A stretch of DNA of 64,000 nucleotides from Xanthomonas sacchari (GTDB taxonomy: Bacteria > Pseudomonadota > Gammaproteobacteria > Xanthomonadales > Xanthomonadaceae), in NCBI RefSeq assembly GCF_040529065.1, contig NZ_CP132343.1:3286001-3350000 (forward strand). The letters are read 5' to 3'. A program made the translations under genes and the position numbers. Of this stretch, positions 1 to 64,000 are shown piece by piece. The notes below the pieces were generated by a model. It ran no database searches, had not been told where the DNA came from, and saw only the letters and a program-made list of their open reading frames with translations. Numbering within the stretch: the first letter of the stretch is position 1; each line of letters opens with the position of its first letter.

Positions 1-1853
1 CGTTCGCTGATGTCCAGGGCGATGCCCAGGTAACCGGAGAGTTCGCCCTGCCCGGTGCGGATCGCCGTCACCACCAGGCTCACCTGGCGGGTCGTGCCGT
101 CGCGGCGCACATACGTCCACTCGCGGATCTCGGCACCATCGCGCTCGGCCTTTTCCACGAACACACGGAAACCTTGCACCGGATGCCCCAGCTCGGCGGC
201 CAGCATCGCGCCGCGGGCGGCCACCTCCTCGGCCAGGTGGAACGCGCCGGGCGTCAGCGTGCCGACCACCTCCTCGCGGCGGTAACCAAGCAGGCGCTCG
301 GCGCCGGTGTTGAACAGGGTGATGGTGCCGTCGCGGTCGGTGGCGATGATCGACACTTCCGAGGCGGCGCTCAGCACGCCTTCGAGCATCGCGGTGCTGC
401 GGCTCAACTCGGCGGTCCGCGCCGCCACCTGGCTTTCCAGGGTCGCGTTCAAGGCCAGGATCTGCGCCCGCGCGGCCTTTTGCTCGGAGATGTCGCGCAC
501 CGTCTTGGACGCGCCGATCGGCCGGCCTTCGGCGTTGTAGATCGGCGATACGCTGACCAGCACGTCCAGCAGGCGTCCGTCGGCATGCCGGCGCACGGTT
601 TCGAAATACGGCACCTCCTCGCCACGTCCGATCCGCCGCAGCACCGATTCTTCCTCGTGCATCAGGTCCGGCGGCACGATCAGCTCGCCCAGCCGCCGCC
701 CTATCGCCTCGGCCTCGCTGAAGCCGAACAGTTGCTCGGCGGCGCGGTTCCAACTGGTGACCACGCCCTCAAGCGTCTTGCCGATGATGCCGTCGGCGGA
801 GCTCTGCACGACCGCGACCAGGTTCGCCTGGTCGCGGGCGATCTGCCGGCGACGCACGCGATCGCTACACAGCGCGAACGCCAGCGCCGACGCCAGCACG
901 CTCAGCACGGCGCCCAGCGACAGCGCCGTGCGCAGCGACCACGGCGTGTTGGCCGCCAGGAATGCCGGCCCCGCGGTCACGCGCAACTGCCAGCGCCGCC
1001 CCATGACCTCTCGCTGCAACGCCACAACGGGCGCCGGCGCGTCGGTCGGCTGCGCCGCACTGGCATAGAAGGTGCCCGCATCGGCGGCATCGAGGTCGCG
1101 CAATGCCAGCCCCGACCAGTGCGGATCCGGATGCAGAGCCTGCATCACCTGCGACATCAGCAGCGGCGCATAGGTCCAGCCAAGCAGCTCGCGCTGGCGT
1201 TGCGCCGGCGCGGCGGGCGTCGCGCCATCGCGGTACACCGGCAGCAGCATCAGGAACGACTGCGCACGCTGCGCGCCGGCCTGCACCAGGGTGATCGGCG
1301 CGGTCAGCCGCGGCGCACCGCTGTCCGCGGCCGCCTGCGCGGCGGTGCGGCGGGCGGACTCCGAGGCGATGTCCAGGCCGACCGCGGCGGCATTGTCCGC
1401 CAGCGGCTCAATGTATTCGATGACAAAGCGGTCGCCAGCGTGCGGCGCCAGTTGGCGGATGTCGAAGCCCGGCCGTCCTTCCGCGCGCGCAGCGGCGACG
1501 AAGGCGTCCTGCCCGGCCTCGGCGACGCGGCGGATGAAGCCGAAGCCGCGCGCGCCCGGAAACTCCTTGCGCAAGTCGCGACTGCGCGTATAGCGTTGTA
1601 CCTGCGCCTGGCTCAACCCATCGCCGGCGGTCAGCACCACGCCGCGCATCCCGCGCAAGCCGTACTGGTAGCGGTACAGCACTTCCTCGATCTCGTCGAA
1701 GGTGGCGCGCGCATCCGCGGCGAGTCGCACATGCACGTGGCGCGCATTGGCCCGATGCAGTTGCATGGCGACGATCGCCGTCGCCGCCATTCCCAACAAC
1801 AGGACGCTGCCCGCCCAATAGAACGGCCAGCGCGTGATGCGCCGCTTCGCCAT
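1..1853 (-). CDS. CHASE-PAS-PAS membrane sensor (probable hybrid histidine kinase), 3' end outside window
   Basis: Membrane sensor of which 617 residues are visible; the reading frame is open to the window edge, so the C-terminal part is missing. One transmembrane segment lies at about residues 9-30, a periplasmic CHASE-type domain follows (markers YGLRGMRG, EFPGARGFGFIRRV, GLDIASE, LLPVYRDG), then a second membrane segment at about 308-330 and two PAS domains (about 345-465 and 480-605, with SWNRAAEQLFGFSEAEAIGR and LFNTGAERLLGY). The start ATG at 1851-1853 precedes a basic MAKRRITR stretch. It is clearly paralogous to the complete hybrid kinase at 18794-22870, so HisKA, HATPase and receiver domains are expected beyond the edge, but a GGDEF or other output cannot be excluded. 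CHASE domains bind small extracellular ligands; the ligand here is unknown. Confidence 0.85.
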   Translation of the reverse strand, partial: MAKRRITRWPFYWAGSVLLLGMAATAIVAMQLHRANARHVHVRLAADARATFDEIEEVLYRYQYGLRGMRGVVLTAGDGLSQAQVQRYTRSRDLRKEFPGARGFGFIRRVAEAGQDAFVAAARAEGRPGFDIRQLAPHAGDRFVIEYIEPLADNAAAVGLDIASESARRTAAQAAADSGAPRLTAPITLVQAGAQRAQSFLMLLPVYRDGATPAAPAQRQRELLGWTYAPLLMSQVMQALHPDPHWSGLALRDLDAADAGTFYASAAQPTDAPAPVVALQREVMGRRWQLRVTAGPAFLAANTPWSLRTALSLGAVLSVLASALAFALCSDRVRRRQIARDQANLVAVVQSSADGIIGKTLEGVVTSWNRAAEQLFGFSEAEAIGRRLGELIVPPDLMHEEESVLRRIGRGEEVPYFETVRRHADGRLLDVLVSVSPIYNAEGRPIGASKTVRDISEQKAARAQILALNATLESQVAARTAELSRSTAMLEGVLSAASEVSIIATDRDGTITLFNTGAERLLGYRREEVVGTLTPGAFHLAEEVAARGAMLAAELGHPVQGFRVFVEKAERDGAEIREWTYVRRDGTTRQVSLVVTAIRTGQGELSGYLGIALDISE

Positions 1854-2041
1854 GCGTGTCCCCGGTGCGGCATCGGCGGCTGCCCGCGGCAGCGTGACCG
1901 ACGCCCGACGTGCCTTCCGCCCGGCATGTCGCGGAAGCTGCAGTCGTTGCTGGCGTGATCGGCGTGGGCCGGGCGAACTTGACCGTCAGCAGGCGCGAAT
2001 GCCGGCCGAAATGCGAGAAACCAAGGGCTTTTCGCGCATGC

Positions 2042-2057
2042 TGTGGTGAACATCACA
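2042..2057. promoter_or_regulatory. Possible CRP/Clp-type binding site in the 1854-2163 gap
   Basis: TGTGG-TGAACA-TCACA matches the CRP/Clp consensus TGTGA-N6-TCACA at nine of ten arm positions and lies inside a wider inverted repeat (CTGTGGTGAACATCACAG). It sits about 190 bp upstream of the CHASE sensor start and is the only marked structure in the 310-bp gap 1854-2163. In Xanthomonas the CRP homologue Clp is c-di-GMP responsive. Assignment to Clp is inference from the motif alone. Confidence 0.4.
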
Positions 2058-2163
2058 GGCCACATCGCGCGCTTGCGGGGCGTGGCGCGACGCCAGCAGC
2101 TCGCCGGGCAGCGCTGTCTGTCGACGCCGCAGGGCGAGGCAGAGACGGCGCGCGCCTGCAGAT

Positions 2164-2436
2164 TCAGTCGTGCCCAACCTCCGCATGCAGCGTCTGTGCC
2201 GCCGCCCGACCGGCAGCGGTCAGCACCGCCAGCTCGCGCTCGCCCGCCCGCTCCACCCGCACCCAACCCGGTCCCGCCTGCCCGGCCAGTTCGGCATCGC
2301 CGAGCCAGGCCAGGGTGCGCAACAGCACGCTCATGCGCACGTCCAGGCGCTTGCACACGCGCGCCAGTGCCATGCCCTCCGGCGCCTCGGCCAGCAGGTG
2401 CAGCAGGCGCGCGGTCAGCAGTGGATCAGCGGACAA
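2164..2436 (-). CDS. Small winged-helix-like protein coupled to the YdeP-like oxidoreductase
   Basis: A 90-residue cytoplasmic protein starting at TTG (2434-2436), chosen because a GGAG Shine-Dalgarno lies about 7 nt upstream and the start sits just inside the end of the oxidoreductase gene (stop 2426-2428), which suggests translational coupling. The sequence reads like a compact winged helix: LTARLLHLLAEAPEGMALAR, then KRLDVRMSVLLRTLAWLGD as a putative helix-turn-helix, a wing with GWVRVER, and a final helix LTAAGRAAAQTLH. It is the last gene of the MFS-fdhD-oxidoreductase operon. It could be a transcription factor or a small accessory protein for the molybdoenzyme. No named family is recognised with certainty. 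Confidence 0.65.
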   Translation of the reverse strand: MSADPLLTARLLHLLAEAPEGMALARVCKRLDVRMSVLLRTLAWLGDAELAGQAGPGWVRVERAGERELAVLTAAGRAAAQTLHAEVGHD

Positions 2437-4774
2437 GCGCGACTCCGATGTCGCGCGGGGCCGCTGCGGCGGCGTCGGCCAGATGCGCAGTGACCACCAC
2501 CGGAATCGACTTGGAGGTCGGCGTGCGCGCCTCGTCGGCGAAGCTGGACAGGGGCACCAGCGCATTGGTTTCGGGGTAATACGCCGCCAGGCAGCCGCGC
2601 GGGATGTTGTACTCGACCAGCATGAAGCGCTTGGCCTGGCGCGGCACGCCGTCCTCGCACAGGCTGTGCAGGTCCACCCAGTCGCCGGCGCGCATGCCCA
2701 GGTCGGCGATGTCGGCGGCGTTGATGAACAGCACCCGGCGCTCGCCGAACACGCCGCGGTAGCGGTCGTCCAGGCCGTAGATCGTGGTGTTGTACTGATC
2801 GTGCGAGCGCGTGGTGGCCAGGGTGAACACCAGTTGCCCGGGATGCTGACGGCGCGCGCGGTGGATCGGGTTATCGGTGGGCACCGCATGTACCTTGAAC
2901 ACCGCGCGGCCTTCGGGCGTGTCCCACACGCGATCGCGCGCGCCGTTGGACAGGCGGAAGCCGCCCGGCACCCGCACCCGCGCATTGAAGTCGGCGAAGT
3001 CGTCGAACATCTGTCCGATCAGGTCGCGGATGCGATCGTAGTCGGCCACCAGCCAGCGCCAGCGCACCGCACTGCGCGCGCCGAGCGTGGCCTCGGCCAG
3101 GCCCGCCACGATCGCCGGCTCGGACAGCAGGTGCGGCGAGGCCGGCGGATTGATGCCGCCGGACAGGTGCACCATGCTCATCGAATCCTCGACGCTGACG
3201 TGCTGCGGCCCGCCCTCCTGGATGTCGATCTCGGTACGGCCCAGACACGGCAGGATCAGCGCGTCGCGGCCGTGCACCAGATGGCTGCGGTTGAGCTTGG
3301 TGGTGACGTGCACGGTGAGTTCGCAGCGGCGCAGCGCGCGGTGGGTGGCGTCGGTATCGGGCGTGGCGGTGGCGAAGTTGCCGCCCATGGCGAAGAACAC
3401 CTTGGCGCGACCGTCGGCCATCGCCTCGATCGCGCCCACGGTGTCGTAGCCGGGCGCGCGCGGCGGGGCGAAGCCGAACACCGCCTGCAGCCGGTCCAGG
3501 AACGCCTCCGGCGGCTTCTCGTAGATCATCATGGTACGGTCGCCCTGCACGTTGCTGTGGCCGCGCACCGGGCAGGCGCCGGCGCCGGGACGGCCCAGAT
3601 GGCCGCGCAGCAGGAGCAGGTTGGCGATCATCTGGATGGTCGCCACCGAATGCTTGTGCTGGGTGATGCCCATGCCCCAGCAGGCGATCAGCCGCTCGGC
3701 CTTGAGGTAGATCTCGCCGGCCTTGCGCAGCGCGGCCTCGCTCAGCCCGGACTCCTCGACGATGGTGTCCCACGGCTCGGCCGCGACCTCGGCGGCGAAG
3801 TCCTCGAAGCCGACGGTGTGGCGCGCGATGAACTCCAGGTCCAGCAGCCGCGGCTGGCCGCCGCGGGCCGCCTCGGCGTCGCGCTCCAGCACGTGCTTGA
3901 TGATGCCCTTTACCGCCGCCAGGTCGCCGCCGATCTTGAGCTGGAAGTAGTCCGAGGAGATGCGCGTGGAGCCGTTGTGCAGCATCTGCAGCTTGTCCTG
4001 CGGATCGGCGAACTTCTCCAGGCCGCGTTCGCGCAGCGGATTGAACGAGACGATCGCCGCGCCGCGCTTGGCCGCCTGGCGCAGTTCGCCGAGCATGCGC
4101 GGATGGTTGGTGCCGGGGTTCTGGCCGAAGATGAAGATCGCATCGGCCAGCTCGAAATCCTGCAGCGACACGGTGCCCTTGCCGACCCCGATCTGCGCCT
4201 TGAGCGCGGTGCCGGACGGCTCGTGGCACATGTTGGAGCAGTCCGGGAAGTTGTTGGTGCCGAACTCGCGCACGAACAGCTGGTACAGAAAGGCGGCCTC
4301 GTTGCTGGTGCGGCCGGAGGTGTAGAAGATCGCCTCGTCCGGCGAGGCCAGGCCATTGAGATGCCGGGCGATCAGCGCGAACGCCGCGTCCCAGTCGATC
4401 GGCACGTAGTGATCGGTTTCGACGTCGTAGCGCAGCGGCTGGGTCAGCCGGCCCTGCCCTTCCAGCCAGTAGTCGCTGTAGCGGGCCAGTTGCGCCACGC
4501 TGTGCTGGGCGAACAGCTCGGGCGTGGCGCGGCGTGCGGTGGATTCGGCCGCCACCGCCTTGGCGCCGTTCTCGCAGAACTCGAAGGTCGAGGTGTGGTC
4601 GCGGTCGGGCCAGGCGCAGCCGGGGCAGTCGAAGCCGTCGGGCTGGTTGGCGTGCAGCAGGGTCTTGGCGCCCTGCACCGCCACGTCCTGCTCCATCAGG
4701 TGTTTGGCCACGGCGCGCAACGCGCCCCAACCGCCAGCCGGTTGCGTGTAGGGCTGGATGGTCTTCTTGCTCAT
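2426..4774 (-). CDS. FdhF/YdeP-family molybdopterin oxidoreductase
   Basis: A 782-residue molybdopterin-dependent oxidoreductase. The N-terminus (QPAGGWGALRAVAKHLMEQ, then GFDCPGCAWPD) and the block YTSGRTSNEAAFLYQLF / NNFPDCSNMCHEPSG / GQNPGTNHPRML closely resemble E. coli YdeP. Later markers include CWGMGITQHKHSV, LLLRGHLGRPGAGACPVRGHSNVQGDRT and the C-terminal molydopterin-binding domain with QYNTTIYGLDDRYRG. The family resembles formate dehydrogenase H, but the substrate is not established; YdeP is linked to acid resistance. ATG at 4772-4774 overlaps the FdhD stop (ATGA). Adjacent FdhD supplies sulfur to formate-dehydrogenase-type cofactors and the MFS carrier may move a small carboxylate, so a formate-related role is plausible but not shown. 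Confidence 0.9.
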   Translation of the reverse strand: MSKKTIQPYTQPAGGWGALRAVAKHLMEQDVAVQGAKTLLHANQPDGFDCPGCAWPDRDHTSTFEFCENGAKAVAAESTARRATPELFAQHSVAQLARYSDYWLEGQGRLTQPLRYDVETDHYVPIDWDAAFALIARHLNGLASPDEAIFYTSGRTSNEAAFLYQLFVREFGTNNFPDCSNMCHEPSGTALKAQIGVGKGTVSLQDFELADAIFIFGQNPGTNHPRMLGELRQAAKRGAAIVSFNPLRERGLEKFADPQDKLQMLHNGSTRISSDYFQLKIGGDLAAVKGIIKHVLERDAEAARGGQPRLLDLEFIARHTVGFEDFAAEVAAEPWDTIVEESGLSEAALRKAGEIYLKAERLIACWGMGITQHKHSVATIQMIANLLLLRGHLGRPGAGACPVRGHSNVQGDRTMMIYEKPPEAFLDRLQAVFGFAPPRAPGYDTVGAIEAMADGRAKVFFAMGGNFATATPDTDATHRALRRCELTVHVTTKLNRSHLVHGRDALILPCLGRTEIDIQEGGPQHVSVEDSMSMVHLSGGINPPASPHLLSEPAIVAGLAEATLGARSAVRWRWLVADYDRIRDLIGQMFDDFADFNARVRVPGGFRLSNGARDRVWDTPEGRAVFKVHAVPTDNPIHRARRQHPGQLVFTLATTRSHDQYNTTIYGLDDRYRGVFGERRVLFINAADIADLGMRAGDWVDLHSLCEDGVPRQAKRFMLVEYNIPRGCLAAYYPETNALVPLSSFADEARTPTSKSIPVVVTAHLADAAAAAPRDIGVALVR

Positions 4775-5610
4775 GCGGGCTCTCCGGCGGGTTCGGTCTG
4801 CGCTAGGCGCTGCGGATGGCTGTAGACGACGTAATCGTGATCGCGGGCGAAGCCGATCAGGGTCAGGCCGGCGTTGTCGGCGAGCGCGATGGCCAGCGCG
4901 GTGGGTGCGGAAATGGCGGCCAGCAGCGGGATGCCGGCCTGGGTGGCCTTCATCGCCATTTCGTAGCTGGCACGGCTGGTGACCACCGCGAAGCCGGCGC
5001 CCGGGTCGAGGCCGGCGCCGGCCAGCGCGCCGATCAGCTTGTCCAGCGCGTTGTGGCGGCCGACGTCCTCGCGGATCAACTGCAGCTCGCCCTGCGCATC
5101 GGCCCAGGCCGCGGCATGGGTCGCGCCGGTGAGCGCGTTGAGCGTCTGCCGCGCGCGCAGGTCGCGCAGCGCCCGGGCCAGCGCCTCGGCCGCGATCGGC
5201 ACGCCGGCCGGCACCGCACGCGGCGTGCGCAGCACCGCCTCCAGCGACTCGCTGCCGCACACCCCGCAGCCGCTGCGCCCCTCCAGGTTGCGGCGCCGCG
5301 CCTGCAGCGCGGCGGCCTGGGCCGGCGGGATCCGCAGGCGCAGCGACACGCCTTCCAGATACGTCTCCACCGCCTCGATGCGCAACTGCGCCGGCGTCGC
5401 GACGATGCCCTCGCTGAGCGAGAAGCCCAGCGCGAAATCCTCCAGGTCTTCCGGCGTGGCCATCATCACCACGAACGGCGTGTCGTTGTAGGCGAACGCC
5501 ACCGGCACCTCGGCCGCGACCAGGTCCTGGGCGACGGCCGTGCGCCCGTCGCGGTGGCGACGCACGCCGCGCGCGACCGCACCTGGCCTGGATGACGCAC
5601 CCGAATACAT
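4771..5610 (-). CDS. fdhD: Formate dehydrogenase accessory sulfurtransferase FdhD
   Basis: A 279-residue cytoplasmic protein. FdhD receives sulfur from the cysteine desulfurase IscS and passes it to the molybdenum cofactor of formate-dehydrogenase-type enzymes. Visible hallmarks are VAFAYNDTPFVVMMATPEDLEDFALGFSLSEGI near residues 38-70, the conserved cysteine motif GCGVCGSESLEAVL, the IREDVGRHNALDKLIG block and the C-terminal SRASYEMAMKA segment. The ATG at 5608-5610 has a GGAGG about 6 nt upstream. The stop overlaps the oxidoreductase start by 4 nt and the MFS gene ends 15 bp before this start, so the three are probably one transcript. Confidence 0.93.
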   Translation of the reverse strand: MYSGASSRPGAVARGVRRHRDGRTAVAQDLVAAEVPVAFAYNDTPFVVMMATPEDLEDFALGFSLSEGIVATPAQLRIEAVETYLEGVSLRLRIPPAQAAALQARRRNLEGRSGCGVCGSESLEAVLRTPRAVPAGVPIAAEALARALRDLRARQTLNALTGATHAAAWADAQGELQLIREDVGRHNALDKLIGALAGAGLDPGAGFAVVTSRASYEMAMKATQAGIPLLAAISAPTALAIALADNAGLTLIGFARDHDYVVYSHPQRLAQTEPAGEPA

Positions 5611-5625
5611 CGCGACCCTCCGGAC

Positions 5626-7308
5626 TCAGTGGAACAGCACGAACGCCTTCTGCAGGGTGACCCAGATGCCCCACAGCATTGGCACCCCGACCGCCAGCCA
5701 GGCCAGCACCAGCCACAACGGGTTGCCGCCGCGGCCGACCTGCGCCAGCTGCGCCGCGTCCGGCGCCGTCTGGCCGCTGCCGCCGACCCGCTCGTGCGCC
5801 AGCCGCTTCTCCGCCGCCAGTTCCTCCGGCGTCATGAAGTGCCTGGCCGCGACCGGCCGTACCAGCAGGTTGCAGATCAGGCCCAGCACCAGCATCCCGG
5901 CAAGGATGTACATGGTGGTGTTGTACACCTGTGACGGCGGCACGCCCATGCCCAACTGGTACTCGCGCATGTAACCCACCACCACCGGGCCGAGGATGCC
6001 GGCGGTGGCCCAGGCGGTCAGCAGGCGGCCATGGATGGCGCCGACCATCTGCGTGCCGAACAGGTCGGCCAGGTAGGCCGGAATGGTGGCGAAGCCGCCG
6101 CCGTACATCGACACGATCACGCAGAAGATGCCGACGAACAACGCACTGCCGCCGACCTTGCCGGCCCACGGCGCGGCCGCGTACAGGGCGATGCCGAGCA
6201 CGAAGAACACCGTGTAGGTGTGCTTGCGGCCGAGCTTGTCGGACATGCTGGCCCAGAAGAAGCGCCCGCCGATGTTGAACAGGCTCAGCAGGCCGGTGAA
6301 CCCGGCGGCGATGGCGGCGATGGCCGCCAACTGCGTGGTGTCGAGGCTGGCGAAACCGGCATCGACGCCGATCAGGCGGCCGCCGAACACTTCCTGCAGC
6401 ATCGGCGAGGCCATGCCGATCACGCCGATGCCGGCCGACACGTTCAGGCACAGCACGCCCCACAGCAGCCAGAACTGCGGAATGCCCCAGACCTTGCGCA
6501 CGTGCACGTGGTGGGCGGTGATCATGGCATTGGCGCTGGCAGTCGGTGCGGTCCAGCCGGCCGGGGTCCAGCCGCTCGGCGGCACCCGGTAGCCGAACGC
6601 GCCGGCCATCATGAACACGAAGTACAGCCCGGCCATGACCAGAAAGGTTTCCTTCACGCCCACCGAGTCGGGGCCGGCGAAATGCCGCATCAACGCGTCG
6701 GCCAGCGGGCTGCCGATCATCGCGCCGCCGCCGAAGCCCATGATCGCCATGCCGGTGGCCATGCCGCGGCGGTCCGGGAACCATTTGATCAGCGTGGACA
6801 CCGGCGAGATATAGCCCAGCCCCAGGCCGATGCCGCCGATCACGCCCGAACCCAGCCACAGCAGCCAGATCTGATGCAGGTGGATGCCCAGCGCCGAGAT
6901 CACCAGGCCGCCGCACCAGCACAGCGCCGCGACCACGCCGGCCTTGCGCGGGCCGGCGCGTTCCAGCCAGCCGCCCCACAGCGCCGCCGAGCAGCCCAGC
7001 AACACGAAGAACAGCGTGTACATCCACTGCAGCTCGCTGATCTTCCAGTCGCAACTGGCCGAGACGATGCGCGCCAGGAAGCCCATGTCGGGCGGACAGG
7101 CCACCGCCGCGGTGACGCCCAGCGCCTTGGACAGCGGCAACCAGAACACACTGAAGCCGTAGGCCATGCCGATGCACAGATGGATGGCCAGCGCCGCCGG
7201 CGGCACCAGCCAGCGGTTGAATCCGGGCTGGGCGACGATGCGTTCCTTCGAGAGCAGGCCGGCGTGATCGGCCGGCACGGAGCCAACGATGCGGTGCGGT
7301 TCATTCAT
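5626..7308 (-). CDS. OFA-family MFS transporter (oxalate/formate antiporter type)
   Basis: A 560-residue inner-membrane carrier with about 12 hydrophobic segments. MFS markers are the early GFSVFWLPLSKALG stretch, GGWLERAGPRKAG as the loop 2-3 motif, and GRFFWASMSDKLGRKHTY as the second-half equivalent. The glycine-rich GLGLGYISPVSTLIKWFPDRRGMATGM region is typical of the OFA (oxalate:formate antiporter) family. ATG at 7306-7308 is preceded by GGAGG at about 10 nt. The protein is longer than the common OFA size of about 400-450 residues, with extra loop sequence after segment 1 and before the last segment. It is the first gene of the operon with fdhD and the molybdoenzyme, so transport of formate or a related carboxylate is the simplest guess. 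Confidence 0.85.
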   Translation of the reverse strand: MNEPHRIVGSVPADHAGLLSKERIVAQPGFNRWLVPPAALAIHLCIGMAYGFSVFWLPLSKALGVTAAVACPPDMGFLARIVSASCDWKISELQWMYTLFFVLLGCSAALWGGWLERAGPRKAGVVAALCWCGGLVISALGIHLHQIWLLWLGSGVIGGIGLGLGYISPVSTLIKWFPDRRGMATGMAIMGFGGGAMIGSPLADALMRHFAGPDSVGVKETFLVMAGLYFVFMMAGAFGYRVPPSGWTPAGWTAPTASANAMITAHHVHVRKVWGIPQFWLLWGVLCLNVSAGIGVIGMASPMLQEVFGGRLIGVDAGFASLDTTQLAAIAAIAAGFTGLLSLFNIGGRFFWASMSDKLGRKHTYTVFFVLGIALYAAAPWAGKVGGSALFVGIFCVIVSMYGGGFATIPAYLADLFGTQMVGAIHGRLLTAWATAGILGPVVVGYMREYQLGMGVPPSQVYNTTMYILAGMLVLGLICNLLVRPVAARHFMTPEELAAEKRLAHERVGGSGQTAPDAAQLAQVGRGGNPLWLVLAWLAVGVPMLWGIWVTLQKAFVLFH

Positions 7309-7594
7309 GCAGTTGTTTCCTCCGAGACGTGGCCCCTGGTTGCGGTGGAGCGCCTGCGGCATCTCCACCCTACCGCTTGCTGAACGGCGCCAGAACGGGC
7401 GACCGGACGGACCGAGGGTATTACAAAACGCGCAGCGCCGCCGCGCCCGCCAGCACACGCCCGCCGTGCGCTGGCGCACGAGGGTTGACGCGTGCCCCAC
7501 GATCCACCAGCGCACAGGACGCCGGCCGATGCGTGATTCCGCTCCTGCAAGCCGGTCGGTTAGGCTTGCGCCCCCTTTCGCCTGCGAAATATCC

Positions 7595-8185
7595 ATGCCC
7601 GTCCTGTCCCGCCTCGGCGTCGCCGCCACCCTGCTGCTCGGCAGCCATCTCGCCCATGCCGCCGACCTCCCCGCCGACGTGCTGCGCCAGGTGCCGGCCG
7701 GCTACCAGCCATTGGCGCAGTTGCAGGCCGATCTCGATGGCGACGGCCGCGCCGACTACCTGCTCGCGCTGCAGCAGCGCGGCGAGGCGCAACGCGATCC
7801 GGCGCCGGCCCGACCGTTGCTGATCTTCGTGCAGCAGGGCGATGGCCACTACCGGCTGGCGGCGCGCAACGACCGGGTGATCCTCAAGCGCGACGAGGGT
7901 GGCCAGTGCGACCCGTTCACCGATGGCGAGGACCCGTTCGCCGCCAAGGGCCGCTATTTCACCGTGCAGAACGGGGTCTCCTGCGGCCAGCACTGGACCG
8001 ACTTCATCACCTTTCGCTACGACGCGCAGCGCAAGCAGTGGCTGTTCCACAAGCGCATCCAGCAGCGCTGGGAGATGAACCCGAATCCTGCGCCCGACGC
8101 CGAGGCACTGGTCAAGGACGGCGACCAGGTGCAGTCGGCCGATCCGCGGCATCCGGTCGATTTCGCCGCTTACGTTCCGCGCTGA
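7595..8185 (+). CDS. Secreted hypothetical protein
   Basis: A 196-residue protein with a Sec signal peptide (MPVLSRLGVAATLLLGSHLAHA, cleavage expected before ADLPAD), so periplasmic or exported. The mature part contains QADLDGDGRADYLLAL, a short FG-GAP/calcium-loop-like DxDGDGxxD motif, followed by LLIFVQQGDGHYRLAARND and a C-terminal region with two cysteines (GGQCDPF and GVSCGQHW) that could form a disulfide. It is monocistronic, divergent from the MFS operon across a 286-bp gap. A TTAGGCT element about 35 bp upstream may be its -10. No function can be given. Confidence 0.75.
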   Translation: MPVLSRLGVAATLLLGSHLAHAADLPADVLRQVPAGYQPLAQLQADLDGDGRADYLLALQQRGEAQRDPAPARPLLIFVQQGDGHYRLAARNDRVILKRDEGGQCDPFTDGEDPFAAKGRYFTVQNGVSCGQHWTDFITFRYDAQRKQWLFHKRIQQRWEMNPNPAPDAEALVKDGDQVQSADPRHPVDFAAYVPR

Positions 8186-8206
8186 AGCCGCAAGGCGCGC
8201 CGTCCC

Positions 8207-8234
8207 GTCGGCGCGTCGGCGCGTCGGCGCGTCC
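8207..8234. repeat. Short tandem repeat (GCGCGTCG, about 3.5 copies)
   Basis: Three and a half copies of an 8-bp unit just after the secreted protein gene. It is GC-rich, has no obvious hairpin with a T-tract, and is probably a slippage microsatellite. Confidence 0.7.
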
Positions 8235-8370
8235 GCGACAGCGTGGCGTGTCGCCGACCCTGGCGACGACGCACCGCACACCGCACATGGCCAATGCCGC
8301 GTCCGAATGCGGCCGGCACGCGGTCACCGCGAACGGCACGCTGCGCGCTCCATCCGTTTCCGGAGCCGCC

Positions 8371-8874
8371 ATGTCCAGCTTCCGTTGCGTCGGCCTGCCC
8401 GCCGCCCAGTTCGCCCCCCTGTTCGACCTCGACGACGCGCACCTGCAGGCGCGCCACGCGCGGCGCCTGCGCGCCGACAGCGCGCTCGGCTATCCGTGCA
8501 GGATCAGCCTGGAGGATGCGCGGCCCGGCGAGGAACTGCTGTTGCTGCACTACCTGCACCAGCCCGCGCAGACGCCGTACCGCGCTGCCGGCCCGATCTA
8601 CGTACGCCGCGACGTCGCCACCGCCACGCCGGCGCCGGGCGAGGTGCCCGATGCCATCGTCCGCCGCCTGATCTCGCTGCGCGCCTACGACGCCGACGAC
8701 ATGCTGATCGCCGCCGACGTGCAGCCCGGCGAGCGCATCGCCACCGCGATCGCCTGCGCCTTCGCCGACCCGCAGGTGCGCTACCTGCACCTGCATCATG
8801 CGCGGCAAGGCTGTTTTGCGTGCCGGGTGGAGCGGGAGCCGGGATTGGGGATGAGGGGCTGCGCCGCGCTCTAG
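8371..8874 (+). CDS. DUF1203 family protein
   Basis: A 167-residue protein, ATG at 8371 preceded by GGAG. It matches DUF1203 by its layout: an N-terminal FRCVGLPAAQFAPLF, the YPCRISLEDARPGEELLLLHY block, PYRAAGPIYVRR, LRAYDADDMLIAADV, and a C-terminal VRYLHLHHARQGCFACRVER. Known members are small cytoplasmic proteins without an assigned reaction. The last residues (EPGLGMRGCAAL) are encoded by a copy of a GGGATTGGGG interspersed repeat at 8841-8850, so the natural C-terminus may have been replaced by repeat insertion. Confidence 0.85.
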   Translation: MSSFRCVGLPAAQFAPLFDLDDAHLQARHARRLRADSALGYPCRISLEDARPGEELLLLHYLHQPAQTPYRAAGPIYVRRDVATATPAPGEVPDAIVRRLISLRAYDADDMLIAADVQPGERIATAIACAFADPQVRYLHLHHARQGCFACRVEREPGLGMRGCAAL

Positions 8875-8889
8875 AACACCACCTGTTCC

Positions 8890-8955
8890 GTAGGAGCGGC
8901 TTCAGCCGCGATGAGCATTACCTGGAACGCCCATCGCGGCCGAAGCCGCTCCTAC
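8890..8955. repeat. Interspersed palindromic element (GTAGGAGCGGCTTCAGCC type)
   Basis: Left arm GTAGGAGCGGCTTCAGCCGC and right arm ending GCCGAAGCCGCTCCTAC form a long imperfect hairpin without a T-tract. Related copies or half copies occur at 24117-24134, 30570-30590, 36277-36415 and 63522-63588 in this window. It is a REP-like family common in xanthomonads. Confidence 0.85.
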
Positions 8956-8984
8956 GACATCCACAGCCGCAGCTCCGCTTTCAC

Positions 8985-9014
8985 CAATCCCGAATCCCCA
9001 ATCCCCAATCCCCG
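8985..9014. repeat. Interspersed repeat arm (CCCGAATCCCCAATCCCC)
   Basis: Right arm of a second repeat family. The complementary left arm GGGATTGGGG lies at 8841-8850 inside the DUF1203 gene, so the two arms flank the 8890-8955 element. The same family recurs at 15430-15560, 15997-16089 and 56457-56479. Confidence 0.75.
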
Positions 9015-9021
9015 CTCCTGG

Positions 9022-10524
9022 CTACTCACCCAGATTGATCCAGGTCGCCTTCATTTCCGTGTACTTGTCGAAGGCATGCAGCGACTTGTCGCGGCCGTTG
9101 CCCGATTGCTTGTAGCCGCCGAACGGGGCGGTCATGTCGCCGCCGTCCCAGTAGTTGACCCACACGCTGCCGGCGCGCAGCTTGCGCGCCACACGGTGCG
9201 CGCGGCCGATGTCGCGGGTCCACACGCCCGCCGCCAGGCCGTAGTCGCTGTCGTTGGCCATGCGCAGGGCGTGCGCCTCGTCGTCGAAGGCGATCACCGA
9301 CAGCACCGGGCCGAAGATCTCCTCGCGGGCGATGGTGTGTTCGTGGCCGACCTCGTCGAAGATGGTCGGCTCCACGTAGCAGCCGCCGGGCACCACCTCC
9401 ACGCGCTTGCCGCCGAGCAGCAGGCGCGCGCCTTCGGCGTTGCCGCGGGCGATGTAGTCGAGCACGCGGTGGGTCTGGGTCTCGTCCACCAGCGCGCCCA
9501 TCGCCGCGTCGTCGTCGAACGGATGCCGCGGCTGCAGCGCGCGGCCGGCGGCGACCACGCGCTCGACGAAGGCGTCCTTGATCGAACGCTCCACCAGCAG
9601 CCGCGAGGCCGCGGTGCAGACCTCGCCCTGGTTGTAGAAGATCGCCGCAGCCGCCGCCTGCGCCGCCTGCTCCAGGTCCGGCGCATCGGCGAACACCAGG
9701 TTCGGGCTCTTGCCGCCGCATTCCATGTAGGCGCGCTTCATGTTCGACAGCCCGGCGCACTGCAGCAGGCGCCGGCCGACCGCGGTGGAGCCGGTGAACA
9801 CCAGCCCGTCCACGTCCATGTGCAGCGCCAGCGGCTCGCCGGCGCCCTTGCCGAAGCCGGGCACCACGTTGAACACGCCGTCGGGAACGCCCGCCTCGGC
9901 GACCAGCTCGGCCAGGCGCAGCGCGCTCAGCGGCGATTTCTCCGACGGCTTGAGCACCACCGAGTTGCCCGCGGCCAGCGCCGGGGCGATCTTCCACGCC
10001 GCCATCAGCAACGGGAAATTCCACGGCACGATCGCGCCGACCACGCCCAGCGGCTCGCGGGTGATCAGGCCCAGTTCGTCCTGTCCGGTCGGCGCCACTT
10101 CGCCGTAGAGCTTGTCCACCGCTTCGGCGGTCCAGGACAGGCAGCGCACCGTCGCCGCCAGGTCCACCGCGCGCGCATCGCGCACCGGCTTGCCCATATC
10201 CTGCGATTCCAGCAACGCCAGTTCGTCGGCATGGCGTTCGACCAGTTGGGCCAGCGCCAACAGGGTCTTCTTGCGCTGCGCCGGCTTGGCCTGCGACCAG
10301 TGCCCGGCCTCGAAACTGCGCCGCGCCGCGGCCACCGCGCGGTCGATGTCCGCGGCCTCGCCCTCGGCCACGTGGCCGAGCAGGCGCCCGTCGATCGGGC
10401 TGACGCAGTCGAAGGTCTTGCCGCTGGCGGCGTCGACGTAGCGGCCGTCGATGAAGGCCTGGGTCCGCGGACGCAGCGTGTCGGCCAGCGCCTGCCAGGC
10501 GTCGCGGGTGCGGGGTGCGGTCAT
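9022..10524 (-). CDS. puuC: PuuC-like NAD(P)-dependent aldehyde dehydrogenase
   Basis: A 500-residue cytosolic aldehyde dehydrogenase, close in length and order of motifs to E. coli PuuC, which oxidises gamma-glutamyl-gamma-aminobutyraldehyde and related aminoaldehydes. Visible are the cofactor region [33 protein letters not shown], the catalytic glutamate in [15 protein letters not shown], and the catalytic cysteine C303 in [17 protein letters not shown], followed by [15 protein letters not shown] and the C-terminal [24 protein letters not shown]. The gene follows the PuuR-like regulator in the same direction, 70 bp apart. The exact aldehyde substrate (putrescine route or a wider range) cannot be fixed from sequence. 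Confidence 0.88.
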
Positions 10525-10594
10525 CGGGAACTCCTGCGGCGACGGAAGGATCGGAAGGACGCGACGGCGGGCGGCGGCGCGGCGCGCATGCGAT

Positions 10595-11143
10595 TCAGAA
10601 GGTGGCCGGCGTATTGGCGCTGACCAGCACCGCGGTGTCGCGGCCGACGTTGCGGAACCGGTGCGGCACCCGGCTTTCGAAATAGTAGCCCTCGCCGGCG
10701 CGCAGCACCCGCACCTGGCTGCCGACGGTGATCTCCACCTCGCCGGCCACCACCACCCCACCCTCTTCGCCGTCGTGCACCAGCATCGCGCTGCCGGTGT
10801 CGCTGCCCGGTGGCATCACCTCGCGCAGGATGCACATCTGTCGCTGCGGGCGATGCTGGCCGACCAGGTAGTAATGGATGCCGTCGCTGCCGACATCGGG
10901 CAGTTCGTCGGCGCGGTAGAACGGCGCATCGGCCTCGCCCGGGTCCAGGTCCTGGGTAAAGAATTCGGCCAGCGAGATCGGGATGCCGTCCAGCACCTTC
11001 TTCAGCGAGCTCACCGACGGGCTGACCTTGTTCTGCTCGATCAGCGAGATGGTGCTGTTGGTCACGCCCACCCGCTTGGCCAGCTCGCGCTGGCTCAGGC
11101 CATGGGCGGTACGAACCCGATGCAGGCGGGCGCCGATGTCCAT
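10595..11143 (-). CDS. puuR: PuuR-like XRE-cupin transcriptional regulator
   Basis: A 182-residue regulator. The N-terminal HTH_3/XRE domain (residues about 5-60: [20 protein letters not shown], then [25 protein letters not shown]) is joined to a C-terminal cupin ([30 protein letters not shown] through [16 protein letters not shown]). This is the PuuR architecture, in which a repressor of putrescine use is thought to sense substrate through the cupin. Genes for an aminoaldehyde dehydrogenase and an aminotransferase lie on either side. Two inverted 9-bp sites (ACTTTACAC and GTGTAAAGT) flank the divergent promoter region and are candidate operators. Confidence 0.88.
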
Positions 11144-11176
11144 CGCGGGGGAACGCCGGTGACGGTGTTGCCGGAT

Positions 11177-11310
11177 ACTTTACACACCCGCCCCGGACGG
11201 TCAATTTCGTGCAGCGCGCCCGTGCTGCGGCGCAACCAGGAAATGCCGGCACCGCTCGCGCGAACTGGGCCATGCCGGGTCACCCCCGGCACAGCGGCAT
11301 GGTGTAAAGT
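11177..11310. promoter_or_regulatory. Divergent puuR/aminotransferase control region with paired 9-bp sites
   Basis: ACTTTACAC at 11177-11185 and its exact inverse GTGTAAAGT at 11302-11310 sit close to the starts of the regulator (11143) and the aminotransferase (11341). One site close to each gene is what is expected for a regulator controlling itself and its divergent target. E. coli PuuR uses a different sequence, so recognition by this PuuR-like protein is inference. Confidence 0.5.
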
Positions 11311-11340
11311 TTTTTCAACATCCCTCGCGTGGAGCCTGCG

Positions 11341-12717
11341 ATGCGCCCTCAGCCGCCCCTCTCGTCCCAGGCGCTGTCCGACCACTACGCCGCGCAGGCC
11401 ACACGCGAGCCGGACACGCTGGAGGCGTTCTGGATGCCGTTCACCGCCAACCGCCAGTTCAAGGCGCGGCCGCGGCTGCTGGCCTCGGCCGAGGGCATGC
11501 ACTACCGCAGCGTGGACGGGCGCCAGATCCTCGACGGCACCGCCGGCCTGTGGTGCTGCAACGCCGGCCACGCGCGGCCGCGCATCGTCGAGGCAGTGGC
11601 GCGGCAGATCGCCACGCTGGATTTCGCGCCCACCTTCCAGATGGGCTCGCCACTGCCGTTCGTGCTCGCCGAACGCCTGGTGGCACTGGCGCCGCCCGGC
11701 CTGGACCACGTGTTCTACACCAACTCCGGCTCCGAGTCGGTGGATACCGCACTGAAGATCGCACTCGCCTACCACCGCGCCCGCGGCGAGGGCCAGCGCA
11801 CCCGCTTCATCGGCCGCGAGAAGGGCTACCACGGGGTCGGCTTCGGCGGCATTTCGGTCGGCGGCCTGCCGAACAACCGCAAGGCGTTCGGTCCGCTGCT
11901 GCCGGGCGTGGACCATCTGCGGCACACGCTCGACCTGGAGCGCAACGCGTTCTCGCGCGGCCTTCCGACGCATGGCGCGGAACTGGCCGAGGACCTGGAG
12001 CGACTGGTGACGCTGCACGACGCCTCCACCATCGCCGCGGTGATCATCGAGCCGATCTCCGGCTCGGCCGGGGTGGTGCTGCCGCCGCACGGCTACCTGC
12101 AGCGCATCCGCGAACTGTGCGACAAGCACGGCATCCTGCTGATCTTCGACGAGGTCATCACCGGCTACGGCCGCGTCGGCCACGCCTTCGCCGCGCAGCG
12201 CTTCGGGGTGACCCCGGACATGATGACGACCGCCAAGGGCCTGACCAACGGCTGCGTGCCGATGGGCGCGGTGTTCGTGTCCCACGCCATCCACGAGGCG
12301 TTCGCGCACGGCCCGGCCAACGCCATCGACCTGTTCCACGGCTACACCTACTCCGGCCATCCGCTGGCCTGCGCCGCCGCGCTGGCGACGCTGGACACCT
12401 ATGCCGAGGAGCAGTTGTTCGACAAGGCGATCGAACTGGGCCCGGTGTGGGAGGAAGCCATCCACCGGCTGCGCGATCTGCCGCACGTCATCGACATCCG
12501 CAACTTCGGCCTGATCGGCGCGATCGAACTGGCGCCGCGCAAGGGCGCGCCCGGCGCGCGTGCCTACGAGATCTTCGAGCGCTGCTTCCACGAAGGCGAC
12601 CTGCTGATCCGCGTCACCGGCGACACCATCGCACTGTCGCCGCCGCTGATCGTCGAGCCCGTGCACATCGAGCGCATCTTCGCGGTGCTGGCGGACATGA
12701 TCCGCAGCACGCCCTGA
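11341..12717 (+). CDS. Omega-amino acid (beta-alanine):pyruvate aminotransferase
   Basis: A 458-residue class III PLP aminotransferase. Such enzymes move the terminal amino group of beta-alanine or other omega-amines to pyruvate, giving malonate semialdehyde (or an aldehyde) and alanine. Markers are [80 protein letters not shown], and [15 protein letters not shown] with the PLP lysine K299. ATG at 11341 is preferred over the in-frame GTG at 11329 because GGAG at 11331-11334 is correctly spaced for it. Downstream alanine dehydrogenase and semialdehyde dehydrogenase genes handle both products, which supports a beta-alanine role. Confidence 0.92.
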
Positions 12718-12780
12718 CCCATCCCCACCCAACCCACCGCCCGCGCTCCCCACGCGCCGCGTCTGCCTGGAGAACCTCTC

Positions 12781-13893
12781 ATGCTGGTCGGCGTTCCGAA
12801 AGAGATCAAGAACCACGAATACCGGATCGGGCTGACCCCGTCCGGGGTGCGCGAACTGGTGCTGCACGGCCACCAGGTGCTGGTGCAGCGCGGTGGCGGC
12901 CAGGCCATCGGCCTCACCGACGCCGAATACGAACGCGCCGGCGCACGCATTGCCGAGGATGCGGCCAGCGTGTTCGCGCAGGCCGAGATGATCGTCAAGG
13001 TCAAGGAACCGCAGCCGGAGGAATGCGCGATGCTGCGCCCCGGGCAATTGCTGTTCACCTATCTGCACCTGGCGCCGGATCCGCAGCAGGCCGCGGCGCT
13101 GCAGCGCTCCGGCTGCACCGCCATCGCCTACGAGACCGTCACCGACGGCCACGGCGGCCTGCCGCTGCTGGCGCCGATGAGCGAGGTGGCCGGGCGCATG
13201 GCGATCCAGGCCGGTGCGCATGCGCTGGAGAAGGCGCAGGGCGGATCCGGCGTGCTGCTCGGCGGCGTGCCCGGGGTCAAGCCGGCGCAGGTGCTGGTGA
13301 TCGGCGGTGGCGTGGTCGGCATCAACGCCGCGCGCATGGCGATGGGCCTGCACGCGCGGGTGACCGTGCTGGACCGCTCGCTGGAGCGGCTCAAATATCT
13401 GGACGAACTCTACGGCCAGCAATTGACCACGCTGTACTCCACCCGCGATGCGATCGAGCAGTGCCTGCCGCACACCGACCTGGTGATCGGCGCGGTGCTG
13501 ATCCCCGGCGCCGCCGCACCCAAGCTGGTGTCGCGCGACCAACTGGCGCTGCTGCGGCCCGGCTCGGTGCTGGTGGACGTGGCGATCGACCAGGGCGGCT
13601 GCTTCGAGACCAGCCACCCGACCACGCACCAGCAGCCGACCTACGAGGTCGACGGCATCGTGCATTACTGCGTGGCCAACATGCCCGGCGGCGTCGCCCG
13701 CACCTCCACCTTCGCCCTGACCAACGCCACCCTGCCGTTCGTGCTGCTGCTGGCCGAACACGGGCTGCAGGCGCTGCGCGACGACCAGGACCTGCGCAAC
13801 GGCCTCAACGTGCACGCCGGCAAGCTCACCCACCGCGCGGTGGCGCAGGCCCTGGGCCAGGACTTCGTGCGACCGCTGGACGCGCTGGGCTGA
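12781..13893 (+). CDS. ald: Alanine dehydrogenase
   Basis: A 370-residue cytosolic NAD-dependent L-alanine dehydrogenase (alanine to pyruvate plus ammonium, reversible). The start [20 protein letters not shown], the substrate-lysine region MIVKVKEPQ, the HLAPDP loop, and the Rossmann motif [17 protein letters not shown] are all intact, as is [18 protein letters not shown] and the C-terminal VHAGKLTH. Length is usual for the family. RBS GGAG lies a few bases upstream of the ATG. It lies 63 bp after the aminotransferase and 26 bp before the semialdehyde dehydrogenase, so it can recycle the alanine made by transamination to the pyruvate acceptor. Confidence 0.95.
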
Positions 13894-13919
13894 CGATTTC
13901 AATGCAAGGACCGAACACG

Positions 13920-15428
<1,509 letters not shown>

Positions 15429-15429
15429 A

Positions 15430-15560
15430 GGGGAATGGAGAATCGGGAATAGGGAATCGCAAAAGCATCCCGGCGCGCACCGGTCGACGGGCAGGCGCAT
15501 CCCTTGCTGTTGCTGTTGCTGTTGCTGTTGCCATTCCCCATTCCCGACTCCCCATTCCCG
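15430..15560. repeat. Inverted GGGAAT/ATTCCC repeat with (TTGCTG)4 microsatellite
   Basis: GGGAATGGAGAATCGGGAAT after the mmsA stop and CATTCCCCATTCCCGACTCC near 15532-15560 are approximate inverse copies. Between them lies TTGCTG repeated four times (15504-15527). The remainder of the gap to 15664 holds a TAGCCT -10-like element at about 15607 and a CCCCGGC...GCCGGGG hairpin. Confidence 0.75.
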
Positions 15561-15664
15561 ACCAAGCGCCCGCCGCAGCGCAACACGCGCCGGCCTTACC
15601 CGGGTGTAGCCTTGCGCCACCCCGGCACCCGGCCGGGGTCCGCCGCCGCCACAGGAGCCGCTCC

Positions 15665-15979
15665 ATGATCAAGGTCAGCGTGATGTACCCGTACACGCCA
15701 GGCGCCCGTTTCGACCATGCCTACTACCGCGATACGCACATGCCGCTGCTGCAGGCGCGCATGGGCGCCGCCTGCCTGCGCTACACCGTGGACAGGGGCC
15801 TGTCCGGCGGCACCCCGGGCAGCGACCCGACCTACGTCGGCATGTGCCACATCTTCAGCGACTCGGTGGAGGCCTTCCAAGCCGGCTTCGGCCCGCACGC
15901 GGAGGAGATCCTCGGCGACATCAAGAACTACACCGACCTGACGCCGGTGATGCAGATCAGTGAGGTGGTGGTGGGGTAA
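15665..15979 (+). CDS. EthD family (dimeric alpha/beta barrel) protein
   Basis: A 104-residue cytosolic protein with the ferredoxin-like EthD fold: MIKVSVMYPYTPGARFDHAYYRDTHMPLL gives the first strand and the family's DxxYYxxxHxPL motif, and VGMCHIFSDSVEAFQAGFGPHAEEILGDIKNYTD gives the second half. EthD-type proteins are small homodimers; the founding member is needed for ether degradation, but most relatives have no known substrate. AGGAG lies 10 nt upstream of the ATG. It is monocistronic and flanked by repeats on both sides. Confidence 0.85.
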   Translation: MIKVSVMYPYTPGARFDHAYYRDTHMPLLQARMGAACLRYTVDRGLSGGTPGSDPTYVGMCHIFSDSVEAFQAGFGPHAEEILGDIKNYTDLTPVMQISEVVVG

Positions 15980-15996
15980 GGCTCGCTGCGCGAGCC

Positions 15997-16089
15997 GGGA
16001 TTGGGGATTCGGGAGTAGGGATTCGGACAGCGCGCGGCAGCGTCGGACAGGCAGCTCGACGCTCTTGCGAATCCCGAATCCCCAATCCC
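15997..16089. repeat. Perfect 18-bp inverted repeat of the GGGATTGGGGATTCGGGA family
   Basis: GGGATTGGGGATTCGGGA at 15997-16014 and its exact inverse TCCCGAATCCCCAATCCC at 16072-16089 enclose 57 bp. This gives a stable hairpin without a T-tract, between the EthD and ParB-like genes. Confidence 0.85.
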
Positions 16090-16142
16090 CAATCCCTGCC
16101 CTCTACAATGCCGCCCCCGTCGCCACGCCGCACCGCCCGTTG

Positions 16143-16994
16143 ATGAACATCGTTGTCAAAGAAGACCTCAAGGCCTATATCGATCCGCTGACCGCCGACG
16201 AATACGCCGCCCTGGAACGCAGCCTGCTGGCCGAGGGCTGCCGCGACGCGCTGGTGTTGTGGGGCGACATCCTGGTCGACGGGCACAACCGCTACGGCAT
16301 CTGCCAGAAGCACGGGTTGCCGTTCCAGACCGTGCAGAACACCCGCTTCCAGTCGCTGCAGGACGTGCACCTGTGGATGATCGACCAGCACCTGGGCCGG
16401 CGCAGCGTCTCCGACTTCCAGCGCGGCGTGCTGGCGCTGCGCAAGCGCGAGATCCTCGCCGAGCGGCGCGCCAGCGCGGCCGCCGTGGATGCTCCCGCGG
16501 CCGACGCCACTGACCCGGATGCGGCTGCCGAGGCCGCCAACGACACCGACACGCCGCCCTGGGCCGACGCACCGGCACCGCTCAGCCGCGCCGAACTGGC
16601 GCGCGTGGCGCGGCTCAGCAACAGCCAGGTGGTGCAGATCGAGAAGATCCAGAAGCAGGCCGCCGCCGAGGTGGTGGAAGCGGTCAAGTCCGGTGCGATC
16701 TCGATCAACGCCGCCGCGGCGGTGGCCAGCCTGCCCGAAGAGGAACAGCGCGCCGCGGCCATGGCCGGCAAGGACGAACTGAAGCAGGCCGCCAAGCGCG
16801 CCCGCGAGTCCAAGCGCAAGCCGAAGCAGACCCAAGCGGCCGATACCGATGCCGACACCCACGCCGACGCGCAAGCGCAGGACGCCGCGGGCGACGCCAC
16901 GATGGCGCTGCGTCAGCGCGTTGCCGAACTGGAAGCAGAGAACCAGGCGCTGCGCGAGGAACTGGCGGCACTGCGCGCGCAGCTGTCGGGCTGA
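16143..16994 (+). CDS. ParB/Srx-fold protein (chromosomal partition-like)
   Basis: A 283-residue protein. The N-terminal part (residues about 10-90) looks like a ParB/Srx nuclease-like fold, with LTADEYAALERSLLAEGCRDALVLWG and the GHNRYGIC motif where ParB has GxxR/GHHR. A basic helix region (GRRSVSDFQRGVLALRKREILAERR) follows, then an Ala/Pro-rich linker, a second helical region (ELARVARLSNSQVVQIEKIQKQ) and a C-terminal leucine-zipper-like coiled coil (LRQRVAELEAENQALREELAALRAQL). A TACAAT -10-like element lies at about 16105. It stands alone with no ParA partner nearby, so a role in partition is doubtful; a DNA-binding or regulatory role is equally possible. Confidence 0.75.
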   Translation: MNIVVKEDLKAYIDPLTADEYAALERSLLAEGCRDALVLWGDILVDGHNRYGICQKHGLPFQTVQNTRFQSLQDVHLWMIDQHLGRRSVSDFQRGVLALRKREILAERRASAAAVDAPAADATDPDAAAEAANDTDTPPWADAPAPLSRAELARVARLSNSQVVQIEKIQKQAAAEVVEAVKSGAISINAAAAVASLPEEEQRAAAMAGKDELKQAAKRARESKRKPKQTQAADTDADTHADAQAQDAAGDATMALRQRVAELEAENQALREELAALRAQLSG

Positions 16995-17182
16995 TCCACG
17001 CGCTGGCGTGCGCGGCCAATGCCGCGCGCCGACGTACGTATGCGTGTCGGGCCGGCGATGGCCCGCTGCCGTGCGTCGCAGTCCGGATTCCCTGGGCGTC
17101 CTGGCTGGCGTCGGGCACCGGCAAGCAGCGTCCGCCGCCGCTGCGGCCGCCGCGCATGCAACCGCGCTCACCGCGCACTGCG

Positions 17183-17188
17183 TAGACT
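17183..17188 (+). promoter_or_regulatory. Probable -10 element for a near-leaderless DUF445 transcript
   Basis: TAGACT ends 7 nt before the ATG at 17196, so transcription would begin at or next to the start codon. No Shine-Dalgarno is present. Confidence 0.45.
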
Positions 17189-17195
17189 CGGCCGC

Positions 17196-18497
17196 ATGAG
17201 CGTGTCTCCCGGCCTTCCCCTGCCCCCCGATCCGCGCCGCGCACAGTTGCGGCGCATGAAGCTGCTGGCGGCGCTGTTGCTGCTGGCGATGCTGTGCGGC
17301 TTCCTGCTCAGCCATGCCATGGGCCTGCACGGCGTGTGGGCCTGGGTCGGCGCCTTCTGCGAAGCGGCCACGGTCGGTGCGCTGGCCGACTGGTTCGCGG
17401 TGGTGGCGCTGTTCCGGCACCCGCTGGGCCTGCCGATTCCACATACCGCGATCATCCCGCACGGCAAGGCGCGCATCGCCGACAGCCTGGCGGTGTTCGT
17501 GCGCGATCAGTTCCTGGAGCCGGCCGCGCTGCTGGCCAAGCTCAGCGCCTTCGATCCGGCGGCACGGCTGGGCCAGTGGCTGGCCGAACCGGCGCAGTCC
17601 GCACGGCTGGCCGACCTCGCCCGCGGCTGGGCGCTGCAGGCGCTGGATCTGCTCGACGAAGCGGCCGTGCGGCGTCGCATCCACGGCTTCGTGGTGGCGC
17701 GGCTGCGCGACTGGGACGCCGCCGCCACCGCCGGCGAGCTGCTCGGCCTGCTCACCGCCGACGGCCGCCACCATGCCCTGCTCGACGAAGCGCTGACCCG
17801 GCTCGGCCGGCACCTGGACGATGCCGCGGTCAAGCAGCGGGTGTCGGCGATGATCGTCAAGTACGCGCGCCGCGAGTGGCCCAAGCTGGTCGGCACCGTG
17901 GAGTGGGTGAAGCCGGTCGAGGGCATCGCGGACACCCTCGCCGAGCGCCTGGCGCATGCGCTGCTGGAGGAACTGCAGGAGGTGCTGTCGCAGCCGCAGC
18001 ACCCGCTGCGCCAGGACTACGAGCGCTGGCTCGGCGGTTACGTGGAACGGCTGCGCACCGATCCGGCCACCGCCGACAAGGTGCAGGCGCTGAAGCAGCG
18101 GCTGATCGACCACCCCGGTGTGCAGGCGTACGTGCAGGGCCTGTGGGACCAGATCCATGCTGCGCTGCGCGAGGACCTGTCGCGCCAGGACGGTGCGCTG
18201 GTGCAGCATCTGCAGCGCGCGCTCGGCGCGCTCGGCCAGTCGCTGGCGCAGGATCCCGCCCTGCGCGAGGCGCTCAACCAGCACCTGCTCGGCGGCGCCG
18301 AGCGGCTGACCCAGCGCCTGCGCAGCGGCGTCACCGAGCACATCGCGCAGACCGTGAAGGGCTGGGACGAACGCCACCTGGTCGAGCAACTGGAACTGAG
18401 CGTGGGCCGCGACCTGCAGTACATCCGCTTCAACGGCACCCTGGTCGGCGGATTGATCGGGCTGGCGCTGCACGCTGCCGTCACGCTGCTTGGCTGA
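17196..18497 (+). CDS. DUF445 family inner-membrane protein
   Basis: A 433-residue protein of the DUF445 (YjiN-like) family. Two hydrophobic segments near the N-terminus (LLAALLLLAMLCGFLLSHAM and AWVGAFCEAATVGALADWFAVVALF) carry the family marker ADWFAVVALFRHPLGLPIPHTAIIP. A long, mostly helical central part follows (PAARLGQWLAEPAQSARLA, VSAMIVKYARREWPKLVG), and a last membrane segment (FNGTLVGGLIGLALHAAVTLLG) preceded by RDLQYIRFNG. It is an integral membrane protein of unknown function. The start has no Shine-Dalgarno and a -10 element lies directly upstream. Confidence 0.88.
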   Translation: MSVSPGLPLPPDPRRAQLRRMKLLAALLLLAMLCGFLLSHAMGLHGVWAWVGAFCEAATVGALADWFAVVALFRHPLGLPIPHTAIIPHGKARIADSLAVFVRDQFLEPAALLAKLSAFDPAARLGQWLAEPAQSARLADLARGWALQALDLLDEAAVRRRIHGFVVARLRDWDAAATAGELLGLLTADGRHHALLDEALTRLGRHLDDAAVKQRVSAMIVKYARREWPKLVGTVEWVKPVEGIADTLAERLAHALLEELQEVLSQPQHPLRQDYERWLGGYVERLRTDPATADKVQALKQRLIDHPGVQAYVQGLWDQIHAALREDLSRQDGALVQHLQRALGALGQSLAQDPALREALNQHLLGGAERLTQRLRSGVTEHIAQTVKGWDERHLVEQLELSVGRDLQYIRFNGTLVGGLIGLALHAAVTLLG

Positions 18498-18793
18498 GCG
18501 TGGCTGGCAAGGATGCACTGCGCTGCGTGAGCGGCCGGCCCGCCGCCGACGCACCACGCCAGCCGGACGCCCCGCTTGGCGGACCGCGCGCTCGCGGCAG
18601 ACCTGCCAGCCGCGCAGCAAGGTGTAGACACGCCTCGGCTCTTCGGCCTGGAGGGCTGGCGCGACCGCCGCGCCCGCGCTAGCGTTGAGGGACGACCCGC
18701 GGGACGTTCGCCACCACCGTGAACGCCGTCCCGCAACCAACCGGGGAAGCCGTGCCGCGTGCCGCTCGTGCGTTCGCCAAAGGAAGGGGGAGC

Positions 18794-22870
<4,077 letters not shown>

Positions 22871-22890
22871 GCGCGTAACGAGACACCACC

Positions 22891-23934
22891 ATGACCCAGC
22901 CGTGCATTCTCTGTGTCGACGACGAACCCAGCAACCTGGCGCTGATCCGGCAGTTGCTGCGCGAGGACTATGCGCTGGTGTTCGCAAAGAACGGCGCCGA
23001 AGCGCTGCGCGGGGTGGCCAAGCATCGCCCGGCGCTGATCCTGCTCGACGTCGACCTGCCCGACGTCGACGGCTACACCCTGGCCCGCACGCTCAAGCAA
23101 GATGCGCGCAGCGCGGCGATCCCGATCATCTTCGTCACCGGCAAGGACAAGGACGCCGACGAGAGCATCGGCTTCGACGCCGGCGGCGTCGACTACATCA
23201 CCAAGCCGTATTCGCCGAGCATTCTGCGCGCGCGGGTGCGCACCCACCTGTCGCTGGTCAGCGCCGCCAGCCTCGCCGACAGCCACCGCGCCGCGATCGA
23301 GATGCTGGGCATGGCCGGCCACTACAGCGACTCGGACACCGGCACCCATATCTGGCGCATGGCCGCCTACGCCCGCGCGCTGGCGCTGGCCGCGGGCTGG
23401 TCGCGCGAGGACGCCGACCTGCTGGAACAGGCCGCGCCGATGCACGACACCGGCAAGATCGGCATCCCCGATGCGGTGCTGAAAAAGCCCGGGCCGCTGG
23501 ATGCGGACGAGTGGCAGGTGATGAAGCGGCACCCGCGGATCGGCTACGACATCCTCAGCCGCAGCAGCGCGCCACTGTTCCGCCTCGCCGCCGAGGTGTC
23601 CCTGTACCACCACGAGCACTGGGACGGCGGCGGCTACCCGGCCGGCGTGTCGGGCACGCAGATTCCCGAATCGGCGCGGATCGTGGCAGTGGCCGACGTG
23701 TTCGATGCCCTCACCTCGCCGCGCCCGTACAAGGCGCCGTGGACGCTGGAGCAGGCGATGGAACTGTTCCGCGACAAGTCCGGCAGCCAGTTCGAGCCAC
23801 GCCTGGTCGCGTTGTTCGAGGCGATCCTGCCGCAGATCCTGCAGATCCAGGCGTACTGGAACGAACGCGAGGGCGAGGACGACCCGCCGCCGCGCGGCAA
23901 GGCGCAGGCCGCGTTGCGGCAGCACGGCGGCTGA
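22891..23934 (+). CDS. Response regulator with HD-GYP c-di-GMP phosphodiesterase domain (RpfG-like)
   Basis: A 347-residue cytoplasmic regulator. An N-terminal receiver (residues 1-120, phospho-acceptor D53 in LLDVDLPDVDG, KPYSPSILRARV switch region) is joined to an HD-GYP domain (about 150-320) with the metal-binding H185-D186 in MHDTGKIGIPDAVLKKPG, HPRIGYDIL, HHEHWDGGGYPAG with the GYP motif at 248-250, and VADVFDALTSPRPYK. All catalytic residues seen in active enzymes of this family are present, so it should hydrolyse c-di-GMP. It lies 20 bp after the hybrid kinase. It resembles RpfG in layout, but no rpfC or rpfF is here, so it is a separate system. Confidence 0.93.
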   Translation: MTQPCILCVDDEPSNLALIRQLLREDYALVFAKNGAEALRGVAKHRPALILLDVDLPDVDGYTLARTLKQDARSAAIPIIFVTGKDKDADESIGFDAGGVDYITKPYSPSILRARVRTHLSLVSAASLADSHRAAIEMLGMAGHYSDSDTGTHIWRMAAYARALALAAGWSREDADLLEQAAPMHDTGKIGIPDAVLKKPGPLDADEWQVMKRHPRIGYDILSRSSAPLFRLAAEVSLYHHEHWDGGGYPAGVSGTQIPESARIVAVADVFDALTSPRPYKAPWTLEQAMELFRDKSGSQFEPRLVALFEAILPQILQIQAYWNEREGEDDPPPRGKAQAALRQHGG

Positions 23935-23940
23935 TACACG

Positions 23941-24134
23941 CCCCTCTCCCCCGGGAGAGGGGTTGGGGTGAGGGGATGACGCGAAGCGACGCGCAGAGAT
24001 TGAGGACACGAGGCTTCGCCCGTCCCCTCGCCCGCCCCTTCGGGGCACCCTCTCCCGGATGGAGAAGGAACAGCGCACTACGCGCCGCGATGGGCGTTAC
24101 CGGTAACGCCCATCGCGGCTGAAGCCGCTCCTAC
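23941..24134. repeat. Repeat cluster with a perfect 34-bp palindrome
   Basis: CCCCTCTCC...GGAGAGGGGTTGGGGTGAGGG at 23941-23974 is a copy of the element that makes up the 54664-55626 array. A perfect palindrome of 34 bp (17-bp arms, centre between 24101 and 24102) spans 24085-24118 and runs into a GGCTGAAGCCGCTCCTAC half element. This structure lies between the convergent HD-GYP and rlmKL genes and could act as a bidirectional transcript end. Confidence 0.8.
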
Positions 24135-24160
24135 AGAAAAGCACACGAAGCGCCGCGCGC

Positions 24161-26335
24161 TCAGCGCCGCTGCAGACGCCAGGCGCGATGGATGCGCGGG
24201 TTGCGCTCGAAATCCGGATCGATGGTCTGCGCGCTGATCTCCTCGCACACCGCGAACTCGGCCAGCGCGTTCTCGTCCAGCTTGAAGCGGCGGAAGTTGT
24301 TGGAGAAGTACAGTACGCCCTCGGGCATCAACCGCGCCACCGCCGCGCGCAACAGCCGCACGTGCTCGCGCTGGATATCGAAATCCTCGGCGCGCGCGGA
24401 GTTGGAGAAGGTCGGCGGGTCGCAGAAGATCACGTCGTAGCGGTTCTTCTCCGCCTCCAGCCAGCTCAGCGCGTCGGCCTGCACCAGCCGGTGCTGGGCG
24501 CCGCCCTTGCCGTTGAACGCGAGGTTGTCGGCGCACCACTGCAGGTAGGTACCGGACAGGTCCACGCTGGTGGTGGAATCGGCGCCGGCCACCGCCGCCT
24601 GCACGCTGGCCACGCCGGTGTAGCAGAACAGGTTGAGGAAGCGCTTGCCGCGCGCCTGCTGCGCCATCACCCCGCGCAGCGGGCGGTGATCGAGGAACAG
24701 CCCGGTATCCAGATAATCGAACAGGTTCACCCGCAGAAGCGCATCGTGCTCGCGCACCACCAGGAACTCGCCGCGCTGCTCGAAGCGGCCGTACTTGCTG
24801 CCGCCCTTGCCGCGCTCGCGGGTCTTCAGCGCCACCTGTTCGGCCGGCACCGCGAACACCTCGCGCGCGGCCGCCAGCAGTTCGTTGCGACGGCGCCGCA
24901 CGTCCGCGTCGGGAATGCTGTCCGGCGCCGCGTACTCCTGCACGTGCAGGAAGGTGCGCGCCTGGCCGCCGTCCTCCTGGTACACGTCGATCGCCGCCGC
25001 GTACTCGGGCAGGTCGGCGTCGTAGGCGCGGTAGCAACTGATCCCCGCCCGCGCGCGCCAGGTCTTGAACTTGCGCAGATTCTTGCGCAGGCGATTGGCC
25101 ACCATCTGCGCACCGTCGCTGAGCGCGCGCGGCTCCTCGGTGGCGCCGGCGCGCGGCGCGACCGCGATCGGGTCGCAGACGATCAACGGGCACTCCAGCG
25201 CGCCGTTGAACATCTGGTACTTCTTGGCCGCACGCAGGCCGGTGGCATAGGCCAGTTCGTCGCTGCCGCACAGCAGGCTGGCGCGCCACTGCGGCACCGC
25301 GCGCTTGAGCGCATCGCCCAGGCGCCGGTACAGCGCCGCGTCGGCGGCCAGGCGCTCATCGTAGGGCGGGTTGCACACCACCGTGCCCAACGCCTGCGCC
25401 GGCGCAGGCAACGCGGCGACGTCGTGCACGGCGAAGGCGATCGCCTCGGCCACGCCGGCGGCCTGCGCGTTCTCGCGCGCCGCGCGCAGCGCATGCGGGT
25501 CAAGGTCGCTGCCGTACAGCACCGGGCGCAATGCGGCGCGGCCGGTCTGGGCCCGCTGCCGCGCCTCGGCCAGCAGCGTGCGCCAGGCCGCCACGTCGAA
25601 CCCCAGCCAGCGGCTCGGCGTGGCGTCGGCATCGGTGTCGCCGCGCTGCTGCGCCGCCAGCTCGCCGCGCAGCAGGCCCGGCGCGACATCGGCGGCCATC
25701 AGCGCGCCTTCGATCAGCAGCGTGCCGCTGCCGCACATCGGATCCAGCAGCCCGCCCCCCTGCGCATACAGCGCCGGCCACTGCCCGCGCAGCAGCACCG
25801 CCGCGGCCAGGTTCTCCTTCAGCGGCGCCTCGTTCTGCGCCTGGCGCCAGCCGCGCCGGTGCAGCGAGCCGCCGCCCAGGTCCACCGACAGCGTGGCGCG
25901 GCCCTTGCGCAGCGACAGGTTCAAGCGCAGGTCCGGGTGCTCCACATCCACTGACGGCCGCTCCAGTCCCTCGCCGCGCAGCGTGTCCACCACCGCGTCC
26001 TTGACCCGCTGCGCGGCGAAGCGCGCGTGGGTGATGCCGGTGCCGGACACATGCGCGTCCACCGCCAGGGTGTGCTGCGGCGCCAGATGGCTGCGCCACG
26101 GCAGCGCGGCCACGCCGGCGTACAGCGCCGCCTCGTCGGGGCAGTCGAAGGACTGCAACGGCCACAGCACGCGGCTGGCCAGGCGCGACCACAGCACCGC
26201 GCGCTGCGCGTCCTGCAGGCTGCCTTCGGCATTGACCCCGGCGACGGTGGCGGTGGCCTTGGCCACGCCGAGCGCGAGCAGTTCATCGACGAGCAGGTAT
26301 TCCAGGCCCTTGGCGCAGGAGACGAAGAATTTCAC
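24161..26335 (-). CDS. rlmL: Bifunctional 23S rRNA methyltransferase RlmKL
   Basis: A 724-residue fusion enzyme that in E. coli makes m2G2445 (RlmL half) and m7G2069 (RlmK half) of 23S rRNA. The N-terminal half has a THUMP domain ([37 protein letters not shown]) and methyltransferase motifs [25 protein letters not shown] and [11 protein letters not shown]. The C-terminal half has [41 protein letters not shown] and [18 protein letters not shown]. Full length for the family. The start is GTG (26333-26335), placed directly before KFFVSCAKG where homologues begin; no stronger start is seen upstream. Confidence 0.95.
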
Positions 26336-26643
26336 GGAAGGCGGACCACAAGGGACAGGAAAGGGCGCCACGGGCACGACGGCCGCAGGGGCCATCCAAG
26401 GCACACGACAGACTGCGGGCGGTTGCGCAGCGCCTGCGACGGCATGGCGCGTCGCGGAGGCGCGCGACAGGACGCCCACGCACGCCATCGAAACGCGGCG
26501 CAGAATAGCACAGCGGCTCCGGCCGCCCCGGCCGCGCCAAGACGACGACCGATGAGCGCGCGCCCCGACGAGCACGGTCGCCCCCTGCCCCGCCCGCCAC
26601 GCTCGCCCTCCATGGCCGACCACGACAACGGCGCCGTATCCGC
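26336..26643. other. Intergenic region, no gene recognised
   Basis: 308 bp between rlmKL and the ABC-F gene. Reading frames here are arginine/alanine-rich and lack family features or ribosome-binding sites. It presumably holds the rlmKL promoter; an AGAATAGCAC stretch near 26502 could contain a -10. Confidence 0.5.
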
Positions 26644-28257
26644 TCACCACGGCGTCAGCCGCCACGCCTCGGCGTCGGCCTGCAAGCGCTGCTGCAGGCG
26701 CAATGCGTCGAGAAAGTCCGCATCGTGCGACACCACCAGCAGCGCGCCGGGATACTGCAGCAGCACGGCGCGCAAGGCGTCGCGGGCCTCGCGGTCCAGG
26801 TGGTTGTCCGGCTCGTCCAGCAACAGCAGTTCGGCCGGCGGCGTGCGGTAGAAGGCACAGGCCAGCGCGGTCTTCAGCCGCTCGCCGCCGCTGAGCTGGG
26901 CGCAGGGTACGCCGATGCGCTGCGCGTCCAGGCCGAGCAGGGCCAGCCGCGTGCGCAAGTCGGCGAGCGCGATGCCGGGCGCGGCGGCCTGCACCTGCGC
27001 CAGCGCGGTGGCGTCCGGGTCCAGCGCCGCCAACGACTGGTCCAGGTAGGCGCTGGCGGCGCGCACCCGGCAGGTGCCGGACAGCGCCGCTACCTGCCCG
27101 GCCAGCAGCCGCAGCAGGGTCGACTTGCCGCTGCCGTTGGCCCCGACCACGCCGATGCGTGTGCCACCCTGCACCACCAGGTCCAGCGGCTGCCGCGTCG
27201 CCGGCGCGAACGGCAGCCGCACTGCCTGCAGCTCGACCAGGCGACGGCTGGCCGCCTCGGCCGACGGCGGCGCGAACAGCGCCACCGGCGCGTCCGGCTG
27301 CACATGGCGCGCGGCCTCGGCGATGCGTGCCAGGCTGCGCGCCTGGGTGGCCTGATGGTCGCGCACGCGCTTGCCGGCGCTGTCCTGGCTGCGCTGTTTC
27401 TGCCGGCCGAGCAGGATCGGCGCCTGATTGGCCGCGCCGGCCTGCTGCCGCCCGCGCGCACTGCGCCGTTGCTGCCGGTCGTGCTGCGCCTGCCAGGCGG
27501 CGTTGTCGCGCGCGTGCTGCAGCTTGTACTGGGCCAGTTCGGCCTGCGCGGCGTCGCGCTCGCGTGCCCGGCACTGCAGGTAGAACGCGTAGTCGCCGCC
27601 GTAGTCGCGCAGCCCGCCGGGCGACAGTTCCAGCGTGCGCTGCATGTCCTGCAGCAGCAGCGCATCGTGGCTGATCACCAGCAGGCCGCCCGGCCAGCGC
27701 TGCAGCGCCTCGCGCAGGCGCTGCCGCTGCGCCGCGTCCAGGTGCAGGGTCGGCTCGTCCAGGATCAGCGCATCGGCCTCGGCCAGCCAGGCGCCGATCA
27801 GCGCCACCCGCATCGCCTCGCCGCCGCTGAGCGTGGTGGCCAGGCGGTGCGGCTCCAGCGCGCCCAGGTCGTGCGCGTGCAGTTGTGCCTGCAGGCGCTG
27901 GGCGATGTCCCAGCGCTCGCCGAGCGTGTCGAAATCCGCCGCGTCGGCGCTGCCGGCCTCGATCCGCGCCAACGCCCGCAACGCCGCGCCCACCCCAGCC
28001 AGATCGGCGACGGTGGCGTGCGGCGCCGGCGCGATCTGCTGCGGCAAGTAATGCAGGCGACCGTGGCGCACGCAGCGCCCGGCGCTGGGTGTCAGTTCGC
28101 CGGCGAGCAGGCGCGCGAACATGCTCTTGCCGACGCCATTGCGGCCCACCAGGCCGGTAGGCCGCGCATCGAGCGCGAAGTGCAGATCGGAAAACAGGGT
28201 CCTGCCACCGGGCAGGAGGTACGTCGCGCCGTCCAGCGCAAGCAGCGGATGCGTCAT
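26644..28257 (-). CDS. ABC-F family ATPase
   Basis: A 537-residue soluble protein with two ABC domains and no membrane segment. Walker A motifs are GRNGVGKS (about residue 40) and GANGSGKS (about 345); signatures are [11 protein letters not shown] and [11 protein letters not shown]; Walker B motifs are [12 protein letters not shown] and [12 protein letters not shown]. The inter-domain linker is long, helical and rich in Arg and Gln ([22 protein letters not shown]). ABC-F proteins act on the ribosome as translation factors or antibiotic-resistance proteins; the subclass cannot be settled here. GGAGG precedes the ATG at 28255-28257. It is probably monocistronic. Confidence 0.92.
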
Positions 28258-28423
28258 GGGAACCTCCATGGATGCCGGTCGTGCCCGCCGATCGCTCGGC
28301 AGGAAGGACAAAGGCCGTCGCGAAGACGGCGGCATCAATGGCGCATCGGCGTAGATCCTCGATGAAGGGGCGGGACGATGCTAGCGCATCCGACCCGCGC
28401 CGGGCGAGATCGCGCCGCGCGGC

Positions 28424-28945
28424 TCAGGGTGCGGACAGGAAGGCCGGGTGGTATTCCACCTCGGCCATCGGCGGCAGACGCTCGCCGAAGGCCAGCGCCT
28501 GGAAGGCCTCGACCGGCGCGCCCGGCAGGGTCAACCCCGGTTCCGGGCGGAACCCGAAGCGCGCGTAATACGCCGGATCGCCCAGCACCACGCAGCCGGC
28601 AGCGCCCAGCGCCTGCAACTGCGCCAGCGCCTCGCGCACCAGCCGCGCACCCAGGCCCTGGCGCTGGTGGCCCGGCCCCACCGACAGCGGGCCCAGGCCA
28701 TACCAGCCGCGGCTGCCGTCGGACAGGCTCACCGGCGACACCGCGACGTGGCCGACCACATAGCCCTCGTGCTCGATCACCAGCGACAGGGTCAGCGCGT
28801 CGTCCGCGCGCAGCCGTTCGATGATGTCCTGCTCGTCGTGGCGGCTGTGCGCGACGCGGAAGAAGGCGACCAGGGTCAGCGCCTCGATCGCTGCCGCGTC
28901 GGCCGGCCGCTCGGCGCGCAACAGCATGGCGTCGGCTGCGCTCAC
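28424..28945 (-). CDS. GNAT family N-acetyltransferase
   Basis: A 173-residue acetyl-CoA-dependent acetyltransferase. The GNAT core is clear: LRAERPADAAAIEAL, VGHVAVSPVSLSDGSRGWYGLGPLSVGPGHQRQGLGARLVREALAQL (with the Q/RxxGxG/A acetyl-CoA loop QRQGLGA), and GCVVLGDPAYYARFGFRPEPGLTLPG. This subgroup (YhbS-like) has no certain substrate. The GTG start (28943-28945) overlaps the hydrolase stop in a GTGA arrangement and has GGAG upstream; an alternative ATG at 28927 lacks a ribosome-binding site. It is the third gene of the MOSC-hydrolase-GNAT operon. Confidence 0.88.
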   Translation of the reverse strand: MSAADAMLLRAERPADAAAIEALTLVAFFRVAHSRHDEQDIIERLRADDALTLSLVIEHEGYVVGHVAVSPVSLSDGSRGWYGLGPLSVGPGHQRQGLGARLVREALAQLQALGAAGCVVLGDPAYYARFGFRPEPGLTLPGAPVEAFQALAFGERLPPMAEVEYHPAFLSAP

Positions 28946-29469
28946 AGGCGCTCCAGCAGCTCGGCGAAGGCCTGCGCCGAGGTCGCCACGTGCTCGCCCA
29001 GGCGATGCGTGTCGTCGACCAGCAGCAGCCGCGCCGCGCGCGCCTGCGCCCAGGCGATCACCTCGGCGGCGGGGATCAGTTCGTCGCGCCAGGCGTGCAC
29101 CACCGAGGTCGGCACCGGCGCCGCGTCCAGCGCCGGCATGTGCCCCATCCGCGTCGGCGGCACCATCAGGAACAGGCCGCGCACCGGCACGTGCAGCGAC
29201 ACCTGCGCGGCGATGTAGGCGCCGAGGCTGGACCCGGCCAGCACCAGCGGCCCGCGCTGCGCCGCCGCCTGTGCCAGTTCCAGCAGGCGCTGCAGGCGCG
29301 TCGGCACGTCGCCGAGCGGGCTGATGTCGCGGCGCGCGTCCAGGTCGGTGTAGTCCGGGCGCGAGTGGCTCCAGCCCAGGCGCTCCGCGACCTCGGCCAG
29401 CGCGGTCACCTTGATCGCGTCCGGCCCGCTCTCGAAGCCGTGCGACAGAATGCAGTGACCGCGGCTCAC
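28942..29469 (-). CDS. Alpha/beta hydrolase (YqiA/RBBP9-like)
   Basis: A 175-residue small serine hydrolase. MSRGHCILSHGFESGPDAIKVTALAEVAERLGW forms the first strand and oxyanion region, VLAGSSLGAYIAAQ is the nucleophile elbow (GSSLG, Ser), and the late DELIPAAEV and DDTHRLGEH segments offer the Asp and His of the triad. The substrate is unknown. The start is GTG (29467-29469), overlapping the MOSC stop by GTGA; the downstream GNAT gene repeats the same overlap, so the three proteins are translationally coupled. Confidence 0.85.
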   Translation of the reverse strand: MSRGHCILSHGFESGPDAIKVTALAEVAERLGWSHSRPDYTDLDARRDISPLGDVPTRLQRLLELAQAAAQRGPLVLAGSSLGAYIAAQVSLHVPVRGLFLMVPPTRMGHMPALDAAPVPTSVVHAWRDELIPAAEVIAWAQARAARLLLVDDTHRLGEHVATSAQAFAELLERL

Positions 29470-29957
29470 AGCGCCACCACCGCATCGCCGAGGCGCAGCG
29501 TGCCGCCCTGCACGATGCGCGCGCACAGGCCGCCGTGGCCACGCATGGCGTTGTAGCCGCCCGGGCCCAGCGCCTGCTCCATGCGCGAGCACGGATCGCA
29601 TGGCGCGATGCCTTCCAGTTCGACCTCGCCGATGCGGAAGCGGCGCCCCTTCAGGGCGATCAGCGGAATGCCGGAGACCACCACGTTGCGCCGCAGGGTC
29701 GCCGGCGCCACCGCAGCATGGCCGGCCAGCGCGGCGATCGCCGGCAGGTGTTCGGCCTGGATCAGGGTCACGCCGCGCTTGCCGTTGCGGCCGGCGTAGC
29801 GGTCGCCGTGCAGGCCGCCCTCGGTCTGCGCGGTGGCGGCGTCGACTTCGTGCATCGGCACGTCGCGCGCCGGGCGCAGGCCGATCCATTCCACGCGTCC
29901 GGCGCGCGGCAGTGTGGCCAGCAGAGTCGCCAGCGGGCTTTCGGAATTCAGGGTCAT
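29466..29957 (-). CDS. MOSC domain protein
   Basis: A 163-residue cytosolic MOSC-domain protein (VEWIGLRPARDVPMHEVDAATAQTEGGLHGDRYAGR, then GVTLIQAEHLPAI, RRNVVVSGIPLIALKGRRFRIGEVELEGIAPCDPCSRMEQALG). MOSC domains carry sulfur or molybdopterin to target enzymes; the GDRY stretch and the conserved cysteine (CDPCSRME) are present. No molybdoenzyme lies next to it. Its ATG is 22 bp from the start of the divergent amidase and has no Shine-Dalgarno; the shared palindromic -10 implies a leaderless message. Confidence 0.88.
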   Translation of the reverse strand: MTLNSESPLATLLATLPRAGRVEWIGLRPARDVPMHEVDAATAQTEGGLHGDRYAGRNGKRGVTLIQAEHLPAIAALAGHAAVAPATLRRNVVVSGIPLIALKGRRFRIGEVELEGIAPCDPCSRMEQALGPGGYNAMRGHGGLCARIVQGGTLRLGDAVVAL

Positions 29958-29963
29958 CGGCGA

Positions 29964-29973
29964 ATGCTAGCAT
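29964..29973. promoter_or_regulatory. Palindromic bidirectional -10 element (ATGCTAGCAT)
   Basis: A perfect 10-bp palindrome centred exactly between two divergent start codons. Read on either strand it offers TAGCAT, ending 6 nt before the ATG of the MOSC gene (29957) on one side and of the amidase gene (29980) on the other. With usual -10 to start spacing both messages would begin at the A of ATG, that is, leaderless. Neither start has a Shine-Dalgarno. Confidence 0.6.
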
Positions 29974-29979
29974 CCGCGC

Positions 29980-30570
29980 ATGTCGCCCACCTCGCCGTTG
30001 CCGATCCACGATGCGCCCCTGCCCTACGTCGGCCTGCTGCAGGAGCGTGCGCCGGACAGCATCACGCTGGCGGTGATCCACTGCACCGAGTTGCCGGACC
30101 TGGCCAGCGCGCGCCTGTACGGCGAGCGTGTGCTGTATCCATCGGGTACCGGCAACAGCGGCCACTTCTACATCGACCGCGACGGCAGCGTGCATCGCTA
30201 CGTGCCCGCGGAGCGCATCGCGCATCACGTGCGCGGCTACAACCCGCAGTCGCTGGGCATCGAACTGGTCAACCGCGGGCGCTATCCGCTGTGGCTGGAT
30301 TCGCGCCACCAGGCGATGCCCGAAGACTACCCCCCGGCGCAGATCCAGGCCCTGATCCGCTTGCTGCAGCAGTTGCGCGCGGAGTTGCCGCAGCTGCGCC
30401 ACATCGCCGGACACGAGGCGCTGGACCGCAGCCTGGAACCGGCCAGCGACGATCCGACGCGGCAGGTGCAGCGCAAGCTGGATCCGGGACCGCGCTTCCC
30501 CTGGCCGCAAGTACTGGAGGCGGTGGCGCTGGCGCCGTATGCGCCGCCCGCTGATCAAGCCTTGTCGTAG
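29980..30570 (+). CDS. N-acetylmuramoyl-L-alanine amidase (AmpD-like, Amidase_2)
   Basis: A 196-residue zinc amidase that would cut the bond between N-acetylmuramic acid and L-alanine in muropeptides. It lacks a signal peptide, so it is cytoplasmic like AmpD, which recycles anhydro-muropeptides. Markers: TLAVIHCTELPDL with the first zinc histidine, GTGNSGHFYIDRDGSVHRYVPAERIAHHVRGYNPQSLGIELVNRGRYP, and LRHIAGHEALDRSLEPASDDPTRQVQRKLDPGPRFPW carrying the late His/Asp region. Length agrees with AmpD (about 185). No ampE gene follows. It is divergent from the MOSC operon. Confidence 0.88.
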   Translation: MSPTSPLPIHDAPLPYVGLLQERAPDSITLAVIHCTELPDLASARLYGERVLYPSGTGNSGHFYIDRDGSVHRYVPAERIAHHVRGYNPQSLGIELVNRGRYPLWLDSRHQAMPEDYPPAQIQALIRLLQQLRAELPQLRHIAGHEALDRSLEPASDDPTRQVQRKLDPGPRFPWPQVLEAVALAPYAPPADQALS

Positions 30571-30622
30571 GAGCGGCTTCAGCCGCGGCCGGGCATTGCC
30601 GATCGCATCGGGTCGCGGCCGA
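30570..30622. repeat. Half copy of the GTAGGAGCGGCTTCAGCCGC element
   Basis: GTAGGAGCGGCTTCAGCCGC begins right at the end of the amidase gene. A degenerate inverse (GGGTCGCGGCCGA) follows at about 30611-30623, in the gap before the convergent DUF1684 gene. Confidence 0.7.
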
Positions 30623-30669
30623 TCCCGCAAAGCGACCGAGAACCAACCCAACAAGAGTGCCGCACGCGC

Positions 30670-31605
30670 TCAATGCGCGCCGACGTAGTTCTTCTCGCCG
30701 GCGGTCACCGGCACGTCCAGGCGATTGCCCACCGGCGCCAGCGGACACACCACGTGCGGGGTGAACGCGCACGGCGGGTTCTGCGCCAGGTTGAAGTCCA
30801 GCACGATGCGCTCGCCCTGCGGCGCCGGCACGAACAGATAACGAGCGCCGCCATAGCTCTCGCGGCCGCTGGTGCGGTCGGAGAACGGCAGGAACAGGCG
30901 CTGGCTGGCGCCGTCGCGCAGGACCTGCAGCTTGTAGCGCCGCCCCCGCAGCACGAACTCGGCGCTGCCGACCAGGGCCAGCGGCTGCGGCGTGCCGATC
31001 GAGGTGAGCAGCACCATCGCCTGCGGCGCCGGCACCGGATGCCAGTCGGCCACCACCCGCCACTGCGGATCGATCGGGAAGTAATCGATGCCGCGGAAGC
31101 GCGCGCGCGCCGGCGCCTGCGGATCGCGGAAGCGCCAGCCGAACAGGTTGCCGGTGCGCACCACGTAGAACTCCTGCGCCCCCAGCGCCAAGCGGGTCTG
31201 GGTGTCGTGCGCCGCGTCCGTCTCCAGGCGGCCACCGGCGAACGACTGGCCGTTCACCTGCACCGTCGCGTCCGCGGCGGGCTGGAAGTGCACGCCCTCC
31301 TGCAGATCCACCTGCAGCATGCCCAGATGCGCCGGGCCGGCCGGCAACTGAACGTCGTTGTCCGGTGCGCTGCCGACCCGGTGCACACCACTGTGCAACC
31401 GCCCGGAGCCGGTGAAACTCAACCAGCCCGACGGCGCGCGCAACGTCGCCAGGCGCTGCGCACGGTTGCGCTCCACCTCCTCGCGATAATGCGTGGCCGA
31501 TTGCGCGCGCGGCGAGGCATCGGCGCCATCGGCCGACGTGCGTCGCTCGCCGCAGGACGCCAGGCCCAGCATCAACGCCAGCCCGCAGGCCTCACGCCAG
31601 CGCAT
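30670..31605 (-). CDS. DUF1684 family lipoprotein
   Basis: A 311-residue protein that starts with a lipoprotein signal peptide (MRWREACGLALMLGLASCGE, lipobox LASC), so it is membrane-anchored on the periplasmic side. The body matches DUF1684: HYREEVERNRAQRLATLRAPSGWLSFTG, FRGIDYFPIDPQWRVVADW, SYGGARYLFVPAPQGERIVLDFNLAQNPPCAFTPHVVCPLAPVGNRLDVPVTAGEKNY. The final block with two cysteines is the most conserved part of the family. ATG at 31605 is preferred to the one at 31629 because it places the lipobox at the usual distance. Function unknown. Confidence 0.88.
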   Translation of the reverse strand: MRWREACGLALMLGLASCGERRTSADGADASPRAQSATHYREEVERNRAQRLATLRAPSGWLSFTGSGRLHSGVHRVGSAPDNDVQLPAGPAHLGMLQVDLQEGVHFQPAADATVQVNGQSFAGGRLETDAAHDTQTRLALGAQEFYVVRTGNLFGWRFRDPQAPARARFRGIDYFPIDPQWRVVADWHPVPAPQAMVLLTSIGTPQPLALVGSAEFVLRGRRYKLQVLRDGASQRLFLPFSDRTSGRESYGGARYLFVPAPQGERIVLDFNLAQNPPCAFTPHVVCPLAPVGNRLDVPVTAGEKNYVGAH

Positions 31606-31658
31606 GGTGCGGCCCCTGTCGCGCGCCATCGTGCATGCGTTCGGTGTGCGCCGCGGCC

Positions 31659-32540
31659 CTAGCCGACGGCGCGCGGCCGCGCCGGATCGGCGATCCAGCC
31701 GCTCCAGGAGCCGGCGTACACGCGCGCGCCGTGCAGGCCGGCATGCTCCAGCGCCAGCAGCAGATGGCAGGCGGTGACGCCGGAACCGCACATCAGCACC
31801 ACCTCGCGTGGATCGCGCCCCTGCAGCAACGGCTCAAGTTCCGCGCGCAGTTCCTGCGCCGGGCGCAGGCGGCCGTCGCGCAGGTTCTGCGCCAGCGGCC
31901 GGTTGAGCGCGCCGGGCACGTGCCCGGGCAGCGGGTCGATCGGCTCCACCTCGCCACGGAAGCGTTCGCCGGGGCGCGCATCCAGCAACCAGCCCGGCGC
32001 CTCGTGCAGACGCGCGGCGACCTCCTCGGCAGAGACGATGCGCGCCGCATCGAACGCCTGCGGATACGGCGGCAGCGGCGACGGCGCGGAGGCCGCGTCG
32101 GTTTCCGGCAGGCCCAGCCGGCGCCATTCGGCCAGGCCGCCGTCGAGCACGGCGACCCGACGATGGCCGAGCAGGCCCAGCATCCACCACAACCGCGCCG
32201 CAGCCATGCTGCCGTCGCCGGCGTCGTAGACCACCACCTGGTGCTGCGGGCCGATGCCCCATTGCCCCAGGGTGCGGGCGAACGCGGCGTCGTCCGGCAA
32301 CGGGTGCCGGCCCAGGCCGGGACGGCCGAGATCGGACAGATCGGCGTTCAGATCGGCGTAGACCGCGCCGGGCAGGTGCGACTGCGCATAGGCCGCGCGC
32401 GCCGCCGCTGCCGCGGCAGGATCGAGCAACGCCGCCGGCACGAACCGCGCATCGACCAGGCGCAGCGCGGGATCGCCGAGCGCGGCGGCCACTGCCGGCG
32501 CCTCGACCAGGGTGTGCCATTCGAGGGAAGTTGCGGTCAT
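31659..32540 (-). CDS. sseA: Sulfurtransferase with two rhodanese domains (SseA-like)
   Basis: A 293-residue cytosolic sulfurtransferase that moves sulfane sulfur from thiosulfate or 3-mercaptopyruvate to thiol acceptors. The inactive N-terminal rhodanese (RLVDARFVPAALL, SHLPGAVYADLNADLSDLG, VVVYDAGDGSMAAARLWWMLGLLGH) is followed by the active C-terminal one (GWLLDARPGERFRGEVEPIDPLPGHVPGALNRP) with the active-site cysteine in MCGSGVTACHLLLALEH. CGSGVTAC agrees with 3-mercaptopyruvate sulfurtransferases. The ATG overlaps the stop of the upstream DUF1289-Nudix gene by ATGA, so the two are co-translated. Confidence 0.92.
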   Translation of the reverse strand: MTATSLEWHTLVEAPAVAAALGDPALRLVDARFVPAALLDPAAAAAARAAYAQSHLPGAVYADLNADLSDLGRPGLGRHPLPDDAAFARTLGQWGIGPQHQVVVYDAGDGSMAAARLWWMLGLLGHRRVAVLDGGLAEWRRLGLPETDAASAPSPLPPYPQAFDAARIVSAEEVAARLHEAPGWLLDARPGERFRGEVEPIDPLPGHVPGALNRPLAQNLRDGRLRPAQELRAELEPLLQGRDPREVVLMCGSGVTACHLLLALEHAGLHGARVYAGSWSGWIADPARPRAVG

Positions 32541-33337
32541 GCGGCTTGCTCCAGTCGGCGGCGCAGGTTGAGCAGGATCGCCGCGGTCGCGCCCCAGATC
32601 CGCTGGCCGGGCCAGCCGTACTCCAGCACCACGCGCGGGCGTCCGCGGTAATCGGTCTCGATGCTGCGCAGGTTGTCCGGCGCCATCAGGTAGGCCAGGG
32701 GCACTTCGAACACCTCGGCCACTTCGCCCGGATGCGGCTGCGGCACGAAGCGCGGATCGATCGCCGCGACCACCGGCATCACCCGGAAACCGCTGATGGT
32801 GACGAACGGATCCAGATAGCCCAACGGCTCGGCCTGGGACGCCGCCAGCGCGATCTCTTCCTCGCTCTCGCGCAGCGCCGCGGCCACCGCATCGGCGTCG
32901 CTGGCCTCGATGCGGCCACCGGGAAAACTGACCTGGCCACCGTGGTGACGCAGGCTGTCGGTGCGCCGGGTCAGCAGCACATGCGTGCCGTCGGCGCGCG
33001 GCACCAGGCCGGCCAGCACCGCCGCTTCCACCGGCGCGCCGTCCGGCAACAGATCCTGCAACTCGTGGTGATTCCAGCCTGGCCCCGTCGGCGGCTGCTG
33101 CAACGGATGCAGCGCGCGCAGCAGATGCGCGCGTTCGGCCAGGCGCTGCCCCGGCGACGGCGACCAGCCGCGGCCCGGCAGCACCTCGTCCATGTAGCGG
33201 CGGCGTTCGGCGTCGCTCATGCGGCGCCAGCCTGCGATTTCGTCGCCGTTGCGCAGGCAGCCCGTGCAATAGCCCTGCGCATCGAGACGGCAGATACCGA
33301 TGCAGGGCGTGAGCGGGGCATGCGGAACGGGATCCAT
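32537..33337 (-). CDS. DUF1289-Nudix fusion (CoA pyrophosphatase type)
   Basis: A 266-residue protein with two parts. Residues about 8-55 (TPCIGICRLDAQGYCTGCLRNGDEIAGWRRMSDAERRRYM) form a DUF1289 module with three or four conserved cysteines, probably metal-binding. Residues about 95-260 form a Nudix hydrolase close to NudL/YeaB, which cleaves coenzyme A to phosphopantetheine and 3',5'-ADP: GLVPRADGTHVLLTRRTDSLRHHGGQVSFPGGRIEASD and the Nudix box helix ALRESEEEIAL. Usually these modules are separate proteins. ATG at 33337 is preferred (AAGG 11 nt upstream); an in-frame GTG at 33349 is also possible. The downstream sulfurtransferase is translationally coupled. Confidence 0.85.
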   Translation of the reverse strand: MDPVPHAPLTPCIGICRLDAQGYCTGCLRNGDEIAGWRRMSDAERRRYMDEVLPGRGWSPSPGQRLAERAHLLRALHPLQQPPTGPGWNHHELQDLLPDGAPVEAAVLAGLVPRADGTHVLLTRRTDSLRHHGGQVSFPGGRIEASDADAVAAALRESEEEIALAASQAEPLGYLDPFVTISGFRVMPVVAAIDPRFVPQPHPGEVAEVFEVPLAYLMAPDNLRSIETDYRGRPRVVLEYGWPGQRIWGATAAILLNLRRRLEQAA

Positions 33338-33393
33338 CGGATTCGACACCTTGCCAGCCTAGCGCGATTCGTCGGCGCCGTCGTCGCCTGCCC

Positions 33394-33426
33394 AAAAAAA
33401 TTGCGCCGGCATCGCTGCCGGCGCAA
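33394..33426 (-). terminator. Rho-independent terminator of the FkpA-like gene
   Basis: Perfect 11-bp stem (TTGCGCCGGCA / TGCCGGCGCAA) with a 4-nt loop, followed on the minus strand by seven T residues (AAAAAAA at 33394-33400 on the plus strand). It lies 25 bp after the stop. Confidence 0.93.
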
Positions 33427-33450
33427 TCGTCGTGCACTGAACCAGCGTGC

Positions 33451-34152
33451 TTACTTGACGCTGACCAGCTTGATCTCGAACTGCACCGCCACGTTCGGCG
33501 GGAACGGCGTACGCGGGTCGGCACCGTAGGCCTTGTCCGGCGGCAGGGTCACTTCCCACTTGGAGCCGGCCGGCATCTGCAGCAGCGTGTCGCGCATGGC
33601 CTGCATCTCGACTTCGCTGACCTTGATCGCCGGGATCTGCTGAGCCGGACGCGCCTGCGCCGGGCGCTGGCCGAACGGGTACGGACCGGCCACTTCCAAC
33701 TGCACCGTGCTGGCCTGGGTCGGCTTGGCGCCGGTGCCGGCCTCGATCACGCGGTACTGCACGCCGCTGGGCAGGGTCTGCACGCCAGCCTTGGCCTTGT
33801 TCTGAGCCATGAACTGGTCGCTCTTGGTCTTGTTCTCGGCAGCGGCCTTCTCGTAGTCGGCCTTGGCCTGCTGGGCGCGGGCCTGCTCGCGCTTCTGGAA
33901 CGCTTCCACCGCCGGCTTCAGCTGGTCGGCGCTGACCGCCGGCTGCTTCTTGGCGTAGGCGTCCTGCAAGCCCTTCACCACCGCATTGATATCGAGCTGC
34001 TCGCCGCGGCCGGTGAGTTCGGCAAGGTTGTTGCCGTAGTCGTAGCCGAAGTAATAGCTCAGCTTGCCCTTCTCGGACGAGGTGTCCTGGGCGAACGCAT
34101 TGCCGCTCAGGGCGAGGGCCGCGACAGCGACCGCAATAGAACGCAACTTCAT
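33451..34152 (-). CDS. FkpA-like periplasmic FKBP-type protein with degenerate active site
   Basis: A 233-residue protein with a Sec signal (MKLRSIAVAVAALALSGNAFA, then QD). The N-terminal helical part (SEKGKLSYYFGYDYGNNLAEL, VVKGLQDAYAKKQPAVSADQL, AFQKREQARAQQAKADYEKAAAENK) matches the dimerisation domain of FkpA-type isomerases. The C-terminal part begins like an FKBP domain (TLPSGVQYRVIEAGTGAKPTQ) and ends with LPPDKAYGADPRTPFPPNVAVQFEIKLVSVK, but the VxYxGxLxDGxxFD strand and the IPGW motif of active isomerases are absent, replaced by a Pro/Gln/Arg segment. It may be a chaperone without isomerase activity. ATG at 34152 has GGAG 9 nt upstream. A strong terminator follows. Confidence 0.85.
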   Translation of the reverse strand: MKLRSIAVAVAALALSGNAFAQDTSSEKGKLSYYFGYDYGNNLAELTGRGEQLDINAVVKGLQDAYAKKQPAVSADQLKPAVEAFQKREQARAQQAKADYEKAAAENKTKSDQFMAQNKAKAGVQTLPSGVQYRVIEAGTGAKPTQASTVQLEVAGPYPFGQRPAQARPAQQIPAIKVSEVEMQAMRDTLLQMPAGSKWEVTLPPDKAYGADPRTPFPPNVAVQFEIKLVSVK

Positions 34153-34312
34153 CAAACAATTCTCCAGGGTGGTGGCACAGGGCGGCCCGTGCCGCCTGAG
34201 ATGACGCGTTAGGATAGCCGCCGCGGCGCGGAACCGCTACCGACGACGCTGCTCTGACTGGTGCGGCCCGCCCAGAGTTCCCATTACTTTTTTTTAACAA
34301 CCAGGAATGCAC

Positions 34313-35095
34313 ATGTCCGGCACGCCGGTCCTCGCCGATACCCAGGGTGCGATCCGCATCCTCACCGTGAATCGAGCCGACAAGCTCAACGCCTTGAATC
34401 GCCAGGTTTTGCAGGCGCTGGATGCGGCCTTCGCCGACGCCGCGAACGACCCGAAGATCCGCGTGGTGGTGCTGACCGGCGCCGGCGAGAAGGCCTTCGT
34501 GGCCGGCGCCGACATCGCCGAAATGAACGAACTGACACCGGTGCAGGGCCGCGATTTCTCGCAACTGGGCCAGCGCCTGATGCGCCGGATCGAGCGCATG
34601 CCCAAGCCGGTGCTGGCGATGGTCAACGGTTTCGCCCTCGGCGGCGGGCTGGAACTGGCGATGGCCTGCCACCTGCGCGTGGCCGCCGACGGCGCCCGCC
34701 TGGGCCAGCCGGAGATCAATCTCGGGCTGATCCCCGGCTTCGGCGGCACCCAGCGCCTGCTGCGGCTGGTCGGCCGCGCCGCGGCGCTGGAACTGTGCCT
34801 GCTCGGCGCGCCGATCGACGCGGCGCGCGCACTGCAGTTGGGCCTGGTCAACCGCGTGGTCGCCGCCGGCGACCTGCAGGCGACCACGCTGCAGTTGGCG
34901 CAGCAACTGGCCGATGCCGCGCCACTGGCGCTGCGCGGCATCCTCGACGCGATCCAGATCGGCGGCGAAAGCGCGATCGAGCAGGGACTGGAGTACGAGA
35001 CCGCGCAATTCGGCCTGCTGTTCTCCAGCGACGACATGCGCGAAGGCACCCGCGCCTTCCTGGAGCGGCGCCCGCCGCAGTTCCGCAACCGCTGA
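34313..35095 (+). CDS. Enoyl-CoA hydratase/isomerase family protein
   Basis: A 260-residue crotonase-fold enzyme, expected to hydrate trans-2-enoyl-CoA in fatty-acid or amino-acid breakdown. Oxyanion-hole segments are ALNRQVLQ...GEKAFVAGADIAEMNE and NGFALGGGLELAMACHLRVAAD; catalytic glutamates are expected in GGGLELAMAC and in LGQPEINLGLIPGFGGTQRLLRLVG, both present. ATG at 34313 is chosen because AGGA lies 6 nt upstream; an ATG at 34307 is directly abutting that sequence. A T-rich CATTACTTTTTTTTAAC run lies upstream. The following small unknown gene begins 11 bp later and then nth, so the three may be cotranscribed. Confidence 0.9.
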   Translation: MSGTPVLADTQGAIRILTVNRADKLNALNRQVLQALDAAFADAANDPKIRVVVLTGAGEKAFVAGADIAEMNELTPVQGRDFSQLGQRLMRRIERMPKPVLAMVNGFALGGGLELAMACHLRVAADGARLGQPEINLGLIPGFGGTQRLLRLVGRAAALELCLLGAPIDAARALQLGLVNRVVAAGDLQATTLQLAQQLADAAPLALRGILDAIQIGGESAIEQGLEYETAQFGLLFSSDDMREGTRAFLERRPPQFRNR

Positions 35096-35106
35096 GCCCG
35101 CGCACG

Positions 35107-35499
35107 ATGTCGCACGCCCCCACTCCCGCCACGCCGCTGCAGTTGCTGCGCTGGATCCTGGACGACGATCTGGATGCCGCGATCGACGGCGGCCTGATGG
35201 ACTACCGCGGCACCGATCCCGGCGACGACGCGCTGGACCCGGCGCATCCGCAGTTGCGCGCGCAATTGCTCGCCACGCAGCAACGCCTGCGCGACGCCTG
35301 GGCCGCGCGCGCACGCTATCGGGCGCGCACCGCGCGGCTGCAGCGTCGTGCCGCGGCGCGCCAGGCGCGGCGTGCGAGCGTTGCAGCGACCGCCAGCTGC
35401 GCGACCACGTCCGCACCCGGCACGCCGGCGCTGCCCGCCGCGGCGGCGGCGATCCTGGCCCGCGCCAAGGCCAAGGCGGCGCAGCGAGGCGACCGATGA
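35107..35499 (+). CDS. Conserved-looking hypothetical protein upstream of nth
   Basis: A 130-residue protein. The N-terminus is acidic and folded-looking (TPLQLLRWILDDDLDAAIDGGLMDYRGTDPGDDALDPAHPQLRAQLLATQQRLRDAWAARARYRARTARLQRRAAARQARR), turning into an Arg/Ala-rich helix, then a Ser/Thr/Pro linker and a basic tail ILARAKAKAAQRGDR. Its stop overlaps the nth start by ATGA and it follows the enoyl-CoA hydratase by 11 bp, which supports it as a real coding gene. The charge pattern suggests nucleic-acid contact, but no family is recognised. Confidence 0.7.
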   Translation: MSHAPTPATPLQLLRWILDDDLDAAIDGGLMDYRGTDPGDDALDPAHPQLRAQLLATQQRLRDAWAARARYRARTARLQRRAAARQARRASVAATASCATTSAPGTPALPAAAAAILARAKAKAAQRGDR

Positions 35500-36185
35500 G
35501 TGCGACCGCGAGCACGAGCGCAAGCACGCCTGCACGGCGCGGACGCCTGCTGAGCAAGGACGAGATCCACGAGTTGTTCTCGCGCCTGTCCGAACTCAAT
35601 CCCAGCCCGACCACCGAGCTGGAATACAGCACCCCGTTCGAACTGCTGATCGCGGTGATCCTCTCGGCACAGGCCACCGACGTCGGCGTCAACAAGGCCA
35701 CCCGTCGCCTGTATCCGGTGGCGAACACGCCCGCCGCGATCCTGGCGCTGGGCGAGGACGGGCTGAAGCGCTACATCTCCACCATCGGCCTGTTCAACGC
35801 CAAGGCCAAGAACGTCATCGCCACCTGCCGCATCCTGGTCGAGCAGCACGGCGGCGAGGTGCCGCGTGCGCGCGCCGCGCTGGAAGCGCTGCCCGGGGTC
35901 GGCCGCAAGACCGCCAACGTGGTGCTCAACACCGCGTTCGGCGAGCCGACCATGGCGGTGGACACGCACATCTTCCGTGTCGCCAATCGCACCGGGCTGG
36001 CTCCGGGCAAGGACGTGCGCGCGGTCGAAGACTCCCTGCTCAAGCGGGTGCCGGCGCAGTTCCTGCAGGACGCGCACCACTGGCTGATCCTGCACGGCCG
36101 CTACGTGTGCAAGGCGCGCAAGCCCGACTGCCCGCAGTGCGCGATCCGCGACCTGTGCCGGTACAAGGACAAGACGCCGGGTTGA
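35496..36185 (+). CDS. nth: Endonuclease III
   Basis: A 229-residue base-excision repair enzyme (DNA glycosylase/AP lyase for oxidised pyrimidines). The helix-hairpin-helix is ALPGVGRKTANVVLN with the catalytic lysine in GRKTA, the catalytic aspartate follows in MAVDTHIFRVANRTG, and the [4Fe-4S] ligands lie in CKARKPDCPQCAIRDLC (C-x6-C-x2-C-x5-C). An early segment FELLIAVILSAQATDVGVNKATRRL is typical. An extra Ser/Thr/Ala-rich stretch of about 15 residues precedes the usual start. The ATG is within the ATGA overlap with the upstream gene. Confidence 0.95.
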   Translation: MSATASTSASTPARRGRLLSKDEIHELFSRLSELNPSPTTELEYSTPFELLIAVILSAQATDVGVNKATRRLYPVANTPAAILALGEDGLKRYISTIGLFNAKAKNVIATCRILVEQHGGEVPRARAALEALPGVGRKTANVVLNTAFGEPTMAVDTHIFRVANRTGLAPGKDVRAVEDSLLKRVPAQFLQDAHHWLILHGRYVCKARKPDCPQCAIRDLCRYKDKTPG

Positions 36186-36276
36186 GCGGCGTGCAGGATG
36201 GTCTTGAGCCTTGTCCGGCGCGAGCTTCTGGTCATCGGCCCCGGCAACGTACGACACGCGACGTCCGCCGCTGCGC

Positions 36277-36415
36277 CCGTCGCGGTGAAACCGCTCCTAC
36301 ACCTCCACCGAAGCGCTCGCTGGATGCAGCACTTTTAGGAGCGGCTTCAGCCGCGACAGTCTCCGCCGCCGACACTGCCTCGCCTGCGCGTCGCGGTTGA
36401 AACCGCTCCTACAGA
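36277..36415. repeat. Three copies of the GCGGTTGAAACCGCTCCTAC / GAGCGGCTTCAGCCGC family
   Basis: Two GTCGCGGT(T)GAAACCGCTCCTAC arms (near 36275-36300 and 36390-36414) surround an oppositely oriented AGGAGCGGCTTCAGCCGCGACA copy (36337-36358). They fill most of the 273-bp gap between the convergent nth and SulP genes. No T-tract terminator was found here. Confidence 0.8.
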
Positions 36416-36458
36416 TCTTCGAATCGCTCACCGGAGGCACCGCCGGCCACGCCACCGA

Positions 36459-38033
36459 CTACGCCGCACGCTGCCCTTCCACGCGCCTGTCCAGTTCCTT
36501 CCAGTCCACCACCAGCGCGCAGCCGCGGGCCGCGGCGTTGCGGCTCCAGTCGCGCAGCAGTTCCAGGCACGCGTGGTCGACATGGCGTAGCCGCGCCACG
36601 TCCAGGTGCAGCTCGGTATTCGGCGGCAGCCGCTCCAGGGTCCGCGCCATCGTCGGCACGCGCAGGAACGTGGCCGAGCCTTCCAGCGACAGGCGCAGCT
36701 TGCCGGCCCCCTCGCCCGCGCCCGCGTCGCCGGCATCTTCATGCGCATGCACCCCCACCGTCAGCCGCGACTGCTGCAGCGCCAGCCGCAACAGCGACAA
36801 CGCAAAGCCGATCAGCACACCGGTCAGCAGGTCGGTGGCGACGATGGCGAAGGTCGTCGCCAGGTAGATGGCGGCGGTGCCGCGACCATAGGCGGCCAGT
36901 TCGCGCACCTGCCCCAGCTTGACCATCTTCAGCCCGGTATAAACTAGGATGCCGGCCAGGCACGCCACCGGCGTCATCCGCAGCAGCCATGGCAGCAACA
37001 GCGCGAACACCAGCAGCCACCCCGCGTGCAGCATGGTCGACACACGCGTCGCCGCGCCGGCCTGCACGTTGGCCGCGCTGCGCACGATCACCCCGGTCAT
37101 CGGCAACGCGCCGAGCAAGCCGCACAGCATGTTGCCCACGCCCTGCGCGGCCAGCTCGCGGTCGTACTGGGTGCGCGGCCCCTGGTGCATGCGGTCCACC
37201 GCCGCCGCCGACAGCAGGGTCTCGGCGCTGGCGATGAAGGCGAAGGTGAGCGCCGACAGCAGCAGCGTGGCATCGAGCACGCCGAGCAGGTCGTCCAGGC
37301 TCGGCACGCGGATCGCCGAGAGCAGGTTGGCCGGCACGTCCACCTTGCGCACGTCCAGCGCCTGCACCTGCACCAGCGCGGTCATCGCCACCACCGCCAG
37401 CAAGGCGCCGGGCACGAAGCGCAGGCGCTGCGGGCGCAGCCGCTCCCACGCCAGCATGATCGCGATGGTGCCAAGGCCGACCAGCAGGGCGGCGCGGCCC
37501 ACGCCGGCGTCCAGCGCGCGCCACAGCACCGCCGGCAACGCGGCGAAGTTCTCCAGGCCGCGTGCCTTCGGTGCGGCGTCCAGCAGCACGTGCACCTGCG
37601 AGGCGACGATCAGGATGCCGATGCCCGACAGCATGCCGGCGACCACCGCCGGCGAGGTCATGCGGAACCACACGCCGGCGCGGCACAGCCCGGCCAACAG
37701 TTGGATCGCGCCGGCCAGCAGGATCACCGGTCCCAGCGCCGCCACGCCGTGCGCGCGGACCAGTTCGAACACCAGCACCGCCAGTCCCGCCGCCGGTCCG
37801 CTGACCTGCAGCGGCGAGCCGGCGATCAACCCGACTACCAGGCCGCCGACGATGCCGGTGATCAGGCCGGCGGCGGGCGGCATGCCCGAGGCGATCGCGA
37901 TGCCCATGCACAGCGGCAAGGCGACCAGGAAGACCACCACCGAGGCCAGCAGGTCGCGGCCGAAGGCGCCGCCGCGCAGGTAACGGGCCAGCGCGGAAGC
38001 GCCGGCCGGAGCGTGCTCTGTCATGGTGTGCAT
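36459..38033 (-). CDS. SulP family anion transporter with STAS domain
   Basis: A 524-residue inner-membrane transporter with about 11-14 hydrophobic segments and a C-terminal STAS domain. Family markers: FGRDLLASVVVFLVALPLCMGIAIASGMPPAAGLITGIVGGLVVGLIAGSPLQVSGPAAGLAVLV, TFAFIASAETLLSAAAVDRM, NMLCGLLGALPMTGVIVRSAANVQAGAATRVSTMLHAGWLL. The STAS part (about 445-520) has ELHLDVARLRHVDHACLELLRDW. It lies 10 bp after a beta-carbonic anhydrase in the same direction, which points to bicarbonate as the cargo, though sulfate cannot be excluded. ATG at 38033 with GGAG upstream is preferred over the second ATG at 38024. Confidence 0.9.
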   Translation of the reverse strand: MHTMTEHAPAGASALARYLRGGAFGRDLLASVVVFLVALPLCMGIAIASGMPPAAGLITGIVGGLVVGLIAGSPLQVSGPAAGLAVLVFELVRAHGVAALGPVILLAGAIQLLAGLCRAGVWFRMTSPAVVAGMLSGIGILIVASQVHVLLDAAPKARGLENFAALPAVLWRALDAGVGRAALLVGLGTIAIMLAWERLRPQRLRFVPGALLAVVAMTALVQVQALDVRKVDVPANLLSAIRVPSLDDLLGVLDATLLLSALTFAFIASAETLLSAAAVDRMHQGPRTQYDRELAAQGVGNMLCGLLGALPMTGVIVRSAANVQAGAATRVSTMLHAGWLLVFALLLPWLLRMTPVACLAGILVYTGLKMVKLGQVRELAAYGRGTAAIYLATTFAIVATDLLTGVLIGFALSLLRLALQQSRLTVGVHAHEDAGDAGAGEGAGKLRLSLEGSATFLRVPTMARTLERLPPNTELHLDVARLRHVDHACLELLRDWSRNAAARGCALVVDWKELDRRVEGQRAA

Positions 38034-38043
38034 GGGCGGCTCC

Positions 38044-38733
38044 TCAGACGGCGACGTTGCGCAGGACCGGCGCCAGGCGCGGCGGCGGCGTGGCATCGGG
38101 CGGGCGCCGGCCGGCCTCCGGCAGCAGCGGCAGGAACCGCCCCTGCGCGGCGTCGAAGGCGCGGATCTCGCCATGGCCGATGTCGTAGATCCAGCCGTGG
38201 ATGCGCAGCGCGCCGCGCGCCAACCGCGCCGCCACCACCGGCTGCGTGCGCAGGTGATCCAGTTGCGCCACCACGTTCTCCTCGGTCAGGCAGTGCAGCG
38301 CATCCTCGGCATGCGCGGCATGGCCGTGCTGCGCGGCGACCTGGCGCGCGCTGTCGGTGTGCTTGAGCCAGGCCGCCACGGTCGGCACGTCCTGCAGCGA
38401 CGCGGGATTGAGCACGGCCTTCATCGCGCCGCAATCGGTATGGCCGCAGATCACGATGTGCTCGACCTGCAGCACCGCCACCGCGTACTCGATCGCCGCG
38501 ACCACGCCGCTGACGTGCTGCGAGTACGGCGGCACCACGTTGCCGATGTTGCGGTAGACGAACAGCTCGCCGGGCTGCGCGGCGAACATCAGTTCCGGCA
38601 TCACCCGCGAATCGGCGCAGGTGATGAACAGCGTGTGCGGGGTCTGGCCGGCGGCGAGTTGCCGGAACAGCCCGCGCTGGCGCGGATAGACCTCGTTGCG
38701 GAAATGGCGGAAACCGTCGAGCAGACGTTGCAT
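38044..38733 (-). CDS. Beta-class carbonic anhydrase
   Basis: A 229-residue zinc enzyme interconverting CO2 and bicarbonate. The metal and catalytic residues are all visible: C39, D41 and R43 in ITCADSRVMPELMF, and H98 with C101 in IVICGHTDCGAMKAV; FVYRNIGNVVPPYS is also typical. GGAG lies 7 nt upstream of the ATG (38731-38733). A 25-residue Pro/Arg-rich tail extends beyond the fold. The gene directly precedes the SulP transporter, with a 10-bp gap, forming a likely CO2/bicarbonate handling pair. Confidence 0.94.
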   Translation of the reverse strand: MQRLLDGFRHFRNEVYPRQRGLFRQLAAGQTPHTLFITCADSRVMPELMFAAQPGELFVYRNIGNVVPPYSQHVSGVVAAIEYAVAVLQVEHIVICGHTDCGAMKAVLNPASLQDVPTVAAWLKHTDSARQVAAQHGHAAHAEDALHCLTEENVVAQLDHLRTQPVVAARLARGALRIHGWIYDIGHGEIRAFDAAQGRFLPLLPEAGRRPPDATPPPRLAPVLRNVAV

Positions 38734-38838
38734 GGGATATCTCCAGGCACGGGGGGAGAGAGGCCGCACCGCAATGGGTACGACGCAGACGCAAGCAGCA
38801 GAAGCGAGGGATCCGCACCGCCAGCGGCGATGCAGGCG

Positions 38839-39156
38839 TCAGGCCCGGGATGGAGGACGCAGCGCGGGGCGGCGATAGCTGCGGCAAGGCGCTGCCGGTG
38901 GCGTCGGCAGGACCGACTGGATCAGCAGGGTCGGCGGAAACAACGCGGATGCGACCGCGAGCGGTGCGTCGTGTGGATCGGGATCGGCGGCGGGCGCTTC
39001 CAGCGCGGGCGGGACCCCATCCAGGTCGGCGTCGACATCGCTGGCGCAGACGCTCGCGCACAGCGCCGCCGGTACCGCCGCCGCGGCCGATCCTGCACGG
39101 ATCGCGGACAGCGCCAGCAACGCGGTCAACATCAACATGGACAGACGGGCGAGCAT
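38839..39156 (-). CDS. Possible small exported protein
   Basis: A 105-residue reading frame starting MLARLSMLMLTALLALSAIRAGSAAAA, which looks like a Sec signal peptide. The mature part is acidic in the middle (ASDVDADLDGVPPALEAPAADPDPHDAP) and ends with SVLPTPPAAPCRSYRRPALRPPSRA. It lies upstream of the carbonic anhydrase on the same strand, 105 bp away. No family is recognised; coding status rests on the signal peptide and third-position GC only. Confidence 0.45.
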   Translation of the reverse strand: MLARLSMLMLTALLALSAIRAGSAAAAVPAALCASVCASDVDADLDGVPPALEAPAADPDPHDAPLAVASALFPPTLLIQSVLPTPPAAPCRSYRRPALRPPSRA

Positions 39157-39293
39157 GCTTCGACAGTAGGAAGGCGCATCGGCGATGACAAGTGCTGCGC
39201 CGCACAATTCACTGCATCGTCCACGGCCGTCGACACGAACCGTGAAAGCCACCCCGGCACGGCGCCATCGCGTGGGCCTTGGCGATCACGCCG

Positions 39294-39327
39294 CAAAAAA
39301 AGAAAGGCGGCGCACTGCGCCGCCTTT
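39294..39327 (-). terminator. Rho-independent terminator of the OprO/P-like porin gene
   Basis: Stem AAAGGCGGCGCA / TGCGCCGCCTTT at 39303-39327 followed on the minus strand by TCTTTTTTT (A-rich run 39295-39302 on the plus strand). It lies 26 bp after the porin stop. Confidence 0.92.
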
Positions 39328-39353
39328 CGTACACCGTGCGGAACGTCCGCGAA

Positions 39354-40604
39354 TCAGAACGACAGGTCGCCCCAGACGCCGAATTCCTTGGTTTCCACGT
39401 CGGTCTTCTTGCTGGCGTTGTCCTGGTGCGTGTACTTGTACACGGTCGCCAGCTTCAGGTTCTTCAGCACCGGGAACTCGACGCCGACGTTCCAGTACTT
39501 GTCGGCCAGGGTCGGGTCGATGGTCTTGCTCAGGTCGGTCTTGTCGTAGCGGGCGAAGGCGTTGATGCCGCCGTCGGTCAGCGCCACGCTGCCCCACACC
39601 GACCAACCGCTGGACTTGTCGGTGGCCGCGGTCAGCACGTTGTTGAGGTTCTTGGCCTGGAAGTACTCGCCGCCCAGACGGAAGTTGGAATCGGCGTAGG
39701 CGACCATCGCATCGGCGCGGGTGTAGTCGTGCTGCGCGTCGAGGATGTCGGTTTCCTTGCCCAGCTTGCCCGAGTAGGCGCCGACGGCGATGGCCAGGTT
39801 CTGCATCGGCATGTAGGCCACGCGGCCTTCCACGTCCATGCCCTTGCCGCGGGTCGGGTTCTTGTAGCCGGCGCCGTTGACCACCGACATGGCGTAGTTG
39901 ACCTGCGAGCCCAGGTCGCCAAAGGCGTGCAGGCCCCAGTCGGAGGAGTTGGCGTACTTCAGGCGGTCGGTCAGGGTGTTCTCGACGTAGCGGTAGCCGT
40001 AGTACTTCTCGACGAACGGCACCCACGGCATGTCGGCGGCACCGATGCGCAGCGCGAAGGCGTCGTCGAACTTGCCCTGCACGTAGGCCTTCTTGACGAA
40101 CAGCTGGGTGTTGGACAGCGCCGAGCTGTACTGGAAGTCGGTGGTCAGGTTGGCCGACCAGATCTCGTTGAAGCTGTGGTCAACGGTCAGGTAGAAGCGC
40201 TTGACGTCCAGGCCGGTGCCGCTGGCGGCGGTCTTGGCGCCGCCGCTGGTGCGGTCGATGTTGGTCAGGTCGAAGAACATGCGGCCGCCGATCTTGTTGT
40301 CGTTGACCAGCTTGGCGAGCTTGTCGACCTTGGCGGCGCTGGCCTGCGCCGTTTCGGTCGCCTGGGCCTGCACGACATTCACTTCCGACTGCGCGTCGGA
40401 CTGCGCCTGCAAGGCCTCCGACTGCGCCTGCAGCTGCTGGACCTGGGTCTGCAGCGCTTCGATCTGGGCCTGCAGCTGCTGCAACTGGGCAGCGCTGACG
40501 GCGGGCGGGTTGCTGCTGGCCTTGGCCTTCGCCGCGAACGCCTGCGGCGCGGCCGCCAGGCCGAGGCTGGCGAGGATCGCCGTGGCGAGAACATGAGAAC
40601 GCAT
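39354..40604 (-). CDS. OprO/OprP-type phosphate-selective porin
   Basis: A 416-residue outer-membrane protein. A signal peptide (MRSHVLATAILASLGLAAAPQAFA) is followed by a Gln/Leu coiled coil (AAQLQQLQAQIEALQTQVQQLQAQSEALQ), as in phosphate porins of the OprP/OprO family, and then a beta-barrel with alternating strands (GGRMFFDLTNIDR, RFYLTVDHSFNEIWSANLTTDFQYS, LFVKKAYVQGKF, LRIGAADMPWVPFVEKYYGYRYVENTL). It ends in phenylalanine (GVWGDLSF), as expected for barrel insertion. It would admit phosphate or polyphosphate during starvation. A Pho-box-like repeat lies upstream at 40698-40715, and the gene is divergent from pstS. Confidence 0.9.
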   Translation of the reverse strand: MRSHVLATAILASLGLAAAPQAFAAKAKASSNPPAVSAAQLQQLQAQIEALQTQVQQLQAQSEALQAQSDAQSEVNVVQAQATETAQASAAKVDKLAKLVNDNKIGGRMFFDLTNIDRTSGGAKTAASGTGLDVKRFYLTVDHSFNEIWSANLTTDFQYSSALSNTQLFVKKAYVQGKFDDAFALRIGAADMPWVPFVEKYYGYRYVENTLTDRLKYANSSDWGLHAFGDLGSQVNYAMSVVNGAGYKNPTRGKGMDVEGRVAYMPMQNLAIAVGAYSGKLGKETDILDAQHDYTRADAMVAYADSNFRLGGEYFQAKNLNNVLTAATDKSSGWSVWGSVALTDGGINAFARYDKTDLSKTIDPTLADKYWNVGVEFPVLKNLKLATVYKYTHQDNASKKTDVETKEFGVWGDLSF

Positions 40605-40697
40605 TAGGATGTCTCCGATGGGTGGTGGCAGGGTGGGATGGGTGCGGTGCGGCCCCAGTGCGACGGCCCGACCATTTGTAAAGATTCCGTCAAAGAC

Positions 40698-40715
40698 ATG
40701 ACGGTTTTGAGTCAG
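40698..40715 (-). promoter_or_regulatory. Pho box upstream of the porin
   Basis: Read on the minus strand: CTGACTC-AAAA-CCGTCAT, two 7-mers 11 bp apart in the pattern of the PhoB consensus CTGTCAT-N4-CTGTCAY. It lies about 95 bp upstream of the porin ATG. Confidence 0.7.
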
Positions 40716-40752
40716 CTTCGTGTCGAAACGAAGGCATCCGCGCCCGGGAAGG

Positions 40753-40770
40753 CTGTCACCGGACTGACAT
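40753..40770 (+). promoter_or_regulatory. Pho box upstream of the first pstS
   Basis: CTGTCAC-CGGA-CTGACAT, a near-perfect match to the PhoB direct-repeat consensus (11-bp period), about 93 bp upstream of the pstS ATG at 40863. Confidence 0.8.
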
Positions 40771-40862
40771 CTGATTTTCTTCAGACGTTCATGAAAAAGT
40801 CTTGGAATGCACTCGATGCCGGCAGGGGTGCCGGCTTCCCACCTATTCCAGGAGTTCTCCCG

Positions 40863-41876
40863 ATGCGTTCCCTCAAGCTCCGACTGCTGGCAGCCGCCGC
40901 GGTCGCTACGTTTTCGCTCGCGGCGCAAGCCACCGATGTCACCGGCGCAGGCTCCAGCTTCGTCTATCCGGTGCTGTCGAAGTGGTCGGCTGCCTATGCC
41001 GAGAAAAGCGGCAACCGCGTCAACTACCAGTCGATCGGTTCCGGCGGCGGCATCGCGCAGATCCAGGCGGCCACGGTCGATTTCGGCGCGTCCGACAAGC
41101 CGCTCAGCGGCGCGGAGCTGGACAAGTTCGGCCTGGGCCAGTTCCCGGTCGTGATCGGCGGCATCGTGCCGGTGTTCAACGTGGCGGGCGTGGCCCCGGG
41201 CGCGATGAAGCTGGACGGCACCACGCTGGCCAACATCTTCCTGGGCAAGATCAGCAAGTGGAACGACCCGGCGATCGCCGCGCTGAACCCGGGCCTGGCC
41301 CTGCCCGATCTGAAGATCACCATCGTGCACCGCTCCGACGGTTCGGGCACCAGCTTCAACTTCACCAACTACCTGTCCAAGGTCAGCCCGGAGTGGAAGA
41401 GCAAGGTCGGCGAAGGCACCGCCGTGCAGTGGCCGGCCGGCATCGGCGGCAAGGGCAACGAGGGCGTGGCCGCCTACGTCAAGCAGATCCGCGGCGGCAT
41501 CGGCTACGTCGAGTACGCCTACGCGCTGCAGAACAAGCTCAGCTACGCCGGCATGAAGAACGCCGCCGGCCGTTTCGTGATGCCGGACGACAAGACCTTC
41601 TCCGCTGCCGCCGCCACCGCGGACTGGAAGTCGGCCAAGGACTTCAACCTGATCATGACCAACGCGCCGGGCCAGGACGCGTGGCCGATCACCGCCACCA
41701 CCTGGGCCATCATGTACAAGAAGGCCAAGAAGCCGGCGTCGTCGAAGGCCGCGCTGGACTTCTTCAAGTGGTCGTTCGAGCAGGGCCAGGCGCAGGCCAA
41801 GGCGCTGGACTACGTGCCGCTGCCGGAGCCGCTGGTCAAGCAGATCGAAGCCTACTGGGCGCAGAACATGAAGTAA
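40863..41876 (+). CDS. pstS: Phosphate-binding periplasmic protein PstS (first copy)
   Basis: A 337-residue phosphate-binding protein of the Pst ABC importer, with a Sec signal (MRSLKLRLLAAAAVATFSLAAQA, then TDV) and no lipobox, so soluble in the periplasm. Phosphate-binding segments are TGAGSSFVYPVLSKWSAAY, GSGGGIAQIQAATVDFGASDKPL, HRSDGSGTSFNFTNYLSKVSPEWK, and GKGNEGVAAYVKQIRGGIGYVEYAYA. GGAG precedes the ATG. It is followed by its own terminator (41929-41957) and by a second pstS that is a lipoprotein. A Pho box precedes it, so it should be induced by phosphate starvation. Confidence 0.95.
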   Translation: MRSLKLRLLAAAAVATFSLAAQATDVTGAGSSFVYPVLSKWSAAYAEKSGNRVNYQSIGSGGGIAQIQAATVDFGASDKPLSGAELDKFGLGQFPVVIGGIVPVFNVAGVAPGAMKLDGTTLANIFLGKISKWNDPAIAALNPGLALPDLKITIVHRSDGSGTSFNFTNYLSKVSPEWKSKVGEGTAVQWPAGIGGKGNEGVAAYVKQIRGGIGYVEYAYALQNKLSYAGMKNAAGRFVMPDDKTFSAAAATADWKSAKDFNLIMTNAPGQDAWPITATTWAIMYKKAKKPASSKAALDFFKWSFEQGQAQAKALDYVPLPEPLVKQIEAYWAQNMK

Positions 41877-41928
41877 GCCGGCGTCTCGTCCGTGCCGGCG
41901 CGCTCGCCCGGCACGGCGATACTCCAAG

Positions 41929-41957
41929 GCGCGGACCGCAGGGTCCGCGCTTTTTTT
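41929..41957 (+). terminator. Rho-independent terminator after the first pstS
   Basis: Stem GCGCGGACC / GGTCCGCGC with a short loop followed by seven T residues, 53 bp after the stop. It separates the two pstS genes transcriptionally. Confidence 0.92.
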
Positions 41958-42073
41958 GTGCCCGCTGGCGGCACCGCAACGACGCCGACGGGTGGCAGTC
42001 CCCCTGCCCCGCGCAGCCCCTGGAGCACGGCGCGAACGCCGCATCCCGTGATGGCGTCCGCCAACCAGTCCGC

Positions 42074-42102
42074 AAGTCATCTGGCTGTAACAAAAATATC
42101 AT
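42074..42102 (+). promoter_or_regulatory. Pho-box-like repeats upstream of the second pstS
   Basis: Three 7-mers spaced 11 bp apart: AAGTCAT-ctgg-CTGTAAC-aaaa-ATATCAT. The spacing agrees with PhoB sites, and the match is weaker than at 40753. It lies about 56 bp upstream of the ATG at 42158 in an AT-rich stretch. Confidence 0.6.
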
Positions 42103-42157
42103 TTCATAGCGAGCATCCGCCGGATGTCCCGGCGCTCTTCGCTACGGAGTGACCCCC

Positions 42158-43255
42158 ATGAAACTGCAGCCGGCGCGCATTGCCGTCCTGTCCCTCGCCC
42201 TGGCCTTCGCCGTCACCGCCTGCCAGCCCGGCAACGGCGACAAGCAGGGTGCCGCCGACGCGGCGGGCGGGTCGCCCGCTGCCGCTCCGGCATCCGGTGC
42301 CAAGACCGCGGCGGAGATTTCCGGTGCCGGCGCCTCCTTCATCTATCCGCTGATCTCCAAGTGGTCGGCCGACTACAACGCGGCCACCGGCAACAAGATC
42401 AACTACCAGTCGATCGGCTCCGGCGGCGGCATCGCCCAGATCAAGGCCGGCACGGTCGATTTCGGCTCCTCCGACAAGCCGCTGGACAGCGCCGAACTGG
42501 CCGCGGCCGGCCTCGGCCAGTTCCCCTCGGCGATTGGGGGGGTGGTGCCGGTGGTCAACCTGGACGGCATGGACGCGGGCAAGCTGCGCCTGACCGGCCC
42601 GGTGCTGGCCGACATCTTCCTGGGCAAGATCAGCAAGTGGAACGACCCGGCGCTGACGGCGCTGAACCCGGGCGTGACCCTGCCCGACACCAAGATCAAC
42701 CTGGTGCACCGCTCCGACGGCTCGGGCACCAGCTTCAACTTCACCAACTACCTGTCCAAGGTCAGCCCGGAGTGGAAGGGCAAGGTCGGCGAAGGCACCT
42801 CGGTGCAGTGGCCGGGCGGCGTCGGCGGCAAGGGCAACGAAGGCGTGGCCTCGTACGTGCAGCAGATCAAGGGCTCGATCGGCTACGTCGAACTGGCCTA
42901 CGCGCTGCAGAACAAGATGCCGTACGCGTCGATGCAGAATGCCGCCGGCAACTGGGTGCAGCCCAATGCCGAGAGCTTCGCCGCGGCCGCCGCGTCGGCC
43001 GACTGGGCCAACGCCAAGGACTTCAATCTGGTCATCACCAACGCCACGGGCGCGCAGGCCTGGCCGATCACCGCCACCAACTTCATGCTGATGCACAAGC
43101 AGGCCAAGGACCCGGCGCGCAGCAAGGCGACCCTGGAGTTCTTCAAGTGGGCCTTCGAGAAGGGCCAGCCGCAGGCCGACGCCCTGCACTACGTGCCGCT
43201 GCCGCCGGAACTGGTGCAGCAGATCGAGTCCTACTGGAGCAAGGAATTCAAGTAA
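42158..43255 (+). CDS. pstS: Phosphate-binding lipoprotein PstS (second copy)
   Basis: A 365-residue paralogue of the upstream PstS. It carries a lipoprotein signal (KLQPARIAVLSLALAFAVTAC, lipobox VTAC) and a linker rich in Ala, Gly and Pro, so it is membrane-tethered. The binding segments match those of the first copy: GAGASFIYPLISKWSADY, GSGGGIAQIKAGTVDFGSSDKPL, HRSDGSGTSFNFTNYLSKVSPEWK, GKGNEGVASYVQQIKGSIGYVELAYA. ATG at 42158 has GGAG 8 nt upstream. It is the copy joined to pstCAB and phoU, so it is the probable main partner of the permease. Confidence 0.95.
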   Translation: MKLQPARIAVLSLALAFAVTACQPGNGDKQGAADAAGGSPAAAPASGAKTAAEISGAGASFIYPLISKWSADYNAATGNKINYQSIGSGGGIAQIKAGTVDFGSSDKPLDSAELAAAGLGQFPSAIGGVVPVVNLDGMDAGKLRLTGPVLADIFLGKISKWNDPALTALNPGVTLPDTKINLVHRSDGSGTSFNFTNYLSKVSPEWKGKVGEGTSVQWPGGVGGKGNEGVASYVQQIKGSIGYVELAYALQNKMPYASMQNAAGNWVQPNAESFAAAAASADWANAKDFNLVITNATGAQAWPITATNFMLMHKQAKDPARSKATLEFFKWAFEKGQPQADALHYVPLPPELVQQIESYWSKEFK

Positions 43256-43295
43256 GCGCCACTGCGGTGCGTCCTGCGCGCACCGCGGCGGCACC

Positions 43296-43334
43296 CGGCG
43301 ACCGGCGGTGCGCTCCAGGCGCCGCCGGTCGCCG
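43296..43334. other. Strong hairpin between pstS and pstC
   Basis: A perfect 13-bp stem (CGGCGACCGGCGG / CCGCCGGTCGCCG) with a 13-nt loop and no T-tract. In binding-protein operons such hairpins often protect the mRNA of the binding-protein gene and lower expression of the permease genes. Confidence 0.75.
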
Positions 43335-43468
43335 TCTCGGCACCTTCTGATCCGGATTTTCGGGTTCCCGCCTGTGCGGGAGCGATGCAACCACCCACCG
43401 CGCGCGCCTCACCGCGCCGCGGCCACGATCGGAGCGCGCAGTCGCGCGCTCCGGCGACGACCGAGCCC

Positions 43469-44443
43469 ATGAACAGCACTGTCCTTCCCGAAGCGATGTC
43501 GGCGCCACGCGGACGCGACCTGCGTGACGCCCGCGCCGACCGAGTGTTCCGCTGGATCCTCACTGCCACCGTCGTGTTCGTGCTCGTCGCCCTGGGCAGC
43601 GCGGCGCTGTCGATGCTGTGGGGCGGCCGCCATGCCCTGCAGTTGCAGGGCCTGAGCTTCTTCTACTCCAGCGAATGGAACCCGGTCGAGAACAAGTACG
43701 GCGCGCTGGCGCCGATCTACGGCACTCTGGTGACCGCGCTGATCGCGATGCTGATCGCGGTACCGGTCAGCTTCGGCATCGCCTTCTTCCTGACCGAAGT
43801 GGCGCCGCGCTGGCTGCGCGGGCCGGTGGGCACCGCGATCGAACTGCTGGCCGGCATTCCCTCGATCATCTACGGCATGTGGGGCCTGTTCGTGCTGGTG
43901 CCGATGATGACCGAGTACGTCACGCCCTGGCTCAACGACCATCTCGGCACGCTGCCGCTGATCGGCCCGATGTTCCAGGGCCCGCCGCTGGGCATCGGCC
44001 TGCTCACCGCCGGCTTCGTGCTGGCGATCATGGTGATCCCTTTCATCTCCTCGGTGATGCGCGAGGTGTTCCTGACCGTGCCGACCCGGCTCAAGGAATC
44101 GGCCTACGCGCTCGGCTCCACGCGCTGGGAAGTGAGCTGGGACATCGTGCTGCCCTATACCCGCTCGGCGGTGATCGGCGGAATCTTCCTGGGCCTGGGC
44201 CGCGCGCTCGGCGAGACCATGGCGGTGGCCTTCGTGGTCGGCAACACGGTGCGCCTCTCGCCTTCGCTGCTGGAGCCGGGCACCACCATCGCCGCGCTGA
44301 TCGCCAACGACTTCGGCGAGGCGACCGAGACCTACCGCTCGGCGCTGCTGCTGCTGGGCTTCGTCCTGTTCATCGTGACCTTCATCGTGCTGGCGATCGC
44401 CCGCCTGATGCTGGCGCAACTCTCGCGCAAGGAGGGCAACTGA
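43469..44443 (+). CDS. pstC: Phosphate ABC transporter permease PstC
   Basis: A 324-residue inner-membrane permease with six or more hydrophobic segments. Markers: FRWILTATVVFVLVALGSAALSML, FYSSEWNPVENKYGALAPIYGTLVTALIAMLIAVPVSFGIAFFLTEVAP, ELLAGIPSIIYGMWGLFVLVP, and the EAA-type cytoplasmic loop REVFLTVPTRLKESAYALGSTRWEVSWDIVLPYTRSAVIGG. ATG at 43469 gives the usual PstC length; only a weak GAG precedes it, which would fit reduced expression relative to pstS. PstA begins 1 bp after the stop. Confidence 0.94.
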   Translation: MNSTVLPEAMSAPRGRDLRDARADRVFRWILTATVVFVLVALGSAALSMLWGGRHALQLQGLSFFYSSEWNPVENKYGALAPIYGTLVTALIAMLIAVPVSFGIAFFLTEVAPRWLRGPVGTAIELLAGIPSIIYGMWGLFVLVPMMTEYVTPWLNDHLGTLPLIGPMFQGPPLGIGLLTAGFVLAIMVIPFISSVMREVFLTVPTRLKESAYALGSTRWEVSWDIVLPYTRSAVIGGIFLGLGRALGETMAVAFVVGNTVRLSPSLLEPGTTIAALIANDFGEATETYRSALLLLGFVLFIVTFIVLAIARLMLAQLSRKEGN

Positions 44444-44444
44444 G

Positions 44445-45311
44445 ATGGCCGCCGACGTCGCCCACCGCCTGTACAACCGCCGCCGCGTGGTCAACGCCGT
44501 GGCGCTCACCCTGTCCTGCCTGACCGCGCTGTTCGGCCTGGTGTTCCTGGCCTGGATCCTGTGGACCCTGGTGGCCAAGGGCATCTCTGGCATCAACCTG
44601 GACCTGTTCACCCGCATGACCCCGCCGCCGGGCGAAGAAGGCGGCCTGGCCAACGCGTTCTTCGGCAGCGCGGTGATGTGCGGCCTGGCGCTGCTGATCG
44701 GCACCCCGCTCGGCGTGGCCGCCGGCACTTGGCTGGCCGAATACGGCAACGCGCGCAAGACCGGCCAGGTGGTGCGCTTCGTCAACGACATCCTGCTGTC
44801 GGCGCCGTCGATCGTGCTCGGCCTGTTCGTCTACACCCTGTACGTGATGCAGACCGGCGGCCGCTTCTCGGCGATGGCCGGTGCGCTGTCGCTGGCCTTC
44901 ATCGTGCTGCCGGTGGTGGTGCGCACCACCGACGAGATGCTGCGGCTGGTGCCGGCGCAGATGCGCGAGGCGGCGCTGTCGCTGGGCATCCCGCAGTGGA
45001 AGGTGACCATGCAGGTGCTGTACCGCAGCGCCTCGGCCGGCATCGTCACCGGCGTGATGCTGGCGCTGGCGCGCATCAGCGGCGAGACCGCGCCGCTGCT
45101 GTTCACCGCCTTCGGCAACCAGTACTGGAACAACAACATCTTCCAACCGATGGCCAGCGTGCCGGTGGTGATGAACTCCTTCGCCGGCAGCCCCTACCCG
45201 AGCTGGCAGTTGCTGGCCTGGTCCGGCGCGCTGGTGCTGACGGTGTTCGTCCTGCTGGTCAGCCTCGGCGCGCGCGCCCTGCTGGTGCGCAACAAGATCT
45301 CCAACGATTGA
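44445..45311 (+). CDS. pstA: Phosphate ABC transporter permease PstA
   Basis: A 288-residue inner-membrane permease, partner of PstC. It starts 1 bp after the pstC stop. Characteristic parts are [81 protein letters not shown], the EAA loop [63 protein letters not shown], and a final hydrophobic segment. Length is usual. Confidence 0.95.
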
Positions 45312-45318
45312 ACCCCCT

Positions 45319-46158
45319 ATGGACCCGGCCATGAACGATCACCACAACGCCGCACCGATGCACCGCATCGCCATGCCCAACGGGCACACCGCGCTGGCGC
45401 CGTCGCCGGTCAAGATCGCCGCGCGCGGCCTGGACTTCTACTACGACAAGTACCACGCGCTGAAGGGCATCAACCTGGAAGTGCCGGAAAAGCGCGTCAC
45501 CGCGCTGATCGGCCCCTCCGGCTGCGGCAAGTCCACCCTGCTGCGCATCTTCAACCGCATCTACGCGCTGTACCCGAAGCTGGAAGCGCGCGGCGAGGTG
45601 CTGCTGGACGGCGAGAACATCCTCTCGCCGAAGTACCCGATGAACCGCCTGCGCAGCAAGGTCGGCATGGTGTTCCAGAAGCCGGTGCCGTTCCCGATGA
45701 CCATCTTCGAGAACGTGGCCTACGGCATCCGCCACCACGAGAAATTGTCAAAGGCCGACATGGCCGACCGCGTCGAGCAGGCGCTGCGCCAGGGCGCGCT
45801 GTGGGACGAGGTCAAGGACAAGCTCGGGCAGAGCGCGCTTGGCCTGTCCGGCGGCCAGCAGCAGCGCCTGTGCATCGCCCGCGCCGTGGCGCTGCGTCCG
45901 GACGTGCTGCTGCTCGACGAGCCGACCTCGGCGCTGGACCCGATCTCGACCAGCCGCATCGAGCAACTGGTGGAAGAGTTGAAGAACGACTACACCATCG
46001 TCATCGTCACCCACAACATGCAGCAGGCCGCGCGCGTGTCCGACTACACCGCCTTCATGTATCTGGGCGACCTGATCGAACACGACCGCACCGAAATCAT
46101 CTTCTCGCAGCCGAACAAGCAGCAGACCGAAGACTACATCACCGGCCGTTTCGGCTGA
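45319..46158 (+). CDS. pstB: Phosphate ABC transporter ATPase PstB
   Basis: A 279-residue ATPase of the Pst importer. Walker A is [10 protein letters not shown]-loop [21 protein letters not shown], signature [14 protein letters not shown], Walker [13 protein letters not shown], and the H-loop [29 protein letters not shown] is typical of PstB, as is the end [14 protein letters not shown] at 45319 is taken; an in-frame ATG at 45331 is equally possible because neither has a clear ribosome-binding site. It lies 7 bp after pstA. Confidence 0.95.
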
Positions 46159-46288
46159 GCCGCCGCGGCCGCCGCTGCCTCGCCGCAGCGGCTGCGCCCG
46201 TCGCCCTTCGGGCGGGCGCCCGGCGACGCCAGCACCGCAGCGCCAGGCATGGCCGCGGCGACACCAACGCACTTATTGGACCTACGAC

Positions 46289-46999
46289 ATGAACACTCAG
46301 CCCAACGAGCACATCGTGAAGAGCTACGACGAAGAACAGCATCGCCTCGCCGCCGAGATCGTGCGCATGGGCGAAACCGCGGTGGCGCAGTTGGAGGCGG
46401 CACTGGACGTGGTCGAACGCCGCGACGACAACGCCGCGCTGCGCATCGTCGTCAACGACGAAGCGATCGACGCGCTCGAACACTCCATCAGCCACGACGT
46501 GATGCGCCTGGCGCTGCGCGGGCCGATGGCGCGCGACCTGCGCGAGATCCTGGCCGGCCTGCGCATCCCCGCCGACGTCGAACGCATCGGTGACTACGCC
46601 GCCAACGTGGCCAAGCGCTCGATCGCGCTGAACATGTCGCCGCCGATGCCGCAGACCCTGGGCCTGCGCCAGCTCGGCAAGCTCGCCGCCCAGCAGGTGC
46701 GCGCCGCGCTGGCCGCCTACCAGAGCAACGACGCCGACGCCGCGCTGCGGGTGCGCCAGGGCGACGCGCAGCTCGATGCGCAGTACACCGCGCTGTTCCG
46801 CGAGTTGCTGACCTACATGATGGAAGACCCGCGCAACATCACCCCGTGCACGCATCTGCTGTTCATGGCCAAGAATCTGGAGCGGATCGGCGACCACGCC
46901 ACCAACATCGCCGAGAACGTGTGGTTCCTGGTGCATGGCGACGAGCCGTTGCCGCCGCGCGACAAGCGCGACGAAACCAGCTCCACCAGCGGCATCTGA
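46289..46999 (+). CDS. phoU: Phosphate-signalling regulator PhoU
   Basis: A 236-residue helical cytoplasmic protein with two PhoU repeats. In well-studied systems PhoU links the Pst transporter to PhoR and keeps PhoB inactive when phosphate is plentiful. Conserved segments: EHIVKSYDEEQHRLAAEIVRMGETAVAQLEAAL, NDEAIDALEHSISHDVMRLALRGPMARDLREILAGLRIPADVERIGDYAANVAKR, and LTYMMEDPRNITPCTHLLFMAKNLERIGDHATNIAENVWFLVHGD. It lies 130 bp after pstB and ends with a terminator. No phoB or phoR follows, unlike many proteobacteria. Confidence 0.95.
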   Translation: MNTQPNEHIVKSYDEEQHRLAAEIVRMGETAVAQLEAALDVVERRDDNAALRIVVNDEAIDALEHSISHDVMRLALRGPMARDLREILAGLRIPADVERIGDYAANVAKRSIALNMSPPMPQTLGLRQLGKLAAQQVRAALAAYQSNDADAALRVRQGDAQLDAQYTALFRELLTYMMEDPRNITPCTHLLFMAKNLERIGDHATNIAENVWFLVHGDEPLPPRDKRDETSSTSGI

Positions 47000-47049
47000 C
47001 CCCTGCCCTGCGGACCGGCCCTGCGCCGTTCCGCTGTCGCGGCATCCCG

Positions 47050-47076
47050 GGCTCCGTGCACAGCGGAGCCTTTTTT
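47050..47076 (+). terminator. Rho-independent terminator after phoU
   Basis: Stem GGCTCCG / CGGAGCC with a 7-nt loop and six T residues, 50 bp after the phoU stop. It separates the pst operon from the RiPP cassette. Confidence 0.92.
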
Positions 47077-47177
47077 GTCGCCACGCACTGCCGCATGCAA
47101 CGGCGTGCGCCAGCGAGTAGGCTTGGCGCAGCGCCGGCCACCACGGCCGGCGTCCGCCCATCGCCAGGAGCCTGCGC

Positions 47178-47576
47178 ATGTCCAACGCGTCCCGTTCGTC
47201 TTCTGTCCTCGCCGGTGCGGTCCTGCTCGGCGGGATCGGCCTGTCCACCTCCGCCCTGGCCATGACCGACCTCGCCCAGGGCTATGCGCTGGGCGCACAG
47301 GCCGCCGTCCCCCCGACGCAGGACACCGGATCGACCACGCCAGCAACGCCGACGCCTGCGCCGACAGCGCACACCGGGCAGGCCGCCGACCCGGCCAAGG
47401 CCAGCGAAGGTGGCTGCGGCGCCAAGGCCGGCGACGGCAGCTGCGGAGCGCACGCCCCGGCGGCGACGCCGGCCAAGCCCGCGGCGGCCGGCGCCGCCAC
47501 GCCCGCGGCCAAGCACGACGACAAGGCCATGGCCGAAGGCAAGTGCGGCGAGGGCAAGTGCGGTGGCAGCCTCTGA
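47178..47576 (+). CDS. EGKCG-type RiPP precursor (HvfA/bufferin BufA-like)
   Basis: A 132-residue precursor. Residues 1-28 ([20 protein letters not shown]) form a signal or membrane segment, followed by [13 protein letters not shown], a stretch typical of this family. A Pro/Thr/Ala-rich linker leads to a Cys/Gly region. Cysteines are C80 and C89 ([15 protein letters not shown]) and C123 and C128 in a canonical double motif [10 protein letters not shown] at the C-terminus. In characterised HvfA/BufA systems a DUF692 enzyme turns the cysteines of EGKC motifs into oxazolone-thioamide groups that bind copper. AGGAG lies upstream and a TAGGCT -10-like element at 47118. The gene overlaps the DUF692 gene by 14 nt. 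Confidence 0.88.
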
Positions 47577-48423
47577 ACCACCCCGGTACGACGCCCGGCC
47601 GCTGGCCGCGGCCAGTGCCGGCCTCGGACTGCGTCGCGGCCTGCTGCAGGACCTGCTGCAGGCGCCGGCAGATGCGTTCGACTTCCTCGAATGCGCGCCG
47701 GACAACTGGATCGGCGTCGGCGGCCGCCCCGGCGAATTGCTGCAGACGCTGAGCGCGCGCCATCCGCTCAGCTGCCACGGCCTGTCGTTGTCGCTGGGCG
47801 GCGTGGCCGCGCTGGACACCACCCTGCTGCAGCAGACCCGCCAGTTCCTCGACCGGCACCGGGTCGCGTTGTACAGCGAACACCTCAGCTACAGCGCCGA
47901 CGACGGCCAACTCTACGAACTGCTGCCGCTGCCGTTCACCGAGGAGGCGGTGCGCCACGTCGGCGCGCGCATCGCGCAGGTGCAGGACATGCTGGGCCGG
48001 CGCATCGCGGTGGAGAACGTCTCCTACTACGCCGCCCCGGGCCAAGCGATGAGCGAAGCCGCGTTCGTGGCCGCAGTGCTGGACGAGGCCGATTGCGACC
48101 TGCTGCTGGACGTCAACAACGTGCACGTCAACGCCAGCAACCATGGCGACGACGCGCTGGCCTTCCTCGCCGCCATGCCCAGCGCGCGCATCGCCTCCTA
48201 CCACGTCGCCGGCCACCGCGACGATGCCGCCAGCGGGCTGAAGATCGACACCCACGCCGCGCCGGTGGCCGACCCGGTGTGGGACCTACTCGCCGCCGCC
48301 TACCGCCTGCACGGCGTGCGCCCCACCGTGCTCGAGCGCGACGGCCAGTTCCCGCCGCTGCGCGAACTGCTGGACGAGGTGCAGTGCATCCGCGCCGCGC
48401 AGGCGCAGTCGCGCGACGCATGA
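47563..48423 (+). CDS. DUF692 multinuclear non-heme iron oxidase (MNIO; HvfB/BufB-like)
   Basis: A 286-residue TIM-barrel enzyme of the DUF692/MNIO family, which modifies cysteine residues of RiPP precursors using a multinuclear iron centre. Recognisable segments: [97 protein letters not shown] and [21 protein letters not shown]; these carry the His, Asp and Glu residues expected as metal ligands. The start GTG (47563-47565) lies within the precursor gene with GAGGG upstream, indicating translational coupling. The following DUF2063 partner overlaps it by ATGA. Confidence 0.92.
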
Positions 48424-49166
48424 GCGAGACCCTGCGCGCGCAGCAATTCGCCCTGACCCGGCACCTGCGCGATCCGCAGCGCTACCCGGCGCCGGCGGAC
48501 ATCCCACCGCAGCGCCTGGCGTTGTATCGGGCGCTGTTCTTCGACAACCTGGCGCAGTTGCTGAGCGGCCAGTTCCCGGTGCTGCGCGCCACCCTTGGCG
48601 ACGCCGACTGGACGGCGCTGCTGCGCGCGTTCTGCGCCGAGCACCGCGCCCGCACACCGCTGTTCCCGCGCCTGGGCGAGGAGCTGGTGGCGTTCCTGCA
48701 GCAGCGCGCAGCCGATCCGCAGCGTCCCTGGCTGGCCGAACTGGCGCACTACGAAACCGTGGAACTGCAGGTGCAGATCGACGATGCGGCGCTGCCGCCG
48801 CACGATCCGCGCGGCGACCTGCTCGACGGCATCCCGCTGCTGTCGCCGTGGCTGCGGCTGCTGCGCTACCGCTGGCCGGTGCAGCGCATCGGCCCGGCCT
48901 GGCAGCCGGACACGGCCCCGGCGCAGCCGACCTGCCTGCTGGCGCGGCGCGAGCCCGACGGCCAGGTCCGCTTCGCCGAACTGGCGCCGCTGGCCTACGC
49001 CGTGCTGGCGGCGCTGCAGCCGGGCACGCGCAGCGGGCGGGCGCTGCTGGTGGACCTGGCCGCCGCGCACGGCCTTGCGCCGGACGCCCTGCTGCACGAG
49101 GGCGCGGCCCTGCTGGAACGGCTGCGCGCGCAGGGCAGCGTGCTCGGCACGCGCCTGCCGGAGTGA
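48420..49166 (+). CDS. DUF2063 partner protein of MNIO (HvfC/BufC-like)
   Basis: A 248-residue protein whose N-terminal half matches DUF2063: [90 protein letters not shown]. The C-terminal half is less conserved and ends with a helical winged-like region ([53 protein letters not shown]). In known systems it brings the precursor to the MNIO enzyme and is needed for modification. It begins in the ATGA overlap with the DUF692 gene. The cassette contains no DoxX-type fourth gene; RNase T follows. Confidence 0.9.
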
Positions 49167-49195
49167 CGCCGCGGCGGCCGGCGGCCGCGCTCTGC

Positions 49196-49201
49196 TAACC
49201 T
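49196..49201 (+). promoter_or_regulatory. Probable -10 element for a leaderless rnt transcript
   Basis: TAACCT ends exactly 6 nt before the ATG at 49208, the same spacing as at the 29964-29973 palindrome. No Shine-Dalgarno is present. Confidence 0.5.
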
Positions 49202-49207
49202 TGGCGG

Positions 49208-49861
49208 ATGAACGATTCGGTCGACAGCCCCTCGCAACCCCTGGTCATCACCCCGATGTCGCGGCGTTTCCGCGGCTACCTGCCGGTGGTGGTGGACGTG
49301 GAAACCGGCGGTTTCGACTGGAACAAGCATGCGCTGCTGGAGATCGCGGTGGTGCCGATCGAGATGGACGATTTCGGCCAGCTCTATCCCGGCGTCACCG
49401 CCAGCGCGCACGTGGTGCCGGCGCCCGGCACCCTGATCGATCCGAAGTCGCTGGAGGTCACCGGCATCGTCCTGGACCACCCGTTCCGCTTCGCCAAGCC
49501 CGAGCGCGAGGCGCTGGACCACGTGTTCGCGCCGGTGCGCGCGGCGGTGAAGAAGTACGGGTGCCAGCGCGCCATCCTGGTCGGCCACAACGCCCATTTC
49601 GACCTCAACTTCCTCAACGCCACGGTCGCCCGCTGCGGCCACAAGCGCAACCCGTTCCATCCCTTCAGCGTGTTCGACACCGTCACCCTGGCCGGCATCG
49701 CCTACGGCCAGACCGTGCTGGCGCGCGCGGTGCAGGCCGCCGGCTTCGACTGGAACGCCGCCGACGCGCACAGCGCGGTCTACGACACCGAACAGACCGC
49801 CCGCCTGTTCTGCAAGATCGCCAACGCCTGGCCGGCGCCGCAGGTCGGCGTGGCGCCTTGA
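49208..49861 (+). CDS. rnt: Ribonuclease T
   Basis: A 217-residue 3'-5' exoribonuclease that trims the 3' ends of tRNA and other stable RNA. It is a DEDDh enzyme: Exo I is [28 protein letters not shown], Exo II is [22 protein letters not shown], and Exo III is [16 protein letters not shown]. Length and motif order match RNase T. The start has no Shine-Dalgarno but a -10 element directly upstream. Confidence 0.95.
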
Positions 49862-49969
49862 GCCGTGGCGCGCGTTGCGTGGCACACGCGCAACACCGTG
49901 GCGTCGGCGCAGCGGCACTGCCAGCGAACCGCCGGTGTTAGCGCCGCGCACTCGCCGGCAGCGGCTCGC

Positions 49970-50302
49970 ATGACCCGCCACCTGCTGTTCGTGTGCAGCC
50001 GCAACCGGCTGCGCAGCCCCACCGCCGAACAGGTGTTCGCCACCTGGCCCGGCGTGGAAACCGCCTCGGCCGGCGTCGATCACGATGCGGACACCCCGGT
50101 CACCCCGGAATTGCTGGAGTGGGCGGACATCGTCTTCGTGATGGAACCGATGCATCGCACAAAGCTGTCGCGCCGGTTCAGGCGCCATCTCGGCCGTGCA
50201 CGCATCGTCTGCCTCGACATCCCTGACGACTACGGCTACATGGATCCGGCGCTGGTGCAGGTGCTGACCGCGAAGGTGTCGCGGCACCTGCCCGTGCGCT
50301 GA
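49970..50302 (+). CDS. Low-molecular-weight tyrosine-phosphatase-like protein
   Basis: A 110-residue protein with the phosphatase loop near the N-terminus: LLFVCSRNRLRSPTAEQVF, a C-x5-R-S pattern like that of LMW protein tyrosine phosphatases but with the second conserved cysteine replaced (RLRSP for GICRSP). The rest includes WPGVETASAGVDHDADTPVTPELLEWADIVFVMEPMHRTKLSRRF. It is shorter than classical LMW-PTPs (about 150 residues) and belongs to a short bacterial subgroup. The C-terminal Asp of the acid loop is not clear, though CLDIPDDYGYMDP offers one. Target unknown. Confidence 0.8.
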   Translation: MTRHLLFVCSRNRLRSPTAEQVFATWPGVETASAGVDHDADTPVTPELLEWADIVFVMEPMHRTKLSRRFRRHLGRARIVCLDIPDDYGYMDPALVQVLTAKVSRHLPVR

Positions 50303-50396
50303 TCCTGGTCCTCGACCGCCCTTCCGAAACACGCCGGCACACGTGCTACGCTCGCCGCCGCGCCGGCCAAGGCGCCTGTCCCAGGACGACCGCCTC

Positions 50397-50906
50397 ATGC
50401 AAGCATGGAAGCACCGAAGCATCGGCATTCTGGATATTGGCGGAGCCGGCGTGGGCATCATCGCCATCGTCAGCCAGTTTCCGAACCTGCGACAGCCAGC
50501 CGATTGGATCATTGGCGCCGCGTTCGTCGCGCTCTATGCCTGGGGCATCCACTGCGGTACGCAATTGCTGGAAGGTCGCCGCAACGCAGTGCGCGCCAAT
50601 CTGGCGTTCTGGCTGGCGCAGGTGCCGACCTTCAGTACGCCCCTGGTGAGCTACGTATTCAATTGCGGCTTCCACTTCACCGCTGGCGTGCAGTTCGCGC
50701 CGTTCAAGTTCGGCGCGAACTTCCTGTTCGGCAGCCGCTTCGCGTTCACCCTGTTTCCGTCGGAGACCGCGACGTTCTTCGGCCTGAACCTGTTCGCCCT
50801 GGCGGTCGTCTTCGTCCTTGCGCAACACCTGCGCCGCGGCGCCGACGCAACGACGAAAGCAGGCGCTGCGCCACCGCACGACAACGCACATCATGGCGAG
50901 CCATGA
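50397..50906 (+). CDS. Integral membrane protein of unknown function
   Basis: A 169-residue protein with about four hydrophobic segments: IGILDIGGAGVGIIAIVSQF, WIIGAAFVALYAWGIHCG, ANLAFWLAQVPTFSTPLVSYVF and FGLNLFALAVVFVLAQHLRR. Between the third and the last lies FNCGFHFTAGVQFAPFKFGANFLFGSRF, aromatic and polar. ATG at 50397 is preferred because it starts the first folded-looking segment; a TACGCT -10-like element lies at about 50347. Its end overlaps the following gene by 14 nt, so both are probably one transcript. No family recognised. Confidence 0.75.
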   Translation: MQAWKHRSIGILDIGGAGVGIIAIVSQFPNLRQPADWIIGAAFVALYAWGIHCGTQLLEGRRNAVRANLAFWLAQVPTFSTPLVSYVFNCGFHFTAGVQFAPFKFGANFLFGSRFAFTLFPSETATFFGLNLFALAVVFVLAQHLRRGADATTKAGAAPPHDNAHHGEP

Positions 50907-51351
50907 CGGCAAACGCGCGCCAGTGAACAAGACCGATTCGATGGCGTTCCTGCGCGCGCAGCAACCGCTGCCCGACGACGACCAGCTCAGCCAGGACCTG
51001 ATCGACGCCTATGACGTGGCGAGACGGCTGTTTGTCGCCGATCCCGATCGCGCCGCGCTCTCGCTGTTCCTGCGCTCCTTCGGCACCGGCGACGGCTGGG
51101 GCGTCTATCCGTTGGTCGAGGACGTGTTCCATGCCTGCGACCGCAGCGACACCGTCGCCGCGATCCGGGAGGCGCTGGAAGATCCCACGCTGCCCGACGG
51201 GAGCCGCTACTGGGTCACGCAGCTGGCGGCGGCCTTTCCGGACTCGACCTTGCGCGAGGGCCTGGCGCGGTCATTGCGGTCGGCGCATCCGGACGTCCGT
51301 GAGGCAGCGGAGATGGCGTTGGAGATGCTGGATCGCCACGCCACACGCTGA
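50893..51351 (+). CDS. HEAT-like helical protein of unknown function
   Basis: A 152-residue soluble protein. The C-terminal 90 residues look like short helical HEAT-type repeats (FGTGDGWGVYPLVEDVFHACDRSDTVAAIREALEDPTLPDGSRYWVTQLAAAFPDSTLREGLARSLRSAHPDVREAAEMALEML). This pattern is common in small immunity-like and scaffold proteins. ATG at 50893 overlaps the membrane-protein gene; ATG at 50941 is an alternative start. Third-position GC is lower than in the neighbouring core genes. A partner toxin is not seen. Function unknown. Confidence 0.7.
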   Translation: MASHDGKRAPVNKTDSMAFLRAQQPLPDDDQLSQDLIDAYDVARRLFVADPDRAALSLFLRSFGTGDGWGVYPLVEDVFHACDRSDTVAAIREALEDPTLPDGSRYWVTQLAAAFPDSTLREGLARSLRSAHPDVREAAEMALEMLDRHATR

Positions 51352-51420
51352 ACCGCGTGCGCCTACGATGCACGCTGCAAGGTAGAACGACAGCACCGAG
51401 TGGCATGCCCGGACGCGTGC

Positions 51421-54402
51421 TCAGCCCACGCACACCCGATCGCGCCCCAGCCCCTTGGCGCGGTAAAGCGCCCCGTCGGCGCGCTCCAGCCACTGGCTCG
51501 GCGTCTCGTCCGCGCGCAATGCGACCAGGCCGCCGCTGAAGGTGACGCGCAGCGCCGGGGCCTCGGGCGCCCACTGCAGGCGCGCATGGAACAGGTCGCG
51601 CAGGCGCGTGGCCAGGCGCTCGGCCTCGGCCAGCGGGGTGTCGCCGAGCAGGATCGCGAATTCTTCGCCACCCAGGCGCGCCGGCAGGTCGGTAGTGCGG
51701 CAGGCGCCCAGCAGCAGTTGCCCGACCTCGCGCAGCACCGCGTCGCCGGTGGCATGCGAGTAACCGTCGTTGATCTGCTTGAAGCGGTCGATGTCCATCA
51801 CCAGCAGGCACAGCGGCGCGCCGCTGTGCTGCGCACGCTGCATGCTGCGCTCCAGCACCTCGTCGAAGTGCCGCCGGTTCGGCAAGCCGGTCAATGCGTC
51901 CTCGTGCGCCAAGCGCTCGAACGCGGTGGCCTGGCGCTGCAGTTCCGCCAGCAACTGGCTCTTTTCGGCATCGGCCTGCAGTAGGCGTTCGGTCTGCAGC
52001 CGCAGCGCGCTGGTGCGCCGCTCCACCAGCCGCTCCAGGCGCAGCGCGCGCCGCTTGTAGCGCGCGATCAGGTAGCGGTACAGCAGCACCAACGCCAGCA
52101 CCAGCACCGCCACGGCCGCCGCATGCACGCTGTGCCGCTGCCACCACAGTGGCGCCACGCTGAAGCGCCACACGGCCTCGCGGGTGCTCCAGGCGCCATC
52201 CGGATGCGCCGCGGCCACGTGCAGGGTGTAGTCGCCCGGCGGCAGGCCGATGAACTCCACGCTGCGCTGGTTGCCGCGGTCGATCCACCCGCTGTCCAGG
52301 CCGTCGAGGCGAGTGCGGTAGCGGATGCGCTCGGGCAGCAGATAGCTCAGGCCAACGTAAGACACGCTGATGCGCTTGGCGCCAGGAAGTTCCGTCCTGG
52401 TCTGCCACGGGAAGGGCTGGCCGTCCAACAACACGCTCTCGATCGCTGCCGGCGGCGGCAGGCGATCGCGAAAGCGCGCCAGGCGCCGCGGGTCGACCAT
52501 GCTGACGCCGCCGGCGGTGACCAGCCACACCGTGCCGTCGTGGCGCAGGATCATCGACGGCCCGGAGCTGCCGTTGCCCTGCGCGTTGGACATGCCGTCG
52601 ATCTCGTCGTAGCGGCTCACCTGCAGCCGCGGCTGGCGGCCGTCGGCGACCGCGTCCAGCGCCGCCGCGGTGGTGCGCAGCACGCCGCGGTTGCTGCTGA
52701 TCCAGACATTGCCGAGGCGGTCGCGGACCAGTTGGAAGACCGTATCCACCGGCATGCCCTGCTCCAGTCCCACCCGTGCCAGTTGACCGTCGCGGTCGCG
52801 GTGCAGGCCGCGGTCGGTGGAGATCCACATGTCGCGGCCCAAGGCCTGGAACCCGAACACGGTACGCGCGCCGCCCAGCGGCTCCAACGCCAGCGTCCGT
52901 ACCCGGCCGTCGCGCAGCACCGCCGCGCCTTCCACCGAACCGATCCACAGCGCGCCGTCGACACTGGCCAGCGCGGTGATCAGGCCGTGCGGCAGGCCGG
53001 GCACGTCCGGCACCGAGAGCCGGTCACCATCGATGCGCATCACCCCGCTGCGGGTGCCGATCCAGACCGTGCCGGCGGCATCGACGCTGAGCGCACGCAC
53101 CTGCCCGCTGGGCAAGCCCTCGCGCGTCCCGTAGTGGCGCACCACCCGACCATCGCGCAGGCGGAACACGCCATCGGCATAGGTACCCATCCACAGGTCG
53201 CCGTCGCTGCCGCGCGCCAGGCTCAGCACCGAGGGCGCATCGTGCAGCGCGACCGGGGCGATGCGGCCTTCCGGCGCCATCCGGTCCAGCCCGGCGGCGC
53301 TGCCGATCCAAAGCGCGCCGTCCGGTGTCTCCAGCAGCGCGCGTACGTAGTCGCCGCTGAGGCCATCGCGGCGGGTATAGCCGGCGAACAAGGTCTCGCG
53401 CAGGCGGAACAGGCCGCCGTTGGCGCCGATCCAGATGCTGCCCTCGGCATCCTGCAGCAGGCTGACGATGCGCCCGTTGGGCAGCACGTCGCCCGGCAGC
53501 ATGCGCTCGATGCCATGCGTACTGATCCGCAGCAGCCCCTGGTTCTCGGTCCCGAGCCAGATCGCGCCATCGCGATCGCGCAGCATCGAGGTGAAATGGC
53601 CATAGCCCGGCAAGTGCTGCACCAGCACCGCGCGCTCGCCCTGCACCCGGTAAAGGTTCTCTCCCGCCACCAGCCACAGCGAGCCGTCCGGTGCCCGATA
53701 CGGCCAGGCCAGCCCGGGTGGCAGGCCGAACGCCGCCGGCGCGCGGCGCAGCACGCCTTGCGGGTCGCGATACAGCAAGCCATCGAGACTACCGATCCAG
53801 ATCCGCCCCTGGTCGTCTGCGGCCAGGTGCGGGAAGCTCGCCGCCAACGGCAGGTCACGCGGCGCCGGCTGGTAATCGAAACGGCCGTCGGGCCACAGGC
53901 AGCCCAGGCCGTTGCCTTCGAACAGCAGCCACATGCGGCCGTCGCGGTCCTGGGTCATCGCGTGGATCAGCGCGTGCGGCCAGCCCGGCGGCTGTCGCCA
54001 GAACCGCCAGTGGCCGGCGGGATCGTGGCGGCCGAGGTTGCCGCGCGAATCGCTGAGCCACAGTGCGCCGGCGCGGTCCACGTACAGCGAGCCGACCCCG
54101 TTGTCGGGCAGGCCCGGGCGGGTGCTGCGGTCGATGACGGTGAAGTCCAGGCCGTTGTAGCGCACCAGTCCTTCCCAGGTGGCGAACCACAGGCGGCCAT
54201 CCGGGGTCTGCGCCAGATCGCGAAGGGAGTTGTGCGGCAGGCCGTTGCGCGAGGTCCAGGAATCGACGGCGTAATCGCGCAGCGGGGGCACGCCGTTCGC
54301 AGCGGCGTCGGCGTCGGCGGCAACGGCGCGCCAGGCCGCGCCCAGCGCCAGCAGCAGGACCAGCAGCACCAGACACGCGCGCCCGCGGCCGCATGCGAGC
54401 AC
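51421..54402 (-). CDS. Two-component-propeller/Y_Y_Y sensor diguanylate cyclase
   Basis: A 993-residue membrane protein. After an N-terminal membrane or signal segment (CLVLLVLLLALGAAWRAVA) comes a periplasmic beta-propeller of about 14 blades, each marked by RDGxIWLGTxxGLxR-type repeats (for instance DRDGAIWLGTENQGLLRI), then a Y_Y_Y domain (RYRTRLDGLDSGWIDRGNQRSVEFIGLPPGDYTLHV), a transmembrane helix (AAAVAVLVLALVLLYRYLIA), a coiled coil and a GGDEF domain. The active site GGEEF is at 911-915 and a product-inhibition site RTTD lies five residues before it. The enzyme should make c-di-GMP. GTG at 54402 is chosen because of a strong AGGGGGAGGGGGGA; a GTG at 54432 is possible. Confidence 0.93.
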   Translation of the reverse strand: MLACGRGRACLVLLVLLLALGAAWRAVAADADAAANGVPPLRDYAVDSWTSRNGLPHNSLRDLAQTPDGRLWFATWEGLVRYNGLDFTVIDRSTRPGLPDNGVGSLYVDRAGALWLSDSRGNLGRHDPAGHWRFWRQPPGWPHALIHAMTQDRDGRMWLLFEGNGLGCLWPDGRFDYQPAPRDLPLAASFPHLAADDQGRIWIGSLDGLLYRDPQGVLRRAPAAFGLPPGLAWPYRAPDGSLWLVAGENLYRVQGERAVLVQHLPGYGHFTSMLRDRDGAIWLGTENQGLLRISTHGIERMLPGDVLPNGRIVSLLQDAEGSIWIGANGGLFRLRETLFAGYTRRDGLSGDYVRALLETPDGALWIGSAAGLDRMAPEGRIAPVALHDAPSVLSLARGSDGDLWMGTYADGVFRLRDGRVVRHYGTREGLPSGQVRALSVDAAGTVWIGTRSGVMRIDGDRLSVPDVPGLPHGLITALASVDGALWIGSVEGAAVLRDGRVRTLALEPLGGARTVFGFQALGRDMWISTDRGLHRDRDGQLARVGLEQGMPVDTVFQLVRDRLGNVWISSNRGVLRTTAAALDAVADGRQPRLQVSRYDEIDGMSNAQGNGSSGPSMILRHDGTVWLVTAGGVSMVDPRRLARFRDRLPPPAAIESVLLDGQPFPWQTRTELPGAKRISVSYVGLSYLLPERIRYRTRLDGLDSGWIDRGNQRSVEFIGLPPGDYTLHVAAAHPDGAWSTREAVWRFSVAPLWWQRHSVHAAAVAVLVLALVLLYRYLIARYKRRALRLERLVERRTSALRLQTERLLQADAEKSQLLAELQRQATAFERLAHEDALTGLPNRRHFDEVLERSMQRAQHSGAPLCLLVMDIDRFKQINDGYSHATGDAVLREVGQLLLGACRTTDLPARLGGEEFAILLGDTPLAEAERLATRLRDLFHARLQWAPEAPALRVTFSGGLVALRADETPSQWLERADGALYRAKGLGRDRVCVG

Positions 54403-54663
54403 CGCGTCCCCCCTCCCCCTGGCAACGTTCACTGTCCCGACCCGATCCGACGCAGACGGGGCGCGACAGGACCCTGGCGCGGGGAGCCAGCGTCAAGGGG
54501 ACGGGGGCGACGCAGACTCATTACCGGAACAGAACACGGGACGAGCGCCCATGGTAGGCAAAAACAAGGCGCTGCGGGTGCAGGCGTTAGCAGGTCACCG
54601 AAAAAGAACGCGTGAAGATTGCGCGACGGTTAAGCCGGGCTGGCCCGTGCAAGCGCAGCACCT

Positions 54664-55626
54664 CCCTTCTCCCATCGGGAGAAGGTGCCCCGAAGGGGCG
54701 GATGAGGGTACGGGCGCAGCCTGGGGAAACGTCGATTGCCGCAACCGCTGAGGAGAAGGAGCGAAGCTTGGTGTGCCCTGATGCGCGAGGGGCTTCGCCC
54801 TCGGACCCTCACCCCAACCCCTCTCCCGGAGGGAGAGGGGCTCCGGCGCCGCGCGCTTCCTTCTCCCGTCGGGAGAAGGTGCCCCGCAGGGGCGGATGAG
54901 GGTACGGGCGCAGCCTGGGAAAACGTCGATTGCAGCGGCGGATGAGGGTGAGGCGCGAAAGCTTGGTGTCGCCCTGATGCGCGAGGGACTTCGCCCCCGT
55001 GCCCTCACCCCAACCCCTCTCCCGGGGGGAGAGGGGCTCTGGTGCCGCGCGCCTCCCTTCTCCCTCCGGGAGAAGGTGCCCCGCAGGGGCGGATGAGGGT
55101 GCGGGCGAAGCCTGGGGAAACGGCGATTGCAGCGGCGGATGAGGGTGAAGCGCGAAAGCTTGGTGTCGCCCTGATGCGCGAGGGGCTTCGCCCTCGGACC
55201 CTCACCCCAACCCCTCTCCCGGAGGGAGAGGGGCTCTGGCGCCGCGCGCCTCCCTTCTCCCACCGGGAGAAGGTGCCCCGCAGGGGCGGATGAGGGTACG
55301 GGCGCAGCCTGGGGAAACGGCGATTGCAGCGGCGGATGAGGGTGAAGCGCGAAAGCTTGGTGTCGCCCTGATGCGCGAGGGGCTTCGCCCTCGGACCCTC
55401 ACCCCAACCCCTCTCCCGGAGGGAGAGGGGCTCCGGCGCCGCGCGCTTCCTTCTCCCGTCGGGAGAAGGTGCCCCGAAGGGGCGGATGAGGGTACGGGCG
55501 AAGCCTGGGGAAACGTCGATTGCAGCAGCAGTTGAGGGTAAAGAACGAAGCTTGGCGTCGCCTTGATGCGCGAGAGGCTTCGCCCCCGTACCCTCACCCC
55601 AACCCCTCTCCCGGGGGGAGAGGGGC
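54664..55626. repeat. Tandem array of five units of about 196 bp
   Basis: TTCTCCC marks the start of each unit at 54667, 54861, 55058, 55255 and 55451 (periods 194, 197, 197, 196). Each unit carries a TTCTCCC..GGGAGAAGGTGCCCC hairpin, GGCGGATGAGGGT, CGAAAGCTTGG-type sequence, GCCCTGATGCGCGAGGGGCTTCGCC, and CCTCACCCCAACCCCTCTCCC..GGGAGAGGGG, a second hairpin. It fills the gap between the GGDEF gene and rlmB. Reading frames through it lack family features. Related single elements occur at 23941. Function unknown. Confidence 0.95.
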
Positions 55627-55638
55627 TTTAAGGGGCGC

Positions 55639-56385
55639 TCAGCCCATGCGTTGCCGTACCGCCTCGAACAGGGTCACGCCGGCGGCGACCGAGACGTTGA
55701 GGCTCTCGATCTCGCCCGGCATCGGGATGCGGACCAGGCCGTCGCAATGCTCGCGGGTCAGCCGGCGCAGGCCGTCGGACTCGCCGCCCAGCACCAGCGC
55801 CACGTTGCCGCGCAGGTCCTGCGCGTACAGCGAGGTCTCGGCCTCGCCGGCCAGACCATAGATCCACACGCCCTGCTTCTGCAGGTCGCGCAGGCAGCGC
55901 GCGAGGTTGGTCACCGCCACGATCGGCAGGCGGTCGGCGGCGCCGGCCGAGGTCTTGCGCACGGTGGCGTTGACCGGCGCCGACTTGTCCTTGGGAATCA
56001 CCACCGCGGTCACCCCGGCCGCGGCCGCGCTGCGCAGGCAGGCGCCGAGGTTGTGCGGGTCCTGCACGCCGTCCAGCACCAGCAGCAGGGCGCGGCCTTC
56101 GGCGGCGCTGACCAGGCCTTCCAACTCGTTCTCCGACCAGGTCCGCGCCGCGGCGTAGCGCGCGGCCACGCCCTGGTGGCGCACCGCGCCGCCGACGCCG
56201 TCCAGCGCCTGCGTGTTCACCCGCCGCACGTCGATGCCTTTGCGCCGCGCGTTCTCCTCGATCTCCTGCAGGCGCGGATTCTTGCTGCCCGCCTCCACCA
56301 GCACCTCGCGCACGTTGTCCGCGTCGTTCTCGATCGACGAGGCCACGGCATTGACGCCGACGATCCACTGGTTCTGCTTGCTCAT
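55639..56385 (-). CDS. rlmB: 23S rRNA (guanosine-2'-O-)-methyltransferase RlmB
   Basis: A 248-residue SPOUT methyltransferase that makes Gm2251 in 23S rRNA. The N-terminal substrate-binding part (QWIVGVNAVASSIENDADNVREVLVEAG, IDVRRVNTQALD) precedes the SpoU fold with ALLLVLDGVQDPHNLGACLRSAAAAGVTAVVIPKD, VALVLGGESDGLRRLTREHCDGLVRIPMPGEIESLNVSVAAGVTLFEAVRQR. The NVSVA motif and the trefoil-knot glycines are intact. It lies in the rnr neighbourhood, as in many gammaproteobacteria, with a GFA gene in between. It has 13 bp to the tandem array. Confidence 0.94.
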   Translation of the reverse strand: MSKQNQWIVGVNAVASSIENDADNVREVLVEAGSKNPRLQEIEENARRKGIDVRRVNTQALDGVGGAVRHQGVAARYAAARTWSENELEGLVSAAEGRALLLVLDGVQDPHNLGACLRSAAAAGVTAVVIPKDKSAPVNATVRKTSAGAADRLPIVAVTNLARCLRDLQKQGVWIYGLAGEAETSLYAQDLRGNVALVLGGESDGLRRLTREHCDGLVRIPMPGEIESLNVSVAAGVTLFEAVRQRMG

Positions 56386-56439
56386 GAGGCGGGACTACGC
56401 GAAAGGAAAGCGGGCATGGTAGGGGTTGTGGCCGCTGGC

Positions 56440-56625
56440 GTCATGCCTGGGGGCTGGGAATGGGGAATTGGGAATGGTAGAAGCGGCTTGGCCGCGACGT
56501 CGTGCTTTCCTGCGATGCCCGGGGCATGCGTGCCGCGGCGGCAAGACCACCGACGCAGAGTCATCCAGTCAGGGCGCGGCGCAGCCTTGTGGGAGGGACT
56601 TCAGTCCCGACGCGGTGAACTGGGG
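56440..56625. repeat. Mixed interspersed repeats in the 56386-56712 gap
   Basis: GGGAATGGGGAATTGGGAATGG at 56457-56478 belongs to the GGGATTGGGG family; it is followed by a degenerate GTAGAAGCGGCTTGGCCGCGACG. A different element, TGTGGGAGGGACTTCAGTCCCGACGC, lies at 56589-56614. No gene was recognised in this 327-bp gap. Confidence 0.7.
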
Positions 56626-56712
56626 AACCCCGGCCTGCTGCCTGGCGCGCCGATGACCCGAGGTTACCGGCACCGACACGCTCCGCGCGACGTCGGCACC
56701 GCCGGTCTTACC

Positions 56713-57183
56713 TCAAGCCGGCCAGTGCTCGGTGTCGTGGTCCGGATGCTGGCGCGAGACGACATCGGCCAGGAACGACGCGTTGGCCAGATCGCCTTCG
56801 GTGCGGATCGCCGACAGACGATGCAGGTCGTCCACGAACGGCAGCTTCGCTTCGATGCCGTACTGGATGGTCGGCGGCAAGGCCTCCGGATGGTCGAAGG
56901 CGCCAGCGGCCACGGCGACGCCGTCCGGCGCTTCGTAGGTTAGCGGCGTACCGCAGTCGGCACAGAAGCCGCGCTGCACCAGGTTGGACGAGGCGAAGCG
57001 CTTTGGCGTGCCGCGGGTCCAGGTCAGTTCCGCACCGCGGGTGGAGACCAAGGGCGCGTAGTAGGCGCCGAAGGCCTTCTGGCACATCCGGCAATGGCAG
57101 ATCGAGGCGTCGTGCAGCCGTCCGCGCACACGGAAGCGCACCGCGCCGCACTGGCAACCGCCGCTGTAATGGTCCTGCTCCAT
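56713..57183 (-). CDS. GFA family zinc-binding protein
   Basis: A 156-residue protein of the glutathione-dependent formaldehyde-activating (GFA/Mss4-like) family. Zinc ligands: GGCQCGAVRFRV (CxCxxxRF), SICHCRMCQKAFGAYYAP (CHCxxC), and FCADCGTPLTYEA (CxxC). Most members are not true formaldehyde-activating enzymes and their role is open. ATG at 57183 is chosen because AGGAG lies 6 nt upstream; an in-frame GTG at 57189 is too close to that site. It lies between rlmB and rnr, all on the minus strand. Confidence 0.9.
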   Translation of the reverse strand: MEQDHYSGGCQCGAVRFRVRGRLHDASICHCRMCQKAFGAYYAPLVSTRGAELTWTRGTPKRFASSNLVQRGFCADCGTPLTYEAPDGVAVAAGAFDHPEALPPTIQYGIEAKLPFVDDLHRLSAIRTEGDLANASFLADVVSRQHPDHDTEHWPA

Positions 57184-57249
57184 GGCCACTCCTCCCGTGC
57201 ATGCGGGGCGGCGCAGCGGCGGTTGTCACGACCGCCGCGACGCACGCCG

Positions 57250-59688
57250 TCAGTACTTCTTTTTCTTGCGCTTGGCCGGCTGCCCACGCGGTGGCGGCGG
57301 CGGCAACTCGTCGTGTGCCGGTGCGCCTTCCTCGACCAGCCGGAAGTCGATCTTGCGCTCCTCCATGCTCGCCTTCAACACCAGGATGCGCACGCGGTCG
57401 CCCAGGCGGAACTCGCGCCCGCGGCGCTCGCCGGTCAGGGTCTTGCGGGTGGCGTCGAAGTGGTAATAGTCCTGCGGCAACTGGGTCACGTGGATCAGGC
57501 CGTTGACCTTGGACTGGTCCAGCTCGACGAACAGGCCGAAGCTGGTCACGCCGCTGACCACGCCGTCGAACTGCCCGCCGACGTGCTTCTCCATCCACGC
57601 GGCGCGGTAGCGCTCGTCGACCTCGCGCTCGGCCTCGTCGGCACGGCGCTCACGCTCGGAGCACTGCAGCGCCAGCGCCGCCATCGCGCGCGGCGCGTAC
57701 AGGTACTTGTCCGGCGCGCCACGGGTCAGCGCGTACTTGATCGCGCGATGCACCAGCAGGTCCGGATAACGGCGGATCGGCGAGGTGAAGTGCGCGTACG
57801 CCTCCAGCGCCAGGCCGAAGTGGCCGGCGTTGTCGGGCGAGTAGACGGCCATGCTCTGGCTGCGCAGCAGCACCGATTCCAGCAGCGCCGCGTCCGGGCG
57901 CTCGCGCACCTTCTTCAGCAGCTTGGTGAAGTCGCCCGGCACCACCTTGCTCCACGCCGGCAGGCTCAGCTTGAACTCCTTGAGGAACTCCAGCAGGTCG
58001 GCGTACTTGGATTCCGGCGGGCGCTCATGCACGCGGAACGGCGCGGGGATATGCGTTTCCAGCAGGTAGCGCGCCGCGGCCACGTTGGCGGCGATCATGC
58101 ATTCCTCGATCAGCTTGTGCGCGTCGTTGCGTACCAGCATGCCGGCCTGGGTCACCTCGCCGGTGTTGTCGAGCACGAAGCGCACTTCCGAGGACTCGAA
58201 CTCGATGGCGCCGCGGCGCGCGCGCGCCTTGGCCAGGATCTGGTACAGCTGGTGCAGCCGCTCCAATTGCGGCAGCACCGCCGCCACGTCCTTGCGCACC
58301 TGTTCGTCCTTCTCGCCCACCGCCTGCCACACCTGTTCGTAGGTGAGCCGCGCGTGCGAGTTCATCACCGCCTCATAGAAGCGCGCACCGGCCACCTCGC
58401 CCTGGCGATCGATCTGCATGTCGCAGACGAAGCACATGCGGTCGACCTTGGGGTTGAGCGAACAGATGCCGTTGGACAGCGTCTCCGGCAGCATCGGCAC
58501 CACGAAGCCGGGGAAATACACCGAGGTCGCGCGCTTGACCGCCTCGGTATCCAGCGGCGTGCCAGGACGCACGTAGTGCGACACGTCGGCGATCGCCACC
58601 ACCAGGCGGAACCCGTCGGCGTTAGGCTCACAGAACACCGCGTCGTCGAAGTCCTTGGCGTCGGCGCCGTCGATGGTCACCAGCGGCGTCTGCCGCAGGT
58701 CAACGCGGCCCTTGATCGCCGCCGGTTCCACCGTCAGCGGCACCGCTGCGGCTTCGTCCAGCACCTCCTGCGGGAATTCGTAGGGCAGCTCGTGACCGTG
58801 GATCGCCGCTTCCACCAGCAGCGACGGGGTCAGCTTGTCGCCCAGCACGGCGATGATCTTGCCGATCGGCGGGCGCCGCGCATCCGGCGCGGAGGTGAGT
58901 TCGCACACCACCAGTTGCCCGTCGCGGGCTTCGCCGACGGCGTCGGCGGGGATCTGCACATTGCGCTGGATGCGCTTGTCGTCGGGTACCACGAAGGCGA
59001 TGCCCGCTTCCAGGCTGAAGCGACCGATCATCCGGGTCAGGCCGCGCTCGAGCACGCGCGCGATGCTGCCTTCGCGGCGGCCGCGGCGGTCGATGCCGGT
59101 GACGTTGGCCAGGGCGCGGTCGCCGTGCAGCACCTTGCGCATTTCGTAAGGCGGCAGGAACAGGTCGTCGCCGCCCTCGTCCGGGCGCAGGAAGCCGAAT
59201 CCGTCCGGATTGGCGATCACCACGCCGGGGATCAGGTTGGTCTGCTGCAGCGGCGCGTAGCCGCCGCGACGGTTCTGCACCAGTTGCGCCTCGCGCAGCA
59301 TCGCGCCCAGGCGCTTGCTCAGCGCTTCCTTGCGCGTCGGCTCGGTCAGGCCGAGTTGTTCGGCCAGTTCGTCCAGAGTCTGCGGGCCGTCGCAGCGTTC
59401 GAGCAATTGCAGGATCGCCTCGCGGCTGGCGATCGGCTGCGCATAGCGCTCGGCCTCGCGCGCGGCGTAGGGGTCCTGGATCGGCGCGGCGGCCGCGGGT
59501 GCGGTCTCAGGGGTGCCACCCCGCGGCGGTGACGGCGGGTGCAGCGGTTGCAGCGGCGGCTTGGGGCCGCGGCGCAGGAAGCTGGGCATCCAGGCGGGCA
59601 GACGCGATTTCTTCGGCGTATCGGGGGTGGAAGCGTCGCTGGAGGCGGATTTGCCGGGCTTGCCGGACTTGCTTTTGCGGGTTGTCAT
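57250..59688 (-). CDS. rnr: Ribonuclease R
   Basis: An 812-residue 3'-5' exoribonuclease of the RNB family. After a basic, Pro-rich N-terminal extension (about 75 residues), there is a winged-helix part (ILQLLERCDGPQTLDELAEQLGLTEPTRKEALSKRLGAML), two cold-shock domains (GVVIANPDGFGFLRPDEGGDDLFLPPYEMRKVLHGDRALANVTG), the RNB catalytic centre (VTIDGADAKDFDDAVFCEP and ALADVSHYV-type AIADVSHYVRPGTPLDTEA), a C-terminal S1 domain (GGQFDGVVSGVTSFGLFVELDQSKVNGLIHVTQL) and a lysine tail (KRKKKKY). It degrades structured RNA. A tRNA-Leu gene lies upstream on the same strand. Confidence 0.95.
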   Translation of the reverse strand: MTTRKSKSGKPGKSASSDASTPDTPKKSRLPAWMPSFLRRGPKPPLQPLHPPSPPRGGTPETAPAAAAPIQDPYAAREAERYAQPIASREAILQLLERCDGPQTLDELAEQLGLTEPTRKEALSKRLGAMLREAQLVQNRRGGYAPLQQTNLIPGVVIANPDGFGFLRPDEGGDDLFLPPYEMRKVLHGDRALANVTGIDRRGRREGSIARVLERGLTRMIGRFSLEAGIAFVVPDDKRIQRNVQIPADAVGEARDGQLVVCELTSAPDARRPPIGKIIAVLGDKLTPSLLVEAAIHGHELPYEFPQEVLDEAAAVPLTVEPAAIKGRVDLRQTPLVTIDGADAKDFDDAVFCEPNADGFRLVVAIADVSHYVRPGTPLDTEAVKRATSVYFPGFVVPMLPETLSNGICSLNPKVDRMCFVCDMQIDRQGEVAGARFYEAVMNSHARLTYEQVWQAVGEKDEQVRKDVAAVLPQLERLHQLYQILAKARARRGAIEFESSEVRFVLDNTGEVTQAGMLVRNDAHKLIEECMIAANVAAARYLLETHIPAPFRVHERPPESKYADLLEFLKEFKLSLPAWSKVVPGDFTKLLKKVRERPDAALLESVLLRSQSMAVYSPDNAGHFGLALEAYAHFTSPIRRYPDLLVHRAIKYALTRGAPDKYLYAPRAMAALALQCSERERRADEAEREVDERYRAAWMEKHVGGQFDGVVSGVTSFGLFVELDQSKVNGLIHVTQLPQDYYHFDATRKTLTGERRGREFRLGDRVRILVLKASMEERKIDFRLVEEGAPAHDELPPPPPRGQPAKRKKKKY

Positions 59689-59760
59689 CCGGGCATGGTA
59701 CTCCCATGCGGGTGGTCACCACCCGAACCGGGCGGTGCGCGCCCCGCGAGCGCGTCCCCC

Positions 59761-59788
59761 AGAAACGACGAAGCCCGCGTCAGCGGGC
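59761..59788 (-). terminator. Probable terminator of the minus-strand tRNA-Leu
   Basis: Stem GCCCGC / GCGGGC with a GTCA loop (59773-59788) followed on the minus strand by TTCGTCGTTTCT. It lies 40 bp after the tRNA and before the rnr start. The T-tract is interrupted, so termination may be partial. Confidence 0.6.
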
Positions 59789-59828
59789 CGGTCGGTGCGA
59801 GAGTTCAGCGCTCTCGCGATCTTGCTTT

Positions 59829-59913
<85 letters not shown>

Positions 59914-59927
59914 GCTGAAGGCCGCGA

Positions 59928-59956
59928 ATTCTGCGGTGCCCGCGCGACCTTGTCAA
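59928..59956 (-). promoter_or_regulatory. Sigma70-type promoter of the minus-strand tRNA-Leu
   Basis: On the minus strand TTGACA (59951-59956), a 17-bp spacer, then CAGAAT (59928-59933), 14 bp before the tRNA 5' end. The same hexamers and spacing occur before the other copy. Confidence 0.8.
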
Positions 59957-60231
59957 CGCCTATTTCGCATTCGCTCGCGATCGCCTGCGCCGATGCCACG
60001 ACCCCTTCGGGGCAAGCAGCCGCACCGCGCGCGCGTCGGCGGCGCACGCAGTCGGCGGAAAACCGCAGGTGCACTGCGGATTCCGACACGGCGCTGTCAC
60101 AAGCGGACCCGCTTCGAAGATCCGGCGTGACGGCAGCGGAAGTTCGCGATTTTGTCGGTTGACCCGGATCGGCGCCCCGCTAGTTTGCATCCGGCAATCC
60201 GTCGCCCTCCCCCACGCTCCGGAGCATCCCC
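59957..60231. other. Upstream region of the VirK-family gene
   Basis: Between the tRNA promoter and the VirK-family gene there is a CCCC-TTCG-GGGG-like hairpin at 60002-60016 and an inverted repeat CCGCAG-GTGCA-CTGCGG at 60063-60079. No plant-inducible promoter box (TTCGC-N15-TTCGC) with correct spacing was found. No further gene is recognised. Confidence 0.5.
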
Positions 60232-60687
60232 ATGCACAGCCTGTCCGCCTCCCTGCTCGCCGCTGCCCTGTTCGCCAGCGCCACCAGCGCCTCCGCCGCC
60301 ACCGCGGGCGCCGACGACGCCACGCTCAATTCCCTCACCGAGATCCAGCGCGCCCTGGACAGCGGCGCCTCGGTCGCCGTGGCGCTCGACCTGAGCCAGT
60401 GCACGCCCATTTCCGGCGGCGCCACGCCCAGCCAGACCCGCGGCGGCCTGCGCATCGGCGCCTACCGCGTCACCGCCGACGGCACCCTGTCCTTCGCCGA
60501 CGAGCACGTGACGGTCGGCCGCGACGGCAAGCCGATCCAGCAGTTCCTGCGCTACCAGGTGCATCCGGACAACAGCATCGACTTCACCATGTTCGTGTTC
60601 GCCCTGCCCAGCTACCAGCAGACCGGCAGCACCCTCGGCTATCGCTGCGCGATCAATCAGGGCCTGCGCTTCAACGTCGGCTACTGA
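60232..60687 (+). CDS. VirK family secreted protein
   Basis: A 151-residue protein with a Sec signal (HSLSASLLAAALFASATSASA). The mature part matches the VirK family: LNSLTEIQRALDSGASVAVALDLSQCTPISGGATPSQTRGGLRIGAYRVTADGTLSFADEHVTVGRDGKPIQQFLRYQVHPDNSIDFTMFVFALPSYQQTGSTLGYRCAINQGLRF. Two cysteines probably pair. VirK-like proteins occur in plant-associated bacteria and in some are secreted, but the function is not settled. ATG at 60232 lies after GGAG; it is monocistronic. Confidence 0.88.
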   Translation: MHSLSASLLAAALFASATSASAATAGADDATLNSLTEIQRALDSGASVAVALDLSQCTPISGGATPSQTRGGLRIGAYRVTADGTLSFADEHVTVGRDGKPIQQFLRYQVHPDNSIDFTMFVFALPSYQQTGSTLGYRCAINQGLRFNVGY

Positions 60688-60770
60688 CCCGCTCGGTCAG
60701 CAGCCACTGCACAGGCGTCTGGAGGATGCCTGCCGCAGACACGCGGGCCACCTCATCTCAGGGGCGGCCC

Positions 60771-62342
60771 GTGAACTTGGCAGCCGTCTCCGCCGGTGCG
60801 AGACTTCCTGCCTCGCTTCCGCCCCTGGTGGCCGCCCTGTTCCGGACCTCCAAACAGCCACCTGCGCCTGCCACGGCTTGCGCCAGACTGCCGCAGTTCC
60901 TGCTGCAGGCGCTAGCTCCGCTGATGGGCAACCGTCGCCCCGAGGTCACGGAAACGTTCCTGCCCACGACCAGCGCGAACGGCCTGGCGATCATCGACCA
61001 ACGGCTGCGTACCTGGACCAGCGCTGCCTACGCAACGTGGTCGGCCGACACGCTGCGGAGCATCCTGATGTGTCCGATGCGCGAGGACGCGCGGCAGTCG
61101 TTGCTGTTCCTGGCATGCGCGCATCCGGATGGTCGGGAACGGCAGAAGGCGGTCTGGAATCTCGGCCAGTTCCCTTGCTATCTGAGCCTGGTCGCTGCGC
61201 TGTTGCGATCCGCCGACTGGGTACCGCAAGTGCGCTTCGCCGCGCGCGAAGCGGTCCAGCGACTGCTGGACGGCTGCAGCGCCGATGCGGTGCTGGACGC
61301 GTGGCCGCTGGTCCTGCGGCTGCAGCGATGGGAGCGCGCATCCGACGGATGGCTCGAAGCGAGCGTGGACGGCTGGATGCTGGCCCCGTCCAACGACGCT
61401 CTACTTCAGCGGGCACATGCGTCCACGGATCCGGCGCTGCGCGCCTGGGCCTACAGGGCGTCGATCGAACGCGGAAACACCCGGTTGCACGGGCAGGCGC
61501 TCATGCAGCAAGACCCGCGCATCGGTCTGCATGCGCTGCGCCATGCCCAGGAGACGCTCGATGCGGCATCCATCGCGGCGATCGCCGCGGCCGGATTGCA
61601 TGCGCCGCACCCCGCTGTGCGCCGGGAATGTCTGCACGCACTTGCATCGGCGGACCCGGCGACCGCCGCCGCTGCGCTGCCGCGCGCCCTGCTGGATCGC
61701 GCGTCCGGCGTCCGCCGCCTTGCGGCCTATCTCACGCGGGAACAAGGCACCGACCCGCGCATCGCATGGCGCGCGGCACTGGACGAGGACAGCCAGGATG
61801 CCCAGATCGGCGCGCTCACATCGCTTGCCGAAGACGCCGAGCCGGAAGACGCGGCGCGCCTGCGCACACGCCTGCTCGCCACGCGCGCGAGCGTGCGCCA
61901 GCAGGCACTGAAGGGTCTGTTGCGCCTCCGGCAACCGATTCCCCCAGATACCATCAGCCGGCTCCTGCAACTGGGTGGCGGCAGGGTCATGGAGACATTG
62001 AACGACGCCATCCGCAACAGCGCGGTGACGCTCGACGCTGCTCTGATCCTGCACGTCCTTGGCGATGCAGCGACGGACGCCGCTTGCCGCGCGCGGCTGC
62101 ACAGGCTCATGCGCATGTGCAGCCTCTGGGACGGTCTGACGCAGCTGCTGGCACTGCATGTGCGCGAAGCGGACCGTCACTGGTGGCTGCTGGCAATCGA
62201 CGACTGGATCGACCGAAGCGACACCTATACGCCATTGGGCGAGCAACGCAAGCGCGCGCTGCTGGATGCCATCACCGAGCGCACTGCCGACCTGCCCGAG
62301 CCGCGTGCAACGAACATCCGGGCAGCCGTGCTGCGCTATTGA
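60771..62342 (+). CDS. HEAT-repeat-like protein
   Basis: A 523-residue soluble protein made largely of short paired helices, for example LLRSADWVPQVRFAAREAVQRLLDG, GLHAPHPAVRRECLHALASADPATAAAALPRALLDRASGVRRLAAYL and AARLRTRLLATRASVRQQALKGLLRLRQP, which are HEAT/ARM-type repeats. No catalytic motif is seen. The GTG start at 60771 is chosen because AGGGG lies 6 nt upstream; an in-frame ATG at 60726 is next to GGAGG but too close for it to act. Codon third positions are somewhat less GC-rich than in neighbours, which may mean recent acquisition. Function unknown; a scaffold or a DNA/RNA-related role is possible. Confidence 0.75.
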   Translation: MNLAAVSAGARLPASLPPLVAALFRTSKQPPAPATACARLPQFLLQALAPLMGNRRPEVTETFLPTTSANGLAIIDQRLRTWTSAAYATWSADTLRSILMCPMREDARQSLLFLACAHPDGRERQKAVWNLGQFPCYLSLVAALLRSADWVPQVRFAAREAVQRLLDGCSADAVLDAWPLVLRLQRWERASDGWLEASVDGWMLAPSNDALLQRAHASTDPALRAWAYRASIERGNTRLHGQALMQQDPRIGLHALRHAQETLDAASIAAIAAAGLHAPHPAVRRECLHALASADPATAAAALPRALLDRASGVRRLAAYLTREQGTDPRIAWRAALDEDSQDAQIGALTSLAEDAEPEDAARLRTRLLATRASVRQQALKGLLRLRQPIPPDTISRLLQLGGGRVMETLNDAIRNSAVTLDAALILHVLGDAATDAACRARLHRLMRMCSLWDGLTQLLALHVREADRHWWLLAIDDWIDRSDTYTPLGEQRKRALLDAITERTADLPEPRATNIRAAVLRY

Positions 62343-62490
62343 GACGTCAGTTGCGTGCTTGCCGAGGCGCACGCACGCGCAGCCATCGCACGAGACGCGC
62401 GCTGCGGCGTCGCGCATCGGAGGTGCTGTGATCCGGGGCAAGCGCCATCAAGGGCGCATCCCTGCCGACCGAATTGGCGCGACAAAGCGC

Positions 62491-62519
62491 TTGACAGCAC
62501 CCGCCGCCACGCGCAGAAT
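62491..62519 (+). promoter_or_regulatory. Sigma70-type promoter of the plus-strand tRNA-Leu
   Basis: TTGACA (62491-62496), 17-bp spacer, CAGAAT (62514-62519), 14 bp before the tRNA 5' end; same arrangement as the minus-strand copy. Confidence 0.82.
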
Positions 62520-62533
62520 TCTCGTTCTGAGTT

Positions 62534-62618
<85 letters not shown>

Positions 62619-62643
62619 CGACCGACAGGTCGAGCATGATCTC

Positions 62644-62667
62644 AAAACCCGCTTCGGCGGGTTTTTT
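62644..62667 (+). terminator. Rho-independent terminator of the plus-strand tRNA-Leu
   Basis: AAAACCCGC-TTCG-GCGGGTTTTTT, a 7- to 9-bp stem with a UUCG-type loop followed by six T residues. Confidence 0.95.
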
Positions 62668-62692
62668 GTTGGCTGCATGCAGGCCGCGACGC

Positions 62693-62890
62693 TCAGCGCT
62701 GCGGCGGACGCAACGGACCGATGTCCACACGCACGCCCTTCACCCACACCGCCACCTTGTAGGCACGGTAGCCCGGGTTGTGGCGCTCGGCCGCACGCGC
62801 GGCCAGGTAGGCATTGGCGGCATGTACCAGCACCTGCAAGGACGGCTCCAGTTGCGCGACGCGCCGGAGTCTCACTTCGTAGGTGGCCAT
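62693..62890 (-). CDS. Small protein divergent from an XRE regulator
   Basis: A 65-residue protein, ATG at 62888-62890 with GGAGG about 5 nt upstream. Sequence runs MATYEVRLRRVAQLEPSL, VLVHAANAYLAARAAERHNPGYRAYKVAVWVKGVRVDIGPLRPPQR: a probable strand-helix-strand unit with a basic end. It is convergent with the tRNA-Leu gene and divergent from the XRE regulator. It might be a small partner controlled by that regulator. No family recognised. Confidence 0.65.
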   Translation of the reverse strand: MATYEVRLRRVAQLEPSLQVLVHAANAYLAARAAERHNPGYRAYKVAVWVKGVRVDIGPLRPPQR

Positions 62891-63043
62891 GCGCCCTCCC
62901 CCACGTACCGGCGGGCGCCGTGTCGTGCCGCTGTCGGCCGGCACATCGCGGCGGCGCACCGCTGTGCCGACGCCCTCGTGTCCATGACGTCCTTGTGCTG
63001 CATGCGCATCCTCGCGCGTCCGTGCGTTCCGCACCGCACGAGT

Positions 63044-63061
63044 ATTGTATTTCCGAACAAT
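63044..63061. promoter_or_regulatory. Inverted repeat between the divergent small gene and XRE regulator
   Basis: ATTGT-ATTTCCGA-ACAAT, 5-bp arms 8 nt apart in an AT-rich patch, 81 bp before the XRE start. Next to it is CGAACAATTCG. A candidate autoregulatory operator. Confidence 0.4.
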
Positions 63062-63141
63062 TCGAGTCAAGCACAGCTGTACGACAAGCCGGCGGATGCT
63101 CCATATCTTGGTAGGCCCGCCGTCCCCCAAGGCCCACCGCG

Positions 63142-63489
63142 ATGAATAGCTTCGGCGAGCGCTTGCGCGAAGCCAGAAGAGCCGCAGGGCTCACCCAGGA
63201 GCAGTTGGGCTTCGCGCTGGACGTCACCAAGTCGTCGGTCTCGGCCTGGGAGAACGACCGCGAAACGCCCAGCTTCCGCCTGCTGCCGACGCTGCGCAGC
63301 GTGCTGAACCGCTCGCTTGACGAGCTGGTGTGCGGCGTGGGCCCGGGCAAGCGCGTGCAGGACCTGCCTTCCGACTATCCGTTGCTGGCGCAGGATGCGC
63401 AGGAACGCGCACTGCTGGCCCGCTATCGCAACGCGCCGCCGGGCCACCGCGAAGCGGTACTGCAACTGCTCAAGCCCAGCAGCGGCTGA
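63142..63489 (+). CDS. XRE family transcriptional regulator
   Basis: A 115-residue regulator. The N-terminal HTH_3 domain (residues about 4-60) reads FGERLREARRAAGLTQEQLGFALDVTKSSVSAWENDRETPSFRLLPTLRSVLNRSLDELV, with the recognition helix around KSSVSAWENDRE. The remaining 50 residues (DYPLLAQDAQERALLARYRNAPPGHREAVLQLL) form helices typical of the C-terminal oligomerisation part of phage-like repressors. It is divergent from the 65-residue gene. The target is unknown; self-control through the 63044-63061 inverted repeat is a guess. Confidence 0.9.
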   Translation: MNSFGERLREARRAAGLTQEQLGFALDVTKSSVSAWENDRETPSFRLLPTLRSVLNRSLDELVCGVGPGKRVQDLPSDYPLLAQDAQERALLARYRNAPPGHREAVLQLLKPSSG

Positions 63490-63521
63490 GGCGCGCTCGC
63501 GCGTTGCCCTCGCGTAATGCC

Positions 63522-63588
63522 GTAGGAGCGGCTTCAGCCGCCACCAGGCACTACCGACGAGCCTCGTCGCGGCTGAAGCCGCTCCTAC
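63522..63588. repeat. Full copy of the GTAGGAGCGGCTTCAGCC palindromic element
   Basis: Left arm GTAGGAGCGGCTTCAGCCG and right arm GCGGCTGAAGCCGCTCCTAC form an 18-bp or longer stem, between the convergent XRE and GDSL genes. Confidence 0.88.
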
Positions 63589-63645
63589 CAGAGCAACGAC
63601 ATCTGCTGCCGAGTGGCAGCAAAAGCACGTCGTTCGATGCGAGCT

Positions 63646-64000
63646 TCAGCCGCCGACGCCGATCTCGCGCAAGGCGTCGCCCCAGATGCGGTAGCCGGCT
63701 TCGCTGGGATGGGTGCTGTCCGGCATCAGCGCCGCCGGCAGCGTGCCGTCCGGCTGCAGGAACCGCGCGCCGATGTCGAGCCAGCGCACCTGCGGGTCGT
63801 GGCCGAAGCGCGCGGCCAGCAGGCGGTTGGTCTGCAGGATCGGCGCGCGCTGTGGCGCATCGGCGGCGAAGCCGCGCGGGAAGATGCCCATCAGCACGAT
63901 CCGGCTGCGCGGCAGGCGTCGCCGGACCTCGGCGACCACCGCGGCGACGCCGTCGGCGGTCTCCTGCGGCGTGTTGGCGCGCGCATGCTCGGTGCCGGTG
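63646..64000 (-). CDS. SGNH/GDSL-family hydrolase, 5' end outside window
   Basis: The C-terminal 117 residues of a GDSL-type esterase or acylhydrolase; the frame is open to the window end. Block III appears as GTEHARANTPQETADGVAAVV, where family members have G-x-N or GTNN, then SRIVLMGIFPRGFAADAPQRAPILQTNRLLAARFG, VRWLDIGARFLQPDGTLP, and Block V DSTHPSEAGYRIWGDAL with the catalytic Asp and His. It resembles the platelet-activating-factor acetylhydrolase subgroup. The GDSL serine block is missing because of the window edge. Confidence 0.85.
   Translation of the reverse strand, partial: TGTEHARANTPQETADGVAAVVAEVRRRLPRSRIVLMGIFPRGFAADAPQRAPILQTNRLLAARFGHDPQVRWLDIGARFLQPDGTLPAALMPDSTHPSEAGYRIWGDALREIGVGG

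Follow-up and report, generated by a model that had tools for sequence, protein, structure and literature searches.

The three-gene cassette and its family membership

The window that we analysed is a stretch of 64,000 nucleotides from Xanthomonas sacchari (contig NZ_CP132343.1, positions 3,286,001 to 3,350,000). At 47178..49166 of the window, between phoU upstream and rnt (RNase T) downstream, the latter following after 41 nt, three open reading frames overlap head to tail and encode a precursor peptide, a DUF692-type multinuclear iron oxidase (MNIO) and a DUF2063 partner protein (Table 1). A preliminary description had recognised a signal-bearing precursor and three overlapping genes of this composition, and open reading frames, Pfam and NCBIfam all agree on the genes. 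The MNIO start, GTG at 47563, lies 14 nt inside the precursor gene, with no in-frame ATG, GTG or TTG between it and the conserved Arg-Arg of the enzyme, and the MNIO and partner genes overlap by 4 nt (ATGA at 48420, the partner start lying within the MNIO stop); these overlaps suggest translational coupling. The GAG GGC AAG codons of the second precursor repeat hold GAGGG 8 nt before the GTG, so that the second EGKCG repeat may also provide a Shine-Dalgarno-like site for the MNIO.

Table 1. Features of the cassette and its upstream region (window coordinates)
Feature	Position	Strand	Details and evidence
Intrinsic terminator after phoU	47049..47071	+	9-bp stem followed by TTTTT; one terminator found, against a mean of 0.4 (sd 0.7) in shuffled sequence
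Upstream region, candidate promoter/operator	47080..47177	+	Loosely shared block across 17 aligned genus loci
HvfA-like precursor, 132 aa	47178..47576	+	ATG 47178 to TGA 47576; ORF, NCBIfam, alignment
Upstream module of precursor, codons 75-92 (18 residues)	47400..47453	+	Alignment; pN/pS 0.07
C-terminal core of precursor, codons 120-130 (11 residues)	47535..47567	+	Alignment, pN/pS
HvfB-type MNIO (PF05114), 286 aa	47563..48423	+	GTG start; Pfam, NCBIfam, 3BWW alignment
HvfC-type partner, DUF2063 + NGO1945_C, 248 aa	48420..49166	+	Pfam, NCBIfam

Pfam places PF05114 on the MNIO (E 1.2e-98) and both DUF2063 (PF09836, E 1.4e-23) and NGO1945_C (PF22106, E 1.6e-23) on the partner, although the partner has no PDB match at E 0.001. 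Among NCBIfam models, the MNIO scores above the cut-off of the HvfB family NF003818 (391 bits against 360), the partner above that of HvfC NF050145 (263.8 against 142) and the precursor tail above that of KCGExKCG_twice NF050137 (26.3 against 19.5). The MNIO stays below the cut-off of the BufB equivalog NF050167 (269.2 against 310) and the precursor below that of the HvfA equivalog NF050188 (21.7 against 95); the precursor has no Pfam match at E 1, and so no DUF2282. The earlier label of an HvfABC/bufferin-like cassette thus holds for the HvfB and HvfC families but not for a bufferin in the strict sense, which the absent DUF2282 and the BufB score rule out. In the whole genome of the window, the MNIO is the sole MNIO match at E 0.001, and the KCGExKCG_twice model matches only once.

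The cassette is like HvfABC (oxazolin) of Haemophilus influenzae in its gene order, apparent Sec signal and 11-residue C-terminal motif. However, HvfA carries three 11-residue units and is accompanied by the DoxX-like HvfX (PMC13419390), whereas the window precursor has a single such unit, with a divergent module upstream of it, and PF07681 (DoxX) has no match in the window genome, the same model finding matches in 7 of 14 genomes as a control. For this family, then, the claim that a DoxX-like fourth gene is lacking was correct. The fontiphorin cassette FonABC is a minimal three-gene cassette as here, and with FonABC and gonophorin (captophorins) the window cassette shares a conserved Arg-Arg and catalytic Asp and an EGKCG substrate, but FonA has seven modified sites, and FonB has Phe250 where the window enzyme has Gly261. 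With the bufferins Buf1 and Buf2, it shares an MNIO with a DUF2063 partner and a Cys peptide that is probably exported by Sec; these bufferins are of the Cys-Lys type, in contrast to the EGKCG type found here. Judged by its sequence, membership of the cassette in the EGKCG/HvfABC kind is well supported; what sets this lineage apart is its trimmed precursor and an altered enzyme contact. In the literature on MNIO and EGKC peptides, mostly outside subscription journals, titles and the beginnings of abstracts name no Xanthomonas cassette.

Chromosomal setting and distribution

We compared the setting of the cassette among non-redundant loci of the genus and of the rest of the family, omitting 12 loci with too little flank. 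Among the 13 genus loci, 11 have phoU upstream and all have rnt downstream; among the 79 others in the family, the corresponding numbers are 61 and 66. One locus (L019) is scored as a phoU miss purely because of its short flank; L067, from the same stretch with a longer flank, has phoU. Among the 18 other family loci that lack phoU, 10 belong to one Lysobacter-type clade (L088, L094, L099, L101, L103, L108, L109, L113, L123 and L132) and 5 to an Arenimonas group in the tree (L090, L127, L128, L130 and L131). By these counts, the peptide pathway occupies one chromosomal place in most of the family loci examined.

In the window, phoU ends in an intrinsic terminator ahead of the cassette, which is therefore probably transcribed from a start of its own. 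The block shared upstream of the precursor gene consists of a GCATGC-like element followed by one resembling GGTA[GC]GCTTGGC, incomplete in some rows (L008, L032, L033), and is a candidate promoter; a sigma-70 promoter scan found none. Among 10 additional ORFs of the window, not all of which may be genes, Pfam detected no metal regulator, and with PhoU and RNase T as its neighbours, the cassette has no adjacent metal regulator, as had been stated. Elsewhere in the window (51421-54432, minus strand) lies a gene for a protein that joins a Reg_prop/Y_Y_Y propeller sensor to a GGDEF diguanylate cyclase.

An HvfB-type gene (at least 78% identity) is present in 18 of 20 genus genomes, and an MNIO match of any kind in 154 of 198 family genomes. 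The two exceptions in the genus, G085 and G206, have kept phoU and rnt with no precursor, MNIO or partner match between them, and a third genome, G208 (L040), has a precursor frame that ends after 83 codons, none of them for Cys. Thus, the cassette is dispensable. In G206 (L162) and G085 (L163), about 0.89 and 0.76 kb, respectively, without blastn similarity to the window take its place. By MNIO identity, Xanthomonas sp. F10 and NCPPB 1128 (95%) come closest among the named records, the window's own species possibly having been left out, followed by Xanthomonas sp. GPE 39 (87%), X. albilineans (86%) and X. bonasiae (85%).

The precursor has an old upstream Cys site and a clade-specific addition

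The precursor begins with a hydrophobic run ending SALA before M, a Sec-type signal at about residues 1-28 as read by eye, and continues with a conserved stretch of 13 residues (29-41) that contains the only two residues, Gly35-Tyr36, fully invariant across 55 family precursors. Its four Cys lie at positions 80, 89, 123 and 128, with C123 and C128 inside a 10-residue motif and spaced 5 residues apart, compared to 9 for C80 and C89. We aligned the 17 intact precursors of the genus, of which L001 is the window itself. Among all the loci of genus and family, no precursor was recovered from L040 (broken), from L083 and L091 (little upstream DNA) or from L100. Both C123 and C128 are kept in 17 of 17. 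The C89 site, as EG[KST]CGAH or DG[SG]CGAH, is present in 15 of 17, having been lost in L008 and L039, and C80 is confined to a clade of 7 genomes that includes the window, all 7 of which retain both upstream Cys. Thus, the upstream pair is made up of one old site and one addition. The preliminary description was right about two modules, but its view of the upstream one as a degenerate pair gives way, with C89 found genus-wide and C80 added; a lack of conservation of this module in homologues, which it had named as refuting its reading, is not seen in the window clade, where both Cys persist, and in the genus at large one upstream Cys persists in 15 of 17 precursors. Gly follows 55 of the 56 Cys in the genus precursors. 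An AlphaFold2 model built from the 17 genus rows had a mean pLDDT of 49.9 and a pTM of 0.10 and was without secondary structure, and with such scores we claim no fold for the precursor.

We examined constraint on the upstream module by pN/pS. Within the window clade (7 genomes), the ratio is 0.07 for the module, compared to 0.54 and 0.36 for the linkers and 0.37 for the signal, and it is 0 both for residues 29-43 at the mature N-terminus and for the C-terminal core. A fewest-changes count in this clade gave 2 amino-acid and 8 silent changes in the module, compared to 36 and 27 in the linkers (Fisher P = 0.041), in a test that is small and has region borders set by the analyst. These values are suggestive, not strong, evidence that the upstream module may be constrained in the window clade. 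Genus-wide, the ratio for the module is 0.90, an alignment-dependent value, which points to a module free to vary outside the window clade.

EF-hands are absent from the genus precursors

The closest family relatives are precursors of the Buf_EGKCG/EF-hand_5 type, which pair EGKC modules with EF-hands (Antoine et al. 2025, PMC12452194). Pfam found EF-hand_5 in 41 of 55 family precursors, a set in which 4 are genus rows, and hence in 41 of the 51 others, whereas none of the 17 genus precursors has an EF-hand at E 0.1. In the precursors described in PMC12452194 the EF-hands are C-terminal to one short module, whereas many of the relatives here have them in the middle, flanked by an EGKC module upstream and by EGKCG repeats at the C-terminus; one Lysobacter clade has them C-terminally (e.g., L094, L099). 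EF-hand-like motifs do occur in the group placed next to the genus by a quick MNIO tree (L021, L027, L107, L098 and L111; SH-aLRT 91, not starred), which makes a loss on the genus stem the simplest interpretation. We rejected the idea that this loss is unique in the family: a regular-expression label for EF-hands (71 with, 29 without among 100 precursors) needs 6 changes on the tree, and absence recurs elsewhere in the family.

A conserved Phe of the MNIO is replaced throughout the genus

The closest solved structure for the MNIO is 3BWW (E 2.4e-61), and in this alignment the enzyme reads ERDG against ERDF in 3BWW. In FonB, Arg15, Arg16, Asp249 and Phe250 are proposed as substrate-contacting or catalytic residues from an AlphaFold model and mutants (PMC12668002); they correspond to R24, R25, D260 and G261 of the window enzyme by motif and by way of 3BWW rather than by direct alignment. 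We compared non-redundant enzyme rows, 18 from the genus (L040 included), which form one clade in the MNIO tree (SH-aLRT 100), and 86 from the rest of the family. R24/R25 and D260 are present in 18 of 18 genus enzymes. At position 261, all 18 have replaced the Phe (Gly in 10, Ser in 7, Ala in 1), compared to Phe in 84 of the 86 other family rows, where the remaining two are misread (L060, a faulty extraction of 3 residues that was left out of the tree, and L129, which reads out of frame). Outside the family, Phe is found in 26 of the 27 best-scoring loci of the class, and Thr in L136.

A scan without a preselected site gave 119 columns that are at least 95% conserved in the 86 non-genus rows (gaps set aside). 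In two of these the conserved residue falls below 20% in the genus: at 119, Glu takes the place of Asp, and at 261, Gly, Ser or Ala that of Phe. Position 261 is thus the one radical genus-wide change among the 119 conserved columns, and it occurs in a lineage with a changed substrate. The residue singled out in the literature on the basis of a model and then probed with mutants is the one that changed across the genus, which makes this lineage a natural experiment on MNIO substrate choice.

In the sequence logo given for FonB-like Lys-Cys MNIOs (PMC12668002), the Arg-Arg and the Asp have their counterparts in the window enzyme, and the Phe position is occupied by Gly261. On this comparison, the missing Phe weakens a match to FonB-type selectivity and leaves untouched the view that the enzymes work alike. 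FonB with F250A or F250D is still active, and F250D fully processed a peptide with Phe before Cys that the wild type did not (PMC12668002). By analogy with these mutants, the natural change most likely loosens the choice of the residue beside Cys rather than breaking the enzyme, which would fit the Gly and Ser that precede the Cys of the upstream module. Residues other than Lys precede 16% of the 483 Cys in 83 other precursors, compared to 34% of the 56 in the 17 genus precursors, where 14 of the 19 such sites come from the 7 near-identical members of the window clade. We ruled out a strict coupling between Phe loss and non-Lys sites, since relatives with the Phe also carry EGSCG, EGQCG and EGGCG; the Phe, where kept, does not forbid such residues.

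Proposed function and alternative readings

We consider it probable (about 0.75) that this HvfABC-type RiPP cassette of a Xanthomonas-type lineage has been inherited mostly vertically and that its product is modified, exported and binds copper. The sequences themselves show the order and overlaps of the genes, their domains and active-site residues, and their conservation, synteny and constraint. For the chemistry, export and copper binding, we reason from characterised relatives. The three genes would be translated as a coupled unit, and the DUF2063 partner, an RRE domain, would hold the precursor, with the signal peptide and the conserved N-terminal stretch as the recognition region. Such a region would agree with the statement in PMC13419390 that its data fit a Sec signal acting as a leader, as in bufferins. 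In the cytoplasm, the iron oxidase with its partner would convert the two Cys of the C-terminal EGKCG pair to 5-thiooxazoles, and C80 and C89 would most probably be converted as well. The modified peptide would then be exported by Sec and bind Cu(I) in the periplasm through its 5-thiooxazoles. Thus, the product is most likely a copper-binding 5-thiooxazole peptide of the oxazolin/captophorin kind, by analogy with the characterised EGKCG products, which bind copper (PMC12668002; PMC13419390). The oxazolone-thioamide chemistry named in the preliminary description must be replaced, because the heterocycle first assigned that structure was later revised to 5-thiooxazole (PMC12668002; PMC13419390).

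How far modification extends along the precursor is where the readings part. We regard modification of C80 and C89 as likely. The alternative is that only the 10-residue C-terminal pair is modified, with C80 and C89 remaining plain thiols that serve as Cu(I) ligands, form a disulfide or are remnants of ancestral repeats; we think this possible but rather unlikely. In its favour, two genus precursors of 17 lost the upstream Cys, and none of the 483 Cys contexts outside the genus begins its motif with Asp. It also agrees with the report that FonBC left a single-repeat substrate unmodified (PMC12668002), and the spacing of 9 rather than 5 residues between C80 and C89 likewise speaks against their modification. 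Ala, Arg or Thr ahead of Cys is accepted by FonBC, and the G and S of the upstream module are outside these variants (PMC12668002). However, the same study reports that DGKCG was fully modified and that a small residue after Cys is preferred; an Asp-led motif is accepted, as are some non-Lys variants, and EGSCG is the second commonest motif in the relatives (37 of 483). The pN/pS of 0.07 for the module among the window-clade members also argues against modification of the C-terminal pair alone. That the upstream module has been decaying since the EF-hands were lost and serves no purpose today, we consider very improbable: the genus-wide ratio, the missing Cys in L008 and L039, and a cassette absent in 2 and broken in its precursor in 1 of 20 genus genomes are what decay would leave, but the excess of silent changes over that in the linkers and the retention of both Cys in 7 of 7 window-clade precursors are not.

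A role other than copper buffering (other soft metals, redox, envelope stress), perhaps with the expression linked to phosphate that a place between phoU and rnt hints at, is improbable in our estimation. It draws on phoU preceding the cassette in 72 of the 92 sufficiently flanked loci and on the Microbulbifer study, whose authors were hesitant to assign a copper-protective role (PMC12538549), so that copper protection is disputed there; against it, the terminator parts phoU from the cassette in the window, and characterised EGKCG products bind copper. Within our preferred reading of a copper-binding 5-thiooxazole peptide, we put forward one further idea as tentative and, on balance, doubtful: the MNIO of the genus, having lost the Phe contact in a lineage where the precursors also lost their EF-hands, may have become a looser Cys oxidase, and the window clade may then have gained a modified, non-Lys pair of Cys spaced by 9. 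If so, the product would be a compact copper site with four rings, unlike the repeat-type captophorins of the papers cited here. With 2 to 4 Cys each, the products of the genus precursors would be easy to map.

Further MNIO genes and annotation of relatives

In five genus genomes (G199, G201, G205, G206 and G207) there is an additional pair of MNIO genes with 41-46% identity, separated by about 2.5 kb, which the window genome lacks. In each such pair (L041-L046, L049-L052), one gene is preceded by a precursor with CKGQ motifs that looks Buf2-like by eye. In G202, a distant MNIO (L047; 36%) lies beside an ORF with several GGCG-like Cys motifs, possibly a larger substrate. Among the 55 family precursors, 41 match the NCBIfam model for XopAW and 39 that for lanmodulin at E <=0.01, judged by E value only. 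These matches presumably arise through the EF-hands, and automatic annotation with these models could misname the precursors that carry them.
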